Shown here: one piece after another, positions 1-64,000 of the stretch
Layout of the letters: each line of letters begins with the position of its first letter
How positions within the stretch are numbered: position 1 is the first letter of the stretch
Assembly (NCBI RefSeq): GCF_019740355.2
Contig: NZ_CP091819.1
Location: 2,232,001-2,296,000 of the forward strand
Direction: 5' to 3'
Length of the DNA stretch: 64,000 bases
Source: Paracrocinitomix mangrovi
GTDB taxonomy: Bacteria > Bacteroidota > Bacteroidia > Flavobacteriales_D > Crocinitomicaceae
Made by a program: the position numbers and the translations under genes
The notes under the pieces: model-generated
Seen by the model: only the letters and a program-made list of their open reading frames with translations
Told to the model about the DNA's origin: nothing
Database searches by the model: none

Positions 1-298
1 GTGGGCCATTGCCAACTACACATTGGGTTGGTATCCAAATACCAGAACTGAACTATACACTAATGCTACTTTAGGTTCAAGTTTTGAAGACAATGATGCA
101 GGATACTATTCTCAATTGTCTTTAGATTTTTACTATTATTTCAGTCCCAGGTTTAGACTAAATGCAACAGCCTCTTATTACTTGGGATCTACTTATACTC
201 AGCCAACTATATTCAATTTGGTTCCAAGTACATCAAATGTTAACGGTGGTCTACATGGCTATAGGTTCAACCTGGGTTTTAGCTACGCAATATTTTAA
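1..298 (+). CDS. C-terminal fragment of an outer-membrane beta-barrel protein (5' cut by window edge)
   Basis: The frame is open from base 2 with no start in the window, so this is the last ~99 residues of a longer protein. The tail alternates aromatic and polar residues in short strands (for example YYSQLSLDFYYYFSPRF) and ends in Ile-Phe. A terminal Phe is the usual insertion signal of outer-membrane barrels. The strand pattern and terminal Phe are seen; an outer-membrane location is inferred. The family cannot be named from the fragment. An intrinsic terminator follows at 331-365, so this is the end of its transcription unit. Confidence 0.6.
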   Translation, partial: WAIANYTLGWYPNTRTELYTNATLGSSFEDNDAGYYSQLSLDFYYYFSPRFRLNATASYYLGSTYTQPTIFNLVPSTSNVNGGLHGYRFNLGFSYAIF

Positions 299-330
299 CC
301 TAAAATTTTCATACATCCACGATTCAACTT

Positions 331-365
331 AGGGCGTCAAATAGAAATATTTGGCGCCCTTTTTA
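331..365 (+). terminator. Rho-independent terminator after the barrel gene
   Basis: AGGGCGTCAAAT (331-342) pairs with ATTTGGCGCCCT (349-360), giving 12 pairs with one G-U, a 6-nt loop and a T-run from 360. It lies 33 nt after the upstream stop codon. Confidence 0.85.
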
Positions 366-405
366 TATTGTCGTAACTTTAGCTTAACTTTTGGTTAATA
401 GACAG

Positions 406-2670
406 ATGAAAAAAACGGCAAGCTTACTCCTTGTTATCTTCTTTTTTCTCATTGGAGAGATTAATATTTCCAGATCGCAGTACATATTCGATCCTAACTA
501 CGTACATACATTTGAAATCAACTTTTACGATAGTAACTGGGATTATCTTTTAGATTCAATGGCCACTGCACAAGTTGGTACCGGTAGTGGAACAGGTAGA
601 ATTTTGGCTGATGTTATTATTAATGGAATTCAATACGATAGCTGCGGTGTGCGGTATAAAGGAAACAGTTCCATGGATACCGCAAGCTATAAAAACCCTT
701 ATAACATTGATTTAAACTGGGCAGTAGCAGGACAAGAGCATCAAGGAAAAGATAAGTTCAAACTAGCCAATTGTTTCTCAGATCCAAGTATGGTCAGAGA
801 AGTATTGATGTATGAAATCAGTAATCAGTATATGGATTGTCCCCGTGCAAGTTTTTGCAAGGTTTTCATCAATGGAGATTATGTAGGCGTTTATACAAAT
901 ACAGAATCCATAGACAACGAATTTTTAGATCAACACTACGGAGACAGTGACAATGCTTTTTTCAAATGTGATCCGATTTCATTTCAAATTTTTGGAGACA
1001 ATTCTAATCTATCCTATTATGCTGATAGCATGGCTTATGACACATTGTATGACATGAAATCGCTTTACGGACTAGGAGAACTTCAAGCTTTTTGCAATGA
1101 ATTAAATAACAATCCTGGAAATATTGAAAATGTCCTGGATGTTGACAGAGCCCTTTGGTTTTTAGCTGTGAGTTCTGCTTTTGTTCACAATGATGGATAT
1201 ACTGCATTTGCGCACAATTACTACATCTACAAAATGACCAATGGAAAATGGAGTATTATTTTGTGGGATGTAAATATGGCTTTTGGTGGATTACCTTGGA
1301 ACGGAGCAACTTTAGCCACTCTTGATGAAAATGACATGATCAATCAAGATCCGTTTTTACATATTAATTCACCAAACTTCAGGCCTCTCATCAGCAAATT
1401 GCTGAGTAACCCAATGTATAAAAGAATGTATGTAGCTCACATGAAAACGATACTTTCAGAAAATGTGAGTAATGACTATTATTTACAGAGAGCTGAAAGT
1501 TGGCAACAACAAATAGACACCATTGTCACCTATGAACCCTATCCTCAATACACCTATCAGCAATTTCAAGATAACTTGTATACTAGCATTGGTTCCTGGC
1601 TTGGATTTAGAGCAGGATTGGAATCTTTAATGTCAGGTAGATTAACCTACTTGAATGGTTTACCTGAATTCCAGGCATTGCAACCCACTATTAGTAACAT
1701 AAATGCTCCCAGCAGTCCGGATCCTTTCTCTTCTGTTTCAATTACAGCCGAAGTGACTGATGCCAATGACGTTTACTTAGGATATAGATATGGCGAATTT
1801 GAATCGTTTAACAAAGTACTTATGTATGATGATGGAGCTCACAATGATGGAGCTTCAGGAGATGGAATTTACGGGACTTCCATCTGGGTGAACGCGCTGG
1901 AGGTTGATTATTTTATTTATGCTGAAAACGCCAATGCCGGAAAGTTTTCTCCTGTGCGAGCAGAATATGAATTTTATACATTAACACCTAAAAAAGGACT
2001 GGTAATCAATGAAATATCCGCATTAAATGTTTCAATTGCACAAGATTTAGCGGGTCAATATGATGATTGGATTGAGTTGTACAACAATTCTGATCAAGCC
2101 GTATTACTAGATGATTACTATTTTTCTGATCATCCTGATACCCTTCAAAAATGGACCATTCCTTTTACAAATTTCTATTTAAATTCGGGTGAGTATTTTA
2201 TAATTTGGGCAGATAATGATCTTTTACAATCAGGTGTTCACGCCAATTTTAAACTGAATAGTAATGGTGAGGGATTATACATGAGCAATTCAACCGGAGA
2301 GATCATTGATCAGTTAATTTATCCTCAACAACAAATTGACATCTCTTATGGTAGATTTCCAAATGGAACAGGAAACTTTAATTACCTAATTCCAACATTT
2401 GGAGCTGAAAATAGTCAATTAGCTGGGCAATCTGAATCAATCAATAAAAATGAATTTATCATTTATCCAAATCCGGTAAAAGACAATCTTACCATTTCAA
2501 CTAATACTGATAATCCATTGGACATTGAAGTTTATAATTTGCTTGGGCAGATAGTGATGACTTCAAAAACTCAAGGACCAACTACTACTTTAAATGTAGA
2601 GAGTCTAAAAAGTGGCAATTACATTATACGTATCCCAGGCATTGGAGCTCAACAACTTGTAAAGCAATAG
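406..2670 (+). CDS. CotH-family secreted protein with lamin-tail domain and T9SS sorting domain
   Basis: 754 aa from the ATG at 406. A TTG at 391 is in frame, but the ATG puts MKKTASLLLV directly before the hydrophobic signal peptide. Residues ~30-420 match the CotH fold (FKLANCFSDPSMVREVLMYE, the VFINGDYVGVYTNTE stretch, then ILWDVNMAFGG with the acidic Asp near 288). CotH proteins are atypical protein kinases in spore coats; the role in Bacteroidota is not established. Residues ~430-525 look Ig-like, ~532-645 are a lamin-tail domain (GLVINEI...DDWIELYN), and ~678-754 are a type A T9SS sorting domain (IYPNP...NLLGQ...LKSGNYII). The product is therefore probably exported across the outer membrane and anchored at the surface. 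Confidence 0.85.
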   Translation: MKKTASLLLVIFFFLIGEINISRSQYIFDPNYVHTFEINFYDSNWDYLLDSMATAQVGTGSGTGRILADVIINGIQYDSCGVRYKGNSSMDTASYKNPYNIDLNWAVAGQEHQGKDKFKLANCFSDPSMVREVLMYEISNQYMDCPRASFCKVFINGDYVGVYTNTESIDNEFLDQHYGDSDNAFFKCDPISFQIFGDNSNLSYYADSMAYDTLYDMKSLYGLGELQAFCNELNNNPGNIENVLDVDRALWFLAVSSAFVHNDGYTAFAHNYYIYKMTNGKWSIILWDVNMAFGGLPWNGATLATLDENDMINQDPFLHINSPNFRPLISKLLSNPMYKRMYVAHMKTILSENVSNDYYLQRAESWQQQIDTIVTYEPYPQYTYQQFQDNLYTSIGSWLGFRAGLESLMSGRLTYLNGLPEFQALQPTISNINAPSSPDPFSSVSITAEVTDANDVYLGYRYGEFESFNKVLMYDDGAHNDGASGDGIYGTSIWVNALEVDYFIYAENANAGKFSPVRAEYEFYTLTPKKGLVINEISALNVSIAQDLAGQYDDWIELYNNSDQAVLLDDYYFSDHPDTLQKWTIPFTNFYLNSGEYFIIWADNDLLQSGVHANFKLNSNGEGLYMSNSTGEIIDQLIYPQQQIDISYGRFPNGTGNFNYLIPTFGAENSQLAGQSESINKNEFIIYPNPVKDNLTISTNTDNPLDIEVYNLLGQIVMTSKTQGPTTTLNVESLKSGNYIIRIPGIGAQQLVKQ

Positions 2671-2779
2671 TCTGCTTATTCATCTGATTTTAAGTACTAT
2701 TCATAGTTTTTTTGAAGCAGCATTAAACCATTCAACACATCTTTGGTCTAATCGCAAAACCATTAATTAAGAATCAATT

Positions 2780-4051
2780 ATGAAAATTACCTCTACCATT
2801 TTTTTAGTGGGTAGCTTGAGCATTTCTTTTGCTCAAGATCCACAAGTAGATTCGTGGATGTTAAACACAAGTGGCACACTTGCATCTTACGAATATTATC
2901 CGGGAATGCCTCCCACCACTCAAACAGTAAATATGACAGATTCTGCAGATATACTGCAAGTTTGTTATGACAACGATTATGTATACATCCGCACAAATGG
3001 CTTGGCTAGTTATCAAATGGGACCATGGGAGATGAATCCAAACGTTCCGCAAGCCATTTCAAGTACCTATCGTTTTCCTAGAAATCCTATGGAAGAAACA
3101 GGAACCAAAACACCTCAGCCAGTTGTAGGCGCATTGGGTGTAGCCAAAAACGGCATCAAATTATATGGTGCAGGAGATGCAAGATCATACAATTCAGGAA
3201 CTGGTCAAAATGACGGTAATGGAGATGGTTTATGGAATGGGGATGCCTGGGCTTCAGAAGGAGCTACTATGGATGCTTCAGGATCCGGACACCCTGATCA
3301 AAATGGAAATTACCACTATCATGCTACTCCAACAGCACTTTATGCCGGACCAACAAATCAACATTCACCAATAATTGGCTGGGCTTTTGACGGTTATCCA
3401 ATTTACGGACCATACGGTTATTCAGATTCATTAGATGACCAAAGTACAGTTGTGAGAATGGAAACCAGTTTTCAATTGAGAAACATTACAGATCGTACGA
3501 TTTTACCTGATGGACAAACTTCAACTCCTCCTGGTCCTGCAATTAATGCTACTTTTCCTTTAGGAACGTATTGGGAAGATTATGAATTTGTGCAAGGTTT
3601 GGGACATTTAGATGAATACAATGGTAGATATTGTGTTACACCTGATTATCCTGGAGGAACGTACGCTTATTTTATCACAATGGACGGTTCAGGAACACCA
3701 CAATTTCCTTATATCACTGGATTGGAATATTACGGTCAAATCTTAAATACCAATGAAATTGGAGGAATGGCAGGTAATATTACTATTCCCGCATCAGTCA
3801 CTTGCGTTACAACTGTTTCTGTTGAAGAAAACGAACTAGATTTTTCAGTTTATCCAAATCCTGCAACTGACATCTTAAAAGTAGATGGTATAGATGGAGC
3901 TAAATACACTATTATCGACCAACTAGGAAGAGAAATTTCTACAGGTAAGGTGGCTGGAACAATTGACATTTCTGCATTTGAAGGTGGATCATATATGATT
4001 CGTTTTGAAATGAATGATTTAACTTCGTTTAGAAGATTTATCAAAGAATAA
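2780..4051 (+). CDS. YHYH-domain protein with T9SS sorting domain
   Basis: 423 aa with a signal peptide ending near Ala18-Gln19. The family-defining Tyr-His-Tyr-His lies at residues 178-181, followed by the conserved GWAFDGYPIYGPYGY stretch. Residues ~345-423 are a type A T9SS sorting domain (VYPNPATDILKVDG...GGSYMIRF), so the protein is likely secreted. YHYH proteins are widespread in marine bacteria; their biochemical role is unknown. The stop codon shares its last base with the next start (TAATG at 4049-4053), implying translational coupling with the next T9SS cargo gene. Confidence 0.85.
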   Translation: MKITSTIFLVGSLSISFAQDPQVDSWMLNTSGTLASYEYYPGMPPTTQTVNMTDSADILQVCYDNDYVYIRTNGLASYQMGPWEMNPNVPQAISSTYRFPRNPMEETGTKTPQPVVGALGVAKNGIKLYGAGDARSYNSGTGQNDGNGDGLWNGDAWASEGATMDASGSGHPDQNGNYHYHATPTALYAGPTNQHSPIIGWAFDGYPIYGPYGYSDSLDDQSTVVRMETSFQLRNITDRTILPDGQTSTPPGPAINATFPLGTYWEDYEFVQGLGHLDEYNGRYCVTPDYPGGTYAYFITMDGSGTPQFPYITGLEYYGQILNTNEIGGMAGNITIPASVTCVTTVSVEENELDFSVYPNPATDILKVDGIDGAKYTIIDQLGREISTGKVAGTIDISAFEGGSYMIRFEMNDLTSFRRFIKE

Positions 4052-5616
4052 TGAAGTTTTCTCTCCTGATTTTGTTGATTTTACCAGTCTTGTTCTGCAC
4101 TGCTCAAAGTGGAGGATTAAAAGGCAATTTCGGATCAGGAGGCAAATTATCAATAAACATTGATGACCTGGACGAATTGGTTGGATTATTCAAAGACGAT
4201 TCAGGTAACACCTATTTTTATGGAAACACCTCCGATTACCACGGAGGTGTTTATCCAACCGACTTTTTTATAGGAAAATTGGATGAATTTGGAAACCTGG
4301 ATAATTCGTTTGGAACAAACGGTATTTTCAGATCAGATTTTCCCGGATATTCAACTAGTTCTATTAACCAAGCAATTTGGCACAATAACGAGATCTATTT
4401 TATTGGTCAAGGCATTAACCCGAGTGAACCGGATACCTTTCTCATATTTATTTCAAACCTGTCAGCCAATGGTCAGATAGACAATACATTTTCAAATAAT
4501 GGCTTTTTTACAGATGACTTTTTAGGCAGTTATAATACCGCTGGAAGCATCATTATTGATAGTCAAAACAAACTGGTATTTTGTGGTTCTACAACTGATG
4601 ATCAAGGAACTTTAATTGAATATGCTCTTATTGGAAGAATGGATTTGGACGGCAATTTGGATGTTACATTTGGAAGTACAGGTGTACGTGTGTGGGATAC
4701 TTTTGGAGGTTCATTAATTGACGCTTATCATCTTCCACCTTCATATGACCGACATGGTGAAGGAGCCTATTTATCTGAAATAGTTGAAATCAACAATAAC
4801 TATTTTGTTTGCGGAAAATATGTTGCTACCTCGTTTACGCAACTTCATTTTTTTAGTGTTTCAAAACAAGGAGATATTAATCCGGATTTTATCAGCTATG
4901 GTCCACAAATTTTCCAAATAGACCCAGGATATAACCATTGGGTGCAGGACATTGCTTTTAATGGAGAAGATATCATAATGGCAATTAGAACTGATGGACC
5001 TTATTTTGAGGGTCATCACTTACTTCAAAAAGTTGACACTATAGGAGTGATAGGCGATATTATAGACATAGAGAAAAGTGGATATTCATTGCGAACAAAT
5101 TTTTTGGAAATGTGGAACAATAAGCTATTTGTTGGGGGATATAGTTTAAATAACAACAATGCCGGTCCGGGATATCATTCAGACGATTTTTTAGCATTTT
5201 GTTTAAACGATCAATTTGATACCCTAAGTGAATTTCAATTCAATCACAATTTCAATTCAGGAGATGAATTAGGAGCCCGAGACATTGAAATGCACAACGA
5301 TTATGGTGTTATAGCAGGATTTATGAATGTTAACATTGACACCAACTTTACTGATTTGGCATTTATGGCATTCAATGTTGAATCAACTTTAGAAATACAA
5401 AATGAATCACAAAATTCAATCAATATTTATCCGAACCCTTCATCCACATATATTCAAATAGAAAACTACCAGGGATATTATGAAATCCACAATTTTACCG
5501 GGCAAAAAATAAAAAGTGGATTGTGCGATTCTCAAATAGATATAGCTGATATTCCAAATGGCTGTTACCTATTTAAAACGGCCAATTCAATTGAAAAATT
5601 TGTCATTCAAAAGTAA
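4051..5616 (+). CDS. Delta-60 repeat protein with T9SS sorting domain
   Basis: 521 aa with an N-terminal signal peptide (MKFSLLILLILPVLFCTAQ). Several delta-60-type repeats are visible, each with a LDxxFGxxG core: GNLDNSFGTNGIF, GQIDNTFSNNGFF, GNLDVTFGSTGVR. These are beta-propeller-like repeats typical of large secreted proteins. The C-terminus (IYPNPSSTYIQIENY...PNGCYLFKT) is a T9SS type A sorting domain. It is translationally coupled to the YHYH gene (TAATG) and ends 42 nt before the PorP/SprF gene, so the three may be cotranscribed. The substrate or partner is unknown; a structural or adhesive surface role is inferred. Confidence 0.8.
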   Translation: MKFSLLILLILPVLFCTAQSGGLKGNFGSGGKLSINIDDLDELVGLFKDDSGNTYFYGNTSDYHGGVYPTDFFIGKLDEFGNLDNSFGTNGIFRSDFPGYSTSSINQAIWHNNEIYFIGQGINPSEPDTFLIFISNLSANGQIDNTFSNNGFFTDDFLGSYNTAGSIIIDSQNKLVFCGSTTDDQGTLIEYALIGRMDLDGNLDVTFGSTGVRVWDTFGGSLIDAYHLPPSYDRHGEGAYLSEIVEINNNYFVCGKYVATSFTQLHFFSVSKQGDINPDFISYGPQIFQIDPGYNHWVQDIAFNGEDIIMAIRTDGPYFEGHHLLQKVDTIGVIGDIIDIEKSGYSLRTNFLEMWNNKLFVGGYSLNNNNAGPGYHSDDFLAFCLNDQFDTLSEFQFNHNFNSGDELGARDIEMHNDYGVIAGFMNVNIDTNFTDLAFMAFNVESTLEIQNESQNSINIYPNPSSTYIQIENYQGYYEIHNFTGQKIKSGLCDSQIDIADIPNGCYLFKTANSIEKFVIQK

Positions 5617-5626
5617 CTAATTCCAC

Positions 5627-5655
5627 TTGAGGTTGTTTTACTGTTAAACCCTCAA
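5627..5655 (+). promoter_or_regulatory. Hairpin abutting the PorP/SprF start codon
   Basis: TTGAGG (5627-5632) pairs with CCTCAA (5650-5655), and GTTT (5635-5638) with AAAC (5646-5649), leaving a TT bulge and a 7-nt loop. It ends 3 nt before the ATG at 5659 and has no T-run, so it is not an ordinary terminator. A translational or RNA-stability role is inferred only. Confidence 0.4.
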
Positions 5656-5658
5656 ACA

Positions 5659-6561
5659 ATGAAAAAGTTAATCATTCTTCTGCTGTTATTTAATTCGGCG
5701 ATATACGCACAGGATTTTAGTTTTTCGCAATGGCAAAAAAGTGCCCAATTTGTTAATCCGGCTTATAACTTTAGAAATCAAAATAGGATTTACTATGGTT
5801 TGAAATTTCAACAACCATCTCTAAGTAACAGCATCACCACTCAAGTATTGTCTTATCATACACGCATTAGACAAATAGGTGGATTCATTGGCGGTTTTTT
5901 AATGCATGATGCATATCTCAACAATGCCTCAAGTATTTCACAAATTGGAATAGATTACAATTACGTTCTTCTGTTAAGTCGCAAATTCAGCATCACTTTT
6001 GGGGTAAGTCCTCAACTTCAATACCGCAGATTCAATCCAAATAAATTTGCCTTTCAAGATCAAATTTTCCCAAGAGACGGAGTGATTAATGACTTCAATG
6101 AACCCAATCAAGCTTTTGGATTTGATTCAGATATCGGAATTGTTTTCAGATACAGTGAAATCTACCTTGGATTTAATACAAGACACTTATTGCAATCAAA
6201 TCTTTATAGACCTACACTTTATAGCCTTCAAATTGGAAATACATTTCTAAGAAAATTTGAAAATCACTTACTTGACGTGGGTCTTTTAGCTATGTCACAA
6301 GATAACTTTAACTATCTGGTATTTAATATCAGTTATCAATTCAAATTCATTTATGGTGGTATAAATTATCAAATCAGAAACAACTTTGGATTCCACTTAG
6401 GTACGAGATTCAAAGGATTTGATATTAGTTATCAATATGACATGATGCAAAGCCTTTTAACCAATGCTTCAGGCACAAACCATGAATTATCATTATCGTG
6501 GTACTACAAATCAAAAAGAAATTGTTCTGGCTGTACAAGGATCAGCATGCCTGACTTTTAA
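5659..6561 (+). CDS. PorP/SprF family type IX secretion outer-membrane protein
   Basis: 300 aa. A signal peptide (MKKLIILLLLFNSAIYAQ) is followed by the PorP/SprF signature near the N-terminus: FSQWQKSAQFVNPAYNF, then a 14-stranded-looking barrel with the family landmarks LSYHTRI, GGFIGGFLMHD and FGVSPQLQYRRF. PorP/SprF proteins sit in the outer membrane and escort T9SS cargo, usually encoded next to their specific partner. Here the upstream neighbours are type A sorting-domain proteins rather than a giant SprB-like adhesin, so the partner is uncertain. Length is normal for the family. The function as a T9SS accessory follows from family knowledge. Confidence 0.85.
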   Translation: MKKLIILLLLFNSAIYAQDFSFSQWQKSAQFVNPAYNFRNQNRIYYGLKFQQPSLSNSITTQVLSYHTRIRQIGGFIGGFLMHDAYLNNASSISQIGIDYNYVLLLSRKFSITFGVSPQLQYRRFNPNKFAFQDQIFPRDGVINDFNEPNQAFGFDSDIGIVFRYSEIYLGFNTRHLLQSNLYRPTLYSLQIGNTFLRKFENHLLDVGLLAMSQDNFNYLVFNISYQFKFIYGGINYQIRNNFGFHLGTRFKGFDISYQYDMMQSLLTNASGTNHELSLSWYYKSKRNCSGCTRISMPDF

Positions 6562-6611
6562 TTGCGTATTATTTTCCTTACTTTCATTTTCCAAAAATTA
6601 ACCCAACAATT

Positions 6612-7304
6612 ATGGAAAATGAAAAATTTGAACAAATCGTTCAGGCACAAAAGGATTTAAATCTTCTTATTAATGAGAAAAAATTCGGGATTCTGTGTAA
6701 AATCAAAAAGACAGACGAAATGACTCCTGAATTCATTGATTGGTTGAGCCCAAAGTATTTTGATTCATTACAACATATTTACAACAAACATCACATCCAA
6801 AATCCACAGATTGTTGGAGCAGTAATCCGCATGAGTTTTTTAGCCAATGAAGAAACCAAGTTAAAGGTGAAAGATTTGATTCAATTTGAATTAGATAAAT
6901 CACTAAAAGCGGCAAGTAAACTTGTTCAGTTGGCTGAAATCAGAAAATTCAGCTTAGAAGATGGTAAAAAGTGTTTAGAGGACATGTTTTCTTTAATCAC
7001 CTTATCTGTAATGCGCAATGTTGATGAGCCATTTGTGCATGAATTCAAAAAAGACTTTGTGAATCGTTCTTTGGCTGCTGCAGATAAAATGAAGGGATTA
7101 AAAGCAAGTAGAGATATGGAACAATTCATCATCTATGAGAATCTCTTGGATAAATTAGAAAAGAACAATATTCTAGAAGGAAAATCAGAAAAATTTGAGG
7201 CTCACGTTAAGAACAAAAACAGCAAAAACACTGTTGCTATCGTCATTGCCGTTTTGTTGGCATTATTTGCCATATTAAGGTTGGCGAATACTTTGAGCAG
7301 ATAA
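6612..7304 (+). CDS. Tail-anchored protein of unknown function
   Basis: 230 aa, not recognised. The body is charged and helical (about residues 1-200, many Lys and Glu) with no signal peptide. The only hydrophobic segment is at the extreme C-terminus (residues ~206-226, NTVAIVIAVLLALFAILRLA), followed by four residues. That arrangement suggests a cytosolic domain held at the inner membrane by a tail anchor. It lies 50 nt after the PorP/SprF gene and converges with the M1 peptidase gene, with 2 nt between the stop codons. Confidence 0.6.
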   Translation: MENEKFEQIVQAQKDLNLLINEKKFGILCKIKKTDEMTPEFIDWLSPKYFDSLQHIYNKHHIQNPQIVGAVIRMSFLANEETKLKVKDLIQFELDKSLKAASKLVQLAEIRKFSLEDGKKCLEDMFSLITLSVMRNVDEPFVHEFKKDFVNRSLAAADKMKGLKASRDMEQFIIYENLLDKLEKNNILEGKSEKFEAHVKNKNSKNTVAIVIAVLLALFAILRLANTLSR

Positions 7305-7306
7305 TC

Positions 7307-8974
7307 TTACAATTTCTTATCATTTGTAATAATGATATAATCATCCTGATCTATCAATGCTTGAGCTGCCAATGAAGTTTTTACACTTACTTTTTGCACC
7401 TCATGTGTTGGGAAAAGCGTTAACTTTTTACTTCCAATTTGTACTGATACTCCCAATTTAAAATTGGCGTTAGTGTTAGCTGGATTCCATTTATACCTGA
7501 ACTCCATTTCATTATCTGCATTGGCACCATAAGCGTATATAAGTTCCGGAGCTTCCCTTCTATAAATGTATTGCTCAAAAAACCAATCAAGATTTTTACC
7601 TGTCTCTTTATTCACTAAAGCCATAAAATCTTCAGTAAACACGCAGCTTTTATAATACTCAGTTGCAAATTTTTTAATGATTTTAAAGAAGTCATTGTCT
7701 CCAATTGTTTTGCGCAACATGTATAAAACAACCGCACCTTTATTATAAATATCATTGTCTTTATAATTCGTGTAAAACACATTTTTGGGCCCAACAATAG
7801 GTCTCTTATTTAGTGACATGGACCGATTGATCAAATATGACAATTCATAAGATTTTTGCCCTTCTGTTTTCTCTTCATAAAGCATTTCAGCATAAGTGGC
7901 AAATCCTTCATGGATCCACAAATCTGACATGTCACATGCAGTCACATAATTCCCCCACCATTCATGAGCTGTTTCATGTAAAATTATATAATCATAATTG
8001 AGGTACTTTTCATTTTTGTATTTACTTCCGTAAGCAATAGCTGTTTGATGCTCCATTCCTTCATAAGGACTTTCTACTAATTTGTATCCATCCTTCCACC
8101 AGGGATAAGGGCCAAAAACTTCTTCGTAAACTTTTAAAATCTTTACCGCTTGTCTAAAATGCAATTTTGCCTTAGCTACGTTTTCAGATCTCACATAAAA
8201 GTCTAGTTTATCCAATTTGGAACTCGGATTATCATATTCTAACTGAAAGTGCTCATACATCCCCAGGTAAAAAGAGATATTGTAATGATTAATTGGATAA
8301 GATGTTTTCCAGGTAAACTTTTCAAATCCGTCAAATGTCCTTTGGTGCTCCACTAATTTTCCGTTCCCTACACAAGTGTATCCTTTAGGAACAGTGTACT
8401 TTGCTCTTATACTATCCGGTTTATCTGAGATATGATCTTTACCCGGCCACCATATACTGGAACCATTATCTTCACAACTTACTCCACAAAAATGTTTGCC
8501 GTTTTTCTTCTTCCAAACCAGTCCACCTTCCCATGGTGGTCGTCTAGCTTTATCAGGTTTTCCATGGTAAAAAACTTCGATCATTGAATGAGATGAAATC
8601 AATACAGTTTCTTTCATTTTTACCAAAACAGCAGTATGATTTCTTTCAAATTTCAATTTATTTCCAAACTCATCTTTAATTGAATCAATCTCAAATTTAT
8701 CTGACAGATCAATCTGCATTTTTCGGATTGGGAAAACAGCTCTGAAATACGTTTTAACGCTCCCTGAAATTGCTTTTTTATCAGGATTAATGTGCAGGTT
8801 CAAATCATAAAAAGTGACATCATAATTTTTTCTGTACTCATTTAGGTTTCCCAGCAATGAATCTTTTTCTTTAAACTTTGGAAAACTTCCGGGTCTAGCA
8901 GGTGATTTTGGCGGACGATAAAGAGAGCATCCCACCATTAAAAATCCTATTAAAATAAAAGACCATTTGTACAT
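7307..8974 (-). CDS. M1-family zinc metallopeptidase lipoprotein
   Basis: 555 aa. The N-terminus is a lipoprotein signal with lipobox and Cys at residue 16 (FLMVGC). The gluzincin motif HETAH lies at 333-337 with the third zinc ligand Glu356 in WIHEGFATYAE. EGMEHQ at 305-310 stands in place of the GAMEN exopeptidase motif. M1 enzymes remove N-terminal amino acids from peptides. This one is short because it lacks the C-terminal alpha-helical domain of full-length aminopeptidase N, as in other Bacteroidota M1 lipoproteins. All catalytic residues are present, so activity is expected in the periplasm or on a membrane surface. Confidence 0.9.
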   Translation of the reverse strand: MYKWSFILIGFLMVGCSLYRPPKSPARPGSFPKFKEKDSLLGNLNEYRKNYDVTFYDLNLHINPDKKAISGSVKTYFRAVFPIRKMQIDLSDKFEIDSIKDEFGNKLKFERNHTAVLVKMKETVLISSHSMIEVFYHGKPDKARRPPWEGGLVWKKKNGKHFCGVSCEDNGSSIWWPGKDHISDKPDSIRAKYTVPKGYTCVGNGKLVEHQRTFDGFEKFTWKTSYPINHYNISFYLGMYEHFQLEYDNPSSKLDKLDFYVRSENVAKAKLHFRQAVKILKVYEEVFGPYPWWKDGYKLVESPYEGMEHQTAIAYGSKYKNEKYLNYDYIILHETAHEWWGNYVTACDMSDLWIHEGFATYAEMLYEEKTEGQKSYELSYLINRSMSLNKRPIVGPKNVFYTNYKDNDIYNKGAVVLYMLRKTIGDNDFFKIIKKFATEYYKSCVFTEDFMALVNKETGKNLDWFFEQYIYRREAPELIYAYGANADNEMEFRYKWNPANTNANFKLGVSVQIGSKKLTLFPTHEVQKVSVKTSLAAQALIDQDDYIIITNDKKL

Positions 8975-9089
8975 ATTTCAATATTACAATCTATTTGACA
9001 GTTGAACGCAAAATATTAGGAAGTATTTAACAATTATCTATTGTATTGATTTTGTGTTGTTTACATTGTTTAATGCATCATTTTAACAT

Positions 9090-9269
9090 TTTTTTACATC
9101 CGGTCATGTAACATTTCGACTAAAAGTGAGTCATATAAGAAACATCTAAACGTAGATGAGGCCATCATGGCCACGACAACTATTATTTAATTAGTAAGCA
9201 TAAAGTAATAGTAGATTTTTTCATGGGGATCCAGCCTTGTTAATAGCGCAAGGCTGGATTATTTTTTTA
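9090..9269 (+). ncRNA. Candidate small RNA ending in an intrinsic terminator
   Basis: No coding frame fits this interval, yet on the plus strand it holds a string of hairpins: GACT/AGTC (9118-9132), CATCT/AGATG (9143-9158) and GGCCAT-C-ATGGCC (9160-9172), followed by a strong terminator at 9229-9268. No plus-strand gene ends nearby: the flanking genes (M1 peptidase, VTT protein) are both on the minus strand. The terminator therefore needs its own transcript. The 5' end is uncertain and no perfect promoter was found. Confidence 0.4.
9229..9268 (+). terminator. Rho-independent terminator, orphan on the plus strand
   Basis: ATCCAGCCTTG (9229-9239) pairs perfectly with CAAGGCTGGAT (9249-9259), with a 9-nt loop, followed by TATTTTTTT. 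The T-run on the plus side fits the candidate small RNA. On the minus strand the hairpin directly follows the VTT gene stop but lacks a long T-run. Confidence 0.75.
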
Positions 9270-9824
9270 TACCAAGGCCATCCCGCCGTATACATAAAGG
9301 TATATCAATACAATCTCACCTATCATCACACCAGCAATCAAAAACCTGTAAGGCATCTTAACAATTCCAGCTACATAACATATTATATCTGTAGGCACTA
9401 AAGGAAAAAATGACCAGGCAATTACAATTAATGAAGCTTTTGGAGAATTAAGACGTTGATGCCATTTTTCAATTTTACTGGGATACTTTTCTTCCAATTT
9501 CTTACTAAATCCAAGTAAATCTGACATATAATAAACCATTGTGGCTCCGGCTGCTACTCCGACTAATGAAACTATAAAAACAAAAAAAGGTTGGTCTGGA
9601 AAAAGTGGAATACCTGCCAAAACAAACGGAGTGCTGGGAATTAAAAACAAACCTCTAACTAAGGAAACAATAATATAAATGAACATTAATTGATTGTTGT
9701 ACCTACTTAAAAAATCAGCAATATTTTCTGCTGTAAAAGACTGAGGAGAGGCTATAAAAAAAATAAGTAGGACAACTATTGCAGCTATCCAGATAAAATA
9801 AAATATGCCCTTAACTATTTTCAA
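9267..9824 (-). CDS. VTT-domain (TVP38/TMEM64, DedA-like) inner-membrane protein
   Basis: 185 aa with hydrophobic segments spread along the whole chain. The VTT/SNARE-associated core is visible as GLFLIPSTPFVLAGIPLFP followed by VAAGATMVYYMSDLLG, and the Pro-rich re-entrant segment near FFPLVPTDIICYVAG. Members act as lipid scramblases or envelope-homeostasis proteins; the specific substrate here is unknown. No ATG is available: the start is TTG at 9824, and a perfect -7 box lies 13 nt upstream, which supports that start and suggests a leaderless mRNA. Confidence 0.8.
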   Translation of the reverse strand: MKIVKGIFYFIWIAAIVVLLIFFIASPQSFTAENIADFLSRYNNQLMFIYIIVSLVRGLFLIPSTPFVLAGIPLFPDQPFFVFIVSLVGVAAGATMVYYMSDLLGFSKKLEEKYPSKIEKWHQRLNSPKASLIVIAWSFFPLVPTDIICYVAGIVKMPYRFLIAGVMIGEIVLIYLYVYGGMALV

Positions 9825-9829
9825 TTGCG

Positions 9830-9837
9830 CAAATATA
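9830..9837 (-). promoter_or_regulatory. -7 promoter box for the VTT gene
   Basis: On the minus strand this reads TATATTTG, a perfect match to the Bacteroidota -7 consensus TAnnTTTG. Its first T is 13 nt from the TTG start, so transcription should begin at about the start codon. No clear -33 TTTG was found. Confidence 0.5.
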
Positions 9838-9941
9838 GTACAGAATTAAAATTAAATTTTTGTGAAAAGTGTGTATATCAGAGGAATTGGCATGGAATAT
9901 GGAGCTAAATATTCGTATATTTCGGAGGTTTTATTTAATTA

Positions 9942-11516
9942 TTGATTTTGTACAAAGCAGTATTATTCATATCAACCGTTTTGGTAGCAGGTTTAAGTTT
10001 AAAAGCTCAAACCCCTACTATTCTTGATCACAAAGGCAAAATTGAAATTAAAAACCTTTCTAATTTAAACTCCAGCGCTAGAGAAAATAATTTATCCATT
10101 ACGCCAGATGGTAAATACTTATTCTTTAAAAGTGATAGAGGTGGACAAACCTGGTCAAGCTATAGCGGAACTTACAAAGGAAAAGTAAGATATGACGGAG
10201 ACATTTGGTACAGTAAAAAATCAGGTGAAAGTTGGGGAAATCCTAGATGTTTAGGTTTAGGAGTTAATACTTCTTCCGGAGAAGATGAACCAATGGTATC
10301 ACAAGATGGACAGTTTATTTCTTATCAATCATGGAAATATAATTGGAAAACAACAGGTGGCCCTTATTATACTGCAGAGTTAAATGGATCTTCTTTCAGC
10401 AACATTAAAGGAATGGGTGGAGGAATCAACAAGTTTATTCTTGTTGAGTTTATAAAAGCCGGAAATACATATGCAACGGATGGAGCCGCTTTATCACCTG
10501 ATGGTAAGACATTTTTATTGTGCGCGGGTAGAGATTATGATGGCAACATGGACATTTACATTAGTAGAAAAGTAAATGGACAATGGACATACATGAAAAA
10601 ACTCAACATCAGCACTCCTGGTGACGAACGTTCAATTTTTATTGCCGGAGATGGTAAAACAGTTTATTTCGCTTCTGACGGGCATGGTGGTTATGGTGGT
10701 ATGGATATGTTCAAGACAACTTTAAATGATGACGGAACTTGTGGTGAAGTAATTAATGTTGGTGCGCCTTTTAATACCAGTGCAGATGATTATGGATTGA
10801 TATTAACTGCGGATGGAAATGAAGGTTATTTTGTACGTGAAGGAGATATTTATTATGCCAATACCAAAGAAGCTGATCCAAGATTAAAACCGGGTGTTAC
10901 AGTACTTATTTCAGGAACTATTAAAGATCAAAACGGAAAGCCATTGCAGTATTATTTGGAATTAGATGATGTTGCTACTAGCAAAGAAATTTCTACCTCA
11001 AAATCTAATTCAAATTCGGGCGAGTTTTTGTTTTCTACTTCAGATGTAACAGCTAAATACAGAATAAGAGATGACAATCACAAGTTCATAGACACCACAT
11101 TCACTGTAAAAATTAAAGATGGCGTTGGTAAAGTGCATTTAGATATTGTTGTAAATGTTCCTAAAAACACTGAAAGTCATGAGAAAAAAATCTCTGTGAT
11201 GTTTGAAAGAGATGCTTCTGTTTTAGATGCTGAGGATAAAAAATTATTAGATGAAATCGTTAATATTTCGCATTCAAGTATTGAATATGAAGTTGAAATC
11301 GTAGGAATGTCAGATGCGCACGGAAGCAGTGATTACAATAAAAAAATGAGTTTGGAGCGCGCCAATAAAATGAAATCTTATTTGGTAGCTCAAGGATTGA
11401 AAGCCGAAAAAATTAAAGTTTTATCTGAACCCAAAAATTTGTCAGAAGTAGATAATGACGTACCTGCTGCACAAAGACATAGAAAAGCCACAGTAACCAT
11501 TAATTACACTAATTAA
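9942..11516 (+). CDS. OmpA-family protein with PD40/TolB-like beta-propeller repeats
   Basis: 524 aa. A signal peptide (KAVLFISTVLVAGLSLKAQ) is followed by PD40 repeats (SITPDGKYLFFKSDRGG, ALSPDGKTFLLCAGRD, FIAGDGKTVYFASDGHGG), a short carboxypeptidase-like segment (~320-390), and a C-terminal OmpA domain (~413-522) with the peptidoglycan-binding pattern SSDYNKKMSLERANKMKSYL and RHRKATV. This matches the Bacteroidota PorE/OmpA-PD40 class that links the outer membrane to the cell wall. The start must be TTG (9942 or 9948) because TAA is in frame at 9936. A GGAGG at 9924-9928 precedes it, unusual in this phylum. A DUF1566-like gene begins 4 nt downstream. Confidence 0.85.
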   Translation: MILYKAVLFISTVLVAGLSLKAQTPTILDHKGKIEIKNLSNLNSSARENNLSITPDGKYLFFKSDRGGQTWSSYSGTYKGKVRYDGDIWYSKKSGESWGNPRCLGLGVNTSSGEDEPMVSQDGQFISYQSWKYNWKTTGGPYYTAELNGSSFSNIKGMGGGINKFILVEFIKAGNTYATDGAALSPDGKTFLLCAGRDYDGNMDIYISRKVNGQWTYMKKLNISTPGDERSIFIAGDGKTVYFASDGHGGYGGMDMFKTTLNDDGTCGEVINVGAPFNTSADDYGLILTADGNEGYFVREGDIYYANTKEADPRLKPGVTVLISGTIKDQNGKPLQYYLELDDVATSKEISTSKSNSNSGEFLFSTSDVTAKYRIRDDNHKFIDTTFTVKIKDGVGKVHLDIVVNVPKNTESHEKKISVMFERDASVLDAEDKKLLDEIVNISHSSIEYEVEIVGMSDAHGSSDYNKKMSLERANKMKSYLVAQGLKAEKIKVLSEPKNLSEVDNDVPAAQRHRKATVTINYTN

Positions 11517-11520
11517 CCCC

Positions 11521-12015
11521 ATGAAAAAATTTGTTAGTTTAACTTTCACATTAACCCTTCTCTTTTCAACCCAAGCCTTTTCTTATAACAACTCTTTAGC
11601 ACCACAACCTGATGTATTCGTAAAAAAGAAAACATTTAATGTTGGTGATATTGCACAAGGAGGTATTATTTTCTTTGTAAACAAAACGGGTGATCACGGT
11701 TTAGTAGCCGCTCAAAATGATCAATTTGAAAATCAAAACTTTCAAGACTGTTTAGATGGAATAAATGATCCTAAAAACCATGATGAGTTAGGACAGCAAT
11801 TTTTAGACTGGAGACTTCCTAATTTATGGGAAGCATATAAAATGTACATGAATCTTTACATGATTAATGTTGGAAATTTTAGTGCCGCACCTTACTGGAC
11901 TACCAAAACTACCGTTGGATTTGATAAAGTTCACATCATGAATTTCGAAAAAGGAATGGACTTAACATCTTATAAATCAGAGACTTTTAGAGCTAGAGCT
12001 GTAAGATCTTTCTAA
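11521..12015 (+). CDS. Secreted DUF1566 (Lcl-type) domain protein
   Basis: 164 aa with a signal peptide (residues 1-21). The Lcl/DUF1566 layout is seen: GGIIFFVNKTGDHGLVAAQ, then DWRLPNLWEAYKMYMN, YWTTKT, and the terminal RARAVRSF. Members are secreted or lipoprotein domains of the C-type-lectin-like fold and are common in Bacteroidota; ligands are mostly unknown. It starts 4 nt after the OmpA/PD40 gene and is surely cotranscribed, so it may act with that protein in the periplasm or outer membrane. Confidence 0.75.
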   Translation: MKKFVSLTFTLTLLFSTQAFSYNNSLAPQPDVFVKKKTFNVGDIAQGGIIFFVNKTGDHGLVAAQNDQFENQNFQDCLDGINDPKNHDELGQQFLDWRLPNLWEAYKMYMNLYMINVGNFSAAPYWTTKTTVGFDKVHIMNFEKGMDLTSYKSETFRARAVRSF

Positions 12016-12075
12016 AAAAATAATTTTTTTTACTTTTTTTTCCAACCCTTTACAACTTCTTGCATCTTAATAGTG

Positions 12076-12275
12076 CAGTTGAACCATTAAGTAATCTTTT
12101 TAGTTTAACCCCGCTTCGGATTTTTTTGGAGTAGTAGCCTATAGTTTAGATTTTAATTTTTGAGACTAAACATTCCGAAGCACACGACATCATAGAAACG
12201 TGATTTTAGGTTCAATGCCAGTTAACCAAAAGTGACTGAAAACCAAGATTGAAACGTCAATCTTGGTTTTTTTTT
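12076..12275 (+). ncRNA. Candidate 6S-like structured RNA
   Basis: Two nested helices are visible: outer TTGAACC (12079-12085) with GGTTCAA (12209-12215), and inner GCTTCGGA (12113-12120) with TCCGAAGC (12174-12181). They enclose an internal loop of 27 nt on each side. Inside the inner helix, GTTTAG/CTAAAC (12144-12171) forms a cap; in the 3' strand of the loop, CACG/CGTG (12183-12202) forms a small hairpin. A strong terminator closes the unit. A long rod with a symmetric central bubble and a 3'-bubble hairpin is the 6S RNA shape, which mimics an open promoter. The fold is by eye; the identity is inference. An alternative is a structured 3' UTR of the preceding gene. The rest of the 12016-12425 gap shows nothing else. 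Confidence 0.45.
12241..12275 (+). terminator. Rho-independent terminator
   Basis: AACCAAGATTG (12241-12251) pairs perfectly with CAATCTTGGTT (12258-12268), with loop AAACGT, and nine T from 12267. It lies 226 nt after the nearest plus-strand stop codon, too far to be a simple gene-end terminator, which supports a separate RNA. Confidence 0.85.
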
Positions 12276-12425
12276 GCACTAAATTTTCCAACCTTTTGAT
12301 ATTTAGTTAGTCTATTAGTTGTGTGGATATATAAACAACGAGATTAAAGCTCTGTTTGTATTTAAACATAACTTACTTTCAAAAAATAACTGCTTGCAGA
12401 GAACGAACTGAAAAAACGGATCCCC

Positions 12426-12560
12426 ATGACTAAACTCATTGACACCATTTTCTACGGTATGTTTCAATCAAAAAGAAAGATATCAGTAAAAGAAAAATTT
12501 TTAGTTGTGTTTTTTGCAAGTGTGTTATTGCTTTTAACAACTTCCTTTCTATTCAGTTAA
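12426..12560 (+). CDS. 44-aa single-pass membrane microprotein
   Basis: ATG at 12426, stop TAA at 12558-12560. The N-terminal half is basic (KRKISVKEK near residues 16-24) and the C-terminal ~20 residues form one hydrophobic helix (FLVVFFASVLLLLTTSFLF) ending in Ser. Positive residues before the helix predict an N-in topology. No similarity is recognised. It lies downstream of the terminated RNA and converges with the barrel gene, with 10 nt between. A real gene is plausible from the clean charge/helix layout, but expression is unproven. Confidence 0.4.
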   Translation: MTKLIDTIFYGMFQSKRKISVKEKFLVVFFASVLLLLTTSFLFS

Positions 12561-12570
12561 GAAATTCTAC

Positions 12571-14052
12571 TTAGAATCTATATCCAACGCTTAAATAAGC
12601 TCCAATGTCAAATTTAGTAGTGTAGTTATTAGAAGGATCGATAGATCCGTTACCACTAAAGATATTTCTCAGTCCAATTTCAGAATTAAGACCGTATCCA
12701 ATTACAAAATTGTTTACATCATATTCCTGTCCTAGTTGAACAGTTAAACCGTAATCCAGCTTTTTAAATGCATCATTGTAAGATACTATTGTATTGTCTT
12801 CTTTAACAAAGCTTCTTTTGTTTACTCCTAAATATGGTCCACCTCTGAAGATTAGATTATGATCTCTAGTTGCTCCCTTGAAATTGAACTTTCTACCATA
12901 CAGCAATGAAACCTCAAAGAAGTCAATTTGGCTAGTTCTTATTTTATATATTCCATTATCATAGAATCCAAGTCTGTTTCTAGATGAAGAATTAACAAAC
13001 ATGTTCACAGACAAACTATTCTTGTCTTTATACCATGCTTCAAAATTAAATCCATACTTATTACCTAAAGCCATTTTAGAGTCTAACAAAGTTTCTTTAT
13101 CAAAAGATGCTCTTGTGTCATTATCCAAAATCCAGCTATTGTGTAGTCCACCAATAAGTCCGGCATTAAAACTCCATTTTCTGATATCACGTTTAACTTC
13201 TAAAGTCGCAAATTCTGCTTCTTGAACCAATGGTGAACCTAATCCGCTTATTGTTGTTTTAGGAAGCAACTCTAGATTTGTATTTTCTTCATTTGAAGCA
13301 ACAGTATTATTTACCCCATTTGATAAATCATTCAACCCTGTTAACCCAACACCATTATTATCTTCTAATGTTTGAATATCTGAAGCTGTGTTATCATTAT
13401 AAATTGGCGACTCAATTACTACAACATCCTCAAGATTATTCGCATATAAGTTATTTGAAATTGTTTCTTCATTAGCAACAATTCCAAATGGTACAATTTC
13501 ACTCTTGTTTTCTATTTGTGAAGTAGATCTATTATCTACCAATCCTTCATTTAAGTTGGTAGGAATAAGGGTCATTAATAAGGCCAATGAAGCCGCTACT
13601 AAAATTGCCTGCCATTTATTAGAACCAACTTTTATTTCAGTTGCTGCTATTCTGCTCCAAACATTTTCAGTATCCAAACCGTTTTGTACTTTTTCCCAGA
13701 TAGTATCAGGTGCTGCCACCACAGTTTGCTCAAAACTTTGATTCACTAGATTATCAACTCCTTCTACGTTTGACAATTCATTAAAATCAAATGCCGGAGC
13801 AGTATGAGTTTGTGCCTCAAAACCTTCTTTTACTTTAGCGTCTATTGAAAGATTATTTAGATCATTTGAAATACTATTCCATAAATCATCTGGCGCTTGA
13901 AAACTTTGAGCTAAAAACCCTTCACTCACTTTATTATTTAAAGCAGCATTATCTAGCTCATTTGAAATTTCATTCCATACGTTTGACGGAGCATTAAAAG
14001 ACTGCGCCTCAAAACTCTGTTTTACCAACGATATGTCTTTATCTAATTTCAC
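12571..14052 (-). CDS. Putative anti-sigma protein: cytosolic repeats, one TM helix and an outer-membrane-like barrel
   Basis: 493 aa. Residues 9-130 hold four ~30-residue repeats: units 1, 2 and 4 share SF or GF ... AP..(V/L/I)W..(I/V).N.L, unit 3 is degenerate. A single hydrophobic helix follows at ~147-165. A low-complexity linker (~170-285, Asn/Glu-rich) leads to a barrel-like C-terminus (~290-493) that ends GYRF with terminal Phe. There is no signal peptide. Its start overlaps the ECF sigma gene by 4 nt, so an anti-sigma role for the N-terminus is inferred from position. Barrel plus inner-membrane helix in one chain is topologically odd; proteolytic release or envelope spanning are possible. 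Confidence 0.65.
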   Translation of the reverse strand: MKLDKDISLVKQSFEAQSFNAPSNVWNEISNELDNAALNNKVSEGFLAQSFQAPDDLWNSISNDLNNLSIDAKVKEGFEAQTHTAPAFDFNELSNVEGVDNLVNQSFEQTVVAAPDTIWEKVQNGLDTENVWSRIAATEIKVGSNKWQAILVAASLALLMTLIPTNLNEGLVDNRSTSQIENKSEIVPFGIVANEETISNNLYANNLEDVVVIESPIYNDNTASDIQTLEDNNGVGLTGLNDLSNGVNNTVASNEENTNLELLPKTTISGLGSPLVQEAEFATLEVKRDIRKWSFNAGLIGGLHNSWILDNDTRASFDKETLLDSKMALGNKYGFNFEAWYKDKNSLSVNMFVNSSSRNRLGFYDNGIYKIRTSQIDFFEVSLLYGRKFNFKGATRDHNLIFRGGPYLGVNKRSFVKEDNTIVSYNDAFKKLDYGLTVQLGQEYDVNNFVIGYGLNSEIGLRNIFSGNGSIDPSNNYTTKFDIGAYLSVGYRF

Positions 14053-14588
14053 TTATGACCTTTAATAGCTTCTTTTAATAACGTTCTTGCTCTATTCAAC
14101 TGAGATTTTGAGGTACCTACCGTGATATCCAAGATCTCGGCAATTTCTTGATGAGAATATCCTTCAATTGCAAATAATTTTAAAACCAAAGCTGCTTTAT
14201 CAGGCAATTGATTTACCAGTTCAACCACTTTTGCAGTAGGAACAACATCCACTTCTGCAGGTTCTATGTCTGCGGTATCCGGAATATCTTCTACATACGT
14301 AAAAGCATCTCTAATTTTACTTTTCTTTCTTATATGGCCCAAAGCTGTGTTAACTATTATACGCCTAACCCAACCTTCAAAAGAACCATTGAAATTATAA
14401 GTGTGTAATTTTTTAAAGATTTTGATGTAACCTTCTTGCAGAAAATCTGATGCTTCATCTCTGTCTTCAGCATAATACATACAAACAGAAAACATTTTAT
14501 CACAATGCAACTTATACAACTCTTCTTGAGCTGCACGTTCGTGATTTAAACAACGACCAATTAGTTCTCTGTAAGATTCTTCTTGCAT
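14049..14588 (-). CDS. ECF-type RNA polymerase sigma factor
   Basis: 179 aa. Region 2 is seen in residues ~25-95 (EELYKLHCDKMFSVCMYYAED, then DFLQEGYIKIFKKLHTY, GSFEGWVRRIIVNTAL) and region 4 in ~125-175 (LPDKAALVLKLFAIEGYSHQEIAEIL, with the helix-turn-helix IAEILDITVGTSKSQLNRAR). No region 3, so group 4 (extracytoplasmic function). It overlaps the lipoprotein gene by one base upstream (TAATG) and the putative anti-sigma/barrel gene by 4 nt downstream. The three genes thus form a tightly coupled operon, suggesting an envelope-stress circuit. The signal is not known. Confidence 0.93.
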   Translation of the reverse strand: MQEESYRELIGRCLNHERAAQEELYKLHCDKMFSVCMYYAEDRDEASDFLQEGYIKIFKKLHTYNFNGSFEGWVRRIIVNTALGHIRKKSKIRDAFTYVEDIPDTADIEPAEVDVVPTAKVVELVNQLPDKAALVLKLFAIEGYSHQEIAEILDITVGTSKSQLNRARTLLKEAIKGHK

Positions 14589-15268
14589 TAATCAAATATA
14601 GCACGATTTGACTCATTGATTCGAGCCAGTACTTGATTATAAATAGTTTGATTATTGTCTTTATTTACCAAAATGTAATCTTGCCCCTGAGCTGGAGTAA
14701 CCACTGCATTATCCCAATCTGATGCAGAAATATCTTCAAACCAATAAATTGGATCCAATTCAATTTCTACTTTTTCTCCTTCAGATTCTTTCATGCTGAT
14801 TGTTGATTCCCCTTGTTTACCTTCACCTGTAATAAAGAATTCTTGACTACCCGATAGTTCGAAAATCAACTTTACGATAGGACCTTGATTTTGCTTGTAT
14901 GTTCCTTCAAGTGACATAGCAAGATTTGTATTTTTATCAGCCAGATTAAACTTTAGATCGGCTGATACATAATCTCCTTGAGGTAAATCAAAATTTAACT
15001 CATCAATCTCTCCTGAATTATTTACATCAATATTCAAACCTTCATTAAAGACTCTGTTGAAATTAATGTCTTCTCCTTCCACTCTGTCCCCAATGATATT
15101 GAAGTTTTCAATATTTATGGTACCTGTGGTTAATTTAACGGCTGCTTGAGGCTCGAAATTTTTATTTAAGTCAAATGCAAAGTTCACTTTTACAGGCTTT
15201 TTCAAGTCTGCCTTCTCGCAAGATCCGAGCAAAACTGCAAATGCTAAAAATGAAAAAATAGTTCTCAT
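14588..15268 (-). CDS. Lipoprotein heading the ECF sigma operon
   Basis: 226 aa from the ATG at 15268, which gives a proper lipoprotein signal (MRTIFSFLAFAVLLGSC, Cys17). A more upstream start at 15298 would add ten residues before the signal and is less likely. The body is acidic and beta-rich with no catalytic motif seen. It resembles DUF4382-like Bacteroidota lipoproteins only loosely, so the family is left open. The stop codon overlaps the sigma-factor start (TAATG). It may be the envelope sensor or first target of the sigma factor, by position only. Confidence 0.7.
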   Translation of the reverse strand: MRTIFSFLAFAVLLGSCEKADLKKPVKVNFAFDLNKNFEPQAAVKLTTGTINIENFNIIGDRVEGEDINFNRVFNEGLNIDVNNSGEIDELNFDLPQGDYVSADLKFNLADKNTNLAMSLEGTYKQNQGPIVKLIFELSGSQEFFITGEGKQGESTISMKESEGEKVEIELDPIYWFEDISASDWDNAVVTPAQGQDYILVNKDNNQTIYNQVLARINESNRAIFD

Positions 15269-15446
15269 GGGTAGTTTTTTGATATCTGGTAGATGCATAA
15301 ATTACGAAAAGGTTGCAACGTATGCCAATAATTGCAAGGTTTTTTAACAATTTCTATACAAAACGTAGATCATTGAACATTCGTTGGTCAAATTACCTTC
15401 TATGTTAATAAGGGCAAGGATTCGTGAATAAGTAACTTCAGAAATA

Positions 15447-15477
15447 TTTGACTCTTAATAAGTTGAGTCTTAATTTG
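15447..15477 (+). promoter_or_regulatory. Bacteroidota-type promoter for the small gene at 15517
   Basis: TTTG (15447-15450), a 19-nt spacer, then TTAATTTG (15470-15477), one mismatch from TAnnTTTG. Spacing matches the -33/-7 consensus of the phylum. Confidence 0.5.
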
Positions 15478-15516
15478 CAAACTGTACCACAAACAACAAC
15501 CAAAAACCTCTGAACT

Positions 15517-15753
15517 ATGTCTAATTGGAAATTGATACGCGTTTCTGATATTATGCAGAATAAAAATGATTTGGACATCAATAAAATGTACCGAGCAGGA
15601 GCCGTAAATCACAACAGTGCATACCGCGCATTAGAAATTGAAACTTATGAAGATTTTGTGAAGGTATTAGCACAACTGGAACCAGGATTTGAAGAATACA
15701 TGGTTTTTGACAAAAACCATTATGCCAACATTCCGGATTTTAATCAGGATTAG
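15517..15753 (+). CDS. Small cytosolic protein of unknown function
   Basis: 78 aa, not recognised. No signal peptide or membrane segment. The chain is acidic with a helical middle (AYRALEIETYEDFVKVLAQL). A recognisable promoter lies 40 nt upstream. Its stop codon overlaps the stop of the convergent secreted-protein gene by 4 nt. The good promoter and regular composition argue that it is real; no function can be given. Confidence 0.6.
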   Translation: MSNWKLIRVSDIMQNKNDLDINKMYRAGAVNHNSAYRALEIETYEDFVKVLAQLEPGFEEYMVFDKNHYANIPDFNQD

Positions 15754-16211
15754 TTACCTGGATTTCGTTGAAATAATCTAGAAAAATCGTCTGAAATTGT
15801 ACTTCCATTATCCAATGGATAAGATTCGCCTCTGCCCTGTCTTTCGGGTTGTGCATCTATTAATGAACTGGTTTTTTGTGATTCATTGTCAGCCAACCAA
15901 AATCCATATCCAGTGTTTCCATGAAAATCGTCCATTGGAATAACTTCTTCCTCAATTACACGAGTTGATGCAGAATTAGATTCAACATTTTTAAAAGCCA
16001 TTAATTCCGGCAAATTGAATTCCCCAGCAGATGCGATCAATTTGTCATTTGAATTCTTTTTTGAAAAATCAAAATCTTCAACACCTAATTCTAAAAGATC
16101 AGCTGCAGTAACTTGCTTACTTTGAACTTGAACACTTTCATTGTCAACAATAAAAGCCTTTGCTAATACCATAGCAACCACTATTATCATTCCAATCGTT
16201 GACTTGTTCAT
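15750..16211 (-). CDS. Secreted or membrane-anchored unknown protein
   Basis: 153 aa with an N-terminal hydrophobic segment (residues ~6-20, IGMIIVVAMVLAKAF), either an uncleaved anchor or a signal peptide. The rest is polar and probably disordered, rich in Ser, Asn, Asp and Glu, with no recognised motif. It stands alone on the minus strand between convergent and divergent neighbours. No function is proposed. Confidence 0.55.
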   Translation of the reverse strand: MNKSTIGMIIVVAMVLAKAFIVDNESVQVQSKQVTAADLLELGVEDFDFSKKNSNDKLIASAGEFNLPELMAFKNVESNSASTRVIEEEVIPMDDFHGNTGYGFWLADNESQKTSSLIDAQPERQGRGESYPLDNGSTISDDFSRLFQRNPGN

Positions 16212-16371
16212 AGGTTAATTTTCACGCAATAAGTAAGTAGTTCATTTGAACTGGTTTCCCTTAGACGCCAATTTTGTCACAAGGTGGTCTAAGAGGGGGC
16301 ACAAAGTTAGATATATTTTTCCTTTCTTTCTCAAACTGATTCATTTTTAAGTATTTCCACGCATATTTTTT

Positions 16372-16379
16372 TATCTTTA
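16372..16379 (+). promoter_or_regulatory. -7 promoter box for the deiminase gene
   Basis: TATCTTTA, one mismatch from TAnnTTTG, with its first T 29 nt before the ATG at 16401. No -33 TTTG is evident. Confidence 0.4.
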
Positions 16380-16400
16380 GGAACCTCAAAAAATATTAAA

Positions 16401-18194
16401 ATGAAGAACTTATACACTTCTTTAACCCTTTTTGCCCTATTAATAGGAAGCATTACATCTTATGGACAAAAAGTGGACCTTCCTAAGGGAATGACGGAAC
16501 ATGAGAAAACAATCATGGATGAATACCTTCAATCTTTCAATGACAGAGGTATTACCAGTCCTCCTCCTTACACCAACATCAGAAATATGGCCGAATGGGA
16601 AGAAGTTCAGGCGCTGGTAATTACATGGACTGGATCATACAACACCATTCAAACTAAAATAGTGGATGCTGCTCAAGAAGAGTGTTTGGTTATTATTCAT
16701 TGTACAGATTCTAATAATGTCAAATCCATCTTAAATGGAAATGGTGTACCGGATGTAAACATCCATTATTTAGAAGTACCATATAACTCAATTTGGATTA
16801 GAGATTACTTTGGAAACACTTGCTATAATAACTATGTAGATGACATCTTTTTTGTTGATTGGATTTATAACAGACCACGCCCGGATGATGACGTAATGGT
16901 AGATGCTACAGCAACATATTTAGGTATTCCTGTTTACTCAATGACAGCAAATCCTACCAAATTAATGGCAACTGGCGGAAACTGGATGACAGATGGAGCC
17001 GGCATTGCTTTTTCATCTGAATTAATAGTTGACGAAAATGACGGTACAGGTGATTACGGATTAAATTATCCAAATCATACTCCGGCAGAGGTAGATCAGC
17101 TTTTCAGTGATTGGATGGGAATTAACACATACATCAAAATGACTGTTTTACCTTATGATGATATCCATCACATAGATATGCATATGAAGTTAATTGATGA
17201 AGAAACTTTGCTTGTTGGAGAATATCCGACTGGAGTATCAGATGGACCACAAATAGAAGCCAATTTACAATATGTGTTGGACAATTTTAATACGAAATTT
17301 GGTACACCATTTAAAGTTTATAGAATACCTCAACCTCCTAGTACTTCTGGCGCTTATCCGGGGTCTGGTGGATATTATAGAACGTATGCAAACCAAACTT
17401 TTGTGAACAACACTGTATTACTTCCAACCTATAGAGAAGAATACGACACTACGGCATTAGCAATTCTTGACACAATCTTACCGGGATATAATATTGTTCC
17501 TATTGATGTTGACAACACAGGTCAAAACCTAATCTCACTTAGTGGTGCTATTCACTGTATTACACATACGGTAGGAGTTAATGATCCAATTTATATTTCA
17601 CACAAAAAATTAGAGGATACCAATGATGATATCAATCCTTATCAAGCAACAGCAACCATAATGCATAAAGATGGAATCTCTGCTGCTTCTATTTGGTATA
17701 AAACAGATATTGCCGGTACGTATACTGAAGTTTCAATGAATAACACTAGCGGTGACGTCTGGCAAGGTCTTATACCTGCACAAGCGGTTGGAACAACAGT
17801 GTATTATTATATTGAAGCTACTGCGGTTGGGGGAAAACAGGTAACTCACCCTTTTACAGCTCCTGCGGGATATCACAAATTTAAAGTGCTAGGAACCGGA
17901 GGTGGCGGAGGTTCTGGAATTTCAGAAACAAATCCATTAGAATTATTAGAGATTTATCCGAATCCGGCTTCTGAAATTACAGTAATCCCTGTGAACATGC
18001 TTAACAATGTAAACGATTGCCAAATTGTTATGACCAATATGGTAGGAGAAATTGTTGAAATTATATATCAAGGAGAACTTCCGGCAGGTAAAAAGAATTT
18101 CTTTATTGACGCAGGTGAATATGCAGCCGGTGTTTACCAGATTATTATTCAATCAGGTGACTATCGTGACTACAAAAAACTTGTGATTCAGTAA
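16401..18194 (+). CDS. Secreted peptidylarginine/agmatine deiminase-family enzyme with T9SS sorting domain
   Basis: 597 aa. Signal peptide 1-22, catalytic guanidino-group deiminase domain ~55-392, Ig-like domain ~395-495, Gly-rich linker, and T9SS type A domain ~515-597. Candidate catalytic residues are Asp135 (WIRDYFGN), His257 and Asp259 (DDIHHIDMH), and nucleophile Cys386 (GAIHCITH). The family converts guanidino groups to ureido groups with release of ammonia. The domain order (catalytic, Ig-like, T9SS tail) is that of the Porphyromonas PPAD that citrullinates protein arginine, whereas agmatine deiminases are cytosolic and shorter. Secretion is strongly indicated; whether the substrate is peptidyl-Arg, free Arg or agmatine is not. 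Confidence 0.82.
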   Translation: MKNLYTSLTLFALLIGSITSYGQKVDLPKGMTEHEKTIMDEYLQSFNDRGITSPPPYTNIRNMAEWEEVQALVITWTGSYNTIQTKIVDAAQEECLVIIHCTDSNNVKSILNGNGVPDVNIHYLEVPYNSIWIRDYFGNTCYNNYVDDIFFVDWIYNRPRPDDDVMVDATATYLGIPVYSMTANPTKLMATGGNWMTDGAGIAFSSELIVDENDGTGDYGLNYPNHTPAEVDQLFSDWMGINTYIKMTVLPYDDIHHIDMHMKLIDEETLLVGEYPTGVSDGPQIEANLQYVLDNFNTKFGTPFKVYRIPQPPSTSGAYPGSGGYYRTYANQTFVNNTVLLPTYREEYDTTALAILDTILPGYNIVPIDVDNTGQNLISLSGAIHCITHTVGVNDPIYISHKKLEDTNDDINPYQATATIMHKDGISAASIWYKTDIAGTYTEVSMNNTSGDVWQGLIPAQAVGTTVYYYIEATAVGGKQVTHPFTAPAGYHKFKVLGTGGGGGSGISETNPLELLEIYPNPASEITVIPVNMLNNVNDCQIVMTNMVGEIVEIIYQGELPAGKKNFFIDAGEYAAGVYQIIIQSGDYRDYKKLVIQ

Positions 18195-18217
18195 CAGATA
18201 AAAGACTTATTTAAAAG

Positions 18218-18247
18218 CGGGCCTGGTTTTAACTGAGCCCGTTTTTT
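18218..18247. terminator. Bidirectional terminator between convergent genes
   Basis: CGGGC (18218-18222) pairs with GCCCG (18237-18241), with GTT/AAC able to extend the inner stem. Six T follow on the plus side and AAAA precedes the stem, giving a short T-run on the minus side. It serves the deiminase gene and the gene ending at 18246. Confidence 0.7.
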
Positions 18248-19445
18248 ATGGATTTACCTTAGTGAATTTTTGGACTTCAACTTTACCGTCAACTTCTATT
18301 CTTAAGAAGTACATTGCCTGATCCAAGTCTTCAATATTCATATCTACTACGTTATTTCCTTCAAATAGTGAAACACCCTGTTGAACTGCCACTGTTTTAC
18401 CGTTTAGATCCAAAATATGGATTGTAATTTGCTGATCCTTATTGGCCTTTACATTTAAATTAATTTGATTGCTTGCAGGATTTGGATAAAGCATCAATTG
18501 GTTATTAATCTCACATGATTCAATACTTACTATATCACTGGTAGATTTATTCCCATTTAGGTCAATTTGCTTTAACCTGTAATAAGTGATTTCATTTTCC
18601 AAGTTATTATCCTGATAAGCATAATTATGTGCTGTAGATGAAGTTCCATTACCTTGAATCTTTGCCACAAAAGACCAGTTTTCAGCATTGGTGCTTTTTT
18701 CAATTACGAAATAGTCGCAATCTCTTTCAGATGCAGTTGACCAATTTACAATTGCTGAACCTCCTTCACACTTTGCTGTGAAAGTGGTTAGCTCCACTGG
18801 AAGAGTAGAACCAAGTGTAATCAAATCAATCCCCATTCTCAATCCTCCTGAAGTTGAAGACCCCAGTAAATGATTGGCATCATCATCATAAGGTAAAAAC
18901 TTAAAAGTATGAGAAGTAGCTGTTGGCGTAAACGCAACAGAAACATTGTCCCAGCTTTGACCGGTAGCATTATAAGCCAACAAACTAGTACTAGGAGTTG
19001 AAGTAGCCAACAAAGTATTATCCACATAAACTCGCCATGACCCTGTTGGATCTAAAGCATTTGATTGTTTTATTACCGTTTGATAAAAATCAATCACATA
19101 AGGAGTTCCAACACTCAATCCTGAAACAGTTTGCATTAAACCTTCATGATAACTTGAACTTCCAGAAAACTCAGCATGTAAACCAGCTACGAAAGTCCCT
19201 CCACTATATGGTGTTCCAAGAATCCCAGCAGATGCAGAAGGTCCTGTTGTATTGCAAATATCTGAAGTAGCCTGTAAAGAACCACTTGCCGTACTTGCAG
19301 GGTCTGTATTAGGAACTTGCTGCCATCCTGTTGGAGCTGCACTAATTGCCACAGATCCGTTCAAATCAGAATTGGTGAAATTTTGACCTTTTGCAAGCTG
19401 TGTAATGAAAAACACAGCAATGGCAAGAAATGAAATCTTGTACAT
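18246..19445 (-). CDS. Secreted T9SS sorting-domain protein of unknown function
   Basis: 399 aa with a signal peptide (residues 1-20). Residues ~21-190 form a beta-sandwich-like domain resembling carbohydrate-binding or DUF642-type modules (WRVYVDNTLLA, then WDNVSVAFTPTATSHTFKF). Residues ~200-300 carry the common Bacteroidota secretory module that begins LPVELTTFTAKCEGG and contains YFVIEKSTN and YYRLKQIDLNG. The last ~75 residues are a T9SS type A domain (LYPNPASNQINL). Ligand binding at the cell surface is inferred; no enzyme motif is seen. Confidence 0.75.
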   Translation of the reverse strand: MYKISFLAIAVFFITQLAKGQNFTNSDLNGSVAISAAPTGWQQVPNTDPASTASGSLQATSDICNTTGPSASAGILGTPYSGGTFVAGLHAEFSGSSSYHEGLMQTVSGLSVGTPYVIDFYQTVIKQSNALDPTGSWRVYVDNTLLATSTPSTSLLAYNATGQSWDNVSVAFTPTATSHTFKFLPYDDDANHLLGSSTSGGLRMGIDLITLGSTLPVELTTFTAKCEGGSAIVNWSTASERDCDYFVIEKSTNAENWSFVAKIQGNGTSSTAHNYAYQDNNLENEITYYRLKQIDLNGNKSTSDIVSIESCEINNQLMLYPNPASNQINLNVKANKDQQITIHILDLNGKTVAVQQGVSLFEGNNVVDMNIEDLDQAMYFLRIEVDGKVEVQKFTKVNP

Positions 19446-19587
19446 AATTGAAGTTCAAATAGGTAAGGTGCCACAAATGTATGACACTTCTTTAGAAACT
19501 TCAAAATTTTAAAACAGTTTAATTGTTGAATTTCTGGTACTTAGGAAAGTATCTGTGTTATTTCTATCAAAAACTGGTGTGAATTAT

Positions 19588-22500
19588 TTAAAATGAGATG
19601 TCTCGTGAAATTACCTCCAAGTATCTCTCCGGCAGTTCACTCATATTTATTAGCGATTTTTTAATCCAAATATCTCCTTTCAAATACTCCTGAAACTTAT
19701 AATCTGTAATAAATCCATTTTCATCCAAAACGGGGATGGCAATTACAAAAGCATTTTTAAACTGATAGATTTTAAAATTCTCTTCCGGTATAAACCACTG
19801 ATCATTTTTATGGTCGTAAATTCCAGACATATAAGATCCTTTAACCGGTTCTTTATACAAGAAATGACCATCAACATCAGTAGAATCATAACCTTCTTCG
19901 GTAAATAACGGTAGTGCAGGTAACTCTTCTATGTAATGGTTATAAACCACCAAACTATCATCCAATTTATAGGTTGAAAATTTTTCGTTGTATTTAGCTA
20001 AAATAGGTTCAAACAACACCTTTGATTCAAGCCCTTCTTTCAAAATAAACCTTGAAGATTTGAGGGTACCGTCATGATTCAAAATTGGTTCATTAATTAA
20101 ATATTTATCACCCAATATCCATTCTACATTAATATTCTCAGGCAGCACAACCCATTTATTTTCCTTCAAGCTGTACACTCCGGTTCTGAAATATCCCGGA
20201 ATTGAAGGGTAAAACACAAAATTACCATTGGCATCAATTGAATCTTCACCAGGATACTCATAGCTTTCCATGATCATTTCATCAATAAAGTCATTTTCAT
20301 TATTCTTGATTTTGACCAAATCCTCATTGTAGTTTTTAATCTCAAACTCTGTGAAAACTCTTTTATCTATGAAATCCTTTGCCATGAAATCATCCTCTGT
20401 TAAAGCAGCAAAATCATCTTGAGGAAAAGGAACCAATGTATCAGCATATAGCCCATAACCATAAGGAATTGCAAATAAATAATTAGCCGCTACACTATCC
20501 TCATTTTCGAAATAATAAAATAACCTACCCGGATTTTCTTCATTGGCAGATTTGTACCACCAAATACTTCTGCTTTTTGCTGGGTCATACTCGTAGCCAT
20601 ATTTATCAGGATGATCACCTATAATCTTCACCCTAACATTTGAATCGTTCGGAATTTCAAAAATGATTGGTTCTCCATTTTCTCTGATAGCATCATCTAC
20701 TTTGAATTTCATCTGACCATCTTCAATGTAAAATGCTCCAACGTCCAGCGAATAACTCATTACTTCTTTAGGTTCAATAAAAATCTCCGCCTCTATATCT
20801 CTTTGTCTTGCAACTCCAACACCATCTTTGGTTTTATAGTAATGAACTGTTTCAACATCCGGAGATATACTTGATGTGCTCAAAATTTCTTCATCCGGAA
20901 TTAAGAATTTTGGATCCATTTTGTATATGTAGTCATTGTAATCAAATTGCTGAGCTATTTGATTATTTTCATTGAAAACAACAACCTTGGAATCTTTATA
21001 ATTTCGTGTTTCAGTTAAAATTGGTTTGATAGCCACATAAGAACCATTATTATACGATAGTTTGGTGTGCTCAGGATCAATTATCCAATCAGATTTATCA
21101 GGATCAAACACTCCACTTACATAAACTCCAGGTTCAGGTAAGGGATAGACAAATTCACCTTCAACTGTCATTGAATCTTCTCCCATTTCTGACATTAGTG
21201 GAATCAGGTACTCATCATCCTCTGTCAAGTGAGCATTTGCAATAATCTTTCCGTTGCTCAACCACTTAGCATTGATAAATCTCCATCCCGGTAAGTACTC
21301 AAAATCACTTAGTTCCTTAGGAACAATTTTGCTCAAATCATTGAGGTTTTTATTCACCGGATTGATTCTTATAACTCGCTCATTATCAATCAAGGCAATT
21401 TCTTCCCAATTATCTCCTAATTTATCCTGACTCAACCAAACTTCAGCATTTGTTAACTTAAGTTCTTCTTTGATTTCTATATCATTTACAAGTGTATCTA
21501 TTTTGAGATCATTATTCTCTCGTCCCTGACATAAGAAAAGGACATCAAACAAATTATCTTCTTTTGCAGCTAAAACATACTCGAACTTACCAGTGTTTGG
21601 AGATTCAAAATAATTCACAAAACCATGATGAAGTATGTATTGGTATTCTGGTTTAAATACTTCCTCAACGTTGAAATTACCCTCTGTAGACAGCCATTCA
21701 AGAGAATACCCATCATAGTCTGATTTTCCGCACAAAGGAATCTTGAACATTCCAACCCCTTTTTTCTGTTTATGATATACATAAATACTGTCTTTATCAT
21801 ACCAAACTTTTTCACTTTTTAGTGGCCATAAGTCTAACGGAAAAGCAAACTTTTGATATTTGATATGTTCAGTAGGCTGCATTCCCGTCTTTTTATCATA
21901 ACTGAAAAAATCATAAGTATATATCAAAGGAGAAAGACTGTCTTTATTACCAGCTTTTGGTAAATAATAAGCGCCGTAAATATTTTCCCAGGCATTGACA
22001 CCTATGTAGTTAGGCTCTATTGTCCATTTGCCCGAGTTCAAATCAAAACAACCACTATTAAAGATCATCTTTTCATCTGCATCAAAATAAACTATAAAAC
22101 CGTTATCATCAATAGAATCTTCTCCGGGATACTCAACACTTGGAATAGCTAAAAACTGCTCATCTCTTGTATTGTAATGACTGAATTGAAGTTTTAAATG
22201 ATTGTCTTTGATATAATAATTGAACTCCCCTTTGAAAGCATAATTTTCTTGATCCTGAGGGTTGACACAAAGTAAAGTGGCATCTTCATCTAGACCAAGA
22301 TAATTGATAGCCTTTTGATCAACTTCTTGTGTTTGTAGTTTAGAATCCCATTGTGATTTTAAAATATGTCCTAAATGAAACTTGCCACTATCGCTTGCAG
22401 GCTCAAGTAATTGAACACTTCCTTTGTAGTAATGATAGACTTTTACTTTCTTTTCTTTTAAGTTAACGTCCAACAGCATTTGTGGCTCTTGTAAATGTAT

Positions 22501-22680
22501 CACATGACCATTGTGAGGCTTTTCTAAAAATTCACCTCTGGCATTGCTCCAAATTCCCACTTTGGTTTTTTGTTTGCAAACAACTAAATGACCCTGTCCA
22601 ATATCAGTTTGTACCCATCCATCAGGTTGTGCAAAAGCAACAAAAGTGGACATGACAAAAAGAAAACTTAATAACCTCAT
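19588..22680 (-). CDS. Large secreted repeat protein, previously unclassified by eye
   Basis: 1030 aa with a signal peptide (residues 1-17). Four copies of a ~60-residue module lie at ~183-242, 498-556, 808-867 and 928-986. Each begins with a G(E/Y)DS motif, then a G.F stretch, (G.Y).(S/T)G(V/I)(Y/F), a W(I/V/F)(I/V/L)(P/D) strand, and a closing (A/N).P(I/V)L. The intervals between the first three copies are each about 310 residues. The look is of WG-type beta repeats, but the motif is not a known one to me. No T9SS tail is seen. It follows a MORN/YwqK lipoprotein gene by 27 nt and a PPK2 gene further upstream. Confidence 0.65.
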   Translation of the reverse strand: MRLLSFLFVMSTFVAFAQPDGWVQTDIGQGHLVVCKQKTKVGIWSNARGEFLEKPHNGHVIHLQEPQMLLDVNLKEKKVKVYHYYKGSVQLLEPASDSGKFHLGHILKSQWDSKLQTQEVDQKAINYLGLDEDATLLCVNPQDQENYAFKGEFNYYIKDNHLKLQFSHYNTRDEQFLAIPSVEYPGEDSIDDNGFIVYFDADEKMIFNSGCFDLNSGKWTIEPNYIGVNAWENIYGAYYLPKAGNKDSLSPLIYTYDFFSYDKKTGMQPTEHIKYQKFAFPLDLWPLKSEKVWYDKDSIYVYHKQKKGVGMFKIPLCGKSDYDGYSLEWLSTEGNFNVEEVFKPEYQYILHHGFVNYFESPNTGKFEYVLAAKEDNLFDVLFLCQGRENNDLKIDTLVNDIEIKEELKLTNAEVWLSQDKLGDNWEEIALIDNERVIRINPVNKNLNDLSKIVPKELSDFEYLPGWRFINAKWLSNGKIIANAHLTEDDEYLIPLMSEMGEDSMTVEGEFVYPLPEPGVYVSGVFDPDKSDWIIDPEHTKLSYNNGSYVAIKPILTETRNYKDSKVVVFNENNQIAQQFDYNDYIYKMDPKFLIPDEEILSTSSISPDVETVHYYKTKDGVGVARQRDIEAEIFIEPKEVMSYSLDVGAFYIEDGQMKFKVDDAIRENGEPIIFEIPNDSNVRVKIIGDHPDKYGYEYDPAKSRSIWWYKSANEENPGRLFYYFENEDSVAANYLFAIPYGYGLYADTLVPFPQDDFAALTEDDFMAKDFIDKRVFTEFEIKNYNEDLVKIKNNENDFIDEMIMESYEYPGEDSIDANGNFVFYPSIPGYFRTGVYSLKENKWVVLPENINVEWILGDKYLINEPILNHDGTLKSSRFILKEGLESKVLFEPILAKYNEKFSTYKLDDSLVVYNHYIEELPALPLFTEEGYDSTDVDGHFLYKEPVKGSYMSGIYDHKNDQWFIPEENFKIYQFKNAFVIAIPVLDENGFITDYKFQEYLKGDIWIKKSLINMSELPERYLEVISRDISF

Positions 22681-22707
22681 AAATAAAATGTAAAAAAGAA
22701 AATGTCT

Positions 22708-23568
22708 TTACTCAATTAGCTCACCATTCGCGTAGGATTCAACAAAATCAATGGTGCCATTCTTTTTATAATGAATACTCTTCCCATTTAACAAACCATC
22801 TTCATATTGAGATTCTGTTTGCTTGTTTCCATTATCGTAATACCAGATATGTATTCCTACTTTATCATCATAATCAAACATTCCTCTGTAAGATATATTT
22901 CCATTTTCATAATAGGTAACATCTTCACCATATAAGTAATCGTCTTGATATTCTGTAGTTTCTTCTAATTGTCCGCCTTCATACCACCATTTCCAAAGCC
23001 CGGTTCTTTCTCCATCTTCATACATTCCTTCAAAGGATTTATTTCCGTTTTCATACCATCCTTCAGAAAAACCATTCAAAAGCGTGTCATTATAGTATCC
23101 AATTTCTTCAATTTGTCCAGAAGGATAATACCAAACATATTTTCCCATGGCTTTACCACTTTCATAATTTCCAATTGATTCTAAGCTTCCTTCTTCACTG
23201 TAAAATTTCCATTTCCCTTCTTCAAAATCTCTGTGATACTTCCCTTCACTCGCTAATTTTCCGTTGTCGTGGAATGACTTGAATTTACCTTCTGCCAAAC
23301 CATCTACCCAAATACTCTCTTCTTGTAATCTGCCGTTTTCATACCAAAACTTCCAAGAACCGTCCTGCATTCCATTTTTAAAGTATCCTTCAGACTGCTT
23401 GGTTCCGTCGTTATAATAAAAGGTCCAAAATCCATGCTGGTTTCCCAACTCATCATAACCACCTTCACCGGTAGTTTCATCATCAATCCTTATCTTTTCT
23501 TCTCCCTTTTGACCACAAGAAGAAATAAATAGCAGCAATATAAATCCAATGAAAAGTTGGTTTTTCAT
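22708..23568 (-). CDS. MORN/YwqK-repeat lipoprotein
   Basis: 286 aa. A lipoprotein signal (FISSC, Cys18) is followed by about eleven ~23-residue MORN-like repeats of the form G.W..(F/Y)Y.NG....EG.Y..G. Proteins of this type are often annotated as YwqK-family antitoxin because of the repeat, but here it is an exported lipoprotein and no toxin gene is beside it. It starts 4 nt after the PPK2 gene. A surface or periplasmic structural role is more likely than an antitoxin role. Confidence 0.8.
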   Translation of the reverse strand: MKNQLFIGFILLLFISSCGQKGEEKIRIDDETTGEGGYDELGNQHGFWTFYYNDGTKQSEGYFKNGMQDGSWKFWYENGRLQEESIWVDGLAEGKFKSFHDNGKLASEGKYHRDFEEGKWKFYSEEGSLESIGNYESGKAMGKYVWYYPSGQIEEIGYYNDTLLNGFSEGWYENGNKSFEGMYEDGERTGLWKWWYEGGQLEETTEYQDDYLYGEDVTYYENGNISYRGMFDYDDKVGIHIWYYDNGNKQTESQYEDGLLNGKSIHYKKNGTIDFVESYANGELIE

Positions 23569-23572
23569 TTTA

Positions 23573-24331
23573 CTATTTGTTTTGATTAAACTTGTCTGAT
23601 TCCAATTCAGGCCATTTCAAATCCATTTGTTCCATTGCCTCAATTATTCGCTTAGCAATAAAATTGATTTTAACCCAATTTCTATCTGCAGGAATAACAT
23701 CCCATAAAACGTTATTACAACGTTTAAAAATCGTTTCATAAACGTTCATATAGTCATCCCACATCTTGCGAGAATTCCAATCTCCATCATTATGTTTCCA
23801 GTGTTTCTGAGGGTTTTCAATTCTTTCAGTCAATCTTTCTAATTGTTCTTCTTTTGAAATATGCAGATAAAATTTCAAAATTTTAGTTCCGTTTGATTCC
23901 AGTAACTTTTCAAACTCATTTATTTGATCATATCTCTTTTCAATTTGATCTTTTGAATGCGTCTCAAGAACTGTAGGAACAAGAATATCTTCATAATGAG
24001 ACCTATTAAAAATATGAATCATACCTTTTGCTGGTACAACTTTATGAACTCTCCATAAAAAGTCATGTGCCATTTCCTCTTCGGTAGGCTTTTTAAAAGA
24101 GTACACTCTACATCCCAATGGATTAACACCCGAAAAAATTCTTCTTACAGTACCATCTTTACCAGAAGCATCAACTCCTTGCAAGATTACCAACAAGCTT
24201 TTTTCACTTTGTGCATAAAGTATTCTTTGTAGTTCAGCAATACGCGCTATTAGCACTCTGTTTTCAGCTTTTATTGCTTCTTTATCCCAATCTTCGGGTC
24301 CTTGAGTAGATGCTGTCAGTAATTTTGCCAT
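23573..24331 (-). CDS. PPK2-family polyphosphate:nucleotide phosphotransferase
   Basis: 252 aa. The P-loop is GVDASGKDG (residues 52-60) and the second catalytic motif NRSHYED lies at 109-115 (IFNRSHYEDILV). Single-domain length and the NRSHYED form point to the PPK2-related subgroup that moves phosphate between polyphosphate and nucleotides; direction and base preference cannot be read. The gene leads a tight operon with a MORN lipoprotein (4 nt) and the 1030-aa repeat protein, an unusual setting for a PPK2. It is cytosolic. Confidence 0.9.
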   Translation of the reverse strand: MAKLLTASTQGPEDWDKEAIKAENRVLIARIAELQRILYAQSEKSLLVILQGVDASGKDGTVRRIFSGVNPLGCRVYSFKKPTEEEMAHDFLWRVHKVVPAKGMIHIFNRSHYEDILVPTVLETHSKDQIEKRYDQINEFEKLLESNGTKILKFYLHISKEEQLERLTERIENPQKHWKHNDGDWNSRKMWDDYMNVYETIFKRCNNVLWDVIPADRNWVKINFIAKRIIEAMEQMDLKWPELESDKFNQNK

Positions 24332-24383
24332 AGCAGTAGATATTTCAGCTAAATTTAACCAATCATTTTAACCTGAACATAAT

Positions 24384-25229
24384 TTGAAGTTTAAAGACTA
24401 TCTCATTGCCAACGTAGCCGTCAGCACAACATGCTTTTTTATCATGTTTGCATTAACCGGTATGGTTGCTCCTGCAATTGCCTTTGGAGGATTTATATTT
24501 ATAATGTATTATGGTGCAGGAAGGTATTCAGCAAAAAATTCAAGAACAGTAGCTGGCAGAAGATATGATTTCATGACCAATGAATCAATATTCAACAATT
24601 CACTACTTGTTTTATTGGCAGGAGTATTAAAATCAGATGAGCACAACTCTAATGTAGAGGTTAAATACATCCAACAATCATTATCGCTCCATTTTAATAC
24701 TGCTAGAGTTGATCAACAAGTTGCGTATATTCAAAAATTGACACAAAGAGAAAATTTGGATCATAAACCAATCTGTAAGATGATTTTTGAAAACTATTAT
24801 CTCACAGAAAAAGTTCAATTAATGCATTTGTTGGTAGGTATTGCTACTGCTGATGCATATCTGAGTGACAAAGAAAAAGCCTATTTAGATGAAATTGCAG
24901 CAAGAATAAGACTTCCATTCCCTACCTATCAAGCTATCTTTAGCATGTTTAGGTTTAAAACCGAAGCACAACATAGAGAACAACAAAAAAGACGTGAGCA
25001 AAAACAATACAGCTCATCTATGAAGTTAGCTGATGCTTTTAAAATTCTCGAGCTAGAATTAAATGCAACAGAAAAAGAAATTAAAAAATCTTATCGAAAA
25101 CTAGCATTAAAATTTCATCCTGACAGGGTAATTCATTTGGGAAAAGAACATCAAAAAATAGCAGAACAAAAATTCCAAATTTTGTCTGAAGCCTACGAAT
25201 ACATTAAAAATATTAAAGGATTCAATTAA
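24384..25229 (+). CDS. Membrane-anchored J-domain (DjlA-like) co-chaperone
   Basis: 281 aa. Two N-terminal hydrophobic segments (~6-42) anchor it. A TerB-like helical domain follows (~75-190) and a C-terminal J domain (~212-278) carries the HPD motif at 245-247, which stimulates DnaK ATPase. The order TM, TerB, J matches the DjlA type. No ATG gives the N-terminal membrane part: TAA is in frame at 24369 and the first in-frame ATG is inside the first membrane segment. The start is taken as TTG at 24384. Confidence 0.85.
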   Translation: MKFKDYLIANVAVSTTCFFIMFALTGMVAPAIAFGGFIFIMYYGAGRYSAKNSRTVAGRRYDFMTNESIFNNSLLVLLAGVLKSDEHNSNVEVKYIQQSLSLHFNTARVDQQVAYIQKLTQRENLDHKPICKMIFENYYLTEKVQLMHLLVGIATADAYLSDKEKAYLDEIAARIRLPFPTYQAIFSMFRFKTEAQHREQQKRREQKQYSSSMKLADAFKILELELNATEKEIKKSYRKLALKFHPDRVIHLGKEHQKIAEQKFQILSEAYEYIKNIKGFN

Positions 25230-25359
25230 TTTTAATCTGCTAGGAATCCAAGAATAAAAAAGCTGATTAACAGTTGAATTAGAAGTTTAAACATTCAAAA
25301 CCCTTAGCACGTCTACTTTTTAACGGTATCAAAACAGAAGTGTTATTTTTTTTACATTA

Positions 25360-25384
25360 TTAAACTTTAATAATTAAACTTTAA
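25360..25384. repeat. Tandem 11-bp direct repeat upstream of a secreted-protein gene
   Basis: TTAAACTTTAA occurs at 25360-25370 and again at 25374-25384, with a 14-nt period in an otherwise empty 252-nt gap. Two phased identical half-sites may be an operator, but AT-rich coincidence is possible. Confidence 0.3.
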
Positions 25385-25481
25385 GAGTACAAATGAGGTA
25401 AAAAATTCATGCCTTTAACTTCCAACCTTTCAATGTATTATTCATCTAAATGAGGCTAAGCTACTGCTTAAACTACACACT

Positions 25482-25769
25482 ATGATGAAAACTCTTACAA
25501 TTACACTAGCTATGGTGGCCTCTATGAGCGCCACTGCACAACAGGTTCAGGAATTAAATGGGGGGAATAAAATCAATTATAAATCAACTAATTTGATATA
25601 CGAACCAACCATTCCGGCTGATTCAACTTTTACAGTTACGAAAAATACTACAGGACAACCACTGACAGAGGAAGTCTTGAAAGAAATTAATCTTCACCGA
25701 ATGAAAGAAGATTATTTGTGGAGAGTGAATGGAAAAATAGAGATATTAATTCATGCTATACAGCCATAA
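25482..25769 (+). CDS. Small secreted protein of unknown function
   Basis: 95 aa with a signal peptide (residues 1-20, SMSATAQ). The mature part is short and polar with no recognised motif. It lies 13 nt before a larger secreted Cys-rich gene and is probably cotranscribed with it. No function is proposed. Confidence 0.6.
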   Translation: MMKTLTITLAMVASMSATAQQVQELNGGNKINYKSTNLIYEPTIPADSTFTVTKNTTGQPLTEEVLKEINLHRMKEDYLWRVNGKIEILIHAIQP

Positions 25770-25771
25770 TT

Positions 25772-25779
25772 AGGAGGGG
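25772..25779 (+). promoter_or_regulatory. Strong Shine-Dalgarno before the Cys-rich secreted protein
   Basis: AGGAGGGG ends 3 nt before the ATG at 25783. Such a purine-rich element is unusual in Bacteroidota, where starts commonly lack one. Confidence 0.55.
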
Positions 25780-25782
25780 ATA

Positions 25783-27123
25783 ATGAGAAGAATACTAGCT
25801 TTAACAATAACTACCATTGTAACTTTTTTTACGAGCAATACGGCAAGCTCTCAAACTGCAGTTTGTTCGGGGTCATACACAACAGTAACAGCCAATTGTC
25901 AGAATTTTACAATTGGAAATGGAACTACAGGATACATTCAAGTTTGCTTGGACGCCAATAATTTCCCATCTGGTGGTGGGACTAACTGCAGTCCGGGTTG
26001 TGGATTTACCGGTGGAGGTTATCCTCCAAATATGTGGGTATATGATTCAGGAGGAAACATTATTGACAACTTCAATGCAGCCAATGCAGTAGGAGATTGT
26101 ATTACCGTTCCTGTAAATGATGGTGTAGCAACTATTTATGGATTGTGTTTGACCGCAGGAACTACCATTTCATGGGAGACAATTGATGCCTGTGGAAATA
26201 ACGTATGCTCTGGTTCACCTCCTCCTTGTTTCCCTCCAGGTTCATGCGATTGTGCTAACCCTTGTGGCGCAGCATGCGGATTTGCTACAACACCTACAGT
26301 GGCAGACGTAACTAGTGGATGTCCTCAATATGAATATGTCCCAGAACTAGGTCCTTCTACTACAAGCTCATCTTGTTATACTTTTACCGCAGCCAGTACA
26401 TCAGTTGACTTTGGTGTAATTGTTTCATCAAACTGTGTAGGTGGAAACGTAACAGCTTTTTCATGGGAAGTATACAATACTGGAAGTTGTGGTTCGCCAT
26501 TATATTCCGGAACACTGGCCAGTTTAACTATGAATCCACTTGTGATTGGAAATAGCTACACATTCTGTTATACTTTCACAACGCCTTCTTGTACACACAC
26601 AAGTCACTACCCCTATTTTGTAGGTGCAGAGCCACTTGAAGTGGAATTGAAAAAATTCAATGCAGAAGCTTTAGACAATGCTGTCATGCTAAGTTGGGAC
26701 GTTACTTCAGAATTTGAGAACGATTACTTTGTAATTGAAACTTCAACTGATGGTTTAAATTATCACGAAATAACATCTATAGAAGGTAATGGCAACAGTG
26801 AAACTAAAACTTCATACCTATACATGGATGAACGTGCATCTGAAGGAATGAATTACTACCAACTTATTGGTGTAAGTAAAGATGGTGATAGAGAATATTT
26901 GGGATTGGCTTATGCCAATTATTCACCGGTTGATAAATTTGAAGCAGTGAGTGCAGAAATTTTTAACTTAAGTGGAACTAAAATCATGACTTTAGACGCA
27001 AAAGGAGAAAACGTTAATAATTTGATTAATAACTCAGATTTGCAATCAGGTTTTTACATTGTTCAAATGATTGATGCAGTTGGAAATACCAGATCTTTTA
27101 AACATTATCAAAAGAGCAAATAA
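25783..27123 (+). CDS. Cys-rich secreted protein with T9SS-like C-terminus
   Basis: 446 aa with a signal peptide (residues 1-23). Residues ~25-280 contain many cysteines (for example CANPCGAACGF and NNVCSGSPPPC) and likely several disulfides. The following module (~283-380) is the common secretory LEVELKKFNAEALDN...YFVIETSTD...YYQLIGVS segment. The C-terminus has FNLSGTKI...LQSGFYIVQM, the body of a T9SS type A domain, but the usual YPNP is replaced. The protein is inferred to be surface-exposed. A terminator for this gene lies inside the convergent gene at 27152-27184. Confidence 0.75.
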   Translation: MRRILALTITTIVTFFTSNTASSQTAVCSGSYTTVTANCQNFTIGNGTTGYIQVCLDANNFPSGGGTNCSPGCGFTGGGYPPNMWVYDSGGNIIDNFNAANAVGDCITVPVNDGVATIYGLCLTAGTTISWETIDACGNNVCSGSPPPCFPPGSCDCANPCGAACGFATTPTVADVTSGCPQYEYVPELGPSTTSSSCYTFTAASTSVDFGVIVSSNCVGGNVTAFSWEVYNTGSCGSPLYSGTLASLTMNPLVIGNSYTFCYTFTTPSCTHTSHYPYFVGAEPLEVELKKFNAEALDNAVMLSWDVTSEFENDYFVIETSTDGLNYHEITSIEGNGNSETKTSYLYMDERASEGMNYYQLIGVSKDGDREYLGLAYANYSPVDKFEAVSAEIFNLSGTKIMTLDAKGENVNNLINNSDLQSGFYIVQMIDAVGNTRSFKHYQKSK

Positions 27124-27124
27124 T

Positions 27125-28132
27125 TTACCACTGATTTAATACAAGATTTTGAAGCAGCTTATTAATAAGCTGCTTTTCTTTTTCATGACCTATTTGCAAT
27201 AAAAAAGCATGGATTGTTGAAATTATAGTATTTCCTTCTTGCGGAACAAAAGCCCAACCTTTAATCTCATTTTGAGTAATTAATAAATTACCGTCCAAGA
27301 CTATTGCATGACTAAAAATTCTTCCGTTGTATCCATATCTTCTTCCCATTTCAAAAACTACATTAGAGTCAAACTTACTTGTTCTTGAAACCAAAGGACT
27401 ATTATCAATCAAATCAATTACACTGTCTTTTAGTGGAGATTTTAGCTTCAAATTAAATCTAACTGAATGTAGAAACTGACTAGGAGTTGTAATATCTGAA
27501 GCAGTACAATTTGCATCCACTCCAATTGATTTAAACATATCATTTACATCAATTGAATGATGAGTTCCTGCAACTTCATCTAAATGTCGAGAAACAACAT
27601 TACCTGATACCATTCTTTGGTGATTACCAATATCCTCAGATCTTCTTACCACCACCATATCTGCAGATTCTAAATTTTGTAAGAGATCTCCCCCAAACAA
27701 TCTCATTATGGCTGCCGAACCATGCATATTGCAAGATACAACATGAACAAACTTTTCATTTTTAATAAGCTCATTATTAAGTCCGGACATAAATGAAACA
27801 CCAAAGCCTTTTTCGCTTCCCTGAGCAGATGCTCCTATTAAATTTGGTAGCTTATCATAACGATCTTTATTTAAGAGGCCAACACCATTTGCAGCACATT
27901 CAAAAATGTAATTCACCTTAGGTAAAACATCTTCCGGGTTTGGATAGCTAACATCATCAGAACATACTTTTATTCCTTTTGCTTCAAGTAAATTAAGCTC
28001 TATACTTTGCCATGGTTGAATTTTTCTTTTGTATGCCCAAACTTCATCAATGCCAAAATCAACTTTATAATCCAACAATAAATTAGCTACAGTGGTTCCG
28101 ATATTTCCTAATCCATTAACTAAAACAATCAT
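27125..28132 (-). CDS. Archaeal-type (type II) glyceraldehyde-3-phosphate dehydrogenase-like protein
   Basis: 335 aa. N-terminal Rossmann pattern GLGNIGTTVA (8-17). The nucleophile region is SCNMHGSA with Cys134. A downstream block RRSEDIGN (163-170) followed by GTHHSIDV (189-196) matches the RR..D ... HH..DV pattern of archaeal class II GAPDH rather than the bacterial ASCTTN form. The family oxidises phosphorylated aldehydes with NAD(P). The neighbour is an initiating sugar transferase whose gene overlaps this start by 4 nt, so the true substrate may be a sugar-pathway aldehyde. No central glycolytic context is present. Confidence 0.7.
   Translation of the reverse strand: MIVLVNGLGNIGTTVANLLLDYKVDFGIDEVWAYKRKIQPWQSIELNLLEAKGIKVCSDDVSYPNPEDVLPKVNYIFECAANGVGLLNKDRYDKLPNLIGASAQGSEKGFGVSFMSGLNNELIKNEKFVHVVSCNMHGSAAIMRLFGGDLLQNLESADMVVVRRSEDIGNHQRMVSGNVVSRHLDEVAGTHHSIDVNDMFKSIGVDANCTASDITTPSQFLHSVRFNLKLKSPLKDSVIDLIDNSPLVSRTSKFDSNVVFEMGRRYGYNGRIFSHAIVLDGNLLITQNEIKGWAFVPQEGNTIISTIHAFLLQIGHEKEKQLINKLLQNLVLNQW
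27152..27184 (+). terminator. Terminator for the Cys-rich gene, embedded in the convergent GAPDH-like CDS
   Basis: A perfect 24-bp palindrome, AAGCAGCTTATT followed by its exact complement (27152-27175), precedes TTTTCTTTTT on the plus strand. It lies 29 nt after the plus-strand stop and encodes part of the C-terminus of the minus-strand protein. Confidence 0.7.
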
Positions 28133-28665
28133 TTGCTGTACAAGATTTTTTTCACTTTTTGTTTACCTAAAAATGGAACCAAAACAGATGATAATAATAT
28201 TTGAAAATTCAATTTGAGAGATTCATTCTTAATGTAATAATGATCCAAATACCAACTCATTTTTTTATCACAAACAGGAGACAATTGTGCCAAACCTATT
28301 ATTCCAGGCCTTAAATTCCATCTAACTGCATAATAATCGTCATTCCAACCAAGCCTGCTAATATCAGATTGAGTTAGGGGTCGAGGGCCAACCAAAAACA
28401 TCTGTGCTGACATGATATTTAATAATTGTGGTAATTCATCAATACCCGTTTTTCTCAAAACTTTACCAACCAATGTTACTTCATCATTTAACATAGATCT
28501 AAATTTAATAAGCTTGAAAGTCTTTTTATTTAGGCCCACTCTTTCCTGAACAAAAAACGGATTGTGAAAATCAGCTAAAAAGATTATTAAGGCTACCATT
28601 AAAAGAAATGGTAACAAAATTAGCAGGGCAACTAATGCCATTATTGAATTTGCAAGGGTTCGCAC
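28129..28665 (-). CDS. Initiating sugar transferase (bacterial sugar transferase, monotopic PGT)
   Basis: 178 aa. N-terminal hydrophobic helix (~8-31), then the family motifs VQERVGLNKKTFKLIKFRSM, TGIDELPQLLNIM, FLVGPRPL and RPGIIGLAQL. It is the short catalytic type that moves a phosphosugar from a nucleotide-sugar to a lipid carrier to begin glycan assembly. No polysaccharide-export or polymerase genes are near; only the GAPDH-like gene is coupled (4-nt overlap). The GTG at 28665 is the only good start, and TAAATTTA (minus strand, 28670-28677) lies 12 nt before it, again a leaderless arrangement. Confidence 0.87.
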   Translation of the reverse strand: MRTLANSIMALVALLILLPFLLMVALIIFLADFHNPFFVQERVGLNKKTFKLIKFRSMLNDEVTLVGKVLRKTGIDELPQLLNIMSAQMFLVGPRPLTQSDISRLGWNDDYYAVRWNLRPGIIGLAQLSPVCDKKMSWYLDHYYIKNESLKLNFQILLSSVLVPFLGKQKVKKILYSK

Positions 28666-28744
28666 ACAATAAATTTAACACCATTGATGAATTATCTTGT
28701 TGACAATCAACTAAAATTCAATGCACTTTATTATTTGCAGACTA

Positions 28745-29269
28745 TTAGCCATTATTCTTTTTAATATGCTTAAGGTTTTCATTCATGCGTTTTGCTATTT
28801 CATCATCATAGCCTAAAACGGCATTAGGAAAATGAGTTGATAGAAAATCAAAAATTCCTTTGACTCTTTTCTTTTTAATAGATATTGTGTGTAGTTGACC
28901 ATTATCAGCATATGCATAAATATAATGATCACTGCCTCCTCCCTTCACTGATGTAACATGCTCATATATCCAAATAAGATAACCTTTATTTCCTTCATTA
29001 ATCGCAGCTACAATTCCGTGCTTTCCATTTTTAATATCCATTGTGGATTTGATAGATTGAAACAAAATAAATCCACCTATTAAAATACAAATGGCGATTA
29101 ACACCCACAATACAATTAAACCTCCAACTCCTACCTCATCCATTTCACTATCTGCACCAGACAAAATCAACCAAAGCATAAACACCCCAAACAACAATAT
29201 AAAGGTTGCAATGATGGATTTTTTTGTGTTAGATTTTCCTAGAATCTTTTTAAAATCAGCTAATTCCAT
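28745..29269 (-). CDS. Two-TM membrane protein of unknown function
   Basis: 174 aa. Two transmembrane helices at ~18-37 and ~48-70 with both ends cytosolic by charge, then a soluble C-terminal domain (~75-174) with a beta-rich look (YLIWIYEHVTSVKGG, HYIYAYADNGQLHTISIKKK). No family is recognised. Monocistronic by spacing. Confidence 0.6.
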   Translation of the reverse strand: MELADFKKILGKSNTKKSIIATFILLFGVFMLWLILSGADSEMDEVGVGGLIVLWVLIAICILIGGFILFQSIKSTMDIKNGKHGIVAAINEGNKGYLIWIYEHVTSVKGGGSDHYIYAYADNGQLHTISIKKKRVKGIFDFLSTHFPNAVLGYDDEIAKRMNENLKHIKKNNG

Positions 29270-29411
29270 AGTCGTTATTTGATTTCAATTTAGAATATTT
29301 TTCCCAAATATCTTTTTGCATTATTCGCAAATAATTGTAGTTATCTGCAAAATTCAATTCTCATATTGGCTTTTATCACCATAATTTTGGTTCAATCAAA
29401 AAACTAAAAAA

Positions 29412-29525
29412 ATGAAAAAGCATCAATATTCATCTTTAAAGAGAGCAGAGCTTATTGCCTGGTTTCTTTTTCTATGTGTTGGGGTCATGTATATCATATT
29501 GGCATTAGTAATTCAAAATTTTTAG
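29412..29525 (+). CDS. 37-aa single-pass membrane microprotein
   Basis: ATG at 29412, preceded by an A-rich tract, stop TAG at 29523-29525. A short basic N-terminus (MKKHQYSSLKR) is followed by one hydrophobic helix (~13-35, LIAWFLFLCVGVMYIILALV). The next gene begins 3 nt after the stop, so the two form an operon. No similarity is recognised. Confidence 0.45.
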   Translation: MKKHQYSSLKRAELIAWFLFLCVGVMYIILALVIQNF

Positions 29526-29528
29526 ACT

Positions 29529-29864
29529 ATGGAACTGAATAAAACAGAAGCAAACATTTTAAAGAACATTGGTTTAAGCATAGAAAATGGTTGCGTAGAG
29601 ATTACAGATATCTTAAAGAAAAGAAAACATCAACTTGCTCTTTCAGAGATTGGCAAGATTCGGATAAAAATTAACTGTTGGTTTGGGCAAAGGTTGATCC
29701 AAAAATTCAAACCTACATGTAAAAGAAGTAAAGCAAGAATTTACAAAATGACCATTATAAGCTGGGATACAGAAAAGTTGAAGGTTTTAATTAAGGTAAG
29801 TAATCCAAAAATGTACAAAGAGGTTTTAAATAAACTCAACATTTATTTTTACCATGCATCTTAA
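29529..29864 (+). CDS. Small basic protein of unknown function
   Basis: 111 aa, Lys- and Ile-rich, with no signal peptide or membrane helix. The middle (KFKPTCKRSKARIYK) is strongly basic, which would suit nucleic-acid binding, but this is inference only. It starts 3 nt after the 37-aa microprotein and its stop codon overlaps the stop of the convergent outer-membrane gene by 4 nt. Confidence 0.5.
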   Translation: MELNKTEANILKNIGLSIENGCVEITDILKKRKHQLALSEIGKIRIKINCWFGQRLIQKFKPTCKRSKARIYKMTIISWDTEKLKVLIKVSNPKMYKEVLNKLNIYFYHAS

Positions 29865-30604
29865 AACCAACCGATACTAATTCCGGCACCAAATAGTTGA
29901 AGTTTACTACTTTGATCATGATTGAACAAGAAGGCCATATCATAGTAACCAAATAGCATGATATTGTCTACACCAATTCTGATTGTAGGACCATAATGCA
30001 GGTGATTGATATCAGGAAAATTGAACTCTTTGTATTCAGCTCCTTCAATTCTATGTTTGTGATAATATTCAAACATATAACCTGCTTTGAAACCCGGATA
30101 AAATTTAAATTTTCCTCTTTCTCTGGCCGCTCTGAATCTCAATTCAAATGGAACTTCAACAAAGTTAAAAACAGATCTATTGATCCATCTTTTTGGACCG
30201 GTATACGGATTTAGCTGAGTATAATAGGTATTGTCGATATTCACAAAATCTAAGGAACCATTTGACCTAATATTAAAGTGGCTATAGCCTAAACCTATTC
30301 CCATACCAACGCGTCCCTTTTTTTCAAAAGGCACATCAAACATCAAGTTAATAGCATGTCCTATAGCGTAGAATTTAGTTTTAACACCATTGGTTTCCCC
30401 TATCCATGAATTCCAGAAAAAGTCAGTATTGAAACGATCAAATTTATCTGCGCGCTCAGGTGGAGGCGCCCAAATTCCGCTATACATTCGCATTATTCCG
30501 GGTTTACGCGTTTCAAAAGGATGACGTCTATCCTTTTTCTTATCTTGCGCAAAAAGTGGAGCTACTAATAAGCAGAGGATCAATATGGAAATAATTTTTT
30601 TCAA
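29861..30604 (-). CDS. Outer-membrane beta-barrel protein
   Basis: 247 aa with a signal peptide (residues 1-19, APLFAQ). Repeated amphipathic strands follow (GMGIGLGYSHFNIRS, FVEVPFELRFRAA, YGPTIRIGVDN, LFGAGISIGWF), and the chain ends in Phe, the barrel insertion signal. The start overlaps the galE stop by 4 nt, so the two are translationally coupled. The barrel type is the small OMP_b-brl class; cargo is unknown. Confidence 0.75.
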   Translation of the reverse strand: MKKIISILILCLLVAPLFAQDKKKDRRHPFETRKPGIMRMYSGIWAPPPERADKFDRFNTDFFWNSWIGETNGVKTKFYAIGHAINLMFDVPFEKKGRVGMGIGLGYSHFNIRSNGSLDFVNIDNTYYTQLNPYTGPKRWINRSVFNFVEVPFELRFRAARERGKFKFYPGFKAGYMFEYYHKHRIEGAEYKEFNFPDINHLHYGPTIRIGVDNIMLFGYYDMAFLFNHDQSSKLQLFGAGISIGWF

Positions 30605-31626
30605 GCTTCTATGTTTTGCTCCCAGTTCCAGGAATGCTTTAGGGCATCAGCCATTGTGTATTTGCAATGCCAGTTTAACACATTATTTGCTTTGGCAGCA
30701 TTGGCCCAAATTTGTTCTACATCACCCGGCCTGCGATCACCAATTTGGTAATTCACTTTCACCTGGTTCACATTCTCAAAAGTATGTATAATTTCTAAGA
30801 CAGAACTTCCTTTTCCTGTACCCAAATTAAAAGGCTCACATACTGATGAACTTTGCTTAGCCAACCAATTCAATGCCTTTACATGAGCATCAGCTAAATC
30901 AACCACATGAATATAATCTCTAATACAGGTTCCGTCAGCAGTGTTATAATCATCACCAAAAACAGTTAATTTTTCTCTTATGCCTTTCACTGTTTGCGTG
31001 ATGTAAGGAACAAGATTATTAGGAATCCCCTGTGGAAGCTCACCAATTTTCCCTGAAGGATGAGCGCCAATAGGATTAAAATACCTCAACAGGCAAATTT
31101 TTAATGCTTGACCCGATTGCACTGCAAATTGAGCTAATTGCTCACATGCAATCTTAGTAGCACCATAAGGTGACTCTGCTTTTTGGATTGGAGTATGTTC
31201 ATCTACAATGGGATTATCAGGTTCACCATAAACCGTACAAGAAGAAGAAAACACCAATTGTTCTACATTGAATTTCTTCATGGCATTGAGCACAACACAC
31301 ATTGAAGTGATATTGTTTTCATAGTACATAACCGGTTCAGCAACTGATTCACCAACTGCCTTGTAAGCTGCGAAATGAATTACACCAACTATTCCTTTAT
31401 TATCAGCAAAAACTTTATCTATATCTGTTTGGGAGGTACAATCAACAGTATAAACTTTGAGTGATTGATTGGTAATGTCATTCAACCGATCAATGATCCA
31501 TTCTTTTGAATTTCTAAAATCATCTATGATAATTGGTTCATATCCTGCATTAACAAGTTCTACTACAGTGTGAGAACCAATATATCCAGCACCTCCGGTT
31601 ACAACAATTTGGTTATTTGCGCTCAT
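30601..31626 (-). CDS. galE: UDP-glucose 4-epimerase
   Basis: 341 aa, normal length. NAD-binding GGAGYIGSH at 11-19, the SSSC stretch at 127-130 and the catalytic Tyr154...Lys158 pair in SPYGATK. Further landmarks are FNPIGAHPSG, the GTCIRDYIHVVDLADAHV region, and LGTGKGSSV. It interconverts UDP-glucose and UDP-galactose for envelope glycans. It is coupled (4-nt overlap) to a small outer-membrane protein gene. A further UDP-GlcNAc epimerase activity cannot be excluded from sequence alone. Confidence 0.95.
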   Translation of the reverse strand: MSANNQIVVTGGAGYIGSHTVVELVNAGYEPIIIDDFRNSKEWIIDRLNDITNQSLKVYTVDCTSQTDIDKVFADNKGIVGVIHFAAYKAVGESVAEPVMYYENNITSMCVVLNAMKKFNVEQLVFSSSCTVYGEPDNPIVDEHTPIQKAESPYGATKIACEQLAQFAVQSGQALKICLLRYFNPIGAHPSGKIGELPQGIPNNLVPYITQTVKGIREKLTVFGDDYNTADGTCIRDYIHVVDLADAHVKALNWLAKQSSSVCEPFNLGTGKGSSVLEIIHTFENVNQVKVNYQIGDRRPGDVEQIWANAAKANNVLNWHCKYTMADALKHSWNWEQNIEA

Positions 31627-31671
31627 ATTTCACGTAAAAATAAGAAATGAGCTCAAATAGTAATAAATGCA

Positions 31672-34600
31672 CTACTGATTTAATATTGCACTTAAGTTGG
31701 ATGATCTGAGTATTGCATTGTCTTTATAGAACATCACTGATAATTCAAGATGATTTTTTAGATTATCAATTTTGTCTTCTGTGAATTGAAATGAATTAGG
31801 GTCAATACAGAAATCACCAATAAAATTCAATCCACTTAAATCACCCTGCAGCCATCTTCCCTGTCTTTGACCTTTTTCATAAAGTCCGGTTTCATATAAT
31901 CCTCCATCTCTATCATAAAACTTCCACACACCAGTAGCCAAGCCATCCTTCACCTCTCCTTCTGCTTGTAAAACACCGGTTTCATAGAAATACTGCACCT
32001 TTCTTGATGGATACTTTTCACCTGTTGACAGATCTTCTAAAATTACCATTTGACGTGTTTCATAATGATCTGCAAACTCACAGTTATACTTTGAAAACAC
32101 ATCTGTTATTGCCGCTTTATAAACAGCCGCCCCGTTTTCATATTTAGTATAAATTCCATAGGTTGCTATCTCTCCCATTCCAGCTATTTCCATTGTATCC
32201 TCAACGTAATCCACCGTAAAAGTCAAATTGCCTTCGGGTTGATAAAACTCCCAAACTCCAAATTTCTCAAAACTATTTTGTCGTTTGATTTTAATGGTTT
32301 TCATCACTCCTTTTGACCTCAAACTGCCATCTGCATAAAATCCTTTGAAATCAACCTCCACCTTCTTAAATGATTTCATTATACTGTCTCGGAATACAGG
32401 CTTAGGCATCAAATAACTTGGATCATAAATTTGTGCCACTACTCCAATAGATCTTACTATTGTAGTATCATAAGTTACTTCGGCAATTTTAAAATCCTTG
32501 TTGTAAAGTACTTCTTTTACAACTAAACCGTTCTCCAAGTATTGATCTACAGATTTCAAAGCATCATATAAGTTCACTTTTATTTTACCTGTGTAAAATC
32601 CGTTCTCAAATCTTCCGGTATCTGATTTAAAAATGTAATCTCCATCAAACACACCATCCTTAAAATGGAAAGTATATTTTTCAAATTTGGCAGAGTCAAC
32701 TTCTCTTTGATCTATTATTTTATAGAGTTCACCTTCTTTATATTTAAACACAACTTCTGAGTTGTTTTTCCCATTTTGATGGTAGGATAACCAAAGATTC
32801 ATTTTGAAATTGTCGTAGTACGAACCATAACCTCCACGGCCGTGGAATCTTCTGTTATAATAATCTGGAAAAATAGGAAACCCAGTGCTGTAGTTCCATC
32901 TCAACTCATAAGGTTTACCATCAACATACTTGTGAATTGATTTTTCATCCCCAATTTCATTGTACCTTCTTATTTGAGATACCGCACCATTTTCATAAGT
33001 AACTGAGGTTTCAACAAAGTGCTTTTCAGGGATTTTAACCTTCTCTAACTTTACCTTACCGTTGCTTTTGGTTTTTCTATTATAGATATTGAATTTTGGC
33101 GACCAGTAATATATTTTACCCGTCCCAACAGGTTTTCCTTTTTCATAAGTTATCTCAACCAACAGTACTTTTTTGTTGTTATAGTATTTCCAAACTCCTT
33201 CTCTATAACCATCCACAAATTCCCCTTCTACTTTTACAATTTGATGATCCTTAAAATAATCCTGATCAATAAAAGGAATTCCTTCATATAAATCAGGCAT
33301 TAAATCGAAACGATCCATTTGATACATGACGCCAAAACCATCCAACATTTTATGATAGTAGATTCCTCTGTCAGACATTGGCAAAACAAACTTGTTCTTC
33401 TTTTTCTTGTGTTTGAATTTTGTTTTATCGTATTTAAAACTAACATCTACTTCCCCAGTGATTGGAGCATTTTCAAACATATACTGGGTGCTTTCCATTG
33501 TAAACTGACCATTTTCAATACTGTTCATATTTCTAAAAGAAAGGGTATCTCTCAAATTAATAAACATGGTGTTTGCCAATTTTTGATTTCTGAAATGAGG
33601 TACGTAAACATTGTTGTTTCCTAAGCCTGAACTGGATGGAAGTTTGCTTCTTGGAGTTTCTACTACTAAATCGTACTGATTTTCTTTGTAATTGGTAGTA
33701 AAAGATTGTGAAACCCTAAAATCTTCATATTGAAAAGTGGTTTTTGCTTTACCATAAGTAAATGTGCTATCAAACTGCTCAGTATACATCAGCTGAAAAG
33801 GGTAATAGGACTTATAGTTATAAGAATATCTTTCGTAATGGGTTCTAGTAAAATTTTGAGGATCGTATACTGTTTCTGTGATCAATCCATTATTGTAACT
33901 ACCGTCATGTCTCAATACCATTACCAATGGTTCGCCATCCTCTTTAAACGTTCCCCAGTTTTTAGAATAATCGAAATACTGATAATAACTTGAATATCTC
34001 TTATCAAAAGCAGAGGTTAATTCATAACCTTTGTACCTAATAAAATACTCAGGATTTGGTTCGTAAGGCGTATTGTATTCATCCCTTCTTATGTGATCAA
34101 CTTTCCCACTCTTTTTATAGTATTCATATACGTACTCTGAATTAACCGTATCAACCCAATAATAGTAAGACGGATTTCCGTTTTCCCAGTATAAGGTATC
34201 AAACTGGAGCACGTCATTTTCATCTACATAATATGAAAATAGCTTTTTACCATTTGCATGAAAAAACTCTCCTTTACTAGCAACATGTATATCTCCACTG
34301 TAGTTTTTATACCGGTTATTCAATAAACTTCTACCGATATATTTATCAGTATAAATTCCGTTCGCTTCAGGAACATGAAAAGATTTTCGTTTATACCAGT
34401 AAACACCAGTTTTCCAAATACTTAAATTAGAAATATCTGCTTCTTTGTGAATCTCCATTGTTTCACTTGCAATCAAAATTCCTTTATTACTGTACTGTTT
34501 CCAAACACCAACCGGATCTCCATTTTTATAGAATTTAATTCTTACCAGCTGATCATCCCTAAAATATTTGGTAGTATTATGCCTGTCATTGTCTTTTGAA

Positions 34601-35310
34601 CTGTACTCATTAACTACTCTTGATACATACTTTTTCTTGGTTCTTAGTTCACTTTTGTACTTAATTAAACCATTCTCATATACAAGACTATCAATAGATT
34701 TTCCGGGTTTTTTAACATCCGTTCTTAATTTTAATCCATGTAATACACCCTCTTTATAGTTTTCCTCAACGCCACGGTGCTGGTACAACCATTTACCTTC
34801 TTTCAAGTTATTTACAAACTGTCCTTTTACAATCGTATCACCAGCAGGAGATAAAAAACGAATGGGACCGTTTAAGTTTTGATCTTTTATTGTAAATACC
34901 GCATATGGAACAATTGAATCGTTGAAATGATTGACCATATCCCAATCTATTTTTCGTTCCTCATACATCCAGGTTTTGCGATTTAAAAAGGTACGCGGAA
35001 CTCTCAAAATTTGATAATACTCACCATCAGGTAAATTGTGCAGTGGAATTATTACATCTTCTAAAGGCAAAGTACTTAACCTTCCATTATTGGTTAAAAT
35101 GGAAAACTGATAGCCTTTTTCTATTTTATAATATTCAAAGGCCTGATAGTTTCTTGTTCTATGGTTATCATTCTTGCTTTTGTAGATATCACCTTCTTTT
35201 TCATAAGGATATATTTTATACCATTTTCCGTGATGTAAAACAGAATCAACTTCAATACTAAATGCGCACAATGAAATAAACAGTGAGAGTAGCAGGACAG
35301 AAATTTTCAT
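31672..35310 (-). CDS. Giant secreted MORN/YwqK-repeat protein
   Basis: 1212 aa with a signal peptide (residues 1-18). Many ~23-residue MORN-like units of the G.W..Y...G....E..Y.NG type are spread along it, mostly in residues ~150-260, 350-520, 700-800, and 1010-1160 (for example GVWKYYNNKKVLLVEITYE and GVWKFYDRDGGLYETGLYE). Intervening segments are diverged. No T9SS tail, lipobox or membrane helix beyond the signal. It belongs with the other two MORN proteins of this window. Function unknown; an extracytoplasmic structural role is inferred. Confidence 0.75.
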   Translation of the reverse strand: MKISVLLLSLFISLCAFSIEVDSVLHHGKWYKIYPYEKEGDIYKSKNDNHRTRNYQAFEYYKIEKGYQFSILTNNGRLSTLPLEDVIIPLHNLPDGEYYQILRVPRTFLNRKTWMYEERKIDWDMVNHFNDSIVPYAVFTIKDQNLNGPIRFLSPAGDTIVKGQFVNNLKEGKWLYQHRGVEENYKEGVLHGLKLRTDVKKPGKSIDSLVYENGLIKYKSELRTKKKYVSRVVNEYSSKDNDRHNTTKYFRDDQLVRIKFYKNGDPVGVWKQYSNKGILIASETMEIHKEADISNLSIWKTGVYWYKRKSFHVPEANGIYTDKYIGRSLLNNRYKNYSGDIHVASKGEFFHANGKKLFSYYVDENDVLQFDTLYWENGNPSYYYWVDTVNSEYVYEYYKKSGKVDHIRRDEYNTPYEPNPEYFIRYKGYELTSAFDKRYSSYYQYFDYSKNWGTFKEDGEPLVMVLRHDGSYNNGLITETVYDPQNFTRTHYERYSYNYKSYYPFQLMYTEQFDSTFTYGKAKTTFQYEDFRVSQSFTTNYKENQYDLVVETPRSKLPSSSGLGNNNVYVPHFRNQKLANTMFINLRDTLSFRNMNSIENGQFTMESTQYMFENAPITGEVDVSFKYDKTKFKHKKKKNKFVLPMSDRGIYYHKMLDGFGVMYQMDRFDLMPDLYEGIPFIDQDYFKDHQIVKVEGEFVDGYREGVWKYYNNKKVLLVEITYEKGKPVGTGKIYYWSPKFNIYNRKTKSNGKVKLEKVKIPEKHFVETSVTYENGAVSQIRRYNEIGDEKSIHKYVDGKPYELRWNYSTGFPIFPDYYNRRFHGRGGYGSYYDNFKMNLWLSYHQNGKNNSEVVFKYKEGELYKIIDQREVDSAKFEKYTFHFKDGVFDGDYIFKSDTGRFENGFYTGKIKVNLYDALKSVDQYLENGLVVKEVLYNKDFKIAEVTYDTTIVRSIGVVAQIYDPSYLMPKPVFRDSIMKSFKKVEVDFKGFYADGSLRSKGVMKTIKIKRQNSFEKFGVWEFYQPEGNLTFTVDYVEDTMEIAGMGEIATYGIYTKYENGAAVYKAAITDVFSKYNCEFADHYETRQMVILEDLSTGEKYPSRKVQYFYETGVLQAEGEVKDGLATGVWKFYDRDGGLYETGLYEKGQRQGRWLQGDLSGLNFIGDFCIDPNSFQFTEDKIDNLKNHLELSVMFYKDNAILRSSNLSAILNQ

Positions 35311-35356
35311 AATTTGGGTTTTGTAATGGCTATAACAATTTCAGAAGCGATATGTT

Positions 35357-35384
35357 ACAAAAAAAGAGGCCCTGGAGCCTCTTT
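35357..35384 (-). terminator. Rho-independent terminator after the YceI lipoprotein gene
   Basis: On the minus strand AAAGAGGC pairs with GCCTCTTT (8 pairs, 6-nt loop), followed by seven T. It lies just downstream of the gene ending at 35408. Confidence 0.8.
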
Positions 35385-35407
35385 AGTAGTAATTGTATGA
35401 TGTACGC

Positions 35408-36037
35408 TTATTTACATTCTTTTTTCAAAGTCGTTTTTACAGCAATATTTACATCAGACCATAATTTGTTCACTCCATCAGGACCTGTATGTTTTTCTTC
35501 ACAAACAACTCCTAAAGAATCAATAGCTACCTGACCTTCAAAATCAAGGATATCTATTGTAGTTTTCATTGTAATGGTTTCACCATCTACAGAAACTTCA
35601 CCGTCATAATCAACTCCTTTACCGTTCATTACAATGTTCACAGATGCTTTATTTGCATCAATTGAATTAATGGTTCCGGATAACATTTCAGACTCGGCCA
35701 TATTTCCGAAGAAAGAGTTTTTAATCTTACCGTCTCTAACAGCATCTTGACTGTTTATTGAACTAACAGGGATTTCAAAAGTTGCACCTGAAAGTACTCC
35801 AAACATGTCTTCACTTTCTGACGCAGTAACATTGATTTGATCAAATGTTCCGTCTACACCAACTTTCTCACTTAATTTAAAAGCTGTCCATGTTAATACT
35901 GTTGAGTTTTCATCATATGAATAGGTACAAGTTTCTTCTGCTACTTCTTCTTGTGTTTCTTCGGTTCCTTCTTCACCTCCACCGCATGCAATCATAGCGG
36001 GAATAAGACCTAAAACCAATAGTTTTCTTGTTTTCAT
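35408..36037 (-). CDS. YceI-domain lipoprotein
   Basis: 209 aa. Lipoprotein signal ends in MIACGGG (Cys18), followed by a Glu/Thr-rich spacer. The YceI beta-barrel domain starts near STVLTWTAFKLSEKVGVDGTF. YceI proteins bind long polyisoprenoid lipids and are periplasmic. Here the lipid anchor and acidic linker indicate membrane attachment. A separate transcription unit: terminator downstream, and TAACTTTA (minus, 36062-36069), one mismatch from the -7 consensus, lies upstream. Confidence 0.85.
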   Translation of the reverse strand: MKTRKLLVLGLIPAMIACGGGEEGTEETQEEVAEETCTYSYDENSTVLTWTAFKLSEKVGVDGTFDQINVTASESEDMFGVLSGATFEIPVSSINSQDAVRDGKIKNSFFGNMAESEMLSGTINSIDANKASVNIVMNGKGVDYDGEVSVDGETITMKTTIDILDFEGQVAIDSLGVVCEEKHTGPDGVNKLWSDVNIAVKTTLKKECK

Positions 36038-36093
36038 TTTTTGGATCTTTAGATTTTTCTTTAAAGTTATTCATTTATTTAACAACTATCCTA

Positions 36094-37080
36094 TCAAGTT
36101 GTTTTATCATATCTTTTTTCTAAAGCGTCTAAATTGTTAAGCTTTTTTTGTTGAATTGCTCCGTGAATACTTGCGTTAAGTTCAAAACCAATAAGCAATG
36201 CAAATGAAATCATGTAAACATATAGCATCACCATAATAAATGTTCCAAGTGAACCATAAAGAGCATTGTAATTAGCAAAATTACTTATGTACAATTGGTA
36301 GAAAATTGAAATCACAACAATTAGGAAAAATGCCAAAGACGCTCCGGGTGAAAAAAATGTGAATCCCTTTTTTTTTCTAGGTCCAAAATAATATATGAAT
36401 GCCACCATACTATACACAAAAAGGCCGAGAAAAATAATGTCAGTTGTGATGTATATTTCTGTAAAATAATCATTGATCAAATTGCTGGAATCTGCCCAAA
36501 TATTGAATCCTTTTCTCACTAAAATGAGCATATAAAAAACAGCAATCAGTGCTACTAAAAACACCACAACGAATCCAAAGGACACCAACCTAATAGACCA
36601 CCACTTTTCTCTTTTTGCAAACTCAATTTTTGAACTATTAAAAGCTTTGATCAAAACGTTAAAACCGTTGGATGCAAAATATAGTGCAAATACGAACCCA
36701 AAAGAAATGAGAGAACTGACTGAGGAGTTTTCATATTCATCCATTCCCTTCATTAACTCAGCCACTAACTGGTCAGGAATCAAAGCACTCACAACCGGTG
36801 CTATATCACTTTCTATTGAAATACCCGGCGTGTAAGAAGTTAATACCACCAAAACTAAACCGAAAGGAATAATCGCTAGAAAAAAGTGAAATGCTACGGC
36901 GCCTGCCCTCATTCCAATTAAACCTTTTCTTAATGAATACAAAAAGAAGAAGATTATTTCCCAAAGAGAAACTCCTTGAAATCCCGGCAGTTTAATTTTA
37001 CGAGCAACATGAATGAATTTACGCAAGTAAACCACACGTATTATTCGCCCAATTCTATTCAACTTCTCCGAAATTGCCAT
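36094..37080 (-). CDS. YihY/BrkB-family inner-membrane protein
   Basis: 328 aa with six hydrophobic segments typical of the family. The conserved N-terminal stretch RAGAVAFHFFLAIIPFGLVLVVL and the GSLGTFIMVMLYVYMISFALLIGFELNA end are clear. Once called RNase BN, the family is now regarded as a membrane transporter or envelope factor of unknown substrate. A perfect -7 box lies 13 nt upstream of the ATG. Confidence 0.9.
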   Translation of the reverse strand: MAISEKLNRIGRIIRVVYLRKFIHVARKIKLPGFQGVSLWEIIFFFLYSLRKGLIGMRAGAVAFHFFLAIIPFGLVLVVLTSYTPGISIESDIAPVVSALIPDQLVAELMKGMDEYENSSVSSLISFGFVFALYFASNGFNVLIKAFNSSKIEFAKREKWWSIRLVSFGFVVVFLVALIAVFYMLILVRKGFNIWADSSNLINDYFTEIYITTDIIFLGLFVYSMVAFIYYFGPRKKKGFTFFSPGASLAFFLIVVISIFYQLYISNFANYNALYGSLGTFIMVMLYVYMISFALLIGFELNASIHGAIQQKKLNNLDALEKRYDKTT

Positions 37081-37085
37081 ATCAG

Positions 37086-37093
37086 CAAAGATA
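37086..37093 (-). promoter_or_regulatory. Perfect -7 box for the YihY gene
   Basis: Minus strand TATCTTTG, first T 13 nt before the ATG at 37080, so the transcript would start at or next to the start codon. Confidence 0.6.
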
Positions 37094-37154
37094 TACGCAT
37101 TATTGAATGAGATGTTTAACTGAGGAGCACAAAAATTTGAATCATTGATTTTAT

Positions 37155-37162
37155 TAATTTTG
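37155..37162 (+). promoter_or_regulatory. Perfect -7 box for the bestrophin gene
   Basis: TAATTTTG, first T 29 nt before the ATG at 37184. A TTTG lies at 37136-37139, 15 nt upstream, closer than the usual -33 spacing. Confidence 0.45.
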
Positions 37163-37183
37163 AACTGATATCAAATTATTGAA

Positions 37184-38053
37184 ATGATTAAGTACAATCC
37201 AAAAACCTGGTTCAGGCATATTTTTCAAATTAACAAAACAGATACTTTGTTTATTCTGTGGTTGGAACTTGTTATCATTTCTGTAATTACAGCCGGTATT
37301 GCATGGATAAAAATCAACTATTATCCCGACTCTACAATGACAAGCTCTTTAATTGGAGTTTACTCTTTAGTAGGATTTGTATTGTCCCTTTTGTTGGTTT
37401 TTAGAACAAACACTGCATACGATCGTTGGTGGGAAGGACGCAAAAAATGGGGTGAAATGGTAAACAACACTCGAAATTTAGCGATTAAATTAAGTGCATT
37501 ACCCATTGACCAATCTGATAAGGATTACCTGGGAAGGATGATTTCTAATTACGTTTTTGCTATGAAAGAGCACTTACGTGAAGGCGTTAAGCTGGAGGAA
37601 CTAGACATCACCAAAGAAGAAAAAGTTGCTTTAGTAAGCAAGGGACATATTCCTAATTACATTGCAAAACTGATTTATAAAAGACTTCACGAACTTAAAG
37701 ACAGAGGTCAAATAACAGAAGAAGAATTTATAGTACTTGATACGAATCTTAAAACCTTTTCAGATATCATTGGTGCCTGCGAGCGTATTAAAAATACCCC
37801 CTTGCCATTTTCATACAGTAACTTTTTAAAGAAATTCATCTTCATTTATGTTACATCTATGCCTTTGGCATTTGTTAATGCTTTTGGATATTACTCAGTT
37901 CTGATAACAGTCTTTGTATTTTATGTACTGGTAAGTATGGAGCTACTGGCAGAAGAAATTGAAGATCCTTTTGGAACAGATCCAAACGATTTGCCAACTG
38001 ATGAATTAGCGGATAAAATTATGTATAATGTATCAGAAATACTTAAGGACTAA
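37184..38053 (+). CDS. Bestrophin-family anion channel
   Basis: 289 aa, normal size for bacterial bestrophin (UPF0187). The signature LLLVFRTNTAYDRWWEGRKKWGEMVNNTRN region (residues ~70-100) is plain, and the ~225-260 segment gives the membrane-returning helix (YYSVLITVFVFYVLVSMELLAEEIEDPFG). The EIEDPFGTDPNDLP end is the family C-terminal landmark. It conducts chloride or other small anions in the inner membrane. The end overlaps the convergent MORN gene by 11 nt. Confidence 0.92.
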   Translation: MIKYNPKTWFRHIFQINKTDTLFILWLELVIISVITAGIAWIKINYYPDSTMTSSLIGVYSLVGFVLSLLLVFRTNTAYDRWWEGRKKWGEMVNNTRNLAIKLSALPIDQSDKDYLGRMISNYVFAMKEHLREGVKLEELDITKEEKVALVSKGHIPNYIAKLIYKRLHELKDRGQITEEEFIVLDTNLKTFSDIIGACERIKNTPLPFSYSNFLKKFIFIYVTSMPLAFVNAFGYYSVLITVFVFYVLVSMELLAEEIEDPFGTDPNDLPTDELADKIMYNVSEILKD

Positions 38054-39740
38054 AAGTCTTTGGTTTTCCATCAACCCCTAATTCAACTCCGTCTTCGAAA
38101 GTTTTTTCAATAACTATTTTGCCTCGTTTATCAAAAACGTACATTTTGCCATGTTTTAGTCCGTCCTTATAATTGATTTCTGTAGTAATATAACTTGGTC
38201 TCCAATTGTATAGTAACATTTTACCATCCAATCTGCCCTCTTTATACGTTACGATTCTCTCAGGTTTTGCACCTCCAGGAAAGTAAAACACCCATTGACC
38301 TTCTTCTTTACCATTTTTATAATCTCCCTCATGCGTTTTTTTACCATCTTTTTGAGAGTAAAAAATCCAGTGTCCGTCTTTCACACTTTCTTTTAAAGTA
38401 CGCTTTGAAAAAGGACCATATTTTACATGCTTCTTGTAATTAATTATTTTGTACTGACCTACTTCCAGTAATCTACCTTTATCTGAGTATCTCACCCACT
38501 CTCCGGTTTTAAGATCATTTTTATACTCGCCTTGAAGGTGCAACTTACCTTTTGGAAAATAAGATCTCCAAATTCCATTTAAATGACCCATGTCAAAATC
38601 GGCTTCATTCTTCAATTGACCGGTATCATAAAACTGCTCCCAATGTCCATGTTCTTTACCTTCTACAAAAGTTCCTTCTTTCAACAATTGTCCATTTTCA
38701 TACCATGTTTTCCAAACCCCATCTTCCAAATCGTTCTTATATTCACCTTCTTTCCAAGTGCTTCCGTCTTTATAAAAGAACTCCCATTTACCATCTCTCA
38801 ATCCTTCCTTAAAAGGACCTTTCATACTCAATTGAGTAGAATCGCCGGCAATCCAATACTGCCACAAACCATCTTGCTTACCATCAATAAAACTACCCTC
38901 CATGTCTTTGGTTCCAACATTTGTATACCATGTCCACTTGCCAACTTTTAATCCGTAATTGAACTCACCGGTAATATTGATTTTACCATTGTCATAATAC
39001 TTTTTGTATTTGCCGTGCAATTCATCACTGACGTAAGAAACCGTTCTGTCTATTCCTCCTAGATAATAATAGTAGGTCCAATCTCCAACTTTATCACCTT
39101 CTTTGTACTGCCCAATTACAAAGGGTTTTTGTGTAGGTGTGTATTCTTCAAAATCACCATCTCTTAAACCATCTTTATAAGTATAAAAATCCTGTAAATA
39201 GCCTGTAGGATAATACCTGATAACTCTACCATTCCCTTCTTCTAAAGTATGCGTACTATCAATTAGCCAAAAGTCTTTTACATAGGTAATAGAATCCACA
39301 TTTTCTTCAATCATCTTGTGGTAACCATTATCGTAATAGTATTTCCACTCACCCAAAGGACGATCATTTTTATAATATCCCTCCGTTTCAATTTGACCGT
39401 TCTCATACCAAGAAGTGTAAGTAGAGTCTTGTTTACCCATGTTGAAATAACCCTCTTCTTTTTTCTTTCCATTTGGGTAATAACTAACAACTAATCCATT
39501 TAACTCTCCTTTGAAATAATTCTGAATTTCTTCTAATCTACCTTGACGATCCCAATACTCCCATTTACCATGTTTCAATGTTGTTTCACCATTGTATAAA
39601 TCGGCATAGTAAAAACCACGACTTCTCATGGTTGATTTTTCAAAGTCCCAAAAATCAACTTGCATTCTTGGTTTTGGTTTTGTTTGACCAAAAGAAACAA
39701 GCGAAATAAATAAAGTAAGTACAAGAAGATGAATCTTCAT
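38043..39740 (-). CDS. Secreted MORN/YwqK-repeat protein
   Basis: 565 aa with a signal peptide (residues 1-19, SLVSFGQ). Almost the whole mature chain is MORN-like repeats, about seventeen by eye, of the form G.W..(Y/F)Y.NG.....GEY.ND...G. It is the most regular of the three MORN proteins in this window. No T9SS tail or lipobox, so it is probably periplasmic or soluble outside the inner membrane. YwqK antitoxin labels come from the repeat; no toxin lies next to it. Confidence 0.82.
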   Translation of the reverse strand: MKIHLLVLTLFISLVSFGQTKPKPRMQVDFWDFEKSTMRSRGFYYADLYNGETTLKHGKWEYWDRQGRLEEIQNYFKGELNGLVVSYYPNGKKKEEGYFNMGKQDSTYTSWYENGQIETEGYYKNDRPLGEWKYYYDNGYHKMIEENVDSITYVKDFWLIDSTHTLEEGNGRVIRYYPTGYLQDFYTYKDGLRDGDFEEYTPTQKPFVIGQYKEGDKVGDWTYYYYLGGIDRTVSYVSDELHGKYKKYYDNGKINITGEFNYGLKVGKWTWYTNVGTKDMEGSFIDGKQDGLWQYWIAGDSTQLSMKGPFKEGLRDGKWEFFYKDGSTWKEGEYKNDLEDGVWKTWYENGQLLKEGTFVEGKEHGHWEQFYDTGQLKNEADFDMGHLNGIWRSYFPKGKLHLQGEYKNDLKTGEWVRYSDKGRLLEVGQYKIINYKKHVKYGPFSKRTLKESVKDGHWIFYSQKDGKKTHEGDYKNGKEEGQWVFYFPGGAKPERIVTYKEGRLDGKMLLYNWRPSYITTEINYKDGLKHGKMYVFDKRGKIVIEKTFEDGVELGVDGKPKTFSP

Positions 39741-39782
39741 TTCAAGGTATTTTTTATGATATAACTATGGGAAGTTAAATTG

Positions 39783-40448
39783 TTACTGATGTTCAGCTCT
39801 CATTAAGAATCCCTGGGTCAAGAACAAAACACCAAAAGCAATGAGTACTATTCCCAATGCCAAATTTAAGTGTCTCATCCATGCAGGTGTGAGTACTTTT
39901 CTCAATTTTTTTGCACCAAAGATTTTTAATACATCAATTGAGAAAAAGGTAACAAGGATAATGGCTATGTATCCAAAAATTTCTTGAGTTCTATCTAATC
40001 CCATTGATACCGGCGCTTTTGGCAAGATAGACATCAAGGTCAACCAATAAAATAATACGCCCGGATTAACTGCATTAAAGGTGAAGCCCTTTAGGCAAGT
40101 CATTAGATAATTTCCTGCAGATAACTGGCTGGTTTCTTCGAGTTGTTTTTTGGTAATAGTTGGTTTTTTCTTTCTAACATTTACAATTCCAATAAAAACA
40201 AAGAAAATTCCTCCAACGATTCTCAACAAATAACTATGCTCACTTTCCATGAGTGCTGTTACTTGATTAAAGAAAATAAAGGCAATTCCTAAATAAACAA
40301 GATCACTCAAAAGTACGCCCAGATCAAACCAAAGAGCAGCTTTAACACCCTTTGTGATACTAGTTTCTAGCAAAATAAAAAATGCCGGGCCAATCATGAC
40401 ACTTAGCAACAATCCGTAGCCAATTCCGGTAAATATAAATTCAAACAC
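39783..40448 (-). CDS. LysE-family amino-acid exporter
   Basis: 221 aa with about six hydrophobic segments. The N-terminal LysE/RhtB pattern GYGLLLSVMIGPAFFILLETSITKG is clear, as is FNAVNPGVLFYWLTLMS in the middle. Members export basic amino acids or homoserine-type metabolites. The start is GTG at 40448, because TGA is in frame just upstream. TAACTTTG (minus, 40468-40475) is a perfect -7 box, giving a leader of about 15 nt. Confidence 0.87.
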   Translation of the reverse strand: MFEFIFTGIGYGLLLSVMIGPAFFILLETSITKGVKAALWFDLGVLLSDLVYLGIAFIFFNQVTALMESEHSYLLRIVGGIFFVFIGIVNVRKKKPTITKKQLEETSQLSAGNYLMTCLKGFTFNAVNPGVLFYWLTLMSILPKAPVSMGLDRTQEIFGYIAIILVTFFSIDVLKIFGAKKLRKVLTPAWMRHLNLALGIVLIAFGVLFLTQGFLMRAEHQ

Positions 40449-40467
40449 TCAGTTTAATTTGGAATTA

Positions 40468-40475
40468 CAAAGTTA
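40468..40475 (-). promoter_or_regulatory. Perfect -7 box for the LysE gene
   Basis: Minus strand TAACTTTG, first T 27 nt before the GTG start at 40448. No -33 TTTG is apparent. Confidence 0.45.
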
Positions 40476-40515
40476 TAAGTTAAGTTTAGCTTATAAGATG
40501 ATAAATGTTAGTTCT

Positions 40516-41289
40516 TTACAATTTAACATCTAAATCTAATAAAATAGGACAATGATCCGAGTGAACTGCTTCAGATAAAATCACCGATCTGTTCAATTTT
40601 TCTCCCAAATTATCAGTAACAAAGTGATAATCAATTCTCCAGCCCAAATTCTTTTTTCTAGCTCCAGCTCGGTATGACCACCAGGTATAATTATGAGGTT
40701 CTTTGTTTAAATGTCTAAAAGTATCAATGAATCCTGTATCCAAAAACTCGGTCACCCATTCTCTTTCTTCCGGTTTAAAGCCCGAAGTATCTTTGTTTCT
40801 ATCAGGATTATGAATATCAATAGCCGTATGACAAATATTTACATCTCCGGAAATTAACAGCTTAGGTCGTTCTTTTTTAAGCTCATTGGCATACTTGATA
40901 AAATCTGCCAAAAACTCCATTTTAAAAGCTTGCCTTTCATCTCCGGTTGTTCCACTTGGGAAATAACAACTCAAAACAGAAAAATCTCCATAATCTGCTC
41001 TCAAAACTCTTCCTTCTGCATCATATCTTTCAATTCCACATCCATATTCTACATGATCAGGTTCTGTTTTTGAAAAAATAGCAACACCGCTATATCCTTT
41101 TTTCTCTGCTGAATGCCAGTATGATTTGTATCCTGCTTCTTCAAATATTGCTACATCTAATTGATCTTTTTGAGCTTTTGTTTCTTGTACACAAACAACA
41201 TCAGGATCAACAGATTTTAACCAATCCATCCAATCTTTTTTCAATGCAGCCCTGATACCATTAACATTATACGATACGAATTTCGCCAT
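40516..41289 (-). CDS. xth: Exodeoxyribonuclease III / AP endonuclease
   Basis: 257 aa, normal size. Catalytic residues of the exonuclease III fold are all visible: Asn in SYNVNGIRA, Glu in VQETKAQ, the GDVNICH motif, and the terminal SDHCPI with Asp-His. GYSGVAIFSK and GWRIDYHFVT also match. It repairs abasic and oxidised sites in DNA. Divergent to radA, separated by 120 nt. Confidence 0.95.
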   Translation of the reverse strand: MAKFVSYNVNGIRAALKKDWMDWLKSVDPDVVCVQETKAQKDQLDVAIFEEAGYKSYWHSAEKKGYSGVAIFSKTEPDHVEYGCGIERYDAEGRVLRADYGDFSVLSCYFPSGTTGDERQAFKMEFLADFIKYANELKKERPKLLISGDVNICHTAIDIHNPDRNKDTSGFKPEEREWVTEFLDTGFIDTFRHLNKEPHNYTWWSYRAGARKKNLGWRIDYHFVTDNLGEKLNRSVILSEAVHSDHCPILLDLDVKL

Positions 41290-41409
41290 GAATCTTGTTT
41301 ACAAATTATTTTAAAAGAGTGTCTAATTTAATGTAATTTCAAAGATCAATTTTTATGATCGTAAATAGTTTACGGATATACGCTCACATTTTTGAGCACA
41401 AACATTTAT

Positions 41410-42774
41410 ATGGCCAAGGTTAAAACATCATTTTTTTGTCAGAATTGTGGAGCTGAATCTCCCAAATGGGTTGGAAAATGTGCTTCATGTAATGAATGGA
41501 ACACCTATGTTGAAGAGGTAATCGACAGACCAAAAAGTGCAACTCCTTTTTCTTCATCCAGTTCACAACGTGCGTCAAAAGCTCACAGTTTAAATGAAAT
41601 TGAAAAGAAAATTGAGCGCAGAATTGAATTAAAAGATGTAGAACTTAACCGTGTGTTAGGAGGTGGAATGGTTCCCGGTTCATTAATTCTTTTTGGTGGT
41701 GAACCCGGAATTGGAAAATCCACTTTATTACTTCAAATGGCCATTCAAGAGACTGATAAAAAAATACTCTATATATCTGGTGAAGAAAGTGAGCAGCAAA
41801 TTAAAATGAGAGCTGATAGAATTGGAATTGGCAATGACAATTGTTTTGTTTTGACTGAAACTTCTATGCAAAATGTGTTTCTGCAAATTGAAGCCGTTGA
41901 ACCTGACATTCTGATTATTGATTCTGTTCAAACTATGCATTCACAAAACATTGAATCTTCACCCGGAAGTATTTCGCAAATCAGAGAGTGTACAGCTGAA
42001 TTGTTACGATATGCAAAAGAATCTGGTACACCGGTGTTTTTAGTTGGACACATTACCAAAGAAGGCTCACTTGCAGGTCCAAAGGTATTAGAACACATGG
42101 TGGATACTGTCTTGGTTTTTGAAGGAGACAGAAATCATGTTTACCGCATCATTAGAAGTGTAAAAAATAGATTTGGATCTACGAATGAATTAGGGATTTA
42201 TGAAATGCATGGTGCCGGTTTACGTGTAGTTGAAAATCCATCTGAAATTTTACTCTCCAATAATGAAGAAAATTTATCCGGGATTTCAATTGCTTCTACT
42301 TTAGAGGGAATTCGTCCAATAATGGTTGAAGTTCAGGCTTTGGTTAGCACTGCGGCATACGGTACACCTCAACGTTCTTCTACAGGTTATGACTTGCGAA
42401 GGTTAAACATGCTTTTAGCAGTTCTTGAAAAAAGATGCGGATTTAAATTAGGCGCAAAAGATGTTTTCCTAAATATTGCGGGCGGAATTAAAGTGAATGA
42501 TCCGGCTATTGATTTGGCTGTAGTTTGTGCTATCATGTCATCTAACGCCAATATTCCAATTAACAAAAAAATCAGTTTGTCTGCCGAAATCAGTTTATCC
42601 GGAGAAATAAAGCCGGTTAACAGAATGGACCAACGTATTTCAGAAGCTCAGAAATTAGGAATGGAGCAGATTATCATTTCAAAATACAACAAGGGGATTC
42701 ACCAAAAAGATTTTGAAATTGAAATTGTCAAAGTTGGAAAAATTGAAGACGCAATCAGAGCTATTTTTGGATAA
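41410..42774 (+). CDS. radA: DNA repair protein RadA
   Basis: 454 aa from the ATG at 41410 (a TTG at 41392 is in frame but adds six atypical residues). Zinc finger Cys10, 13, 24, 27; Walker A GEPGIGKST (97-105); the RadA KNRFG motif (VKNRFGSTNELG) near 245; and the C-terminal Lon-like domain with AISEAQ-type end. It drives branch migration of recombination intermediates. Intact and normal in length. Followed by porZ after ~70 nt. Confidence 0.96.
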   Translation: MAKVKTSFFCQNCGAESPKWVGKCASCNEWNTYVEEVIDRPKSATPFSSSSSQRASKAHSLNEIEKKIERRIELKDVELNRVLGGGMVPGSLILFGGEPGIGKSTLLLQMAIQETDKKILYISGEESEQQIKMRADRIGIGNDNCFVLTETSMQNVFLQIEAVEPDILIIDSVQTMHSQNIESSPGSISQIRECTAELLRYAKESGTPVFLVGHITKEGSLAGPKVLEHMVDTVLVFEGDRNHVYRIIRSVKNRFGSTNELGIYEMHGAGLRVVENPSEILLSNNEENLSGISIASTLEGIRPIMVEVQALVSTAAYGTPQRSSTGYDLRRLNMLLAVLEKRCGFKLGAKDVFLNIAGGIKVNDPAIDLAVVCAIMSSNANIPINKKISLSAEISLSGEIKPVNRMDQRISEAQKLGMEQIIISKYNKGIHQKDFEIEIVKVGKIEDAIRAIFG

Positions 42775-42833
42775 AAACACTTCCTCAATGTAAGGCCAAA
42801 CAATATTTTAGAGACAATAGAGTTATTAGTTTG

Positions 42834-42841
42834 TATTTTTG
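42834..42841 (+). promoter_or_regulatory. Perfect -7 box for porZ
   Basis: TATTTTTG; first T 14 nt before the ATG at 42848, so the porZ message may be almost leaderless. No -33 TTTG is visible. Confidence 0.5.
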
Positions 42842-42847
42842 AATTCC

Positions 42848-45145
42848 ATGAGTAGAATATTGCTATTGTCACTTATATTAAGTTCCATTGCACACGGTCA
42901 AATTGCCATGCAGGACTGGAGAATACATTTCTCTGTTAATAATACTGTTGGGATAGCGGAAAACACTAGCAGAATCTACAGTGCCTGTGCCAATGGCGTA
43001 ATCGAATATGATACAGATGATAATTCTGTCAACATGTTAACTGTTACCAATGGGTTATCAGATCTTGGAATTTCTGCAATTGATAGTGATGGTTCAGATG
43101 TTGTAATCTTGGGATATTCTAATGGAAACCTCGACATCATTGAAGGAAACACCATTACTAACATTCCCTGGATTAAAAAAGCTGAGATATCAGGAAATAA
43201 AAAAGTAAACTCATTTTATTTTGACGGAGATATCATTTATGTTGCTACCAACATTGGATTGGTGGTACTTGACAATGCTAAAAAAGAAATAAAAGACACC
43301 TATTATCCATTTGATGATCCACAAATCTTTGACGTTACAATATTTAAAGACAGTATTTATTGCGCCACAGAAAACGGAATTTACCACGCTCACAAGGATC
43401 AATCATTTTTAAATGACAAAAACAACTGGTCAAAGCCTTCTTTTATGCCAAGCAACTTAAATAATTTGATGTTTGGTGAAATTGAAACTTTTGGCGACAA
43501 CCTTGTATTTTCATATGATGGTGCCGATTACAACACAGATTCACTTTATTATTACAACAGTAATGGGTTCAACGTTTTTACCGGAAACCCGGTTGAAATT
43601 CTGGACATAAAAGCACAAGGTGATAAATTATTGGTTTGCTTCTTCAGCAATTTGTTGGAGCTAGATAATTCATTCAACATAACTACTAACATTTTTGAAG
43701 TACAAGGGACTGCACCAATTGTTAAAGGAGCTATTTATAGAGATGGTTTTTATTGGATTGCAGATGAAAATAATGGCATGGTCAAAGCTTTGAATTCATG
43801 GTCATCTGACGTTGTATTTAACAACACGCCTTATACAGACGGAAGTTATCGAATTGATATTCAATATGGAAATGTATTAATCGCTGGTGGAGGTTTAACG
43901 CACAATTTACAAAATAACTATTTCAGAAATGGAGTGTACAAATTTGAAGATGAAGAATGGATAAATTTTAACCATAAAACCCAAGATTCTATAAAAATAG
44001 ATCAAGATTGGGACTTCATCTCTGTAGCCGTAAATCCACTGAATACTGATGAATTTGCATTTGCTTCATACTCAGCTGGGGGATTAATGGTGGTGAAAGA
44101 TGGAAAAACAATATCTGAAGTTTACAACACACAAAACTCTCCAATTGAAGCCTTTGGTGGACAAATTAAAATCAGTGATATCAAATATGATTTAGATGGC
44201 AATTTGTGGATTGTAAATCAAGGAATTGAACCACTTAAAGTTTTAACACCTGAGGGAATTTGGTATTCATTTGAAATGGGCTCGCCAGCCAAAAACTCAC
44301 ATCCATATAGATTACTTATAGATAATGACGGCAATAAGTGGGTTGGATTTAACCATGTAGGTGTAGTTGCATTCAATGATAACGGAACCTTAGCAGATGA
44401 ATCAGATGATCAACTTCAAACATTGACCACAACTGAAGGATATGGAAATCTTCCATCTGCATTTCCTAAAGCTATAGCAGAAGACATAGATGGTGAAATT
44501 TGGATTGGGACAGACCTTGGAATGGTTATACTCTACAATACATCTAATTTATATGATGGGGACTATGGAGATTATGATGCAAATCCGATTTTAATTGAGG
44601 TTGATGGAGAAGTTGAAAAATTGCTTGGAGAAACTGATATTACCACTATTACGATTGACGGAGGTAACAGAAAATGGATTGGAACTAGTAGTTCAGGAAT
44701 ATTTTGCCTTTCTGAAGACGGAACTGAAGAAATTTATCGCTTCACTAAAGAAAATAGTCCTTTAATTTCAAACAACATTTTTGATATCAGAATTAATCAT
44801 CTTACCGGTGAAGTTTTTGTAGCAACAGAATCAGGATTGGTTTCATTTAGAACTGATGCCACAATTGCAGATAATGACTACAGTGATGTTACTGTATTTC
44901 CAAATCCAGTTCGCCCTGATTTTGGAGGCCCTATTACAATTCAAGGGCTAGGATATGAATCAGATGTGAAAATCACTGATGTGGCAGGAAACGTTGTGTA
45001 TAAATCAAGATCTAACGGAGGAACTGTAATATGGGATGGGAATACCGTTAATGGTGAAAGAGTAAAAACAGGTGTATATTTGGTGTGGACAGCAAGAGAA
45101 AATGGCAAAGGTAAAAACGTTGCCAAAGTTGTTGTGATAAACTAG
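42848..45145 (+). CDS. porZ: T9SS surface beta-propeller protein PorZ
   Basis: 765 aa from the ATG at 42848 (a TTG three codons earlier is in frame). A signal peptide (LILSSIAHGQ) is followed by QDWRIHFSVNNT, the typical PorZ start, then two seven-bladed-like propellers with two-component-type blades (GNLWIVNQGIEPLKV, DGEIWIGTDLGMVIL, NRKWIGTSSSGIFCL) and a C-terminal FlgD/T9SS domain (VFPNPVRPDFGG...). PorZ is part of the surface sortase/attachment complex that adds A-LPS to cargo. Normal length. Its stop lies 2 nt before recO, the usual neighbour in this phylum. Confidence 0.88.
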   Translation: MSRILLLSLILSSIAHGQIAMQDWRIHFSVNNTVGIAENTSRIYSACANGVIEYDTDDNSVNMLTVTNGLSDLGISAIDSDGSDVVILGYSNGNLDIIEGNTITNIPWIKKAEISGNKKVNSFYFDGDIIYVATNIGLVVLDNAKKEIKDTYYPFDDPQIFDVTIFKDSIYCATENGIYHAHKDQSFLNDKNNWSKPSFMPSNLNNLMFGEIETFGDNLVFSYDGADYNTDSLYYYNSNGFNVFTGNPVEILDIKAQGDKLLVCFFSNLLELDNSFNITTNIFEVQGTAPIVKGAIYRDGFYWIADENNGMVKALNSWSSDVVFNNTPYTDGSYRIDIQYGNVLIAGGGLTHNLQNNYFRNGVYKFEDEEWINFNHKTQDSIKIDQDWDFISVAVNPLNTDEFAFASYSAGGLMVVKDGKTISEVYNTQNSPIEAFGGQIKISDIKYDLDGNLWIVNQGIEPLKVLTPEGIWYSFEMGSPAKNSHPYRLLIDNDGNKWVGFNHVGVVAFNDNGTLADESDDQLQTLTTTEGYGNLPSAFPKAIAEDIDGEIWIGTDLGMVILYNTSNLYDGDYGDYDANPILIEVDGEVEKLLGETDITTITIDGGNRKWIGTSSSGIFCLSEDGTEEIYRFTKENSPLISNNIFDIRINHLTGEVFVATESGLVSFRTDATIADNDYSDVTVFPNPVRPDFGGPITIQGLGYESDVKITDVAGNVVYKSRSNGGTVIWDGNTVNGERVKTGVYLVWTARENGKGKNVAKVVVIN

Positions 45146-45147
45146 TC

Positions 45148-45861
45148 ATGAGCACACACACTACCGAGGGCATTGTACTTCAAAAAACAGATTATTCTGA
45201 AAGTAGTTTAATCATCAAACTCCTTACAGCTGACGAAGGAGTTCAAAGCTTTATTTTTCAGGGAGCAAAACGCAAAAACAAAAAGGGAAATTTAATTAGT
45301 TCAATGGCTGTTTTAAGCATTGAATATTATAAACGTAACGACTCACATCTTGCCAAGATAACAGCTATAGAATCTGCAATTGTATTTAAACAGATTCCGT
45401 TTGACCCTTATAGATCTAGTATTTTGTTTTTTATGAATGAGGTGCTTAATCAATGTATAAAAGAAAAAGAAGCGGATAGGGATCTTTATACTTTTGTTCG
45501 CAGCTTAGTTGAGATTTTAGATTATTCAGAGAACCTCAACTACTTTCCAATTAAGTTTTTATACGAGCTTACCAAGTATTTAGGTTTTTACCCTCAAATG
45601 GACAAAAACGGCAAATATTTTGACATACAGGAAGGTAAATTTGTTGCTTATGCACCTCATCATCCATTTTACCTGAGTGAAGAAAAATCCAACGTGTTAT
45701 TGACAATAGCTAAAACTCCTTTTAACGAATCTCCCAATGTCAAAACCAATATTGCTATCAGAAGGGAATTGATGAATGACTTATTAAAGTACTATCAGGT
45801 AATTTTTGATCACTTTGAAGAAATCAAAAGCTTAGCGGTTTTGGAAGCTACCTTGAGCTAA
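45148..45861 (+). CDS. recO: DNA repair protein RecO
   Basis: 237 aa. N-terminal OB fold (TTEGIVLQKTDYSESSLIIKLLTADEG, then FQGAKRKNKKG) and the all-helical C-terminal part. No zinc-binding cysteines, as is usual in Bacteroidota. RecO loads RecA on SSB-coated single-stranded DNA with RecR. It lies 2 nt after porZ and surely shares its mRNA. Confidence 0.93.
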   Translation: MSTHTTEGIVLQKTDYSESSLIIKLLTADEGVQSFIFQGAKRKNKKGNLISSMAVLSIEYYKRNDSHLAKITAIESAIVFKQIPFDPYRSSILFFMNEVLNQCIKEKEADRDLYTFVRSLVEILDYSENLNYFPIKFLYELTKYLGFYPQMDKNGKYFDIQEGKFVAYAPHHPFYLSEEKSNVLLTIAKTPFNESPNVKTNIAIRRELMNDLLKYYQVIFDHFEEIKSLAVLEATLS

Positions 45862-45890
45862 AAAAAGCCCCAACTGAAATCAGCTGGGGC
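45860..45890 (-). terminator. Rho-independent terminator after the M43 protease gene
   Basis: On the minus strand GCCCCAGCTG pairs with CAGTTGGGGC (9 pairs and one mismatch, 4-nt loop), followed by seven T. It lies between the convergent stops at 45861 and 45915. On the plus side it lacks a T-run. Confidence 0.75.
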
Positions 45891-45914
45891 CTCAATTATT
45901 ATTATCTGAATAGA

Positions 45915-48911
45915 TTACTTCACAACAATTTTCTTGCTGATAGTTTCTCCCTCAGATTGAATATTTACAAAATATACACCAGAAGCAACTCCTGTTAAAT
46001 CAAAATTAATTGTTTGATCTTTCACTTGGTTAAAGCTATTACTGAATACTTTTTGTCCAATAACATTAAGTATTTCAATGTTCATATCTCTAGCCTCATT
46101 CAAACCAAATATTAACGAGAATTCACCACTAGTTGGATTTGGATACATTTCAAACTGGTTGCTCCATAAATCGTCAAAACCTCCACCTGCATCAACAGTT
46201 ATTACCACTGTCAACTCAGCATCACATCCTGAACCATCAGTTACATTACAAACATAAGTTGTAGTAACCGTAGGCGCAACATTAATAGTTTGTGTAGTTC
46301 CAACTTGAATTGGTCCGGCTCCTTCATTTGCATACCAAGTCCAGCTTACACCTCCTGTTACAGTTAAATCTGTAGGAGTTCCAGCCGCAATTGTCATATC
46401 AGGAGTAATAGTAGGTGCAAAAGTGTTTACATTTCCTACAGTTACTGTACCAGTAGCTTCACAATTGGCATTATCTGATAAGATGTAGTTGTAAGTACCA
46501 GCAATTAATCCGGTATAACTTCCAGTTGTTTCAATGGTTGTCCCATTATTAATTGAATAGTTATAAGGACCACCTGTACCACCTGTTATAGTGATATTGA
46601 TTGCACCATCTTGAGCTGTACAGTTTTCATCTGTCACTGAAAAGTTAGGATTCAATGGAGGATTAACTGTCAATGTAAACGGACCGTCAACATCTGTTAA
46701 ACATGAACCATCAGCTTCTAAACTTATGGTCCAGGTTCCTTGTGTGAAGAAGTTTGTAGTCAAGTTAGCTTCATCATAGAAATAATCATTTGATCCATCT
46801 GAAATATCCCAGAAATAGTTAGTTGTATTTGATGAACCATATCCATTCATAGTAACACTCATACCCTCACAAGTTTCATTATCCGGCCATGCAGCTAATG
46901 CAACCGGCGTAGGACCATTAGAAGTTAAAACATCCATTACCAATGAACAGTTAGGATTTGAAGTAAACAAACTATTTGTAGATTGCCATGTATATTGTGC
47001 CGGAATCAATGGTTCGTAACCTCTTACCCATGTTGTACTCGCTCCAGGAGGTCTATCTGAGAAATTTGTAGTCGCAAACAATACAGTATCCTGGATTGTA
47101 GTAGTAGGATATTCTAACTCCATACCTACCCAAAATTCTCCACTTACAGGAACCGGTACAGCAAAATCAATTTGATTCCAAAAACCAGCATTCAAACTTG
47201 AAATGGCTACAGTTTGAGTTCCAAGAACCGCACCTGGACCAGGAGTTGCTCCGTTATCATCCCATACAGTAAAAATAACGTCATTTGCTCCACCAATGTC
47301 ATCCGCCTGGAAAACCGGCAAATAAATTCTTCTAACCTCAGTTGGCGTACTTACATTGAAACTATCTGCAATAAATTGTAATTGGAATGCATTAGTTCCC
47401 GGAGGTAAATAAACATGACCAGGGTAATATCCGTCACCAGAAGTTAATCCGTATGCCGTCATATTTGCTTCTTCAGCAGCCGTATAATTTCTAAGTGTAT
47501 CACAAGCAGTTGTACCTCCACCAGAAGCTACAACAGTGATATAATCAGTTTTAATTTCATCATCACTTCCGTAAATGTTAGAAGCAGTTAATGTAACTGT
47601 ATAAGTACCAGCTGTGGCAAATTGGATAGTTGGATCTTGTGAAGAAGCATCCGTTCCATTAATATAAGTTACTCCAGTTGCAGGTGTTACTGACCATGCC
47701 CAAGAAGTTGGATAGTTAGTAGATAAATCTGTAAAGTTGACAGAACCTCCTTCAACAGTAGTAGTAATATCAGCTACAAAGTTTGCAACCGGTGGTTGAG
47801 GATTTACAGGTACACAAGCATCAGATGAATTTAAACTGTTTCTTGATCCAGTTAATACTGCAGTCATTAAATCTACTTGATCTTGAGTATAAATAATGGT
47901 ACAGTTTGCGTAATCCATAAAGTTCTCATACTGTGTTTCTGTACCAGAACAAGTTTGTTGCGATCCTGAACAAGAACCAGGATAATCAAAAGATGGACCT
48001 GCTGTGTTTGGCGTATCACTTAAACCATCATCATCAGTACAACCTGAAGATTGATTTGAGTTACCCCAAGTGTGAGACAATCCCAAGTAATGTCCTAATT
48101 CATGTGTTAACACACGGTTAGTTGGAGGCATTCCAAGGTTATAATCGATAACAATACCATCAATTGATGCAGGTGGTAATGAAGAAATAGTTGGTTTGTA
48201 CGCATATCCTGCCGTTCCAGAAGATGCACCATTTGTAATATCGCAGATCCAAACATTTACATAGCTTGTTCTGTCCCAAACTTCGGTACCAGTATTTCCA
48301 CTTGTTGAACTCTTCATTTTATTAGCTTCCGTATTCGGATCATAATAATCCTCTGTTGTAGAAACCCTGTGAATTCCAAGTTCTGATAATTGTTGTCCTT
48401 GTGGATCTTTTTGAGCCAGGCAAAACTGAATATCCGCATTAGCTGCAGACCATCCAAAACCAGATCTCAAGTTTCCAACATCTGAATTAGTAGCAGAAAA
48501 ATCTTCATTTACAGCATCTAATAATGCATTAATTGCTGCTTCTGATACATTTTCAGCCGGGTTATCAGGATTGTGAATAACATGGAAAATAATTGGAATT
48601 GTATAAGTAGCTCTATCCGAACTTCCGGTAGTTTTATTGGCAATTAAATTTCCGTGATCTTGTTCAGCTCTGTATTGATCAACGATTCCATATTCGTTGA
48701 TCCACTGATTTGTTAAAGCATCTGAAATACAGTGCTCACCATCATGATGATGATGTAAATTTGGAGACAGATTAAACACTGTCCCAGCCGTTCCTTTATT
48801 GACTGTAGTAACCGTTTTTCCTGCTTTTTGAAGCACCTGGTTATAAGCCATGGAAGGAAACATGATAAGCGCTGCTAACGCAACTCGAGTAATAGTTTTC
48901 TTCATAAACAT
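45915..48911 (-). CDS. Secreted M43-family zinc metalloprotease with PKD, SprB-type and T9SS domains
   Basis: 998 aa. A signal peptide is followed by a propeptide with a His cluster (LHHHHDGEHC, 52-61), then the M43 (pappalysin-type) catalytic domain ~100-365 with HELGHYLGLSH (270-280) and the Met-turn NFMDYANC. A PKD domain (~372-462), a beta domain (~465-660), a SprB-like repeat (~765-840) and a T9SS type A domain (~915-998) follow. These proteases are exported and cleave extracellular protein. ATG at 48911 or 48905 both fit. All ligands are present, so it should be active. Confidence 0.9.
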   Translation of the reverse strand: MFMKKTITRVALAALIMFPSMAYNQVLQKAGKTVTTVNKGTAGTVFNLSPNLHHHHDGEHCISDALTNQWINEYGIVDQYRAEQDHGNLIANKTTGSSDRATYTIPIIFHVIHNPDNPAENVSEAAINALLDAVNEDFSATNSDVGNLRSGFGWSAANADIQFCLAQKDPQGQQLSELGIHRVSTTEDYYDPNTEANKMKSSTSGNTGTEVWDRTSYVNVWICDITNGASSGTAGYAYKPTISSLPPASIDGIVIDYNLGMPPTNRVLTHELGHYLGLSHTWGNSNQSSGCTDDDGLSDTPNTAGPSFDYPGSCSGSQQTCSGTETQYENFMDYANCTIIYTQDQVDLMTAVLTGSRNSLNSSDACVPVNPQPPVANFVADITTTVEGGSVNFTDLSTNYPTSWAWSVTPATGVTYINGTDASSQDPTIQFATAGTYTVTLTASNIYGSDDEIKTDYITVVASGGGTTACDTLRNYTAAEEANMTAYGLTSGDGYYPGHVYLPPGTNAFQLQFIADSFNVSTPTEVRRIYLPVFQADDIGGANDVIFTVWDDNGATPGPGAVLGTQTVAISSLNAGFWNQIDFAVPVPVSGEFWVGMELEYPTTTIQDTVLFATTNFSDRPPGASTTWVRGYEPLIPAQYTWQSTNSLFTSNPNCSLVMDVLTSNGPTPVALAAWPDNETCEGMSVTMNGYGSSNTTNYFWDISDGSNDYFYDEANLTTNFFTQGTWTISLEADGSCLTDVDGPFTLTVNPPLNPNFSVTDENCTAQDGAINITITGGTGGPYNYSINNGTTIETTGSYTGLIAGTYNYILSDNANCEATGTVTVGNVNTFAPTITPDMTIAAGTPTDLTVTGGVSWTWYANEGAGPIQVGTTQTINVAPTVTTTYVCNVTDGSGCDAELTVVITVDAGGGFDDLWSNQFEMYPNPTSGEFSLIFGLNEARDMNIEILNVIGQKVFSNSFNQVKDQTINFDLTGVASGVYFVNIQSEGETISKKIVVK

Positions 48912-49010
48912 GAATTTTAGATTCAGCCTAATTTAGTGAAAGTGAGTAATATCTCAAAATATTGATATTTTCTAAACAAGAAGTTTAAACAGTAAGCCAA
49001 ATATTAACGC

Positions 49011-49039
49011 AAAAAAAATCCCCGATAAATCGAGGATTT
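49011..49039 (-). terminator. Rho-independent terminator after the C1 peptidase gene
   Basis: On the minus strand AAATCCTCGAT pairs with ATCGGGGATTT (one mismatch), 2-nt loop, followed by further T, eight in all. It lies 25 nt past the stop at 49065. Confidence 0.75.
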
Positions 49040-49064
49040 CTTAAGTATTTTCGAAACAAAATCC

Positions 49065-50291
49065 CTATTGGATATTCAGTTTCTTTTTCATGTCTTTTGA
49101 AATTGCATCCTTGTGCAAATAGATGTTGATAGTCTTATATTTAAAATAAGCCTCAGAAGCATAAAAATATCCGTCACAATCATTGGAGGTTGTTCCCCAT
49201 GAATTCTTAATCAACAAATATTTTGTGTCATTTTGATCTTTAAATAAACCAACTGCATGCATTCCATGATCATCAGTAGTTTCTTTACCGTCATAAGCAG
49301 CTTGTCTTAGCTCTTGAGTGATTTCTAGTTCTTCACCCGGTTTTAAGAAACAAGAAGCTTTTTTATCTGCACCTGCATCAGAAAAGTTTTTGTTGTCTTT
49401 ACCTTCAACGTAAATTGTCTCTTTGTCTTTAGGAACAATAGCTAATCCAGATCTAAAGCTGAAATATTTTTCAGAAACATCAGCTCCCCATGCAAATGAA
49501 TATCCTTCTTTTAATGCATACTCAGCAGCAGCCCATAAATCAGCTAAAGGAACGTTGTATGATGATCCCCAAACCCAGTTATCAGCAATTGCCAATTGGC
49601 ATTTTTCATAATATGGATGATTGCTAAATGATGTGATTGAAACATAATCGTCCATGTTCAATCCCAACTCATCTCTGTACGAAATAGGGTTATACTCTTT
49701 ACCTTCTACTTTGAACTTAAATTCAGTAACATCTTCAGGTACTTCACCTAAATAAGCATTTAAAATTCCTCTTAACGCTTTCTTCCATGAAGAAGTCATA
49801 GGATTTCTGTCATCCACATGATCTCTTGCTTTCATCACTCCATCCATTGCTCCTTTTAAAAGTGCCACCATTTCAGAGTGATTATGTCTTTCTGAACCAT
49901 AGTTTAATCCAGTAAACGCTTCTTTAGGAACAACTCCAAATTTTCTGATCACCCAAGGGATATCATGAAATGCTCCACCTTCATCAAAATTGGTATTTCC
50001 GTCAGTTCTGAAATACTTTTCAGCCTTTCCTAAATATGCTTGATATACAATATACATTTCAGATAGTGTCGGCATTTCTTTACCCATTCTATCTAACTCA
50101 GTTTCAAAAAATGACAATGCTGAAAATGACCAACAAGTTCCTGTCCACCCTTGAGACTCAACAGGTGTTGCATCTAAATGCACTAATTGTTCAAATCTAT
50201 ATTCACTTCCTTCTTTGTTGGTGACATTTGCCTTTTGTGCAAAAGAAAAAATTGAAGTTCCCAACAACAACGTTAATGCTACTTTTTTCAT
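49065..50291 (-). CDS. Exported C1-family (bleomycin hydrolase/aminopeptidase C-like) cysteine peptidase
   Basis: 408 aa with a signal peptide (SIFSFAQ). The papain-fold triad is seen: Cys53 in GTCWSFSA, His346 in GMHAVGLF and Asn364 in KNSWG. The oxyanion Gln is at Gln48. Layout and length match the aminopeptidase C/bleomycin hydrolase branch, but that family is cytosolic, while this one has a signal peptide and should act in the periplasm or outside. TACTTTTG with a TTG 20 nt away lies upstream. Confidence 0.88.
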   Translation of the reverse strand: MKKVALTLLLGTSIFSFAQKANVTNKEGSEYRFEQLVHLDATPVESQGWTGTCWSFSALSFFETELDRMGKEMPTLSEMYIVYQAYLGKAEKYFRTDGNTNFDEGGAFHDIPWVIRKFGVVPKEAFTGLNYGSERHNHSEMVALLKGAMDGVMKARDHVDDRNPMTSSWKKALRGILNAYLGEVPEDVTEFKFKVEGKEYNPISYRDELGLNMDDYVSITSFSNHPYYEKCQLAIADNWVWGSSYNVPLADLWAAAEYALKEGYSFAWGADVSEKYFSFRSGLAIVPKDKETIYVEGKDNKNFSDAGADKKASCFLKPGEELEITQELRQAAYDGKETTDDHGMHAVGLFKDQNDTKYLLIKNSWGTTSNDCDGYFYASEAYFKYKTINIYLHKDAISKDMKKKLNIQ

Positions 50292-50311
50292 TTCTACATA
50301 ATTGATTGTTT

Positions 50312-50342
50312 CAAAAGTAACTATTGAGATTACTTTTCACAA
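50312..50342 (-). promoter_or_regulatory. Promoter for the C1 peptidase gene
   Basis: Minus strand TTG (50342-50340), 20-nt spacer, TACTTTTG (50319-50312), a perfect -7 match. First T of the -7 box lies 28 nt before the ATG. Confidence 0.5.
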
Positions 50343-50405
50343 TAATTATGTGAAACAAAGCACTTTTTAATTGATAAATGAATGTTTAATAGGGTTAGAT
50401 GGAAA

Positions 50406-51635
50406 CTACTTTTTAAGTATCCAAGCTGAATGTCCGGCATTTTTGACCTTGTCCAAACCATTTTCTGCTGCATCTCTAGAATCAAATCCTCCGGCAGTTA
50501 CACGGTGAAGACCTTTGTTTTTATCCAAAATGGCAGCTGCAAATCCATCTTTTTGAAGTTGACTAACCAGGGTTTCTGCATTTGCTTTTACCGAGAAACA
50601 ACCTGCAATTATCTGATATTTACCTGCAACATCAGCATGATAAAATTCATTATTATCCACCACCTCTTTTTTCTCAAGATCAACCGGCAAATAAAAATCT
50701 TCAGCTACCTCTAAATTGTAGATTTTAGCATCAACATTTTCTGTCAATTCTTCCAATGAAGGTTGGTGTTCAAAAATGTCAGCTTTAAAATCAGAATCAC
50801 GCGGAACATAAACTTTTTTAGACTGTTTATGAATAGGGTTAAAATCTGACAACTGAATACTACTGGTTTCCACAGCATCAGTCTCCATTGGAATCCAATA
50901 AGAGTAAAATAAAATTGGAACAAAAGCCACAGCAACTGCATACTTAAACACTGTAACTGCTCTGCCTTTTTTAATTGGAATTACATCCGCACTTACTTGA
51001 ACATTTGCCTCATTATCTTCTTGAATCTTTTCTTTCTCATTCAATGAGATAACTACAGTTTCTTTCTGATCAACAGTTTTTTCTTCAACTACAACTACCT
51101 CATTTTTAGGCTCTTCCTTTATTAAAACAGGCTTTAATTCCTTAGGTGTAATTACCTCTTCTTTAACAGTAGGCTTAAATTCTTTAATAGTTTCAACCTT
51201 CTCTCTCTTCTCAACAGCTTGATCAAAAGCAACAAAATCAACCGACCTTAAACCATAAGCTTCAAGCAATAGGTTTACTTCTCTTGATTGTTCAAAGTGA
51301 ATATTTCCTCTTTCACGATAAAGAAATCCGATTTCTCCAATCTCAATTCTTTCACCATTATCAAAAGCCTTCAACCACTTTTTAACTGCATCACTTATAT
51401 CATCTAAAGCATCAGAATAAGTAATGTCTTCTTTCTGTGCTACATAATTACCTAACAAACCATCATTGTTAATCAAATTTGGATTAAACAATACAGATTT
51501 TGAAGGTGGATAAGCTTTTTTACGATAATTGTCCACCACAGCAGATTTGTAGTTGGCCACGAAACCACCAAACTCCGGAACAATTACACAATTGTGTTTG
51601 TGTAACAGGGCTGCTATGTATTTAGACAATTCCAT
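50406..51635 (-). CDS. HU-CCDC81 and SPOR domain membrane protein
   Basis: 409 aa. N-terminal HU-CCDC81-type domain (PEFGGF at 20-25, FNPNLINNDGLL at 50-61) followed by a second copy (~75-135). A Glu/Lys/Val-rich linker leads to a transmembrane helix (~230-248) and a C-terminal SPOR domain (~339-409, YQIIAGCFSVKANAETLVSQL). HU-CCDC81 folds resemble the DNA-binding protein HU; SPOR domains bind denuded septal peptidoglycan. The topology places the HU part in the cytosol and SPOR in the periplasm, so a link between nucleoid and division site is inferred. TAACTTTG (minus, 51645-51652) is a perfect -7 box. Confidence 0.85.
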   Translation of the reverse strand: MELSKYIAALLHKHNCVIVPEFGGFVANYKSAVVDNYRKKAYPPSKSVLFNPNLINNDGLLGNYVAQKEDITYSDALDDISDAVKKWLKAFDNGERIEIGEIGFLYRERGNIHFEQSREVNLLLEAYGLRSVDFVAFDQAVEKREKVETIKEFKPTVKEEVITPKELKPVLIKEEPKNEVVVVEEKTVDQKETVVISLNEKEKIQEDNEANVQVSADVIPIKKGRAVTVFKYAVAVAFVPILFYSYWIPMETDAVETSSIQLSDFNPIHKQSKKVYVPRDSDFKADIFEHQPSLEELTENVDAKIYNLEVAEDFYLPVDLEKKEVVDNNEFYHADVAGKYQIIAGCFSVKANAETLVSQLQKDGFAAAILDKNKGLHRVTAGGFDSRDAAENGLDKVKNAGHSAWILKK

Positions 51636-51644
51636 CTCTTATTA

Positions 51645-51652
51645 CAAAGTTA
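51645..51652 (-). promoter_or_regulatory. Perfect -7 box for the HU/SPOR gene
   Basis: Minus strand TAACTTTG, first T 17 nt before the ATG at 51635. A CAAA on the plus strand at 51678 is too far to be a good -33. Confidence 0.45.
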
Positions 51653-51715
51653 AGAAACTTATTGTAGATACGGAAAACAAAGGGATGGAGTTACATTTTT
51701 ACCAGGATAATTTTA

Positions 51716-53395
51716 TTACCCAATTCCTAAAACAGTAGCCAAGTCTTTTGCGCTTTTCACCTGATCAGTGACATCCTTTACGGCCAAATCAACTTCAGGA
51801 TTTGATAAGTCTAAATTTTTAAAGGAAGTTTTATCCAGCAAAAAGACTCTGTTTCCTTCACCAAATATTACCAATTGGTTATTACCTCTTTCATTACAAT
51901 AGAGGTGATTTGGGTGAAAACTTAAAGAAGCATTAATTTCCATATCTATTACACAAGTCACATATAACTCTCCTAATTTTTTACCAGTTTCATCATTGTA
52001 ATAAGTAGGATTTAATGCAACTGGGTCTACAATTCTTCTGGTTTGGTCACAATTAAAAACCCCAAAATTAAAAGACCTTAGGCCATTAATTAATTGACTT
52101 TTTTGAGTACCAAATGAACCAGGAAATGTAACAGTTAGATCTTTAGATTTTTTATATTCCAAACTATTTAAATAAGTTATTTTGGTCTTGTCCATTGTAG
52201 TGTCTAACTTCTCAATAGGTTCACTCATTATCAATTCCAAATAAACCGGAAGACTATCTCTAAAAACCAACATGGTTTTCTCTTTAATCTTAACCTCATC
52301 CACCATTGCTGAAATTCTACTTTCGCCACTGGTTAATACGTTAAATTTTCTCATTGCTTGTTCGCTTAATGCAGCAAACACTTGATTTTTATCAATTGCA
52401 AATTGCCTACTGATGTGCGAATACCCTTGATACTCTCCCTGATCTATAAATTCTTCCGGTCGGTAATCTGACACTGTCACTCTGCGCTCTTCTGTTTGCA
52501 TTTTAATTTGATTAATCTCAGTTCCATCTTTAAGCGTCATTGTGATTCCCGAACTAAATCTACCGGTTTTCGAATCTAACTCTTGCCAGTGATTATCATC
52601 CAATTCAAAAAATCCAACCTGATCTAAATCTGCAGTTGGCATTAAATCAACTTCTGCAGCTTTAACCAATTTTAATTGTTTACCGTCTTTCATAGCAACA
52701 AACTCATACATTCCGGCTGAATTAAACATTTTTCCTTCACCATGTCTCATTGTAATTCCGGATACTGCAATTTCAGCCTGATTCCTGAATTCACGATAAT
52801 ACAATTGATATTTACCTCTTACAGTATCCCCATTCATATAGGTAACTGCATACTTTGGCATTTCAATTTGAGACCCTGATGAGTATTGCAAAATACCACC
52901 TTCCTCGTTGATAATTCCAAGTTCTTGAAAGGGCACTTCTAATTTTTTAAAGTATTCTTTCTGCGCCTGATAGTCCAGTTTTTTTCCATAGTGAATTACA
53001 AAACCATGAAAGTACTTTCTGGCTTCAAATTGCTCTGTTGCCCCGGTCTGTTTATAGTATGTCCAGTTTGGAGAGTCATTTTTCAACTGAGGATAATCCT
53101 CCATCAGCTGCAATACTCTGGCATCATTCAATGAATCCTGATTATAAGAAGGATCTGATTTAAAAGCAGTATATACCAGATCAACATGATAAACCTGATA
53201 TCCTTTCAGCTCATTTGTTAATCTGCTATTTTTTAAAGCACTCTTTCCAAATCCGTTTGAAATCCAGATTGTATTTTGCTGTGTATTAGCATAACGTTGA
53301 ACATTGCGCTCCTGTTTCTGAAACTCCTGCCCAATAACATTGAACGAAGAGTAAAACAAAGTAAAAGCAACTATAAGGAATTTTGTTTGGGTCAT
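51716..53395 (-). CDS. Large secreted protein of unknown function
   Basis: 559 aa with a signal peptide (residues 1-22, SFNVIGQ). Residues ~90-170 are helical and charged; ~180-380 hold beta-strand segments, one with a MORN-like unit (TYMNGDTVRGKYQLYYREF). No lipobox, T9SS tail or catalytic motif is recognised. The last ~25 residues are helical (LAVKDVTDQVKSAKDLATVLGIG). Monocistronic. No function is proposed. Confidence 0.6.
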   Translation of the reverse strand: MTQTKFLIVAFTLFYSSFNVIGQEFQKQERNVQRYANTQQNTIWISNGFGKSALKNSRLTNELKGYQVYHVDLVYTAFKSDPSYNQDSLNDARVLQLMEDYPQLKNDSPNWTYYKQTGATEQFEARKYFHGFVIHYGKKLDYQAQKEYFKKLEVPFQELGIINEEGGILQYSSGSQIEMPKYAVTYMNGDTVRGKYQLYYREFRNQAEIAVSGITMRHGEGKMFNSAGMYEFVAMKDGKQLKLVKAAEVDLMPTADLDQVGFFELDDNHWQELDSKTGRFSSGITMTLKDGTEINQIKMQTEERRVTVSDYRPEEFIDQGEYQGYSHISRQFAIDKNQVFAALSEQAMRKFNVLTSGESRISAMVDEVKIKEKTMLVFRDSLPVYLELIMSEPIEKLDTTMDKTKITYLNSLEYKKSKDLTVTFPGSFGTQKSQLINGLRSFNFGVFNCDQTRRIVDPVALNPTYYNDETGKKLGELYVTCVIDMEINASLSFHPNHLYCNERGNNQLVIFGEGNRVFLLDKTSFKNLDLSNPEVDLAVKDVTDQVKSAKDLATVLGIG

Positions 53396-53581
53396 TTTAA
53401 TTCATTTATAAGTAAATGTATCTCACCTTAATAGGTAACCAAATTTAAAAAGATCAAAATTGATTTCTTCTACATAATCTATGAATCCAACCATAAAATC
53501 TACCAATGAAAATCTATATTCACTTGACCAAGCATACATTTTGATATTTTTTTGTACCTTCTTGCCAACAATACCTTTTTT

Positions 53582-54676
53582 ATGAAACCTCTACTACTCC
53601 AATCAACACGTTTTGTGTTGCTCGTGTCACTTGCATTTGTATTCAGTTGCAAAAAACAATACCACAAACCATTAGAAAATGCTGCAGACGGACCTGCGGC
53701 AGGAAACCCTGACGGAACTTATACTCCTCCGTCAGAAGCATTGGCTGAAGATGCCTCAACTCCAACAATAGTTGTTGGTGATGGTACACCAGAAAGTTGC
53801 ACCTGTGAAGCATTTGTTGATGCTGTAGCTCAAGGTGGAATTATCACCTTTAATTGTGGAAGTCAACCACACACTATTGAAATGGATGAAACGGCTAAAG
53901 TATTTAATGATGCCAGTGAAGAAATTATCATTGATGGAGGCGGTTTAATTACTTTAAGCGGAAAAGGAAAACACAGAATTTTATATATGAATACCTGTGA
54001 TGAAAATCAAAATTGGACAACTTCTCATTGTAATGATCAGGATCATCCAAGATTAACAGTACAAAACATCACATTTGCTGATGGTAATTCAACAGCTGAA
54101 AAAGAATATGAAGGCGGGGGTGCCATCTGGATTAGAGGAGGCCGATTTAAAGCAGTTAATTGCAGATTCTTCAACAATGTATGTGCACACAAAGGTCCAG
54201 ATGTTGGCGGAGGAGCCATTCGTGTTTTTGACCAGTATCAAGACTTACCGGTTTATATTAATAACTGCACGTTTGGTGGAAAAGAAGGATATGGTAACTA
54301 CGGATCCAATGGAGGTGCTTTGAGCAGTATTGGTGTTTCTTGGAGTATTTATAATTCTCTTTTCTCATACAACAGTGCCATTGGTGAAGGAGGTAATCCA
54401 AAACAAAAAGGAACCAAAGGTGGAGGAAGCGGTGGTGCAATTTACAATGATGGTAACACCATGACCCTTTCACTATACGGTTGTAAACTTGAACACAATG
54501 ATGTGATTCAACACGGTTCTTCTATTTTCTTTGTTACTAATGACCATTCTGGAAATATTCACATTGAAGATTGCGTAATTCAAAACAACACAGGTGGATC
54601 ATGGTATCCGGTTTACCCTAGTATTTCAATGCATGATGACACACAGATTACTGTGATCAACTCTACCATTGAATAG
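53582..54676 (+). CDS. Beta-helix lipoprotein (polymorphic-type right-handed parallel beta helix)
   Basis: 364 aa from the ATG at 53582; a TTG at 53552 is in frame but gives a poorer signal. The lipobox FVFSC gives Cys22. Residues ~110-360 are right-handed beta-helix turns: IIIDGGGLITLSGKG, LTVQNITFADGNSTAEK, GGAIWIRGGRFKAVNCRF, LSLYGCKLEHND, IHIEDCVIQNN. Such helices occur in surface adhesins and glycan-binding or lyase proteins; no lyase triad is recognised. The 3' end overlaps the convergent gene by 14 nt. Confidence 0.8.
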   Translation: MKPLLLQSTRFVLLVSLAFVFSCKKQYHKPLENAADGPAAGNPDGTYTPPSEALAEDASTPTIVVGDGTPESCTCEAFVDAVAQGGIITFNCGSQPHTIEMDETAKVFNDASEEIIIDGGGLITLSGKGKHRILYMNTCDENQNWTTSHCNDQDHPRLTVQNITFADGNSTAEKEYEGGGAIWIRGGRFKAVNCRFFNNVCAHKGPDVGGGAIRVFDQYQDLPVYINNCTFGGKEGYGNYGSNGGALSSIGVSWSIYNSLFSYNSAIGEGGNPKQKGTKGGGSGGAIYNDGNTMTLSLYGCKLEHNDVIQHGSSIFFVTNDHSGNIHIEDCVIQNNTGGSWYPVYPSISMHDDTQITVINSTIE

Positions 54677-55064
54677 GATTTCCTGCTTCATCTAAATTGG
54701 TGCTTCTGTTGCGGTTGTAACCGCAACATCCAAAACAGCATGAAATAATCTGTGTTTGTACAAGTGAAATTGTCGCTTGAGATTCTTTGTTATCTGTAAC
54801 TACAACATCCTTGATAAGATGCTCAGTATAACCTATACTTTTGATGTGTACTTCATAAGTGCCAGAAGGTAAATTTTTAAATGTGTACTTACCATCCAAA
54901 TTAGTCATCATTGCTGACTTAAAAGAGCTATCTTGACTGGTTAGCCATACTTTGGCAAAAGGAATTTCAATGTTATTTTCATCCATTACCTGCCCTTTAA
55001 TTGAGCCTGTTTGAGCAAATGAATGGATTCCAAATAACAGGGAAAGAACAAATAAATATTTCAT
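54663..55064 (-). CDS. Secreted carboxypeptidase-regulatory-like protein with C-terminal CCxxCC
   Basis: 133 aa. A signal peptide (residues 1-18) precedes one carboxypeptidase-regulatory-like beta-sandwich (~20-100; GSIKGQVMDENNIEIPFAKVWL, DGKYTFKNLPSGTYEVHIKSIGY). The tail has the unusual CCFGCCGY (residues ~108-115), suited to metal or disulfide. It is translated from the strand opposite a beta-helix lipoprotein, with which its 3' end overlaps by 14 nt. Domain known; role unknown. Confidence 0.7.
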   Translation of the reverse strand: MKYLFVLSLLFGIHSFAQTGSIKGQVMDENNIEIPFAKVWLTSQDSSFKSAMMTNLDGKYTFKNLPSGTYEVHIKSIGYTEHLIKDVVVTDNKESQATISLVQTQIISCCFGCCGYNRNRSTNLDEAGNPIQW

Positions 55065-55081
55065 AGCTTTAAGTTTTAAGT

Positions 55082-55118
55082 AAAAAAAAGTCCCTACTGA
55101 GGTGTAAACAGCAGGGAC
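55082..55118 (-). terminator. Rho-independent terminator after the plug-domain gene
   Basis: On the minus strand GTCCCTGCTG pairs with CAGTAGGGAC (10 pairs, one G-U), followed by eight T. It lies 36 nt after the stop at 55154. Confidence 0.8.
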
Positions 55119-55153
55119 CGTAAATATTATGCTGATTAAGACGCTATTGTACT

Positions 55154-55876
55154 TTACTTTTTCCCAGCTAACCAGGCATAATATAAGTCGAAGTAACTTT
55201 TTGTTTCAAGTACCACTACACCTCCGGTAGTATCTCCGTATTTAGCAGGAACTCCTCCTGTATATCCGGTCATTCCACCTATTCCAACACCTGGTACTCC
55301 ATTTAAGTCTTGGGATTTAACACCATCTACATAGTATACCACATCTCCAGGTCTCGAACCTCTGATAATCATATCTGAAGTACCTTCTTGAATAATGATA
55401 TCCGAATTATATGCAGCAAACAATTCCTTTGGATTTTGAATCAGTGGAGAATGTTCAATATCATCCACACCGATTTTAATTTGCTGTACATCTTTTTCAA
55501 TCAAAGGTGGCTCATACACGTATACATATGGCCCTAACACTGTACTTTTTTCTCTTAAAACAACTCTTCCTACATCTGCAATTCCGTTTGACGCAACAAT
55601 GATTGCCTTTTGAATAGTTGTATCTTTTCCAGTTGAATAAGAATACAGATTATAGGTTCCGGGAGTCAAAGCTTTAAAAGCAAACTTCCCATCTATATCT
55701 GCTGCCATTTTAGTTGTGTTTCCATGACCTTCTACCCAAACTCTAGCATTTGGAATTGGTTCTTTTGATGCTTCATCAACGATTACTCCTTTGATAGTTC
55801 CAAGATTAACTTGAGCAGACACCATCCCTGCTATAAACAAGGCTGCAACACTTAATGTAATTTTCAATTTTCTCAT
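55154..55876 (-). CDS. Carboxypeptidase-like plus TonB-plug protein without the barrel
   Basis: 240 aa. A signal peptide (residues 1-21) precedes a carboxypeptidase-regulatory-like domain (~26-110) and a TonB-dependent-receptor plug (~125-228) with the typical NPKELFAAYNSDIIIQEGTSD and GSRPGDVVYYVDGVK stretches. A full receptor would continue with a ~500-residue barrel, but the frame stops after LAGKK and a terminator follows. The gene is therefore a stand-alone plug protein or a truncated receptor. A similar but shorter paralogue lies 90 nt downstream (54663-55064). Confidence 0.75.
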   Translation of the reverse strand: MRKLKITLSVAALFIAGMVSAQVNLGTIKGVIVDEASKEPIPNARVWVEGHGNTTKMAADIDGKFAFKALTPGTYNLYSYSTGKDTTIQKAIIVASNGIADVGRVVLREKSTVLGPYVYVYEPPLIEKDVQQIKIGVDDIEHSPLIQNPKELFAAYNSDIIIQEGTSDMIIRGSRPGDVVYYVDGVKSQDLNGVPGVGIGGMTGYTGGVPAKYGDTTGGVVVLETKSYFDLYYAWLAGKK

Positions 55877-56057
55877 GACTTAATTTTTATGTTCATACTC
55901 AAGAAAGGATTCGCTTTAATTTTTTACTGATTAATTCCTCAGCTGCGTTTCTCAATTCTCATTGTCAATTACTAGATGTAGCGCTTCACATAATTCCATA
56001 AAAAAAATCCAGAAAAATTTCTTTTCCCAGTATTTACAGCACTTTGAAAGGTGATTT

Positions 56058-56741
56058 TTATTTATGAAACTTCATTAAAGAGATGGCAAAAATGTTCCAG
56101 GCTGCAGTTTTTACTCCTGCATTTTTTAATCCGGCATTGGTCCATGAGTTGCAGGTTTCAAAAACGTGATATGAGTTATTAGCTTCATAAAATCTATCAT
56201 AACCGTAATACGTTATTTCCGGAATTAGTAGAGGCTTACTATCTTTTATATAAAAGGAAGATTCAATGTACTCACACAATTTCTTGTATCCTTCATCAGT
56301 AATTTCAAAAGATAAACAATGATCTGATGCTGAAGGAGTATAATTTAAGGCTTCAACGTGCATTGCTGTTTCAGTAGGAACCATTAATGCTTTAAATGCT
56401 ATAGGAAAAGAAAAATCATCCCACGTTTTAATTACTGTATAAAAATCTCTATCACCCCATCCAAATGAGTAGTATGTAGCATTGCTTCTAGACTTAAAGT
56501 CATCAGCATTTAAAAACTCATTCCAATCTTGAAGATCATTACTAACAGGCACACAAATATCTGTGTGGATTCCGTTTGATCTTATGAAGATTTGGTGATT
56601 TGCGGCTCCACTGTATGGTATGTGATAGCTAAAAATCAATCCCAACATAGCATACATTATTACTAAAGTAAAACCACCAATTATTGTTGTTATGGTTTGA
56701 CTTATAATGATCACCGCTATTTTCAATGTTTTATTTTTCAC
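56058..56741 (-). CDS. DUF2459-family membrane-anchored protein
   Basis: 227 aa. One N-terminal transmembrane helix (~8-35). Conserved blocks of the family are seen: SNGIHTDICVPV (~54-65), the YYSFGWGDRDFY stretch (~90-102), and ETCNSWTNAGLKNAGV (~195-210). DUF2459 proteins are thought to be related to papain-like or NlpC/P60-type folds with unproven activity; the Cys in ETCNSW and His in HTD are candidates for catalysis, by inference. Divergent from rlmN. Confidence 0.75.
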   Translation of the reverse strand: MKNKTLKIAVIIISQTITTIIGGFTLVIMYAMLGLIFSYHIPYSGAANHQIFIRSNGIHTDICVPVSNDLQDWNEFLNADDFKSRSNATYYSFGWGDRDFYTVIKTWDDFSFPIAFKALMVPTETAMHVEALNYTPSASDHCLSFEITDEGYKKLCEYIESSFYIKDSKPLLIPEITYYGYDRFYEANNSYHVFETCNSWTNAGLKNAGVKTAAWNIFAISLMKFHK

Positions 56742-56763
56742 TGGATATTAGATAATATAAGCC

Positions 56764-56771
56764 TACCTTTG
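56764..56771 (+). promoter_or_regulatory. Perfect -7 box for rlmN
   Basis: TACCTTTG; first T 19 nt before the ATG at 56783, so the leader is only a few nucleotides. Confidence 0.55.
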
Positions 56772-56782
56772 CAGCTAGCTTT

Positions 56783-57856
56783 ATGAATGTATCCAAAAAA
56801 AATATAAGAAGTCACCCATTGGAGGACATCATTTCTGATCTGGAACAAATTGGTGAGAAAAAATTCAGAGCCAAACAAGTATATGAATGGATCTGGAAAA
56901 GAGGAGCACGTTCATTTGATGAAATGCACAATGTATCTAAGAAAGTAACCGATCATTTAAATGACAATTATTTTCTTGATACTATTGACATATCAGATCA
57001 GCAAAAAAGTAATGACGGCACAATTAAGTGTGCATTTAAATCTTTTGACAATCAAATTACTGAAGGCGTATTGATTCCTACATCCAGTAGAGTAACTGCT
57101 TGTGTATCTTCACAAGTAGGGTGTAGTTTGGCATGTAAATTTTGTGCTACCGGACGTTTAAAATTGATGCGCAATTTAACCCCTGGTGAAATTTATGATC
57201 AGGTAAAATTGTTGAATGACTTATCTGAAGCAGAATACGGTCAACGTTTAACAAACATTGTTTTTATGGGAATGGGAGAACCATTGTTGAATTACAAGAA
57301 TTTGTTAAGTGGAATTGAAATGATCTGTAGTGAAAACGGACTTGGATTTTCTCCTAAACGAGTAACCGTTTCAACAGCTGGAATTGCCAAAATGATTACA
57401 AAATTAGGAGATGATGATGTCAAGTTTAATTTGGCGCTTTCTTTACACGCAGCCAATGATGTTAAACGTTCTGAGATAATGGAAATTAACGATTCCAATA
57501 ATTTAGATGTATTGGCTGAATCATTGCGATATTTTTATGATCAAACGGGTTCAAGAATAACTTTTGAATACATCATTTTTAAAGACTTTAATGATGATCT
57601 AAAAGATGCTAAAGAACTGGCTGATTATTGCAAAAATCTACCTGTAAAAATCAACATCATTGAGTATAATCCAATTGATGGTGGAGAATTCCAACAAGCT
57701 GATCCTCAAAAAGTAGACGCCTTTGCCAACTATTTAGAATCTCTAAATCTAGTAGTAAATGTTAGGCGCAGCAGAGGAAAAGACATAGATGCGGCCTGTG
57801 GTCAATTGGCTAACAAGAACAAATCTATCCAATTAAAGGAACGAGTTTTGAAATAA
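56783..57856 (+). CDS. rlmN: 23S rRNA/tRNA m2A methyltransferase RlmN
   Basis: 357 aa. Radical-SAM cluster motif CSLACKFC with Cys114, 118 and 121, the second catalytic Cys at ~339 (DAACGQLA), and the usual GMGEPLLNY motif. It methylates A2503 of 23S rRNA and A37 of some tRNAs. Intact and of normal length. Divergent from the DUF2459 gene; 41 nt separate the starts. Confidence 0.96.
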   Translation: MNVSKKNIRSHPLEDIISDLEQIGEKKFRAKQVYEWIWKRGARSFDEMHNVSKKVTDHLNDNYFLDTIDISDQQKSNDGTIKCAFKSFDNQITEGVLIPTSSRVTACVSSQVGCSLACKFCATGRLKLMRNLTPGEIYDQVKLLNDLSEAEYGQRLTNIVFMGMGEPLLNYKNLLSGIEMICSENGLGFSPKRVTVSTAGIAKMITKLGDDDVKFNLALSLHAANDVKRSEIMEINDSNNLDVLAESLRYFYDQTGSRITFEYIIFKDFNDDLKDAKELADYCKNLPVKINIIEYNPIDGGEFQQADPQKVDAFANYLESLNLVVNVRRSRGKDIDAACGQLANKNKSIQLKERVLK

Positions 57857-57912
57857 ACGGGTATCTTAGCGGCCCAGGAAAAAACTGGGTTAACTAATTA
57901 AATTTTAAATTG

Positions 57913-58563
57913 ATGAAAAAAGTAACACTACTTTTCGCAGCTGCTTTAGGAATGTTTTTGTACGCTTGCGGAGGATCAAATTCAGAAGGTGATTCTGATT
58001 ATGAAGGAGAAGATTACGAAGCAACTGCTTTCGTAGACGTTGATAATGGTGCTGACACTACAGTTGTAGTAACCATAGAATCAAAAGATGGAGAAGATAA
58101 ATTCGAATTGGAAATTCCATCTTGGGAAGTTGAAATGATTGAAATGCCTTACGGTGAATATCACGTAAAAGCTGTTACAGTAACTGATTCAGTTATTGTT
58201 GACGAAGACTTCAAATTAGAAGAAGTTGATTACGTATATGGATTTAACTTAAATCTTACTAAGGAAGACTATATCGTAGAAAATGTAGTATATGCTGTTA
58301 ATCCAACAGGATTAGAGAATTACGGTAAAACATTGACTTATGATGGTAAAACTTACGATAACATTGATGCTTATGTAATCGAAGGAAAATTAGTTGTACC
58401 AGAAGAGTGGGATTATAACTTAGACGAAGAGTATCCTGAAGAAATTGAATTAGCTGCAGGAAGTACTACAGACAGCAGATCAAAATTGTACAGAGCATCT
58501 ACTTACATTTTGATTCTTGAATTGGCTGAATTATTTGAAGAATACGGTGACGAGTCTTTCTAA
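57913..58563 (+). CDS. Acidic lipoprotein of unknown function
   Basis: 216 aa from the ATG at 57913. Lipoprotein signal MFLYACGG (Cys19), then a Glu/Asp-rich chain with beta-like segments (DTTVVVTIESKDG, YGEYHVKAVTV). The strong acidity could suit binding of calcium or a basic partner. A small hairpin CCCAG/CTGGG lies in the leader (57873-57889). A strong terminator closes the gene. No family is recognised. Confidence 0.65.
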   Translation: MKKVTLLFAAALGMFLYACGGSNSEGDSDYEGEDYEATAFVDVDNGADTTVVVTIESKDGEDKFELEIPSWEVEMIEMPYGEYHVKAVTVTDSVIVDEDFKLEEVDYVYGFNLNLTKEDYIVENVVYAVNPTGLENYGKTLTYDGKTYDNIDAYVIEGKLVVPEEWDYNLDEEYPEEIELAAGSTTDSRSKLYRASTYILILELAELFEEYGDESF

Positions 58564-58594
58564 AAAATAGACTTTCATCCTTTTAATATTTAAG

Positions 58595-58619
58595 CGCCCT
58601 CTATATGAGGGCGTTTTTT
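58595..58619 (+). terminator. Rho-independent terminator
   Basis: CGCCCTC (58595-58601) pairs with GAGGGCG (58607-58613), 5-nt loop, followed by six T. It ends 2 nt before the -7 box of the next gene. Confidence 0.85.
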
Positions 58620-58620
58620 G

Positions 58621-58628
58621 TATCTTTA
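58621..58628 (+). promoter_or_regulatory. -7 box for the gene at 58635
   Basis: TATCTTTA, one mismatch from TAnnTTTG, with its first T 14 nt before the ATG. The preceding terminator hairpin would occupy the -33 region, so terminator and promoter are packed together. Confidence 0.45.
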
Positions 58629-58634
58629 TGTTAG

Positions 58635-60155
58635 ATGCGGCAGGCACTTATATTCATATTACTATTTAGCACTCAGCTTTTATATGCTCAGTTGGACAAA
58701 CCCGTTATTGGTCCTGAGTATAATACTGCGAAAAAGGAAAATTTTTCAGGCTTTCTTGGTGAATCAGATATAGGTTTATTTACTGCAGATTATGTTTACT
58801 ATAGCAAGCGTAAACAAGAACTCAATATTCGTCAGTTTCATAAAACAGATTTACAATTAGTAAGTAGTAATAATATCTACAGTGAAATTGAAGATGGCTA
58901 CTCCAATGATCCCTCTGAGATTTTCTTTCAAAACAACAGGTTTTTTCTTTTCTCAAAACTGCAATCTGATAGAGACAAAACACAATTATTAGCGCTTGAA
59001 GTATTCAATAGTAATTGTGAACGTATCAATAAAGTAATTTTAGACACTATTGAAACTGAAGAGGTAAGTTATATTGAAGAAGCTCAAGATAAAAAGGGAT
59101 TTATTCTGGCTAAGCATTTAAAATATACCCAGCTAATTGAACAAGAAATTGCCCTGTTAAAAATAGATGAAGAAGGAAACATTTCATGGGACAAAGTGAT
59201 AAAATCTCCAATGGCTCTAAAAAATCTGCGCATTGAAAAAATTGCTTTCAAATCTAACCAAACAGTTTACCTCTTGTGCAATTATGCATTTGATCTAGGC
59301 CAAGGTGGATCACAACAACTAAACAACCAATACGCATTATGGGCATATAACAACAAAATGCAGTTCTTAAAAGAATTTGAAATCCGCATTAAGGATAAAT
59401 ATATTAATGGGGTAGATATCAAAATCAATCAAGACAACCACTTATTGATGTCAGGTTATTTTAATGAAACAAAGAACCCCTCAATTGCCGGCGTATTTAG
59501 TTTGATAATTGGAGACAAACTCAAAGTAATCCATGACAGTTGGAATAAATATAATGCAGATGTTATGGCTAAGTTTTTCAATAAAGATGATAGAAATAAA
59601 GACAAGGAATTGGAAAACTATGTGTTCAAAGATATCCAGCTGTTGGATGATGGATCATTTTTCACTATTGGCGAACAGTATTACAAGTACATTGAGCGAA
59701 ATTATGACCCCAGAACTAATATCACTACAACCACTGAACACTACAATTACAACTCTATTATCGTTAGCTATTTTACAAAAGAAGGAGAATATAAATGGAC
59801 AGAAAGGGTTTCAAAATCGCAAAATTCAACAAATGACTACGGTTATTTCTCATCTTTTGTAGCACTGAATAGCGGTAAAGAATTGTATTTATTTTTCAAT
59901 GACTCAAAGAAAAATAATGAAGATCCTCCAGAAAATTATTTTGATTACGATAACCTATTTAATAATAGAAGATTCCAAATTAGTTATGCGCATATCAATA
60001 CAAAGGGAATAGTGAACAGAACCGGCTTGTTGGATGAAGATTATGATTACATGCTTCGCGCTAAATTAAGCGGACAAATTAATCCTGAATCAATGTACTT
60101 GATTACAGAATCCAATCGATCTTCGAAAATAGTTAAGGTAGCAGTAAAAAACTAA
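58635..60155 (+). CDS. Secreted protein of unknown function, possibly propeller-like
   Basis: 506 aa with a signal peptide (residues 1-18, LLYAQ). The chain alternates short strands and turns with recurrent aromatic residues (for example GYFSSFVALNSGKELYLFFND and NNRRFQISYAHINTKG), a pattern that could fit a beta-propeller, but no diagnostic motif is seen. No T9SS tail or lipobox. It converges with the small membrane-protein gene with 4 nt between stops. Confidence 0.6.
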   Translation: MRQALIFILLFSTQLLYAQLDKPVIGPEYNTAKKENFSGFLGESDIGLFTADYVYYSKRKQELNIRQFHKTDLQLVSSNNIYSEIEDGYSNDPSEIFFQNNRFFLFSKLQSDRDKTQLLALEVFNSNCERINKVILDTIETEEVSYIEEAQDKKGFILAKHLKYTQLIEQEIALLKIDEEGNISWDKVIKSPMALKNLRIEKIAFKSNQTVYLLCNYAFDLGQGGSQQLNNQYALWAYNNKMQFLKEFEIRIKDKYINGVDIKINQDNHLLMSGYFNETKNPSIAGVFSLIIGDKLKVIHDSWNKYNADVMAKFFNKDDRNKDKELENYVFKDIQLLDDGSFFTIGEQYYKYIERNYDPRTNITTTTEHYNYNSIIVSYFTKEGEYKWTERVSKSQNSTNDYGYFSSFVALNSGKELYLFFNDSKKNNEDPPENYFDYDNLFNNRRFQISYAHINTKGIVNRTGLLDEDYDYMLRAKLSGQINPESMYLITESNRSSKIVKVAVKN

Positions 60156-60159
60156 CTGC

Positions 60160-60381
60160 CTATTTCTTATTCTTATTAGCTTCCATTTCAGCTTTACTTT
60201 TGGTCAATCTTTTCCATTGCCATCTTCTCAACAAAGCTAAAACTGCAGTAATTGCAGGAACAGAAATGTACCATGATTCGGCTCTTTCTTGTATCAATAG
60301 GATAATCACCATAATAAGGCAAACACCTGTTACTATGAACCAAAAATACATTTGAATTTTACTTACTTTAATTAAATCCAT
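60160..60381 (-). CDS. Small two-TM membrane protein
   Basis: 73 aa. Two hydrophobic helices (~11-30 and ~38-51) with a basic C-terminal tail (RRWQWKRLTKSKAEMEANKNKK) in the cytosol. Its start codon shares one base with the lptC stop (TAATG), so it is translationally coupled to LptC. It may help the LPS-transport module, by position only. Confidence 0.6.
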   Translation of the reverse strand: MDLIKVSKIQMYFWFIVTGVCLIMVIILLIQERAESWYISVPAITAVLALLRRWQWKRLTKSKAEMEANKNKK

Positions 60382-60989
60382 TACTCGTTTTTATTGTAAT
60401 ACTCTACTATGACATCATGCATTTCATAATCTCTGAAATTCTCGTCTGAATCAAGGCCAACACCTCTTACATAATAATCATCTTTTCCAAAAACTTCAAA
60501 CTGCTTATCTGTTACAATACGCTTTGTTGATTGCAACCATTTCAACTCTTCTGTTTTCAGTGTTTGGTTTTCTAAATAATTAGTGAAAATTACATTATTT
60601 CTACAGACTATGATCTTTTCTCTTGGTCTCATTTCTCCATAATCTGCTTCGAGATGCGATTCAATAACATCTTTACCTTTGAAAAAATTAACCTGAAATC
60701 CATTTTTGAAAATGGTCATTTCTCTTTCTCCATCATACTTTTCCATTCGGTTAGCAATGATTTCAAAACGCACAATTCCTGAATCAGAATAAAGGGTGTG
60801 CATACCATTCACTATTTGATCAGGAGTTGAATCCGTAGCCGTCACTGTTTTTACCTGAGAAAGATCATTTTCACATGAAAATAATGAGGCACAAAAAAAC
60901 ATTCCCGCCACTATAAGGGCAGGAATGCTTAGTAATTCATATCTTATTTTCTGTTCGATTATCTGATAGTTGTAGATTCTCCCCAACAA
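60381..60989 (-). CDS. lptC: LPS export periplasmic protein LptC (lipoprotein form)
   Basis: 202 aa if begun at TTG 60989. A hydrophobic segment and a Cys (SLFSC, ~35-39) make a lipoprotein signal, but the N-terminal ~16 residues before it are polar and no ATG gives a full signal, so the start is uncertain. It overlaps the TPR gene by 31 nt. The LptC beta-jellyroll is seen: VRFEIIANRMEKYDG, the MTIFKNGFQVNFF strand, ESHLEADYGEMRPREKI, and FEVFGKDDYYVRGVGLDSDENF. LptC passes LPS from the inner-membrane transporter to LptA. Confidence 0.8.
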   Translation of the reverse strand: MLGRIYNYQIIEQKIRYELLSIPALIVAGMFFCASLFSCENDLSQVKTVTATDSTPDQIVNGMHTLYSDSGIVRFEIIANRMEKYDGEREMTIFKNGFQVNFFKGKDVIESHLEADYGEMRPREKIIVCRNNVIFTNYLENQTLKTEELKWLQSTKRIVTDKQFEVFGKDDYYVRGVGLDSDENFRDYEMHDVIVEYYNKNE

Positions 60990-62278
60990 GATAACGTGAT
61001 TGAACTTCCTTCAGTATAACTGTTGTCAAATATTTCTCCTTTATCAGGTGCGTTGCTCAAGTAAGTAGATGAACTTACATCTTCACCTAAGCTCGCCGCT
61101 TTTCTGATATAGTCATTTGCCAACCAGTAGTTTGCTTTTCTTTCAAAAGTAGACTCACCACAAGAGTTTGCCATTGCAGCAATACTGTTTCCACAAATAA
61201 TCATTGCTTTCCCTTGGTATTCACCTCCTACTGATTTTGCAGTTCTAAAAGCAGATTTGTATTGGTGAGCAGCATACTGAGCGCTTGCTAATTTGTAGTT
61301 GTATACATCTTTGTTTTCTCCTTCACCTTCCATTTCAACTGCTTTGCTAAATGCTTCAACAGCTTTGTCACTAGATTTTTTACTCATGTAAACATTACCT
61401 AAACCATAGTAACCGGCAGCAGTAGGATTTCTCTTGTTTGCTTCAACTACGTACTTCTCATAAGTTTCAGTTTCTGTACATTTTTGTTTTTCCATCAAAC
61501 CAATGAACTTGTTCAATTCAGCCATTCCAGCATCTCCTTCAGGAATTGATGTAAATTTTTTCTCTAAAACTGGCATTAACACCTCACAGTCATTTGCAAT
61601 TTTCAAGAAGTACTTGTCTAAGAAAGATTGAGCTTTTCCGTAAGCATCAGCATACTTCTCAGCTTTCTCTTTATCATCCATTGCATTTGCCTTTTTAATA
61701 GCTTGTTTACAATAGTCTGATAAGATGATGTATTCTTCAATAATAAATTCTCTTGTAGCCTCTTTCTCTTCTGCTGAAGCTTTGTTGAATTTATTTACAA
61801 TCAAGTGCATGAAATACATTTGAATTTGAGTAGGTGAAGCTTTGTCTTTTAATACATGGATATTCTCATAAAGTTTATCCATCTTCTCAGTTTCATCACT
61901 TTTCTCAGAAGTCAAGAATACTGCATAATCAAGTTCCCAATCAGGATCTTTTTCATACTTCATTCTCCCTTCATAAATCAATTTCAAAGTATCATTGATT
62001 TCAGCTTTTCTAGCTTCATCCTTAGTAGCTTTGCTCAGTTTCAAATATGCAATTCTACCATTGGTAAAGAAACCTGCATCTAAAGAATCACCACAGCTAA
62101 ACATGGCTTTATTCCAGAACATACAAGCGTCTTCTAATTGATTACTTTTTAAGTACTGGAAATACAAAGTTTTGTACTTTTTACAATCTTCATCATTGTA
62201 ATTTGAACCTTCTTGAGCAAAAGATAAATTTGCTGTAATTGTTAGTGCTAGTGCGTAAAAAAGTGCTTTCAATTTCAT
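60959..62278 (-). CDS. Periplasmic TPR-repeat protein
   Basis: 439 aa with a signal peptide (residues 1-21). TPR-like helix pairs fill most of the chain, clearest at ~290-345 (AAGYYGLGNVYMSKKSSDKA, then VEAFSKAVEMEGEGENKDVY). It lies between an outer-membrane protein gene and lptC, a position common in Bacteroidota coaX clusters. A scaffold role in the envelope is inferred. Coupled to lptC by a 31-nt overlap; 10 nt after the outer-membrane gene. Confidence 0.75.
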   Translation of the reverse strand: MKLKALFYALALTITANLSFAQEGSNYNDEDCKKYKTLYFQYLKSNQLEDACMFWNKAMFSCGDSLDAGFFTNGRIAYLKLSKATKDEARKAEINDTLKLIYEGRMKYEKDPDWELDYAVFLTSEKSDETEKMDKLYENIHVLKDKASPTQIQMYFMHLIVNKFNKASAEEKEATREFIIEEYIILSDYCKQAIKKANAMDDKEKAEKYADAYGKAQSFLDKYFLKIANDCEVLMPVLEKKFTSIPEGDAGMAELNKFIGLMEKQKCTETETYEKYVVEANKRNPTAAGYYGLGNVYMSKKSSDKAVEAFSKAVEMEGEGENKDVYNYKLASAQYAAHQYKSAFRTAKSVGGEYQGKAMIICGNSIAAMANSCGESTFERKANYWLANDYIRKAASLGEDVSSSTYLSNAPDKGEIFDNSYTEGSSITLSCWGESTTIR

Positions 62279-62288
62279 TTTTATGTGT

Positions 62289-63776
62289 TTAGTCGTACTT
62301 TCTTTTTAGGAACCATTTGTCTCCAACACCTGGTGTTAAAGAAACTCCAAAGAACACTCCAATGTATTTTTCTTGTATTAAACCGTTCTCTGTGGTTCCG
62401 AGTTTTCCAAAATTCGCTCCAAAATTAACATTTGTATTTGAAAGTTTGGCAACTCTTATTGGCAGACCTACTCCAAAACTCATGCCATAAGCGTCTAATC
62501 CGGTCAAATCTCCAAGTGAATTTTGTACCATGTATTCTGTCATAGTATAGTAACCTCCTAATCTATAGCTAATTGTGCCTAAGTAAGGTGTTTTGGCTCT
62601 ATCTAACACTACAGATATTGGTGTATACTCTATTCCTAAACCAACTCTCATTCTATCTCTTAAATTTCCATTATAAGTCATAGAACTGAAATCCTCTGTG
62701 TACTTAGACCATTTTTGAAAATCTACATCTGCCGCAATTCTAAAAACACTTGAATTATTATAGTTTTTTGGACCAAACCTTACTTCAATTCCTCCTCTAT
62801 AACCTTCTGGAATAACAACGGTTCCTTGATCGTCATTTATATATTCTATAGTATCAGAAATTACTTCTGCCCCATTAAATCCACCTACGTTAATGTATGA
62901 ATAAGAGAAGATATCATTAAAAGCTTTGAGTTTAGCCTCAGGCACATAAGCCGCACCAATTCCAACTGTAAATTTCTTGTTTTTCTCTTGATGTTTTGTA
63001 GATGTACTTTCAAGTCCAAAAGAAAATTCGTAATTGAATCCAAACTCATAATTGAATCCTTTCAATCTAAGTGAATTTTCAACCTTTGAGTTCAACCCAA
63101 GTGATGCAGACCAAAACTGGAAAGTTCTTACTCTATCAGAAGTTCCAAAAATATAATTGACATTTCCTCCTACGGATAATCGGTGTCCTAACTTTCTTTT
63201 AAAGTAAACAGTATCAAATATGTTACCTGTTGAATCTTTCAAATATCTTGGAATAGGATCACTTGTAGTGAATTTTTCCACAGGTCTGTACGCTACACCC
63301 AAATAAACATCAGACACGGCACCATAACCTTCATTGGTATACAATTCAGTACTATCACCATCTTCCACCGTATATTCAGAAATTGTATATCCGGTAAAAC
63401 TATAAGGCTTTAATCCCAGTGCAGCACCCCACCTTTTTTTTATTGGCAATCCCAATTGAAATTGATTTAATCCAAATTGTCTTTGTACTGTAGAAGCGTT
63501 TGAAGTTTCATAGCGAGAAAATCTACCATTCATTCCAAACTGAAAAACAGGAGTATATCTTGCTAAATAACTGTAAGAAGCAGGATTTAATGTATTTACT
63601 TTGGATGAATCAAAATTTGCCATACTAACTCCACCCATTGCAGAAAAAGCAGCATAATCATTGCCTTGCAACTCACCTAAACCAAAAACACTATAAGGTG
63701 AATGAGTTCCTTTTTGAGCAAAAGAACCGGTAGTAGCAACCAAAGCGATCAAAAGAACTTTAAGTGTTCTCAACAT
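62289..63776 (-). CDS. Outer-membrane beta-barrel protein (FadL-like fold)
   Basis: 495 aa with a signal peptide (residues 1-20). Landmarks are THSPYSVFGLGEL, then SAMGGVSMA and NTLNPASYS near the N-terminus, which recall the start of FadL/PorV-type barrels, then many amphipathic strands to the end (YIGVFFGVSLTPGVGDKWF). Its ATG overlaps the coaX stop by 17 nt. A transport or assembly role in the outer membrane is inferred; no substrate is known. Confidence 0.75.
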   Translation of the reverse strand: MLRTLKVLLIALVATTGSFAQKGTHSPYSVFGLGELQGNDYAAFSAMGGVSMANFDSSKVNTLNPASYSYLARYTPVFQFGMNGRFSRYETSNASTVQRQFGLNQFQLGLPIKKRWGAALGLKPYSFTGYTISEYTVEDGDSTELYTNEGYGAVSDVYLGVAYRPVEKFTTSDPIPRYLKDSTGNIFDTVYFKRKLGHRLSVGGNVNYIFGTSDRVRTFQFWSASLGLNSKVENSLRLKGFNYEFGFNYEFSFGLESTSTKHQEKNKKFTVGIGAAYVPEAKLKAFNDIFSYSYINVGGFNGAEVISDTIEYINDDQGTVVIPEGYRGGIEVRFGPKNYNNSSVFRIAADVDFQKWSKYTEDFSSMTYNGNLRDRMRVGLGIEYTPISVVLDRAKTPYLGTISYRLGGYYTMTEYMVQNSLGDLTGLDAYGMSFGVGLPIRVAKLSNTNVNFGANFGKLGTTENGLIQEKYIGVFFGVSLTPGVGDKWFLKRKYD

Positions 63777-64000
63777 TATAAGTTAAAATTTTATTCAGCC
63801 CATAAAGGGTCAAATCAGAATCTGCAAAGATGTCAACTATAAACGGTTTATCAAAGAAATTCGCATCTCCACCGGTCATAAAAATTGTTAATTCAGGAAA
63901 TTGGTGTCTATATCTTCTAATAAACCCATTGATTTCATTGAACGCACCCAGTTGAACACCTGCGCGGATACTGCTCTCTGTGTCAGTACCATAATCTTTT
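63760..64000 (-). CDS. coaX: Type III pantothenate kinase, C-terminal part (5' cut by window edge)
   Basis: The last ~80 residues are in the window. The stretch SIRAGVQLGAFNEINGFI followed by TGGDANFF is the CoaX C-terminal signature: the Gly-rich Gx.xG and TGG(D)A motif of the acetate/sugar-kinase fold. CoaX phosphorylates pantothenate, the first step to coenzyme A. It heads the minus-strand cluster with the barrel, TPR protein and lptC. Stop TAA at 63760-63762 lies inside the barrel gene (17-nt overlap). Confidence 0.85.
   Translation of the reverse strand, partial: KDYGTDTESSIRAGVQLGAFNEINGFIRRYRHQFPELTIFMTGGDANFFDKPFIVDIFADSDLTLYGLNKILTYNVENT

Follow-up and report, generated by a model that had tools for sequence, protein, structure and literature searches.

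The closest described relatives of the two proteins considered here are the small monotopic phosphoglycosyl transferases (PGTs), which attach sugars to a lipid of the membrane, represented by PglC (PDB 8e37 and 8g1n; PF02397), and the class II phosphorylating glyceraldehyde-3-phosphate dehydrogenases (GAPDHs), represented by the PDB chains 1b7g, 2czc, 2yyy, and 1cf2 and by the family models PRK04207 and TIGR01546. According to two reports on PglC (PMC12550135, PMC10519829), a mobile loop comprising residues 61 to 81 closes on the UDP-sugar; the predicted contacts to the uracil are Phe43, Met63, and Arg79, and those to undecaprenyl phosphate are Arg88 and Arg145, the latter located in an NGRN motif. 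The mobile donor element is described as 20 to 30 residues long in the former (PMC12550135). Class II GAPDHs were regarded as uncommon in bacteria and as lacking functional evidence there as of 2019, and the type II GAPDH of another bacterium displayed no GAPDH activity when assayed, according to the same report (PMC6543838); possession of the fold is therefore no guarantee of the function.

The window analyzed here is a stretch of 64,000 nt of Paracrocinitomix mangrovi (GCF_019740355.2, NZ_CP091819.1, positions 2,232,001 to 2,296,000), the genome of which consists of one contig of 4.37 Mb. Two neighboring genes on the minus strand of this window encode a relative of each of the enzyme families mentioned above.

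Conservation and surroundings of the gene pair

Both open reading frames lie at the place given in the initial annotation, on the minus strand, where the gene encoding a short monotopic PGT homologue of 178 amino acids (28129 to 28665, GTG start) shares 4 nt (28129 to 28132), spanning its stop and the start of the following gene, with the one encoding a class II GAPDH-like dehydrogenase of 335 amino acids (27125 to 28132, ATG start). The assignment of the former as a short sugar transferase is borne out by its match to PF02397 (Bac_transf), scoring 139.1 bits against a cut-off of 27, and the motifs attributed to the latter are all present, namely SCNMHG at residues 133 to 138, R163 and R164 with D167, and H191 and H192 with D195 and V196. 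The overlapping genes are probably translationally coupled. A 4-nt overlap is by itself commonplace; the pairing of the two genes across genomes is far above chance.

The initial annotation had proposed a neighborhood survey for the same gene pair as a check of conserved linkage, and such a survey returned the PGT gene directly before the dehydrogenase gene in 30 of 30 testable genomes, that of the window included, belonging to three families, one of which falls outside the class of the window's genome. A genome was deemed testable when its contig continues past the dehydrogenase start and the dehydrogenase gene is unbroken. The 30 genomes correspond to the 29 clear matches in the family, minus G906, in which the pair is broken, and G963 (locus L071), in which the contig edge is reached before the PGT, plus G087, G477, and G1008; two further partial matches in G896, on contigs C102 and C103, do not enter the counts. 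At 29 loci measured with script-chosen starts (G892 was omitted since its dehydrogenase start was miscalled), the facing ends of the two genes range from a 47-nt overlap to a 22-nt gap, 13 of the 29 featuring the 4-nt overlap.

Our sampling covered Bacteroidota genomes as well as phage, plasmid, and viral collections, and the pair proved to be scattered within the Bacteroidota. Searching for the dehydrogenase in 240 genomes of the family yielded 30 matched genomes, of which 29 were clear and one, G043, was too weak to be counted (25.5 bits). Among 99 relatives, 11 genomes matched (10 clear ones and the weak G031, at 19.6 bits); among 395 genomes of the class, only the window's own genome, G739 with the protein P0003, and one weak case did; and among 395 genomes of the phylum, 12 did, comprising the window's own genome, the clear G477, and ten remote or weak matches. 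The search in 123 genomes of the order of G477 matched two. A further relative of the dehydrogenase, originating from a named record, is found on the Crocinitomicaceae metagenome contig L014, which ends inside the gene. In G906 (L072, 1498 to 2108), both genes are present as fragments and a stop interrupts the match to the dehydrogenase, which points to either decay of the module or an assembly error.

When 59 relatives were searched with the PGT profile, seven proteins scored 285 to 308 bits, the next best PGT reaching 136 bits. These PGTs occur in all seven genomes that harbor a clear dehydrogenase and in none of the other 52, and therefore, in this sample, the PGT is dedicated to the dehydrogenase. 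Pairwise distances of the two proteins correlate across 27 loci, two truncated proteins having been left out (r = 0.85; none of 2,000 permutations was as high), a result for which shared species history alone would be sufficient.

Beyond the two genes, no third one recurs in more than two of ten contexts, as judged from 28 pair loci with 429 open reading frames of at least 80 amino acids, those of the pair included. The dehydrogenase recurs in all ten contexts and the PGT in nine, with the tenth contig ending before the PGT. The contexts were assigned by hand from maps; A and B have several genes in common and thus do not count as fully independent, and the PGT of G892 was masked by the open reading frame filter. 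In the window, the pair is accompanied by genes for an NAD-dependent epimerase, a PPK2, a DnaJ/TerB protein, and a BrkB protein, which are conserved in context A or in both A and B. A recurrent glycan cluster was not seen around the pair at the 28 loci, where family-model scans covered part of the neighbors. The PMT_2 glycosyltransferase whose gene overlaps that of the dehydrogenase in L071 is the sole such case among the mapped loci.

A phage, plasmid, or defense origin of the pair was considered and rejected, as the dehydrogenase has no confirmed match in the viral, plasmid, and phage collections and neither protein matches any family of the PADLOC anti-phage models up to an E value of 0.01; the patchy distribution comes without a known vector.

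We put forward, with about even confidence, an interpretation whose observed basis is the strictly linked pair, the retention of catalytic residues in both proteins, the change in the PGT's donor loop, and the absence of any further recurrent gene at the compared loci. Judging from these sequence features, the two genes may constitute a self-contained module of two enzymes, whose joint task would be to produce an unusual small building block and attach it to a polyprenyl carrier. The PGT, in which the dyad is kept, would transfer the phosphorylated building block onto undecaprenyl phosphate, while the dehydrogenase, by means of its Cys/His pair and its class II GAPDH fold, would oxidize, or in reverse reduce, an aldehyde or acyl-phosphate of that building block, either before loading or on the carrier. 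Small triose- to pentose-phosphate derivatives are favored by the fold as building blocks. Such a module would presuppose activity of both proteins, a substrate common to them, NAD(P) as the cofactor, and undecaprenyl phosphate as the carrier. The catalytic competence of the pair is supported because the relevant residues are conserved; the linkage could instead reflect regulation or scaffolding. The role initially suggested for the dehydrogenase, namely, the oxidation of a phosphosugar or aldehyde in glycan or lipid-carrier metabolism, would be compatible with these observations.

The pair represents a strictly conserved two-gene module uniting two textbook enzyme families. In a search of the literature open without subscription, no paper was found to contain both "sugar transferase" and "type II glyceraldehyde-3-phosphate dehydrogenase," and none dealt with the pairing according to titles and the beginnings of abstracts.

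The donor loop of the PGT

The PGT belongs to the same family as PglC (profile A2 against chain 8e37, E value of 4.1e-37), has a similar size, and features equivalents of the Asp-Glu dyad, of Arg88, and of the GPRP motif. Since the numbering of the 8e37 chain is shifted by 4, the PglC dyad is Asp93-Glu94, which corresponds to Asp76-Glu77 in the window (codons at 28435 to 28440, minus strand); both residues, together with R71, the Arg88 equivalent, are invariant in 27 of 27 aligned pair PGTs. Unlike PglC, the pair PGT has a donor loop shortened by 12 residues (residues 59 to 75, encoded at 28441 to 28491, minus strand), so that Met58 and Asp76 are 18 residues apart, compared to 30 in PglC; in addition, its Arg79 equivalent is not conserved, and it carries an invariant Cys132 (codon at 28270 to 28272, minus strand), which is found in 30 of 30 pair PGTs and at this position in none of 20 other PGTs.

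These 20 PGTs, taken from the same and related genomes, served for comparison throughout. The Met-to-Asp spacing is 18 residues in all 30 pair PGTs versus 31 to 32 in the 18 others that could be parsed, the remaining two, which escaped the search pattern, being visibly long-looped. The place of Arg79 is occupied in the 30 pair PGTs by Lys (12), Glu (7), Gln (6), Arg (2), or other residues (3), versus Arg in all 20 others, as read by eye. A single one of the 30 pair PGTs carries Arg at the place of Arg145. Since none of the 20 ordinary PGTs has the motif either, this feature does not tell the two groups apart, and we accordingly dropped its loss as a sign of a new function. Among the 30 plasmid PGTs listed, out of 780 records, 29 have a net insertion of at least 11 residues with respect to the query and one has an insertion of 3.

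Shortened loops are also encountered elsewhere. The viral contig L122 (IMG/VR) encodes, at 2489 to 2884, a PGT that has a GRS motif and a donor loop of 19 residues and is situated among apparent glycosyltransferases as judged by eye, and a Hymenobacter plasmid PGT has a 24-residue loop. In light of these two cases, the notion that a short loop excludes UDP-sugars was abandoned, and a short loop by itself is no proof of a new donor.

The viral case shows a short loop to be compatible with normal priming, and both cases speak for the first alternative to be weighed. Here, the PGT would be an ordinary priming enzyme whose donor, the short loop notwithstanding, is a UDP-sugar; the dehydrogenase would make or alter the sugar precursor within the cytosol, and the remaining glycan pathway would have its genes elsewhere. 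We consider this possible, while leaning against it. It fits the clear membership in PF02397, the Lys or Arg that 14 of the 30 pair PGTs still have where PglC has Arg79, the Arg145 motif missing in ordinary PGTs too, and an epimerase gene, GalE-like by our reading, which lies a few kilobases away in all 10 loci of context A. Against it stand the uniform difference in spacing between pair PGTs and the parsed others, the rarity of Arg at the Arg79 place compared to its presence in all 20 others, and the fact that outside context A no sugar gene was seen recurring by the pair.

Within the two-enzyme module proposed above, a special case would be a carrier loading free of nucleotide sugars, giving rise to a new class of lipid-linked intermediates. 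The dehydrogenase would then turn a triose-, tetrose-, or pentose-phosphate into an activated acyl-phosphate or aldehyde phosphate, and the PGT, its nucleotide-recognition loop being pruned, would transfer this product to undecaprenyl phosphate via the Asp dyad, perhaps with the involvement of Cys132. We deem this version rather unlikely, and we place less weight on it, and more on the use of a UDP-sugar, because the Arg145 motif is missing in ordinary PGTs and 14 of the 30 pair enzymes retain a Lys or Arg at the position of Arg79. In either case, the pruned loop lends itself to examining donor selection by PGTs, a subject of current research (PMC12550135, PMC10519829).

When the PGT profile was run at an E value of 1e-45 against 296 genomes of the phylum, G099 and G292 matched besides the window's own genome, at 203 to 206 bits. 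Their PGTs have the same 18-residue spacing and are followed after 2 nt by a gene for a radical SAM enzyme (L115, 9373 to 11372, and L116, 7747 to 9743, from two different Bacteroidota families). The best matches of the radical SAM partner are HpnR and HpnJ, far below the cut-offs, and in the one partner scanned with Pfam a B12-binding domain scores just below its cut-off (30.2 versus 32.1). Neither genome is among the 12 that matched in the phylum search for the dehydrogenase. These loci resemble the pair in the 18-residue loop and in consisting of two genes, here 2 nt apart, and differ from it in the radical SAM partner and in having no Cys at the place of Cys132. Short-loop PGTs therefore appear as two-gene modules with different partners; if nucleotide-free loading were true, the PGTs coupled to radical SAM enzymes would be the second member of that class.

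The dehydrogenase and its relatives

The dehydrogenase scores 72.2 bits with NCBIfam PRK04207 (E value of 3.8e-20; cut-off 185) and 59 bits with TIGR01546 (cut-off 232.9), and it matches four archaeal class II GAPDH chains of the PDB with E values of 1e-11 to 8e-8, or of 7e-20 to 2e-14 when a profile is used. No Pfam family, PF00044, PF02800, and PF01118 included, was listed up to an E value of 10. As far as sequence comparison can tell, class II GAPDHs are its only credible relatives. In a tree, 16 pair proteins together with P0003 (17 rows) split from 12 class II GAPDHs (four archaeal, eight bacterial) with 100/100 support, and in a second tree, which includes Asd/ArgC and class I proteins as outgroups, the pair family forms one group (93/97) and P0003 is unplaced, both trees being subject to a long-branch warning. 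The initial designation as an archaeal class II GAPDH is hence upheld with respect to distant homology and to the catalytic residues, but the protein scores below both curated cut-offs and falls outside the class II clade.

The homology to class II GAPDHs extends over nearly the full length. The pair family and the class II enzymes have in common the GxGxIG nucleotide motif, Q104-G105, E107, S133-C134-N135, R163, D167, H191, D195, and H222. Among these, C134 and H222 never vary in the 16 pair rows or in the 12 class II rows, and the whole set of C134, H222, R163, D167, H191, D195, Q104, G105, and E107 is kept in all 16 pair rows and in 11 to 12 of the 12 class II rows. The presumed catalytic residues Cys134 (codon at 27731 to 27733, minus strand) and His222 (27467 to 27469, minus strand) align with Cys140 and His219 of the M. 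fervidus GAPDH, which we take to be the catalytic residues of that enzyme. Unlike class II GAPDHs, the pair family has an invariant set of its own, including R225-F226, R264, R271, Q298, G300-N301, and W335. Lys35, which is invariant in the pair dehydrogenases, would fit NADP(H). The Met136 of SCNMHG (codon at 27725 to 27727, minus strand) is peculiar to the copy in the window, Thr being present in the 15 other pair rows and in 12 of 12 class II rows. An AlphaFold model built from a two-row alignment had a pLDDT of 48.6.

The nearest relative of the dehydrogenase that we found outside the pair family is P0003, encoded on a 6.1-kb contig of a Bacteroidia genome (G739:C14, L049). It has 31% identity and scores 227 bits with the pair profile versus 87 with PRK04207. 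P0003 shares R225-F226, R264, R271, Q298, and G300-N301 with the pair family, but it is without W335, and there is no PGT on its contig. Its gene follows those encoding a RuBisCO (PRK13475, 854 bits, cut-off 489), which we take to be form II, and a phosphoribulokinase (362.5 bits, cut-off 236); the gene after it encodes, by our reading, a thioredoxin-reductase-like ferredoxin-NADP reductase. This row of RuBisCO, phosphoribulokinase, divergent GAPDH-like protein, and apparent reductase (L049, 1192 to 6105) is a possible Calvin-cycle operon with an unusual GAPDH, and our literature search brought up no description of an archaeal GAPDH within a Calvin operon of Bacteroidetes. The composition of the contig is in the range of nine other G739 contigs, a weak test in which the window scores almost as high, and P0003 is absent from the other three genomes of the family of G739 (one of four matched). 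The position of P0003 beside RuBisCO and phosphoribulokinase suggests that the relatives of the dehydrogenase perform GAPDH-type chemistry on triose phosphates, an argument weakened because its placement is open in the outgroup tree.

The surroundings of P0003, along with the retained catalytic residues, would also suit a dehydrogenase that is a true GAPDH or an erythrose-4-phosphate dehydrogenase isozyme of central metabolism, with its linkage to the PGT being mere co-regulation. We regard this as unlikely, since the same genome carries two class I GAPDHs, which score 192 and 161 bits with PF02800, the dehydrogenase scores below both class II cut-offs, and its tie to the PGT and its patchy occurrence are unlike those of a central enzyme. 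The tight coupling of the two genes could further be explained by a noncatalytic or redox-sensing dehydrogenase-like partner that regulates or scaffolds the PGT, and there is precedent for a response regulator binding to an initiating PGT (PMC12802240). However, the catalytic columns are complete and 80 positions are invariant in 27 sequences of the dehydrogenase, making this very improbable. Finally, an identity as an ordinary aspartate-semialdehyde dehydrogenase or N-acetyl-glutamyl-phosphate reductase, enzymes with a fold related to that of GAPDH and a catalytic Cys, which the initial annotation had named as the outcome that would count against it, can practically be discarded, as can a class I GAPDH, given that no Pfam match to these families is listed, that the PF01118 (Semialdhyde_dh) protein of the genome is encoded at another locus, and that the credible matches are all class II GAPDHs.

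As the dehydrogenase of the proposed two-enzyme module, a class II GAPDH relative with a fixed partner provides a handle on the role of such enzymes in bacteria.

Class II GAPDHs in other bacteria

The initial statement that bacteria normally use class I GAPDH needs softening, as full-scoring class II GAPDHs are present in other Bacteroidota and plasmid records contain matches to one of them. We located nine loci of class II GAPDHs of about 345 amino acids in other Bacteroidota (L037 to L042 and L044 to L046); the two proteins that were scored reach 458 and 464 bits with PRK04207, both above the cut-off. A conserved protein of about 220 amino acids (cluster C2) is encoded at most 4.5 kb away in eight of the nine loci. 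When a Bacteroidota class II GAPDH was used as the query, 37 plasmid records matched, and 23 of the 25 among the matches listed are annotated as type II GAPDH. Divergent type II GAPDHs are encoded near a PRPP synthetase gene and oxidoreductases on a Bradyrhizobium plasmid (L117, 3992 to 5026) and on a Streptomyces plasmid (L118, 3941 to 5065), where they have possibly been recruited into biosynthetic clusters.
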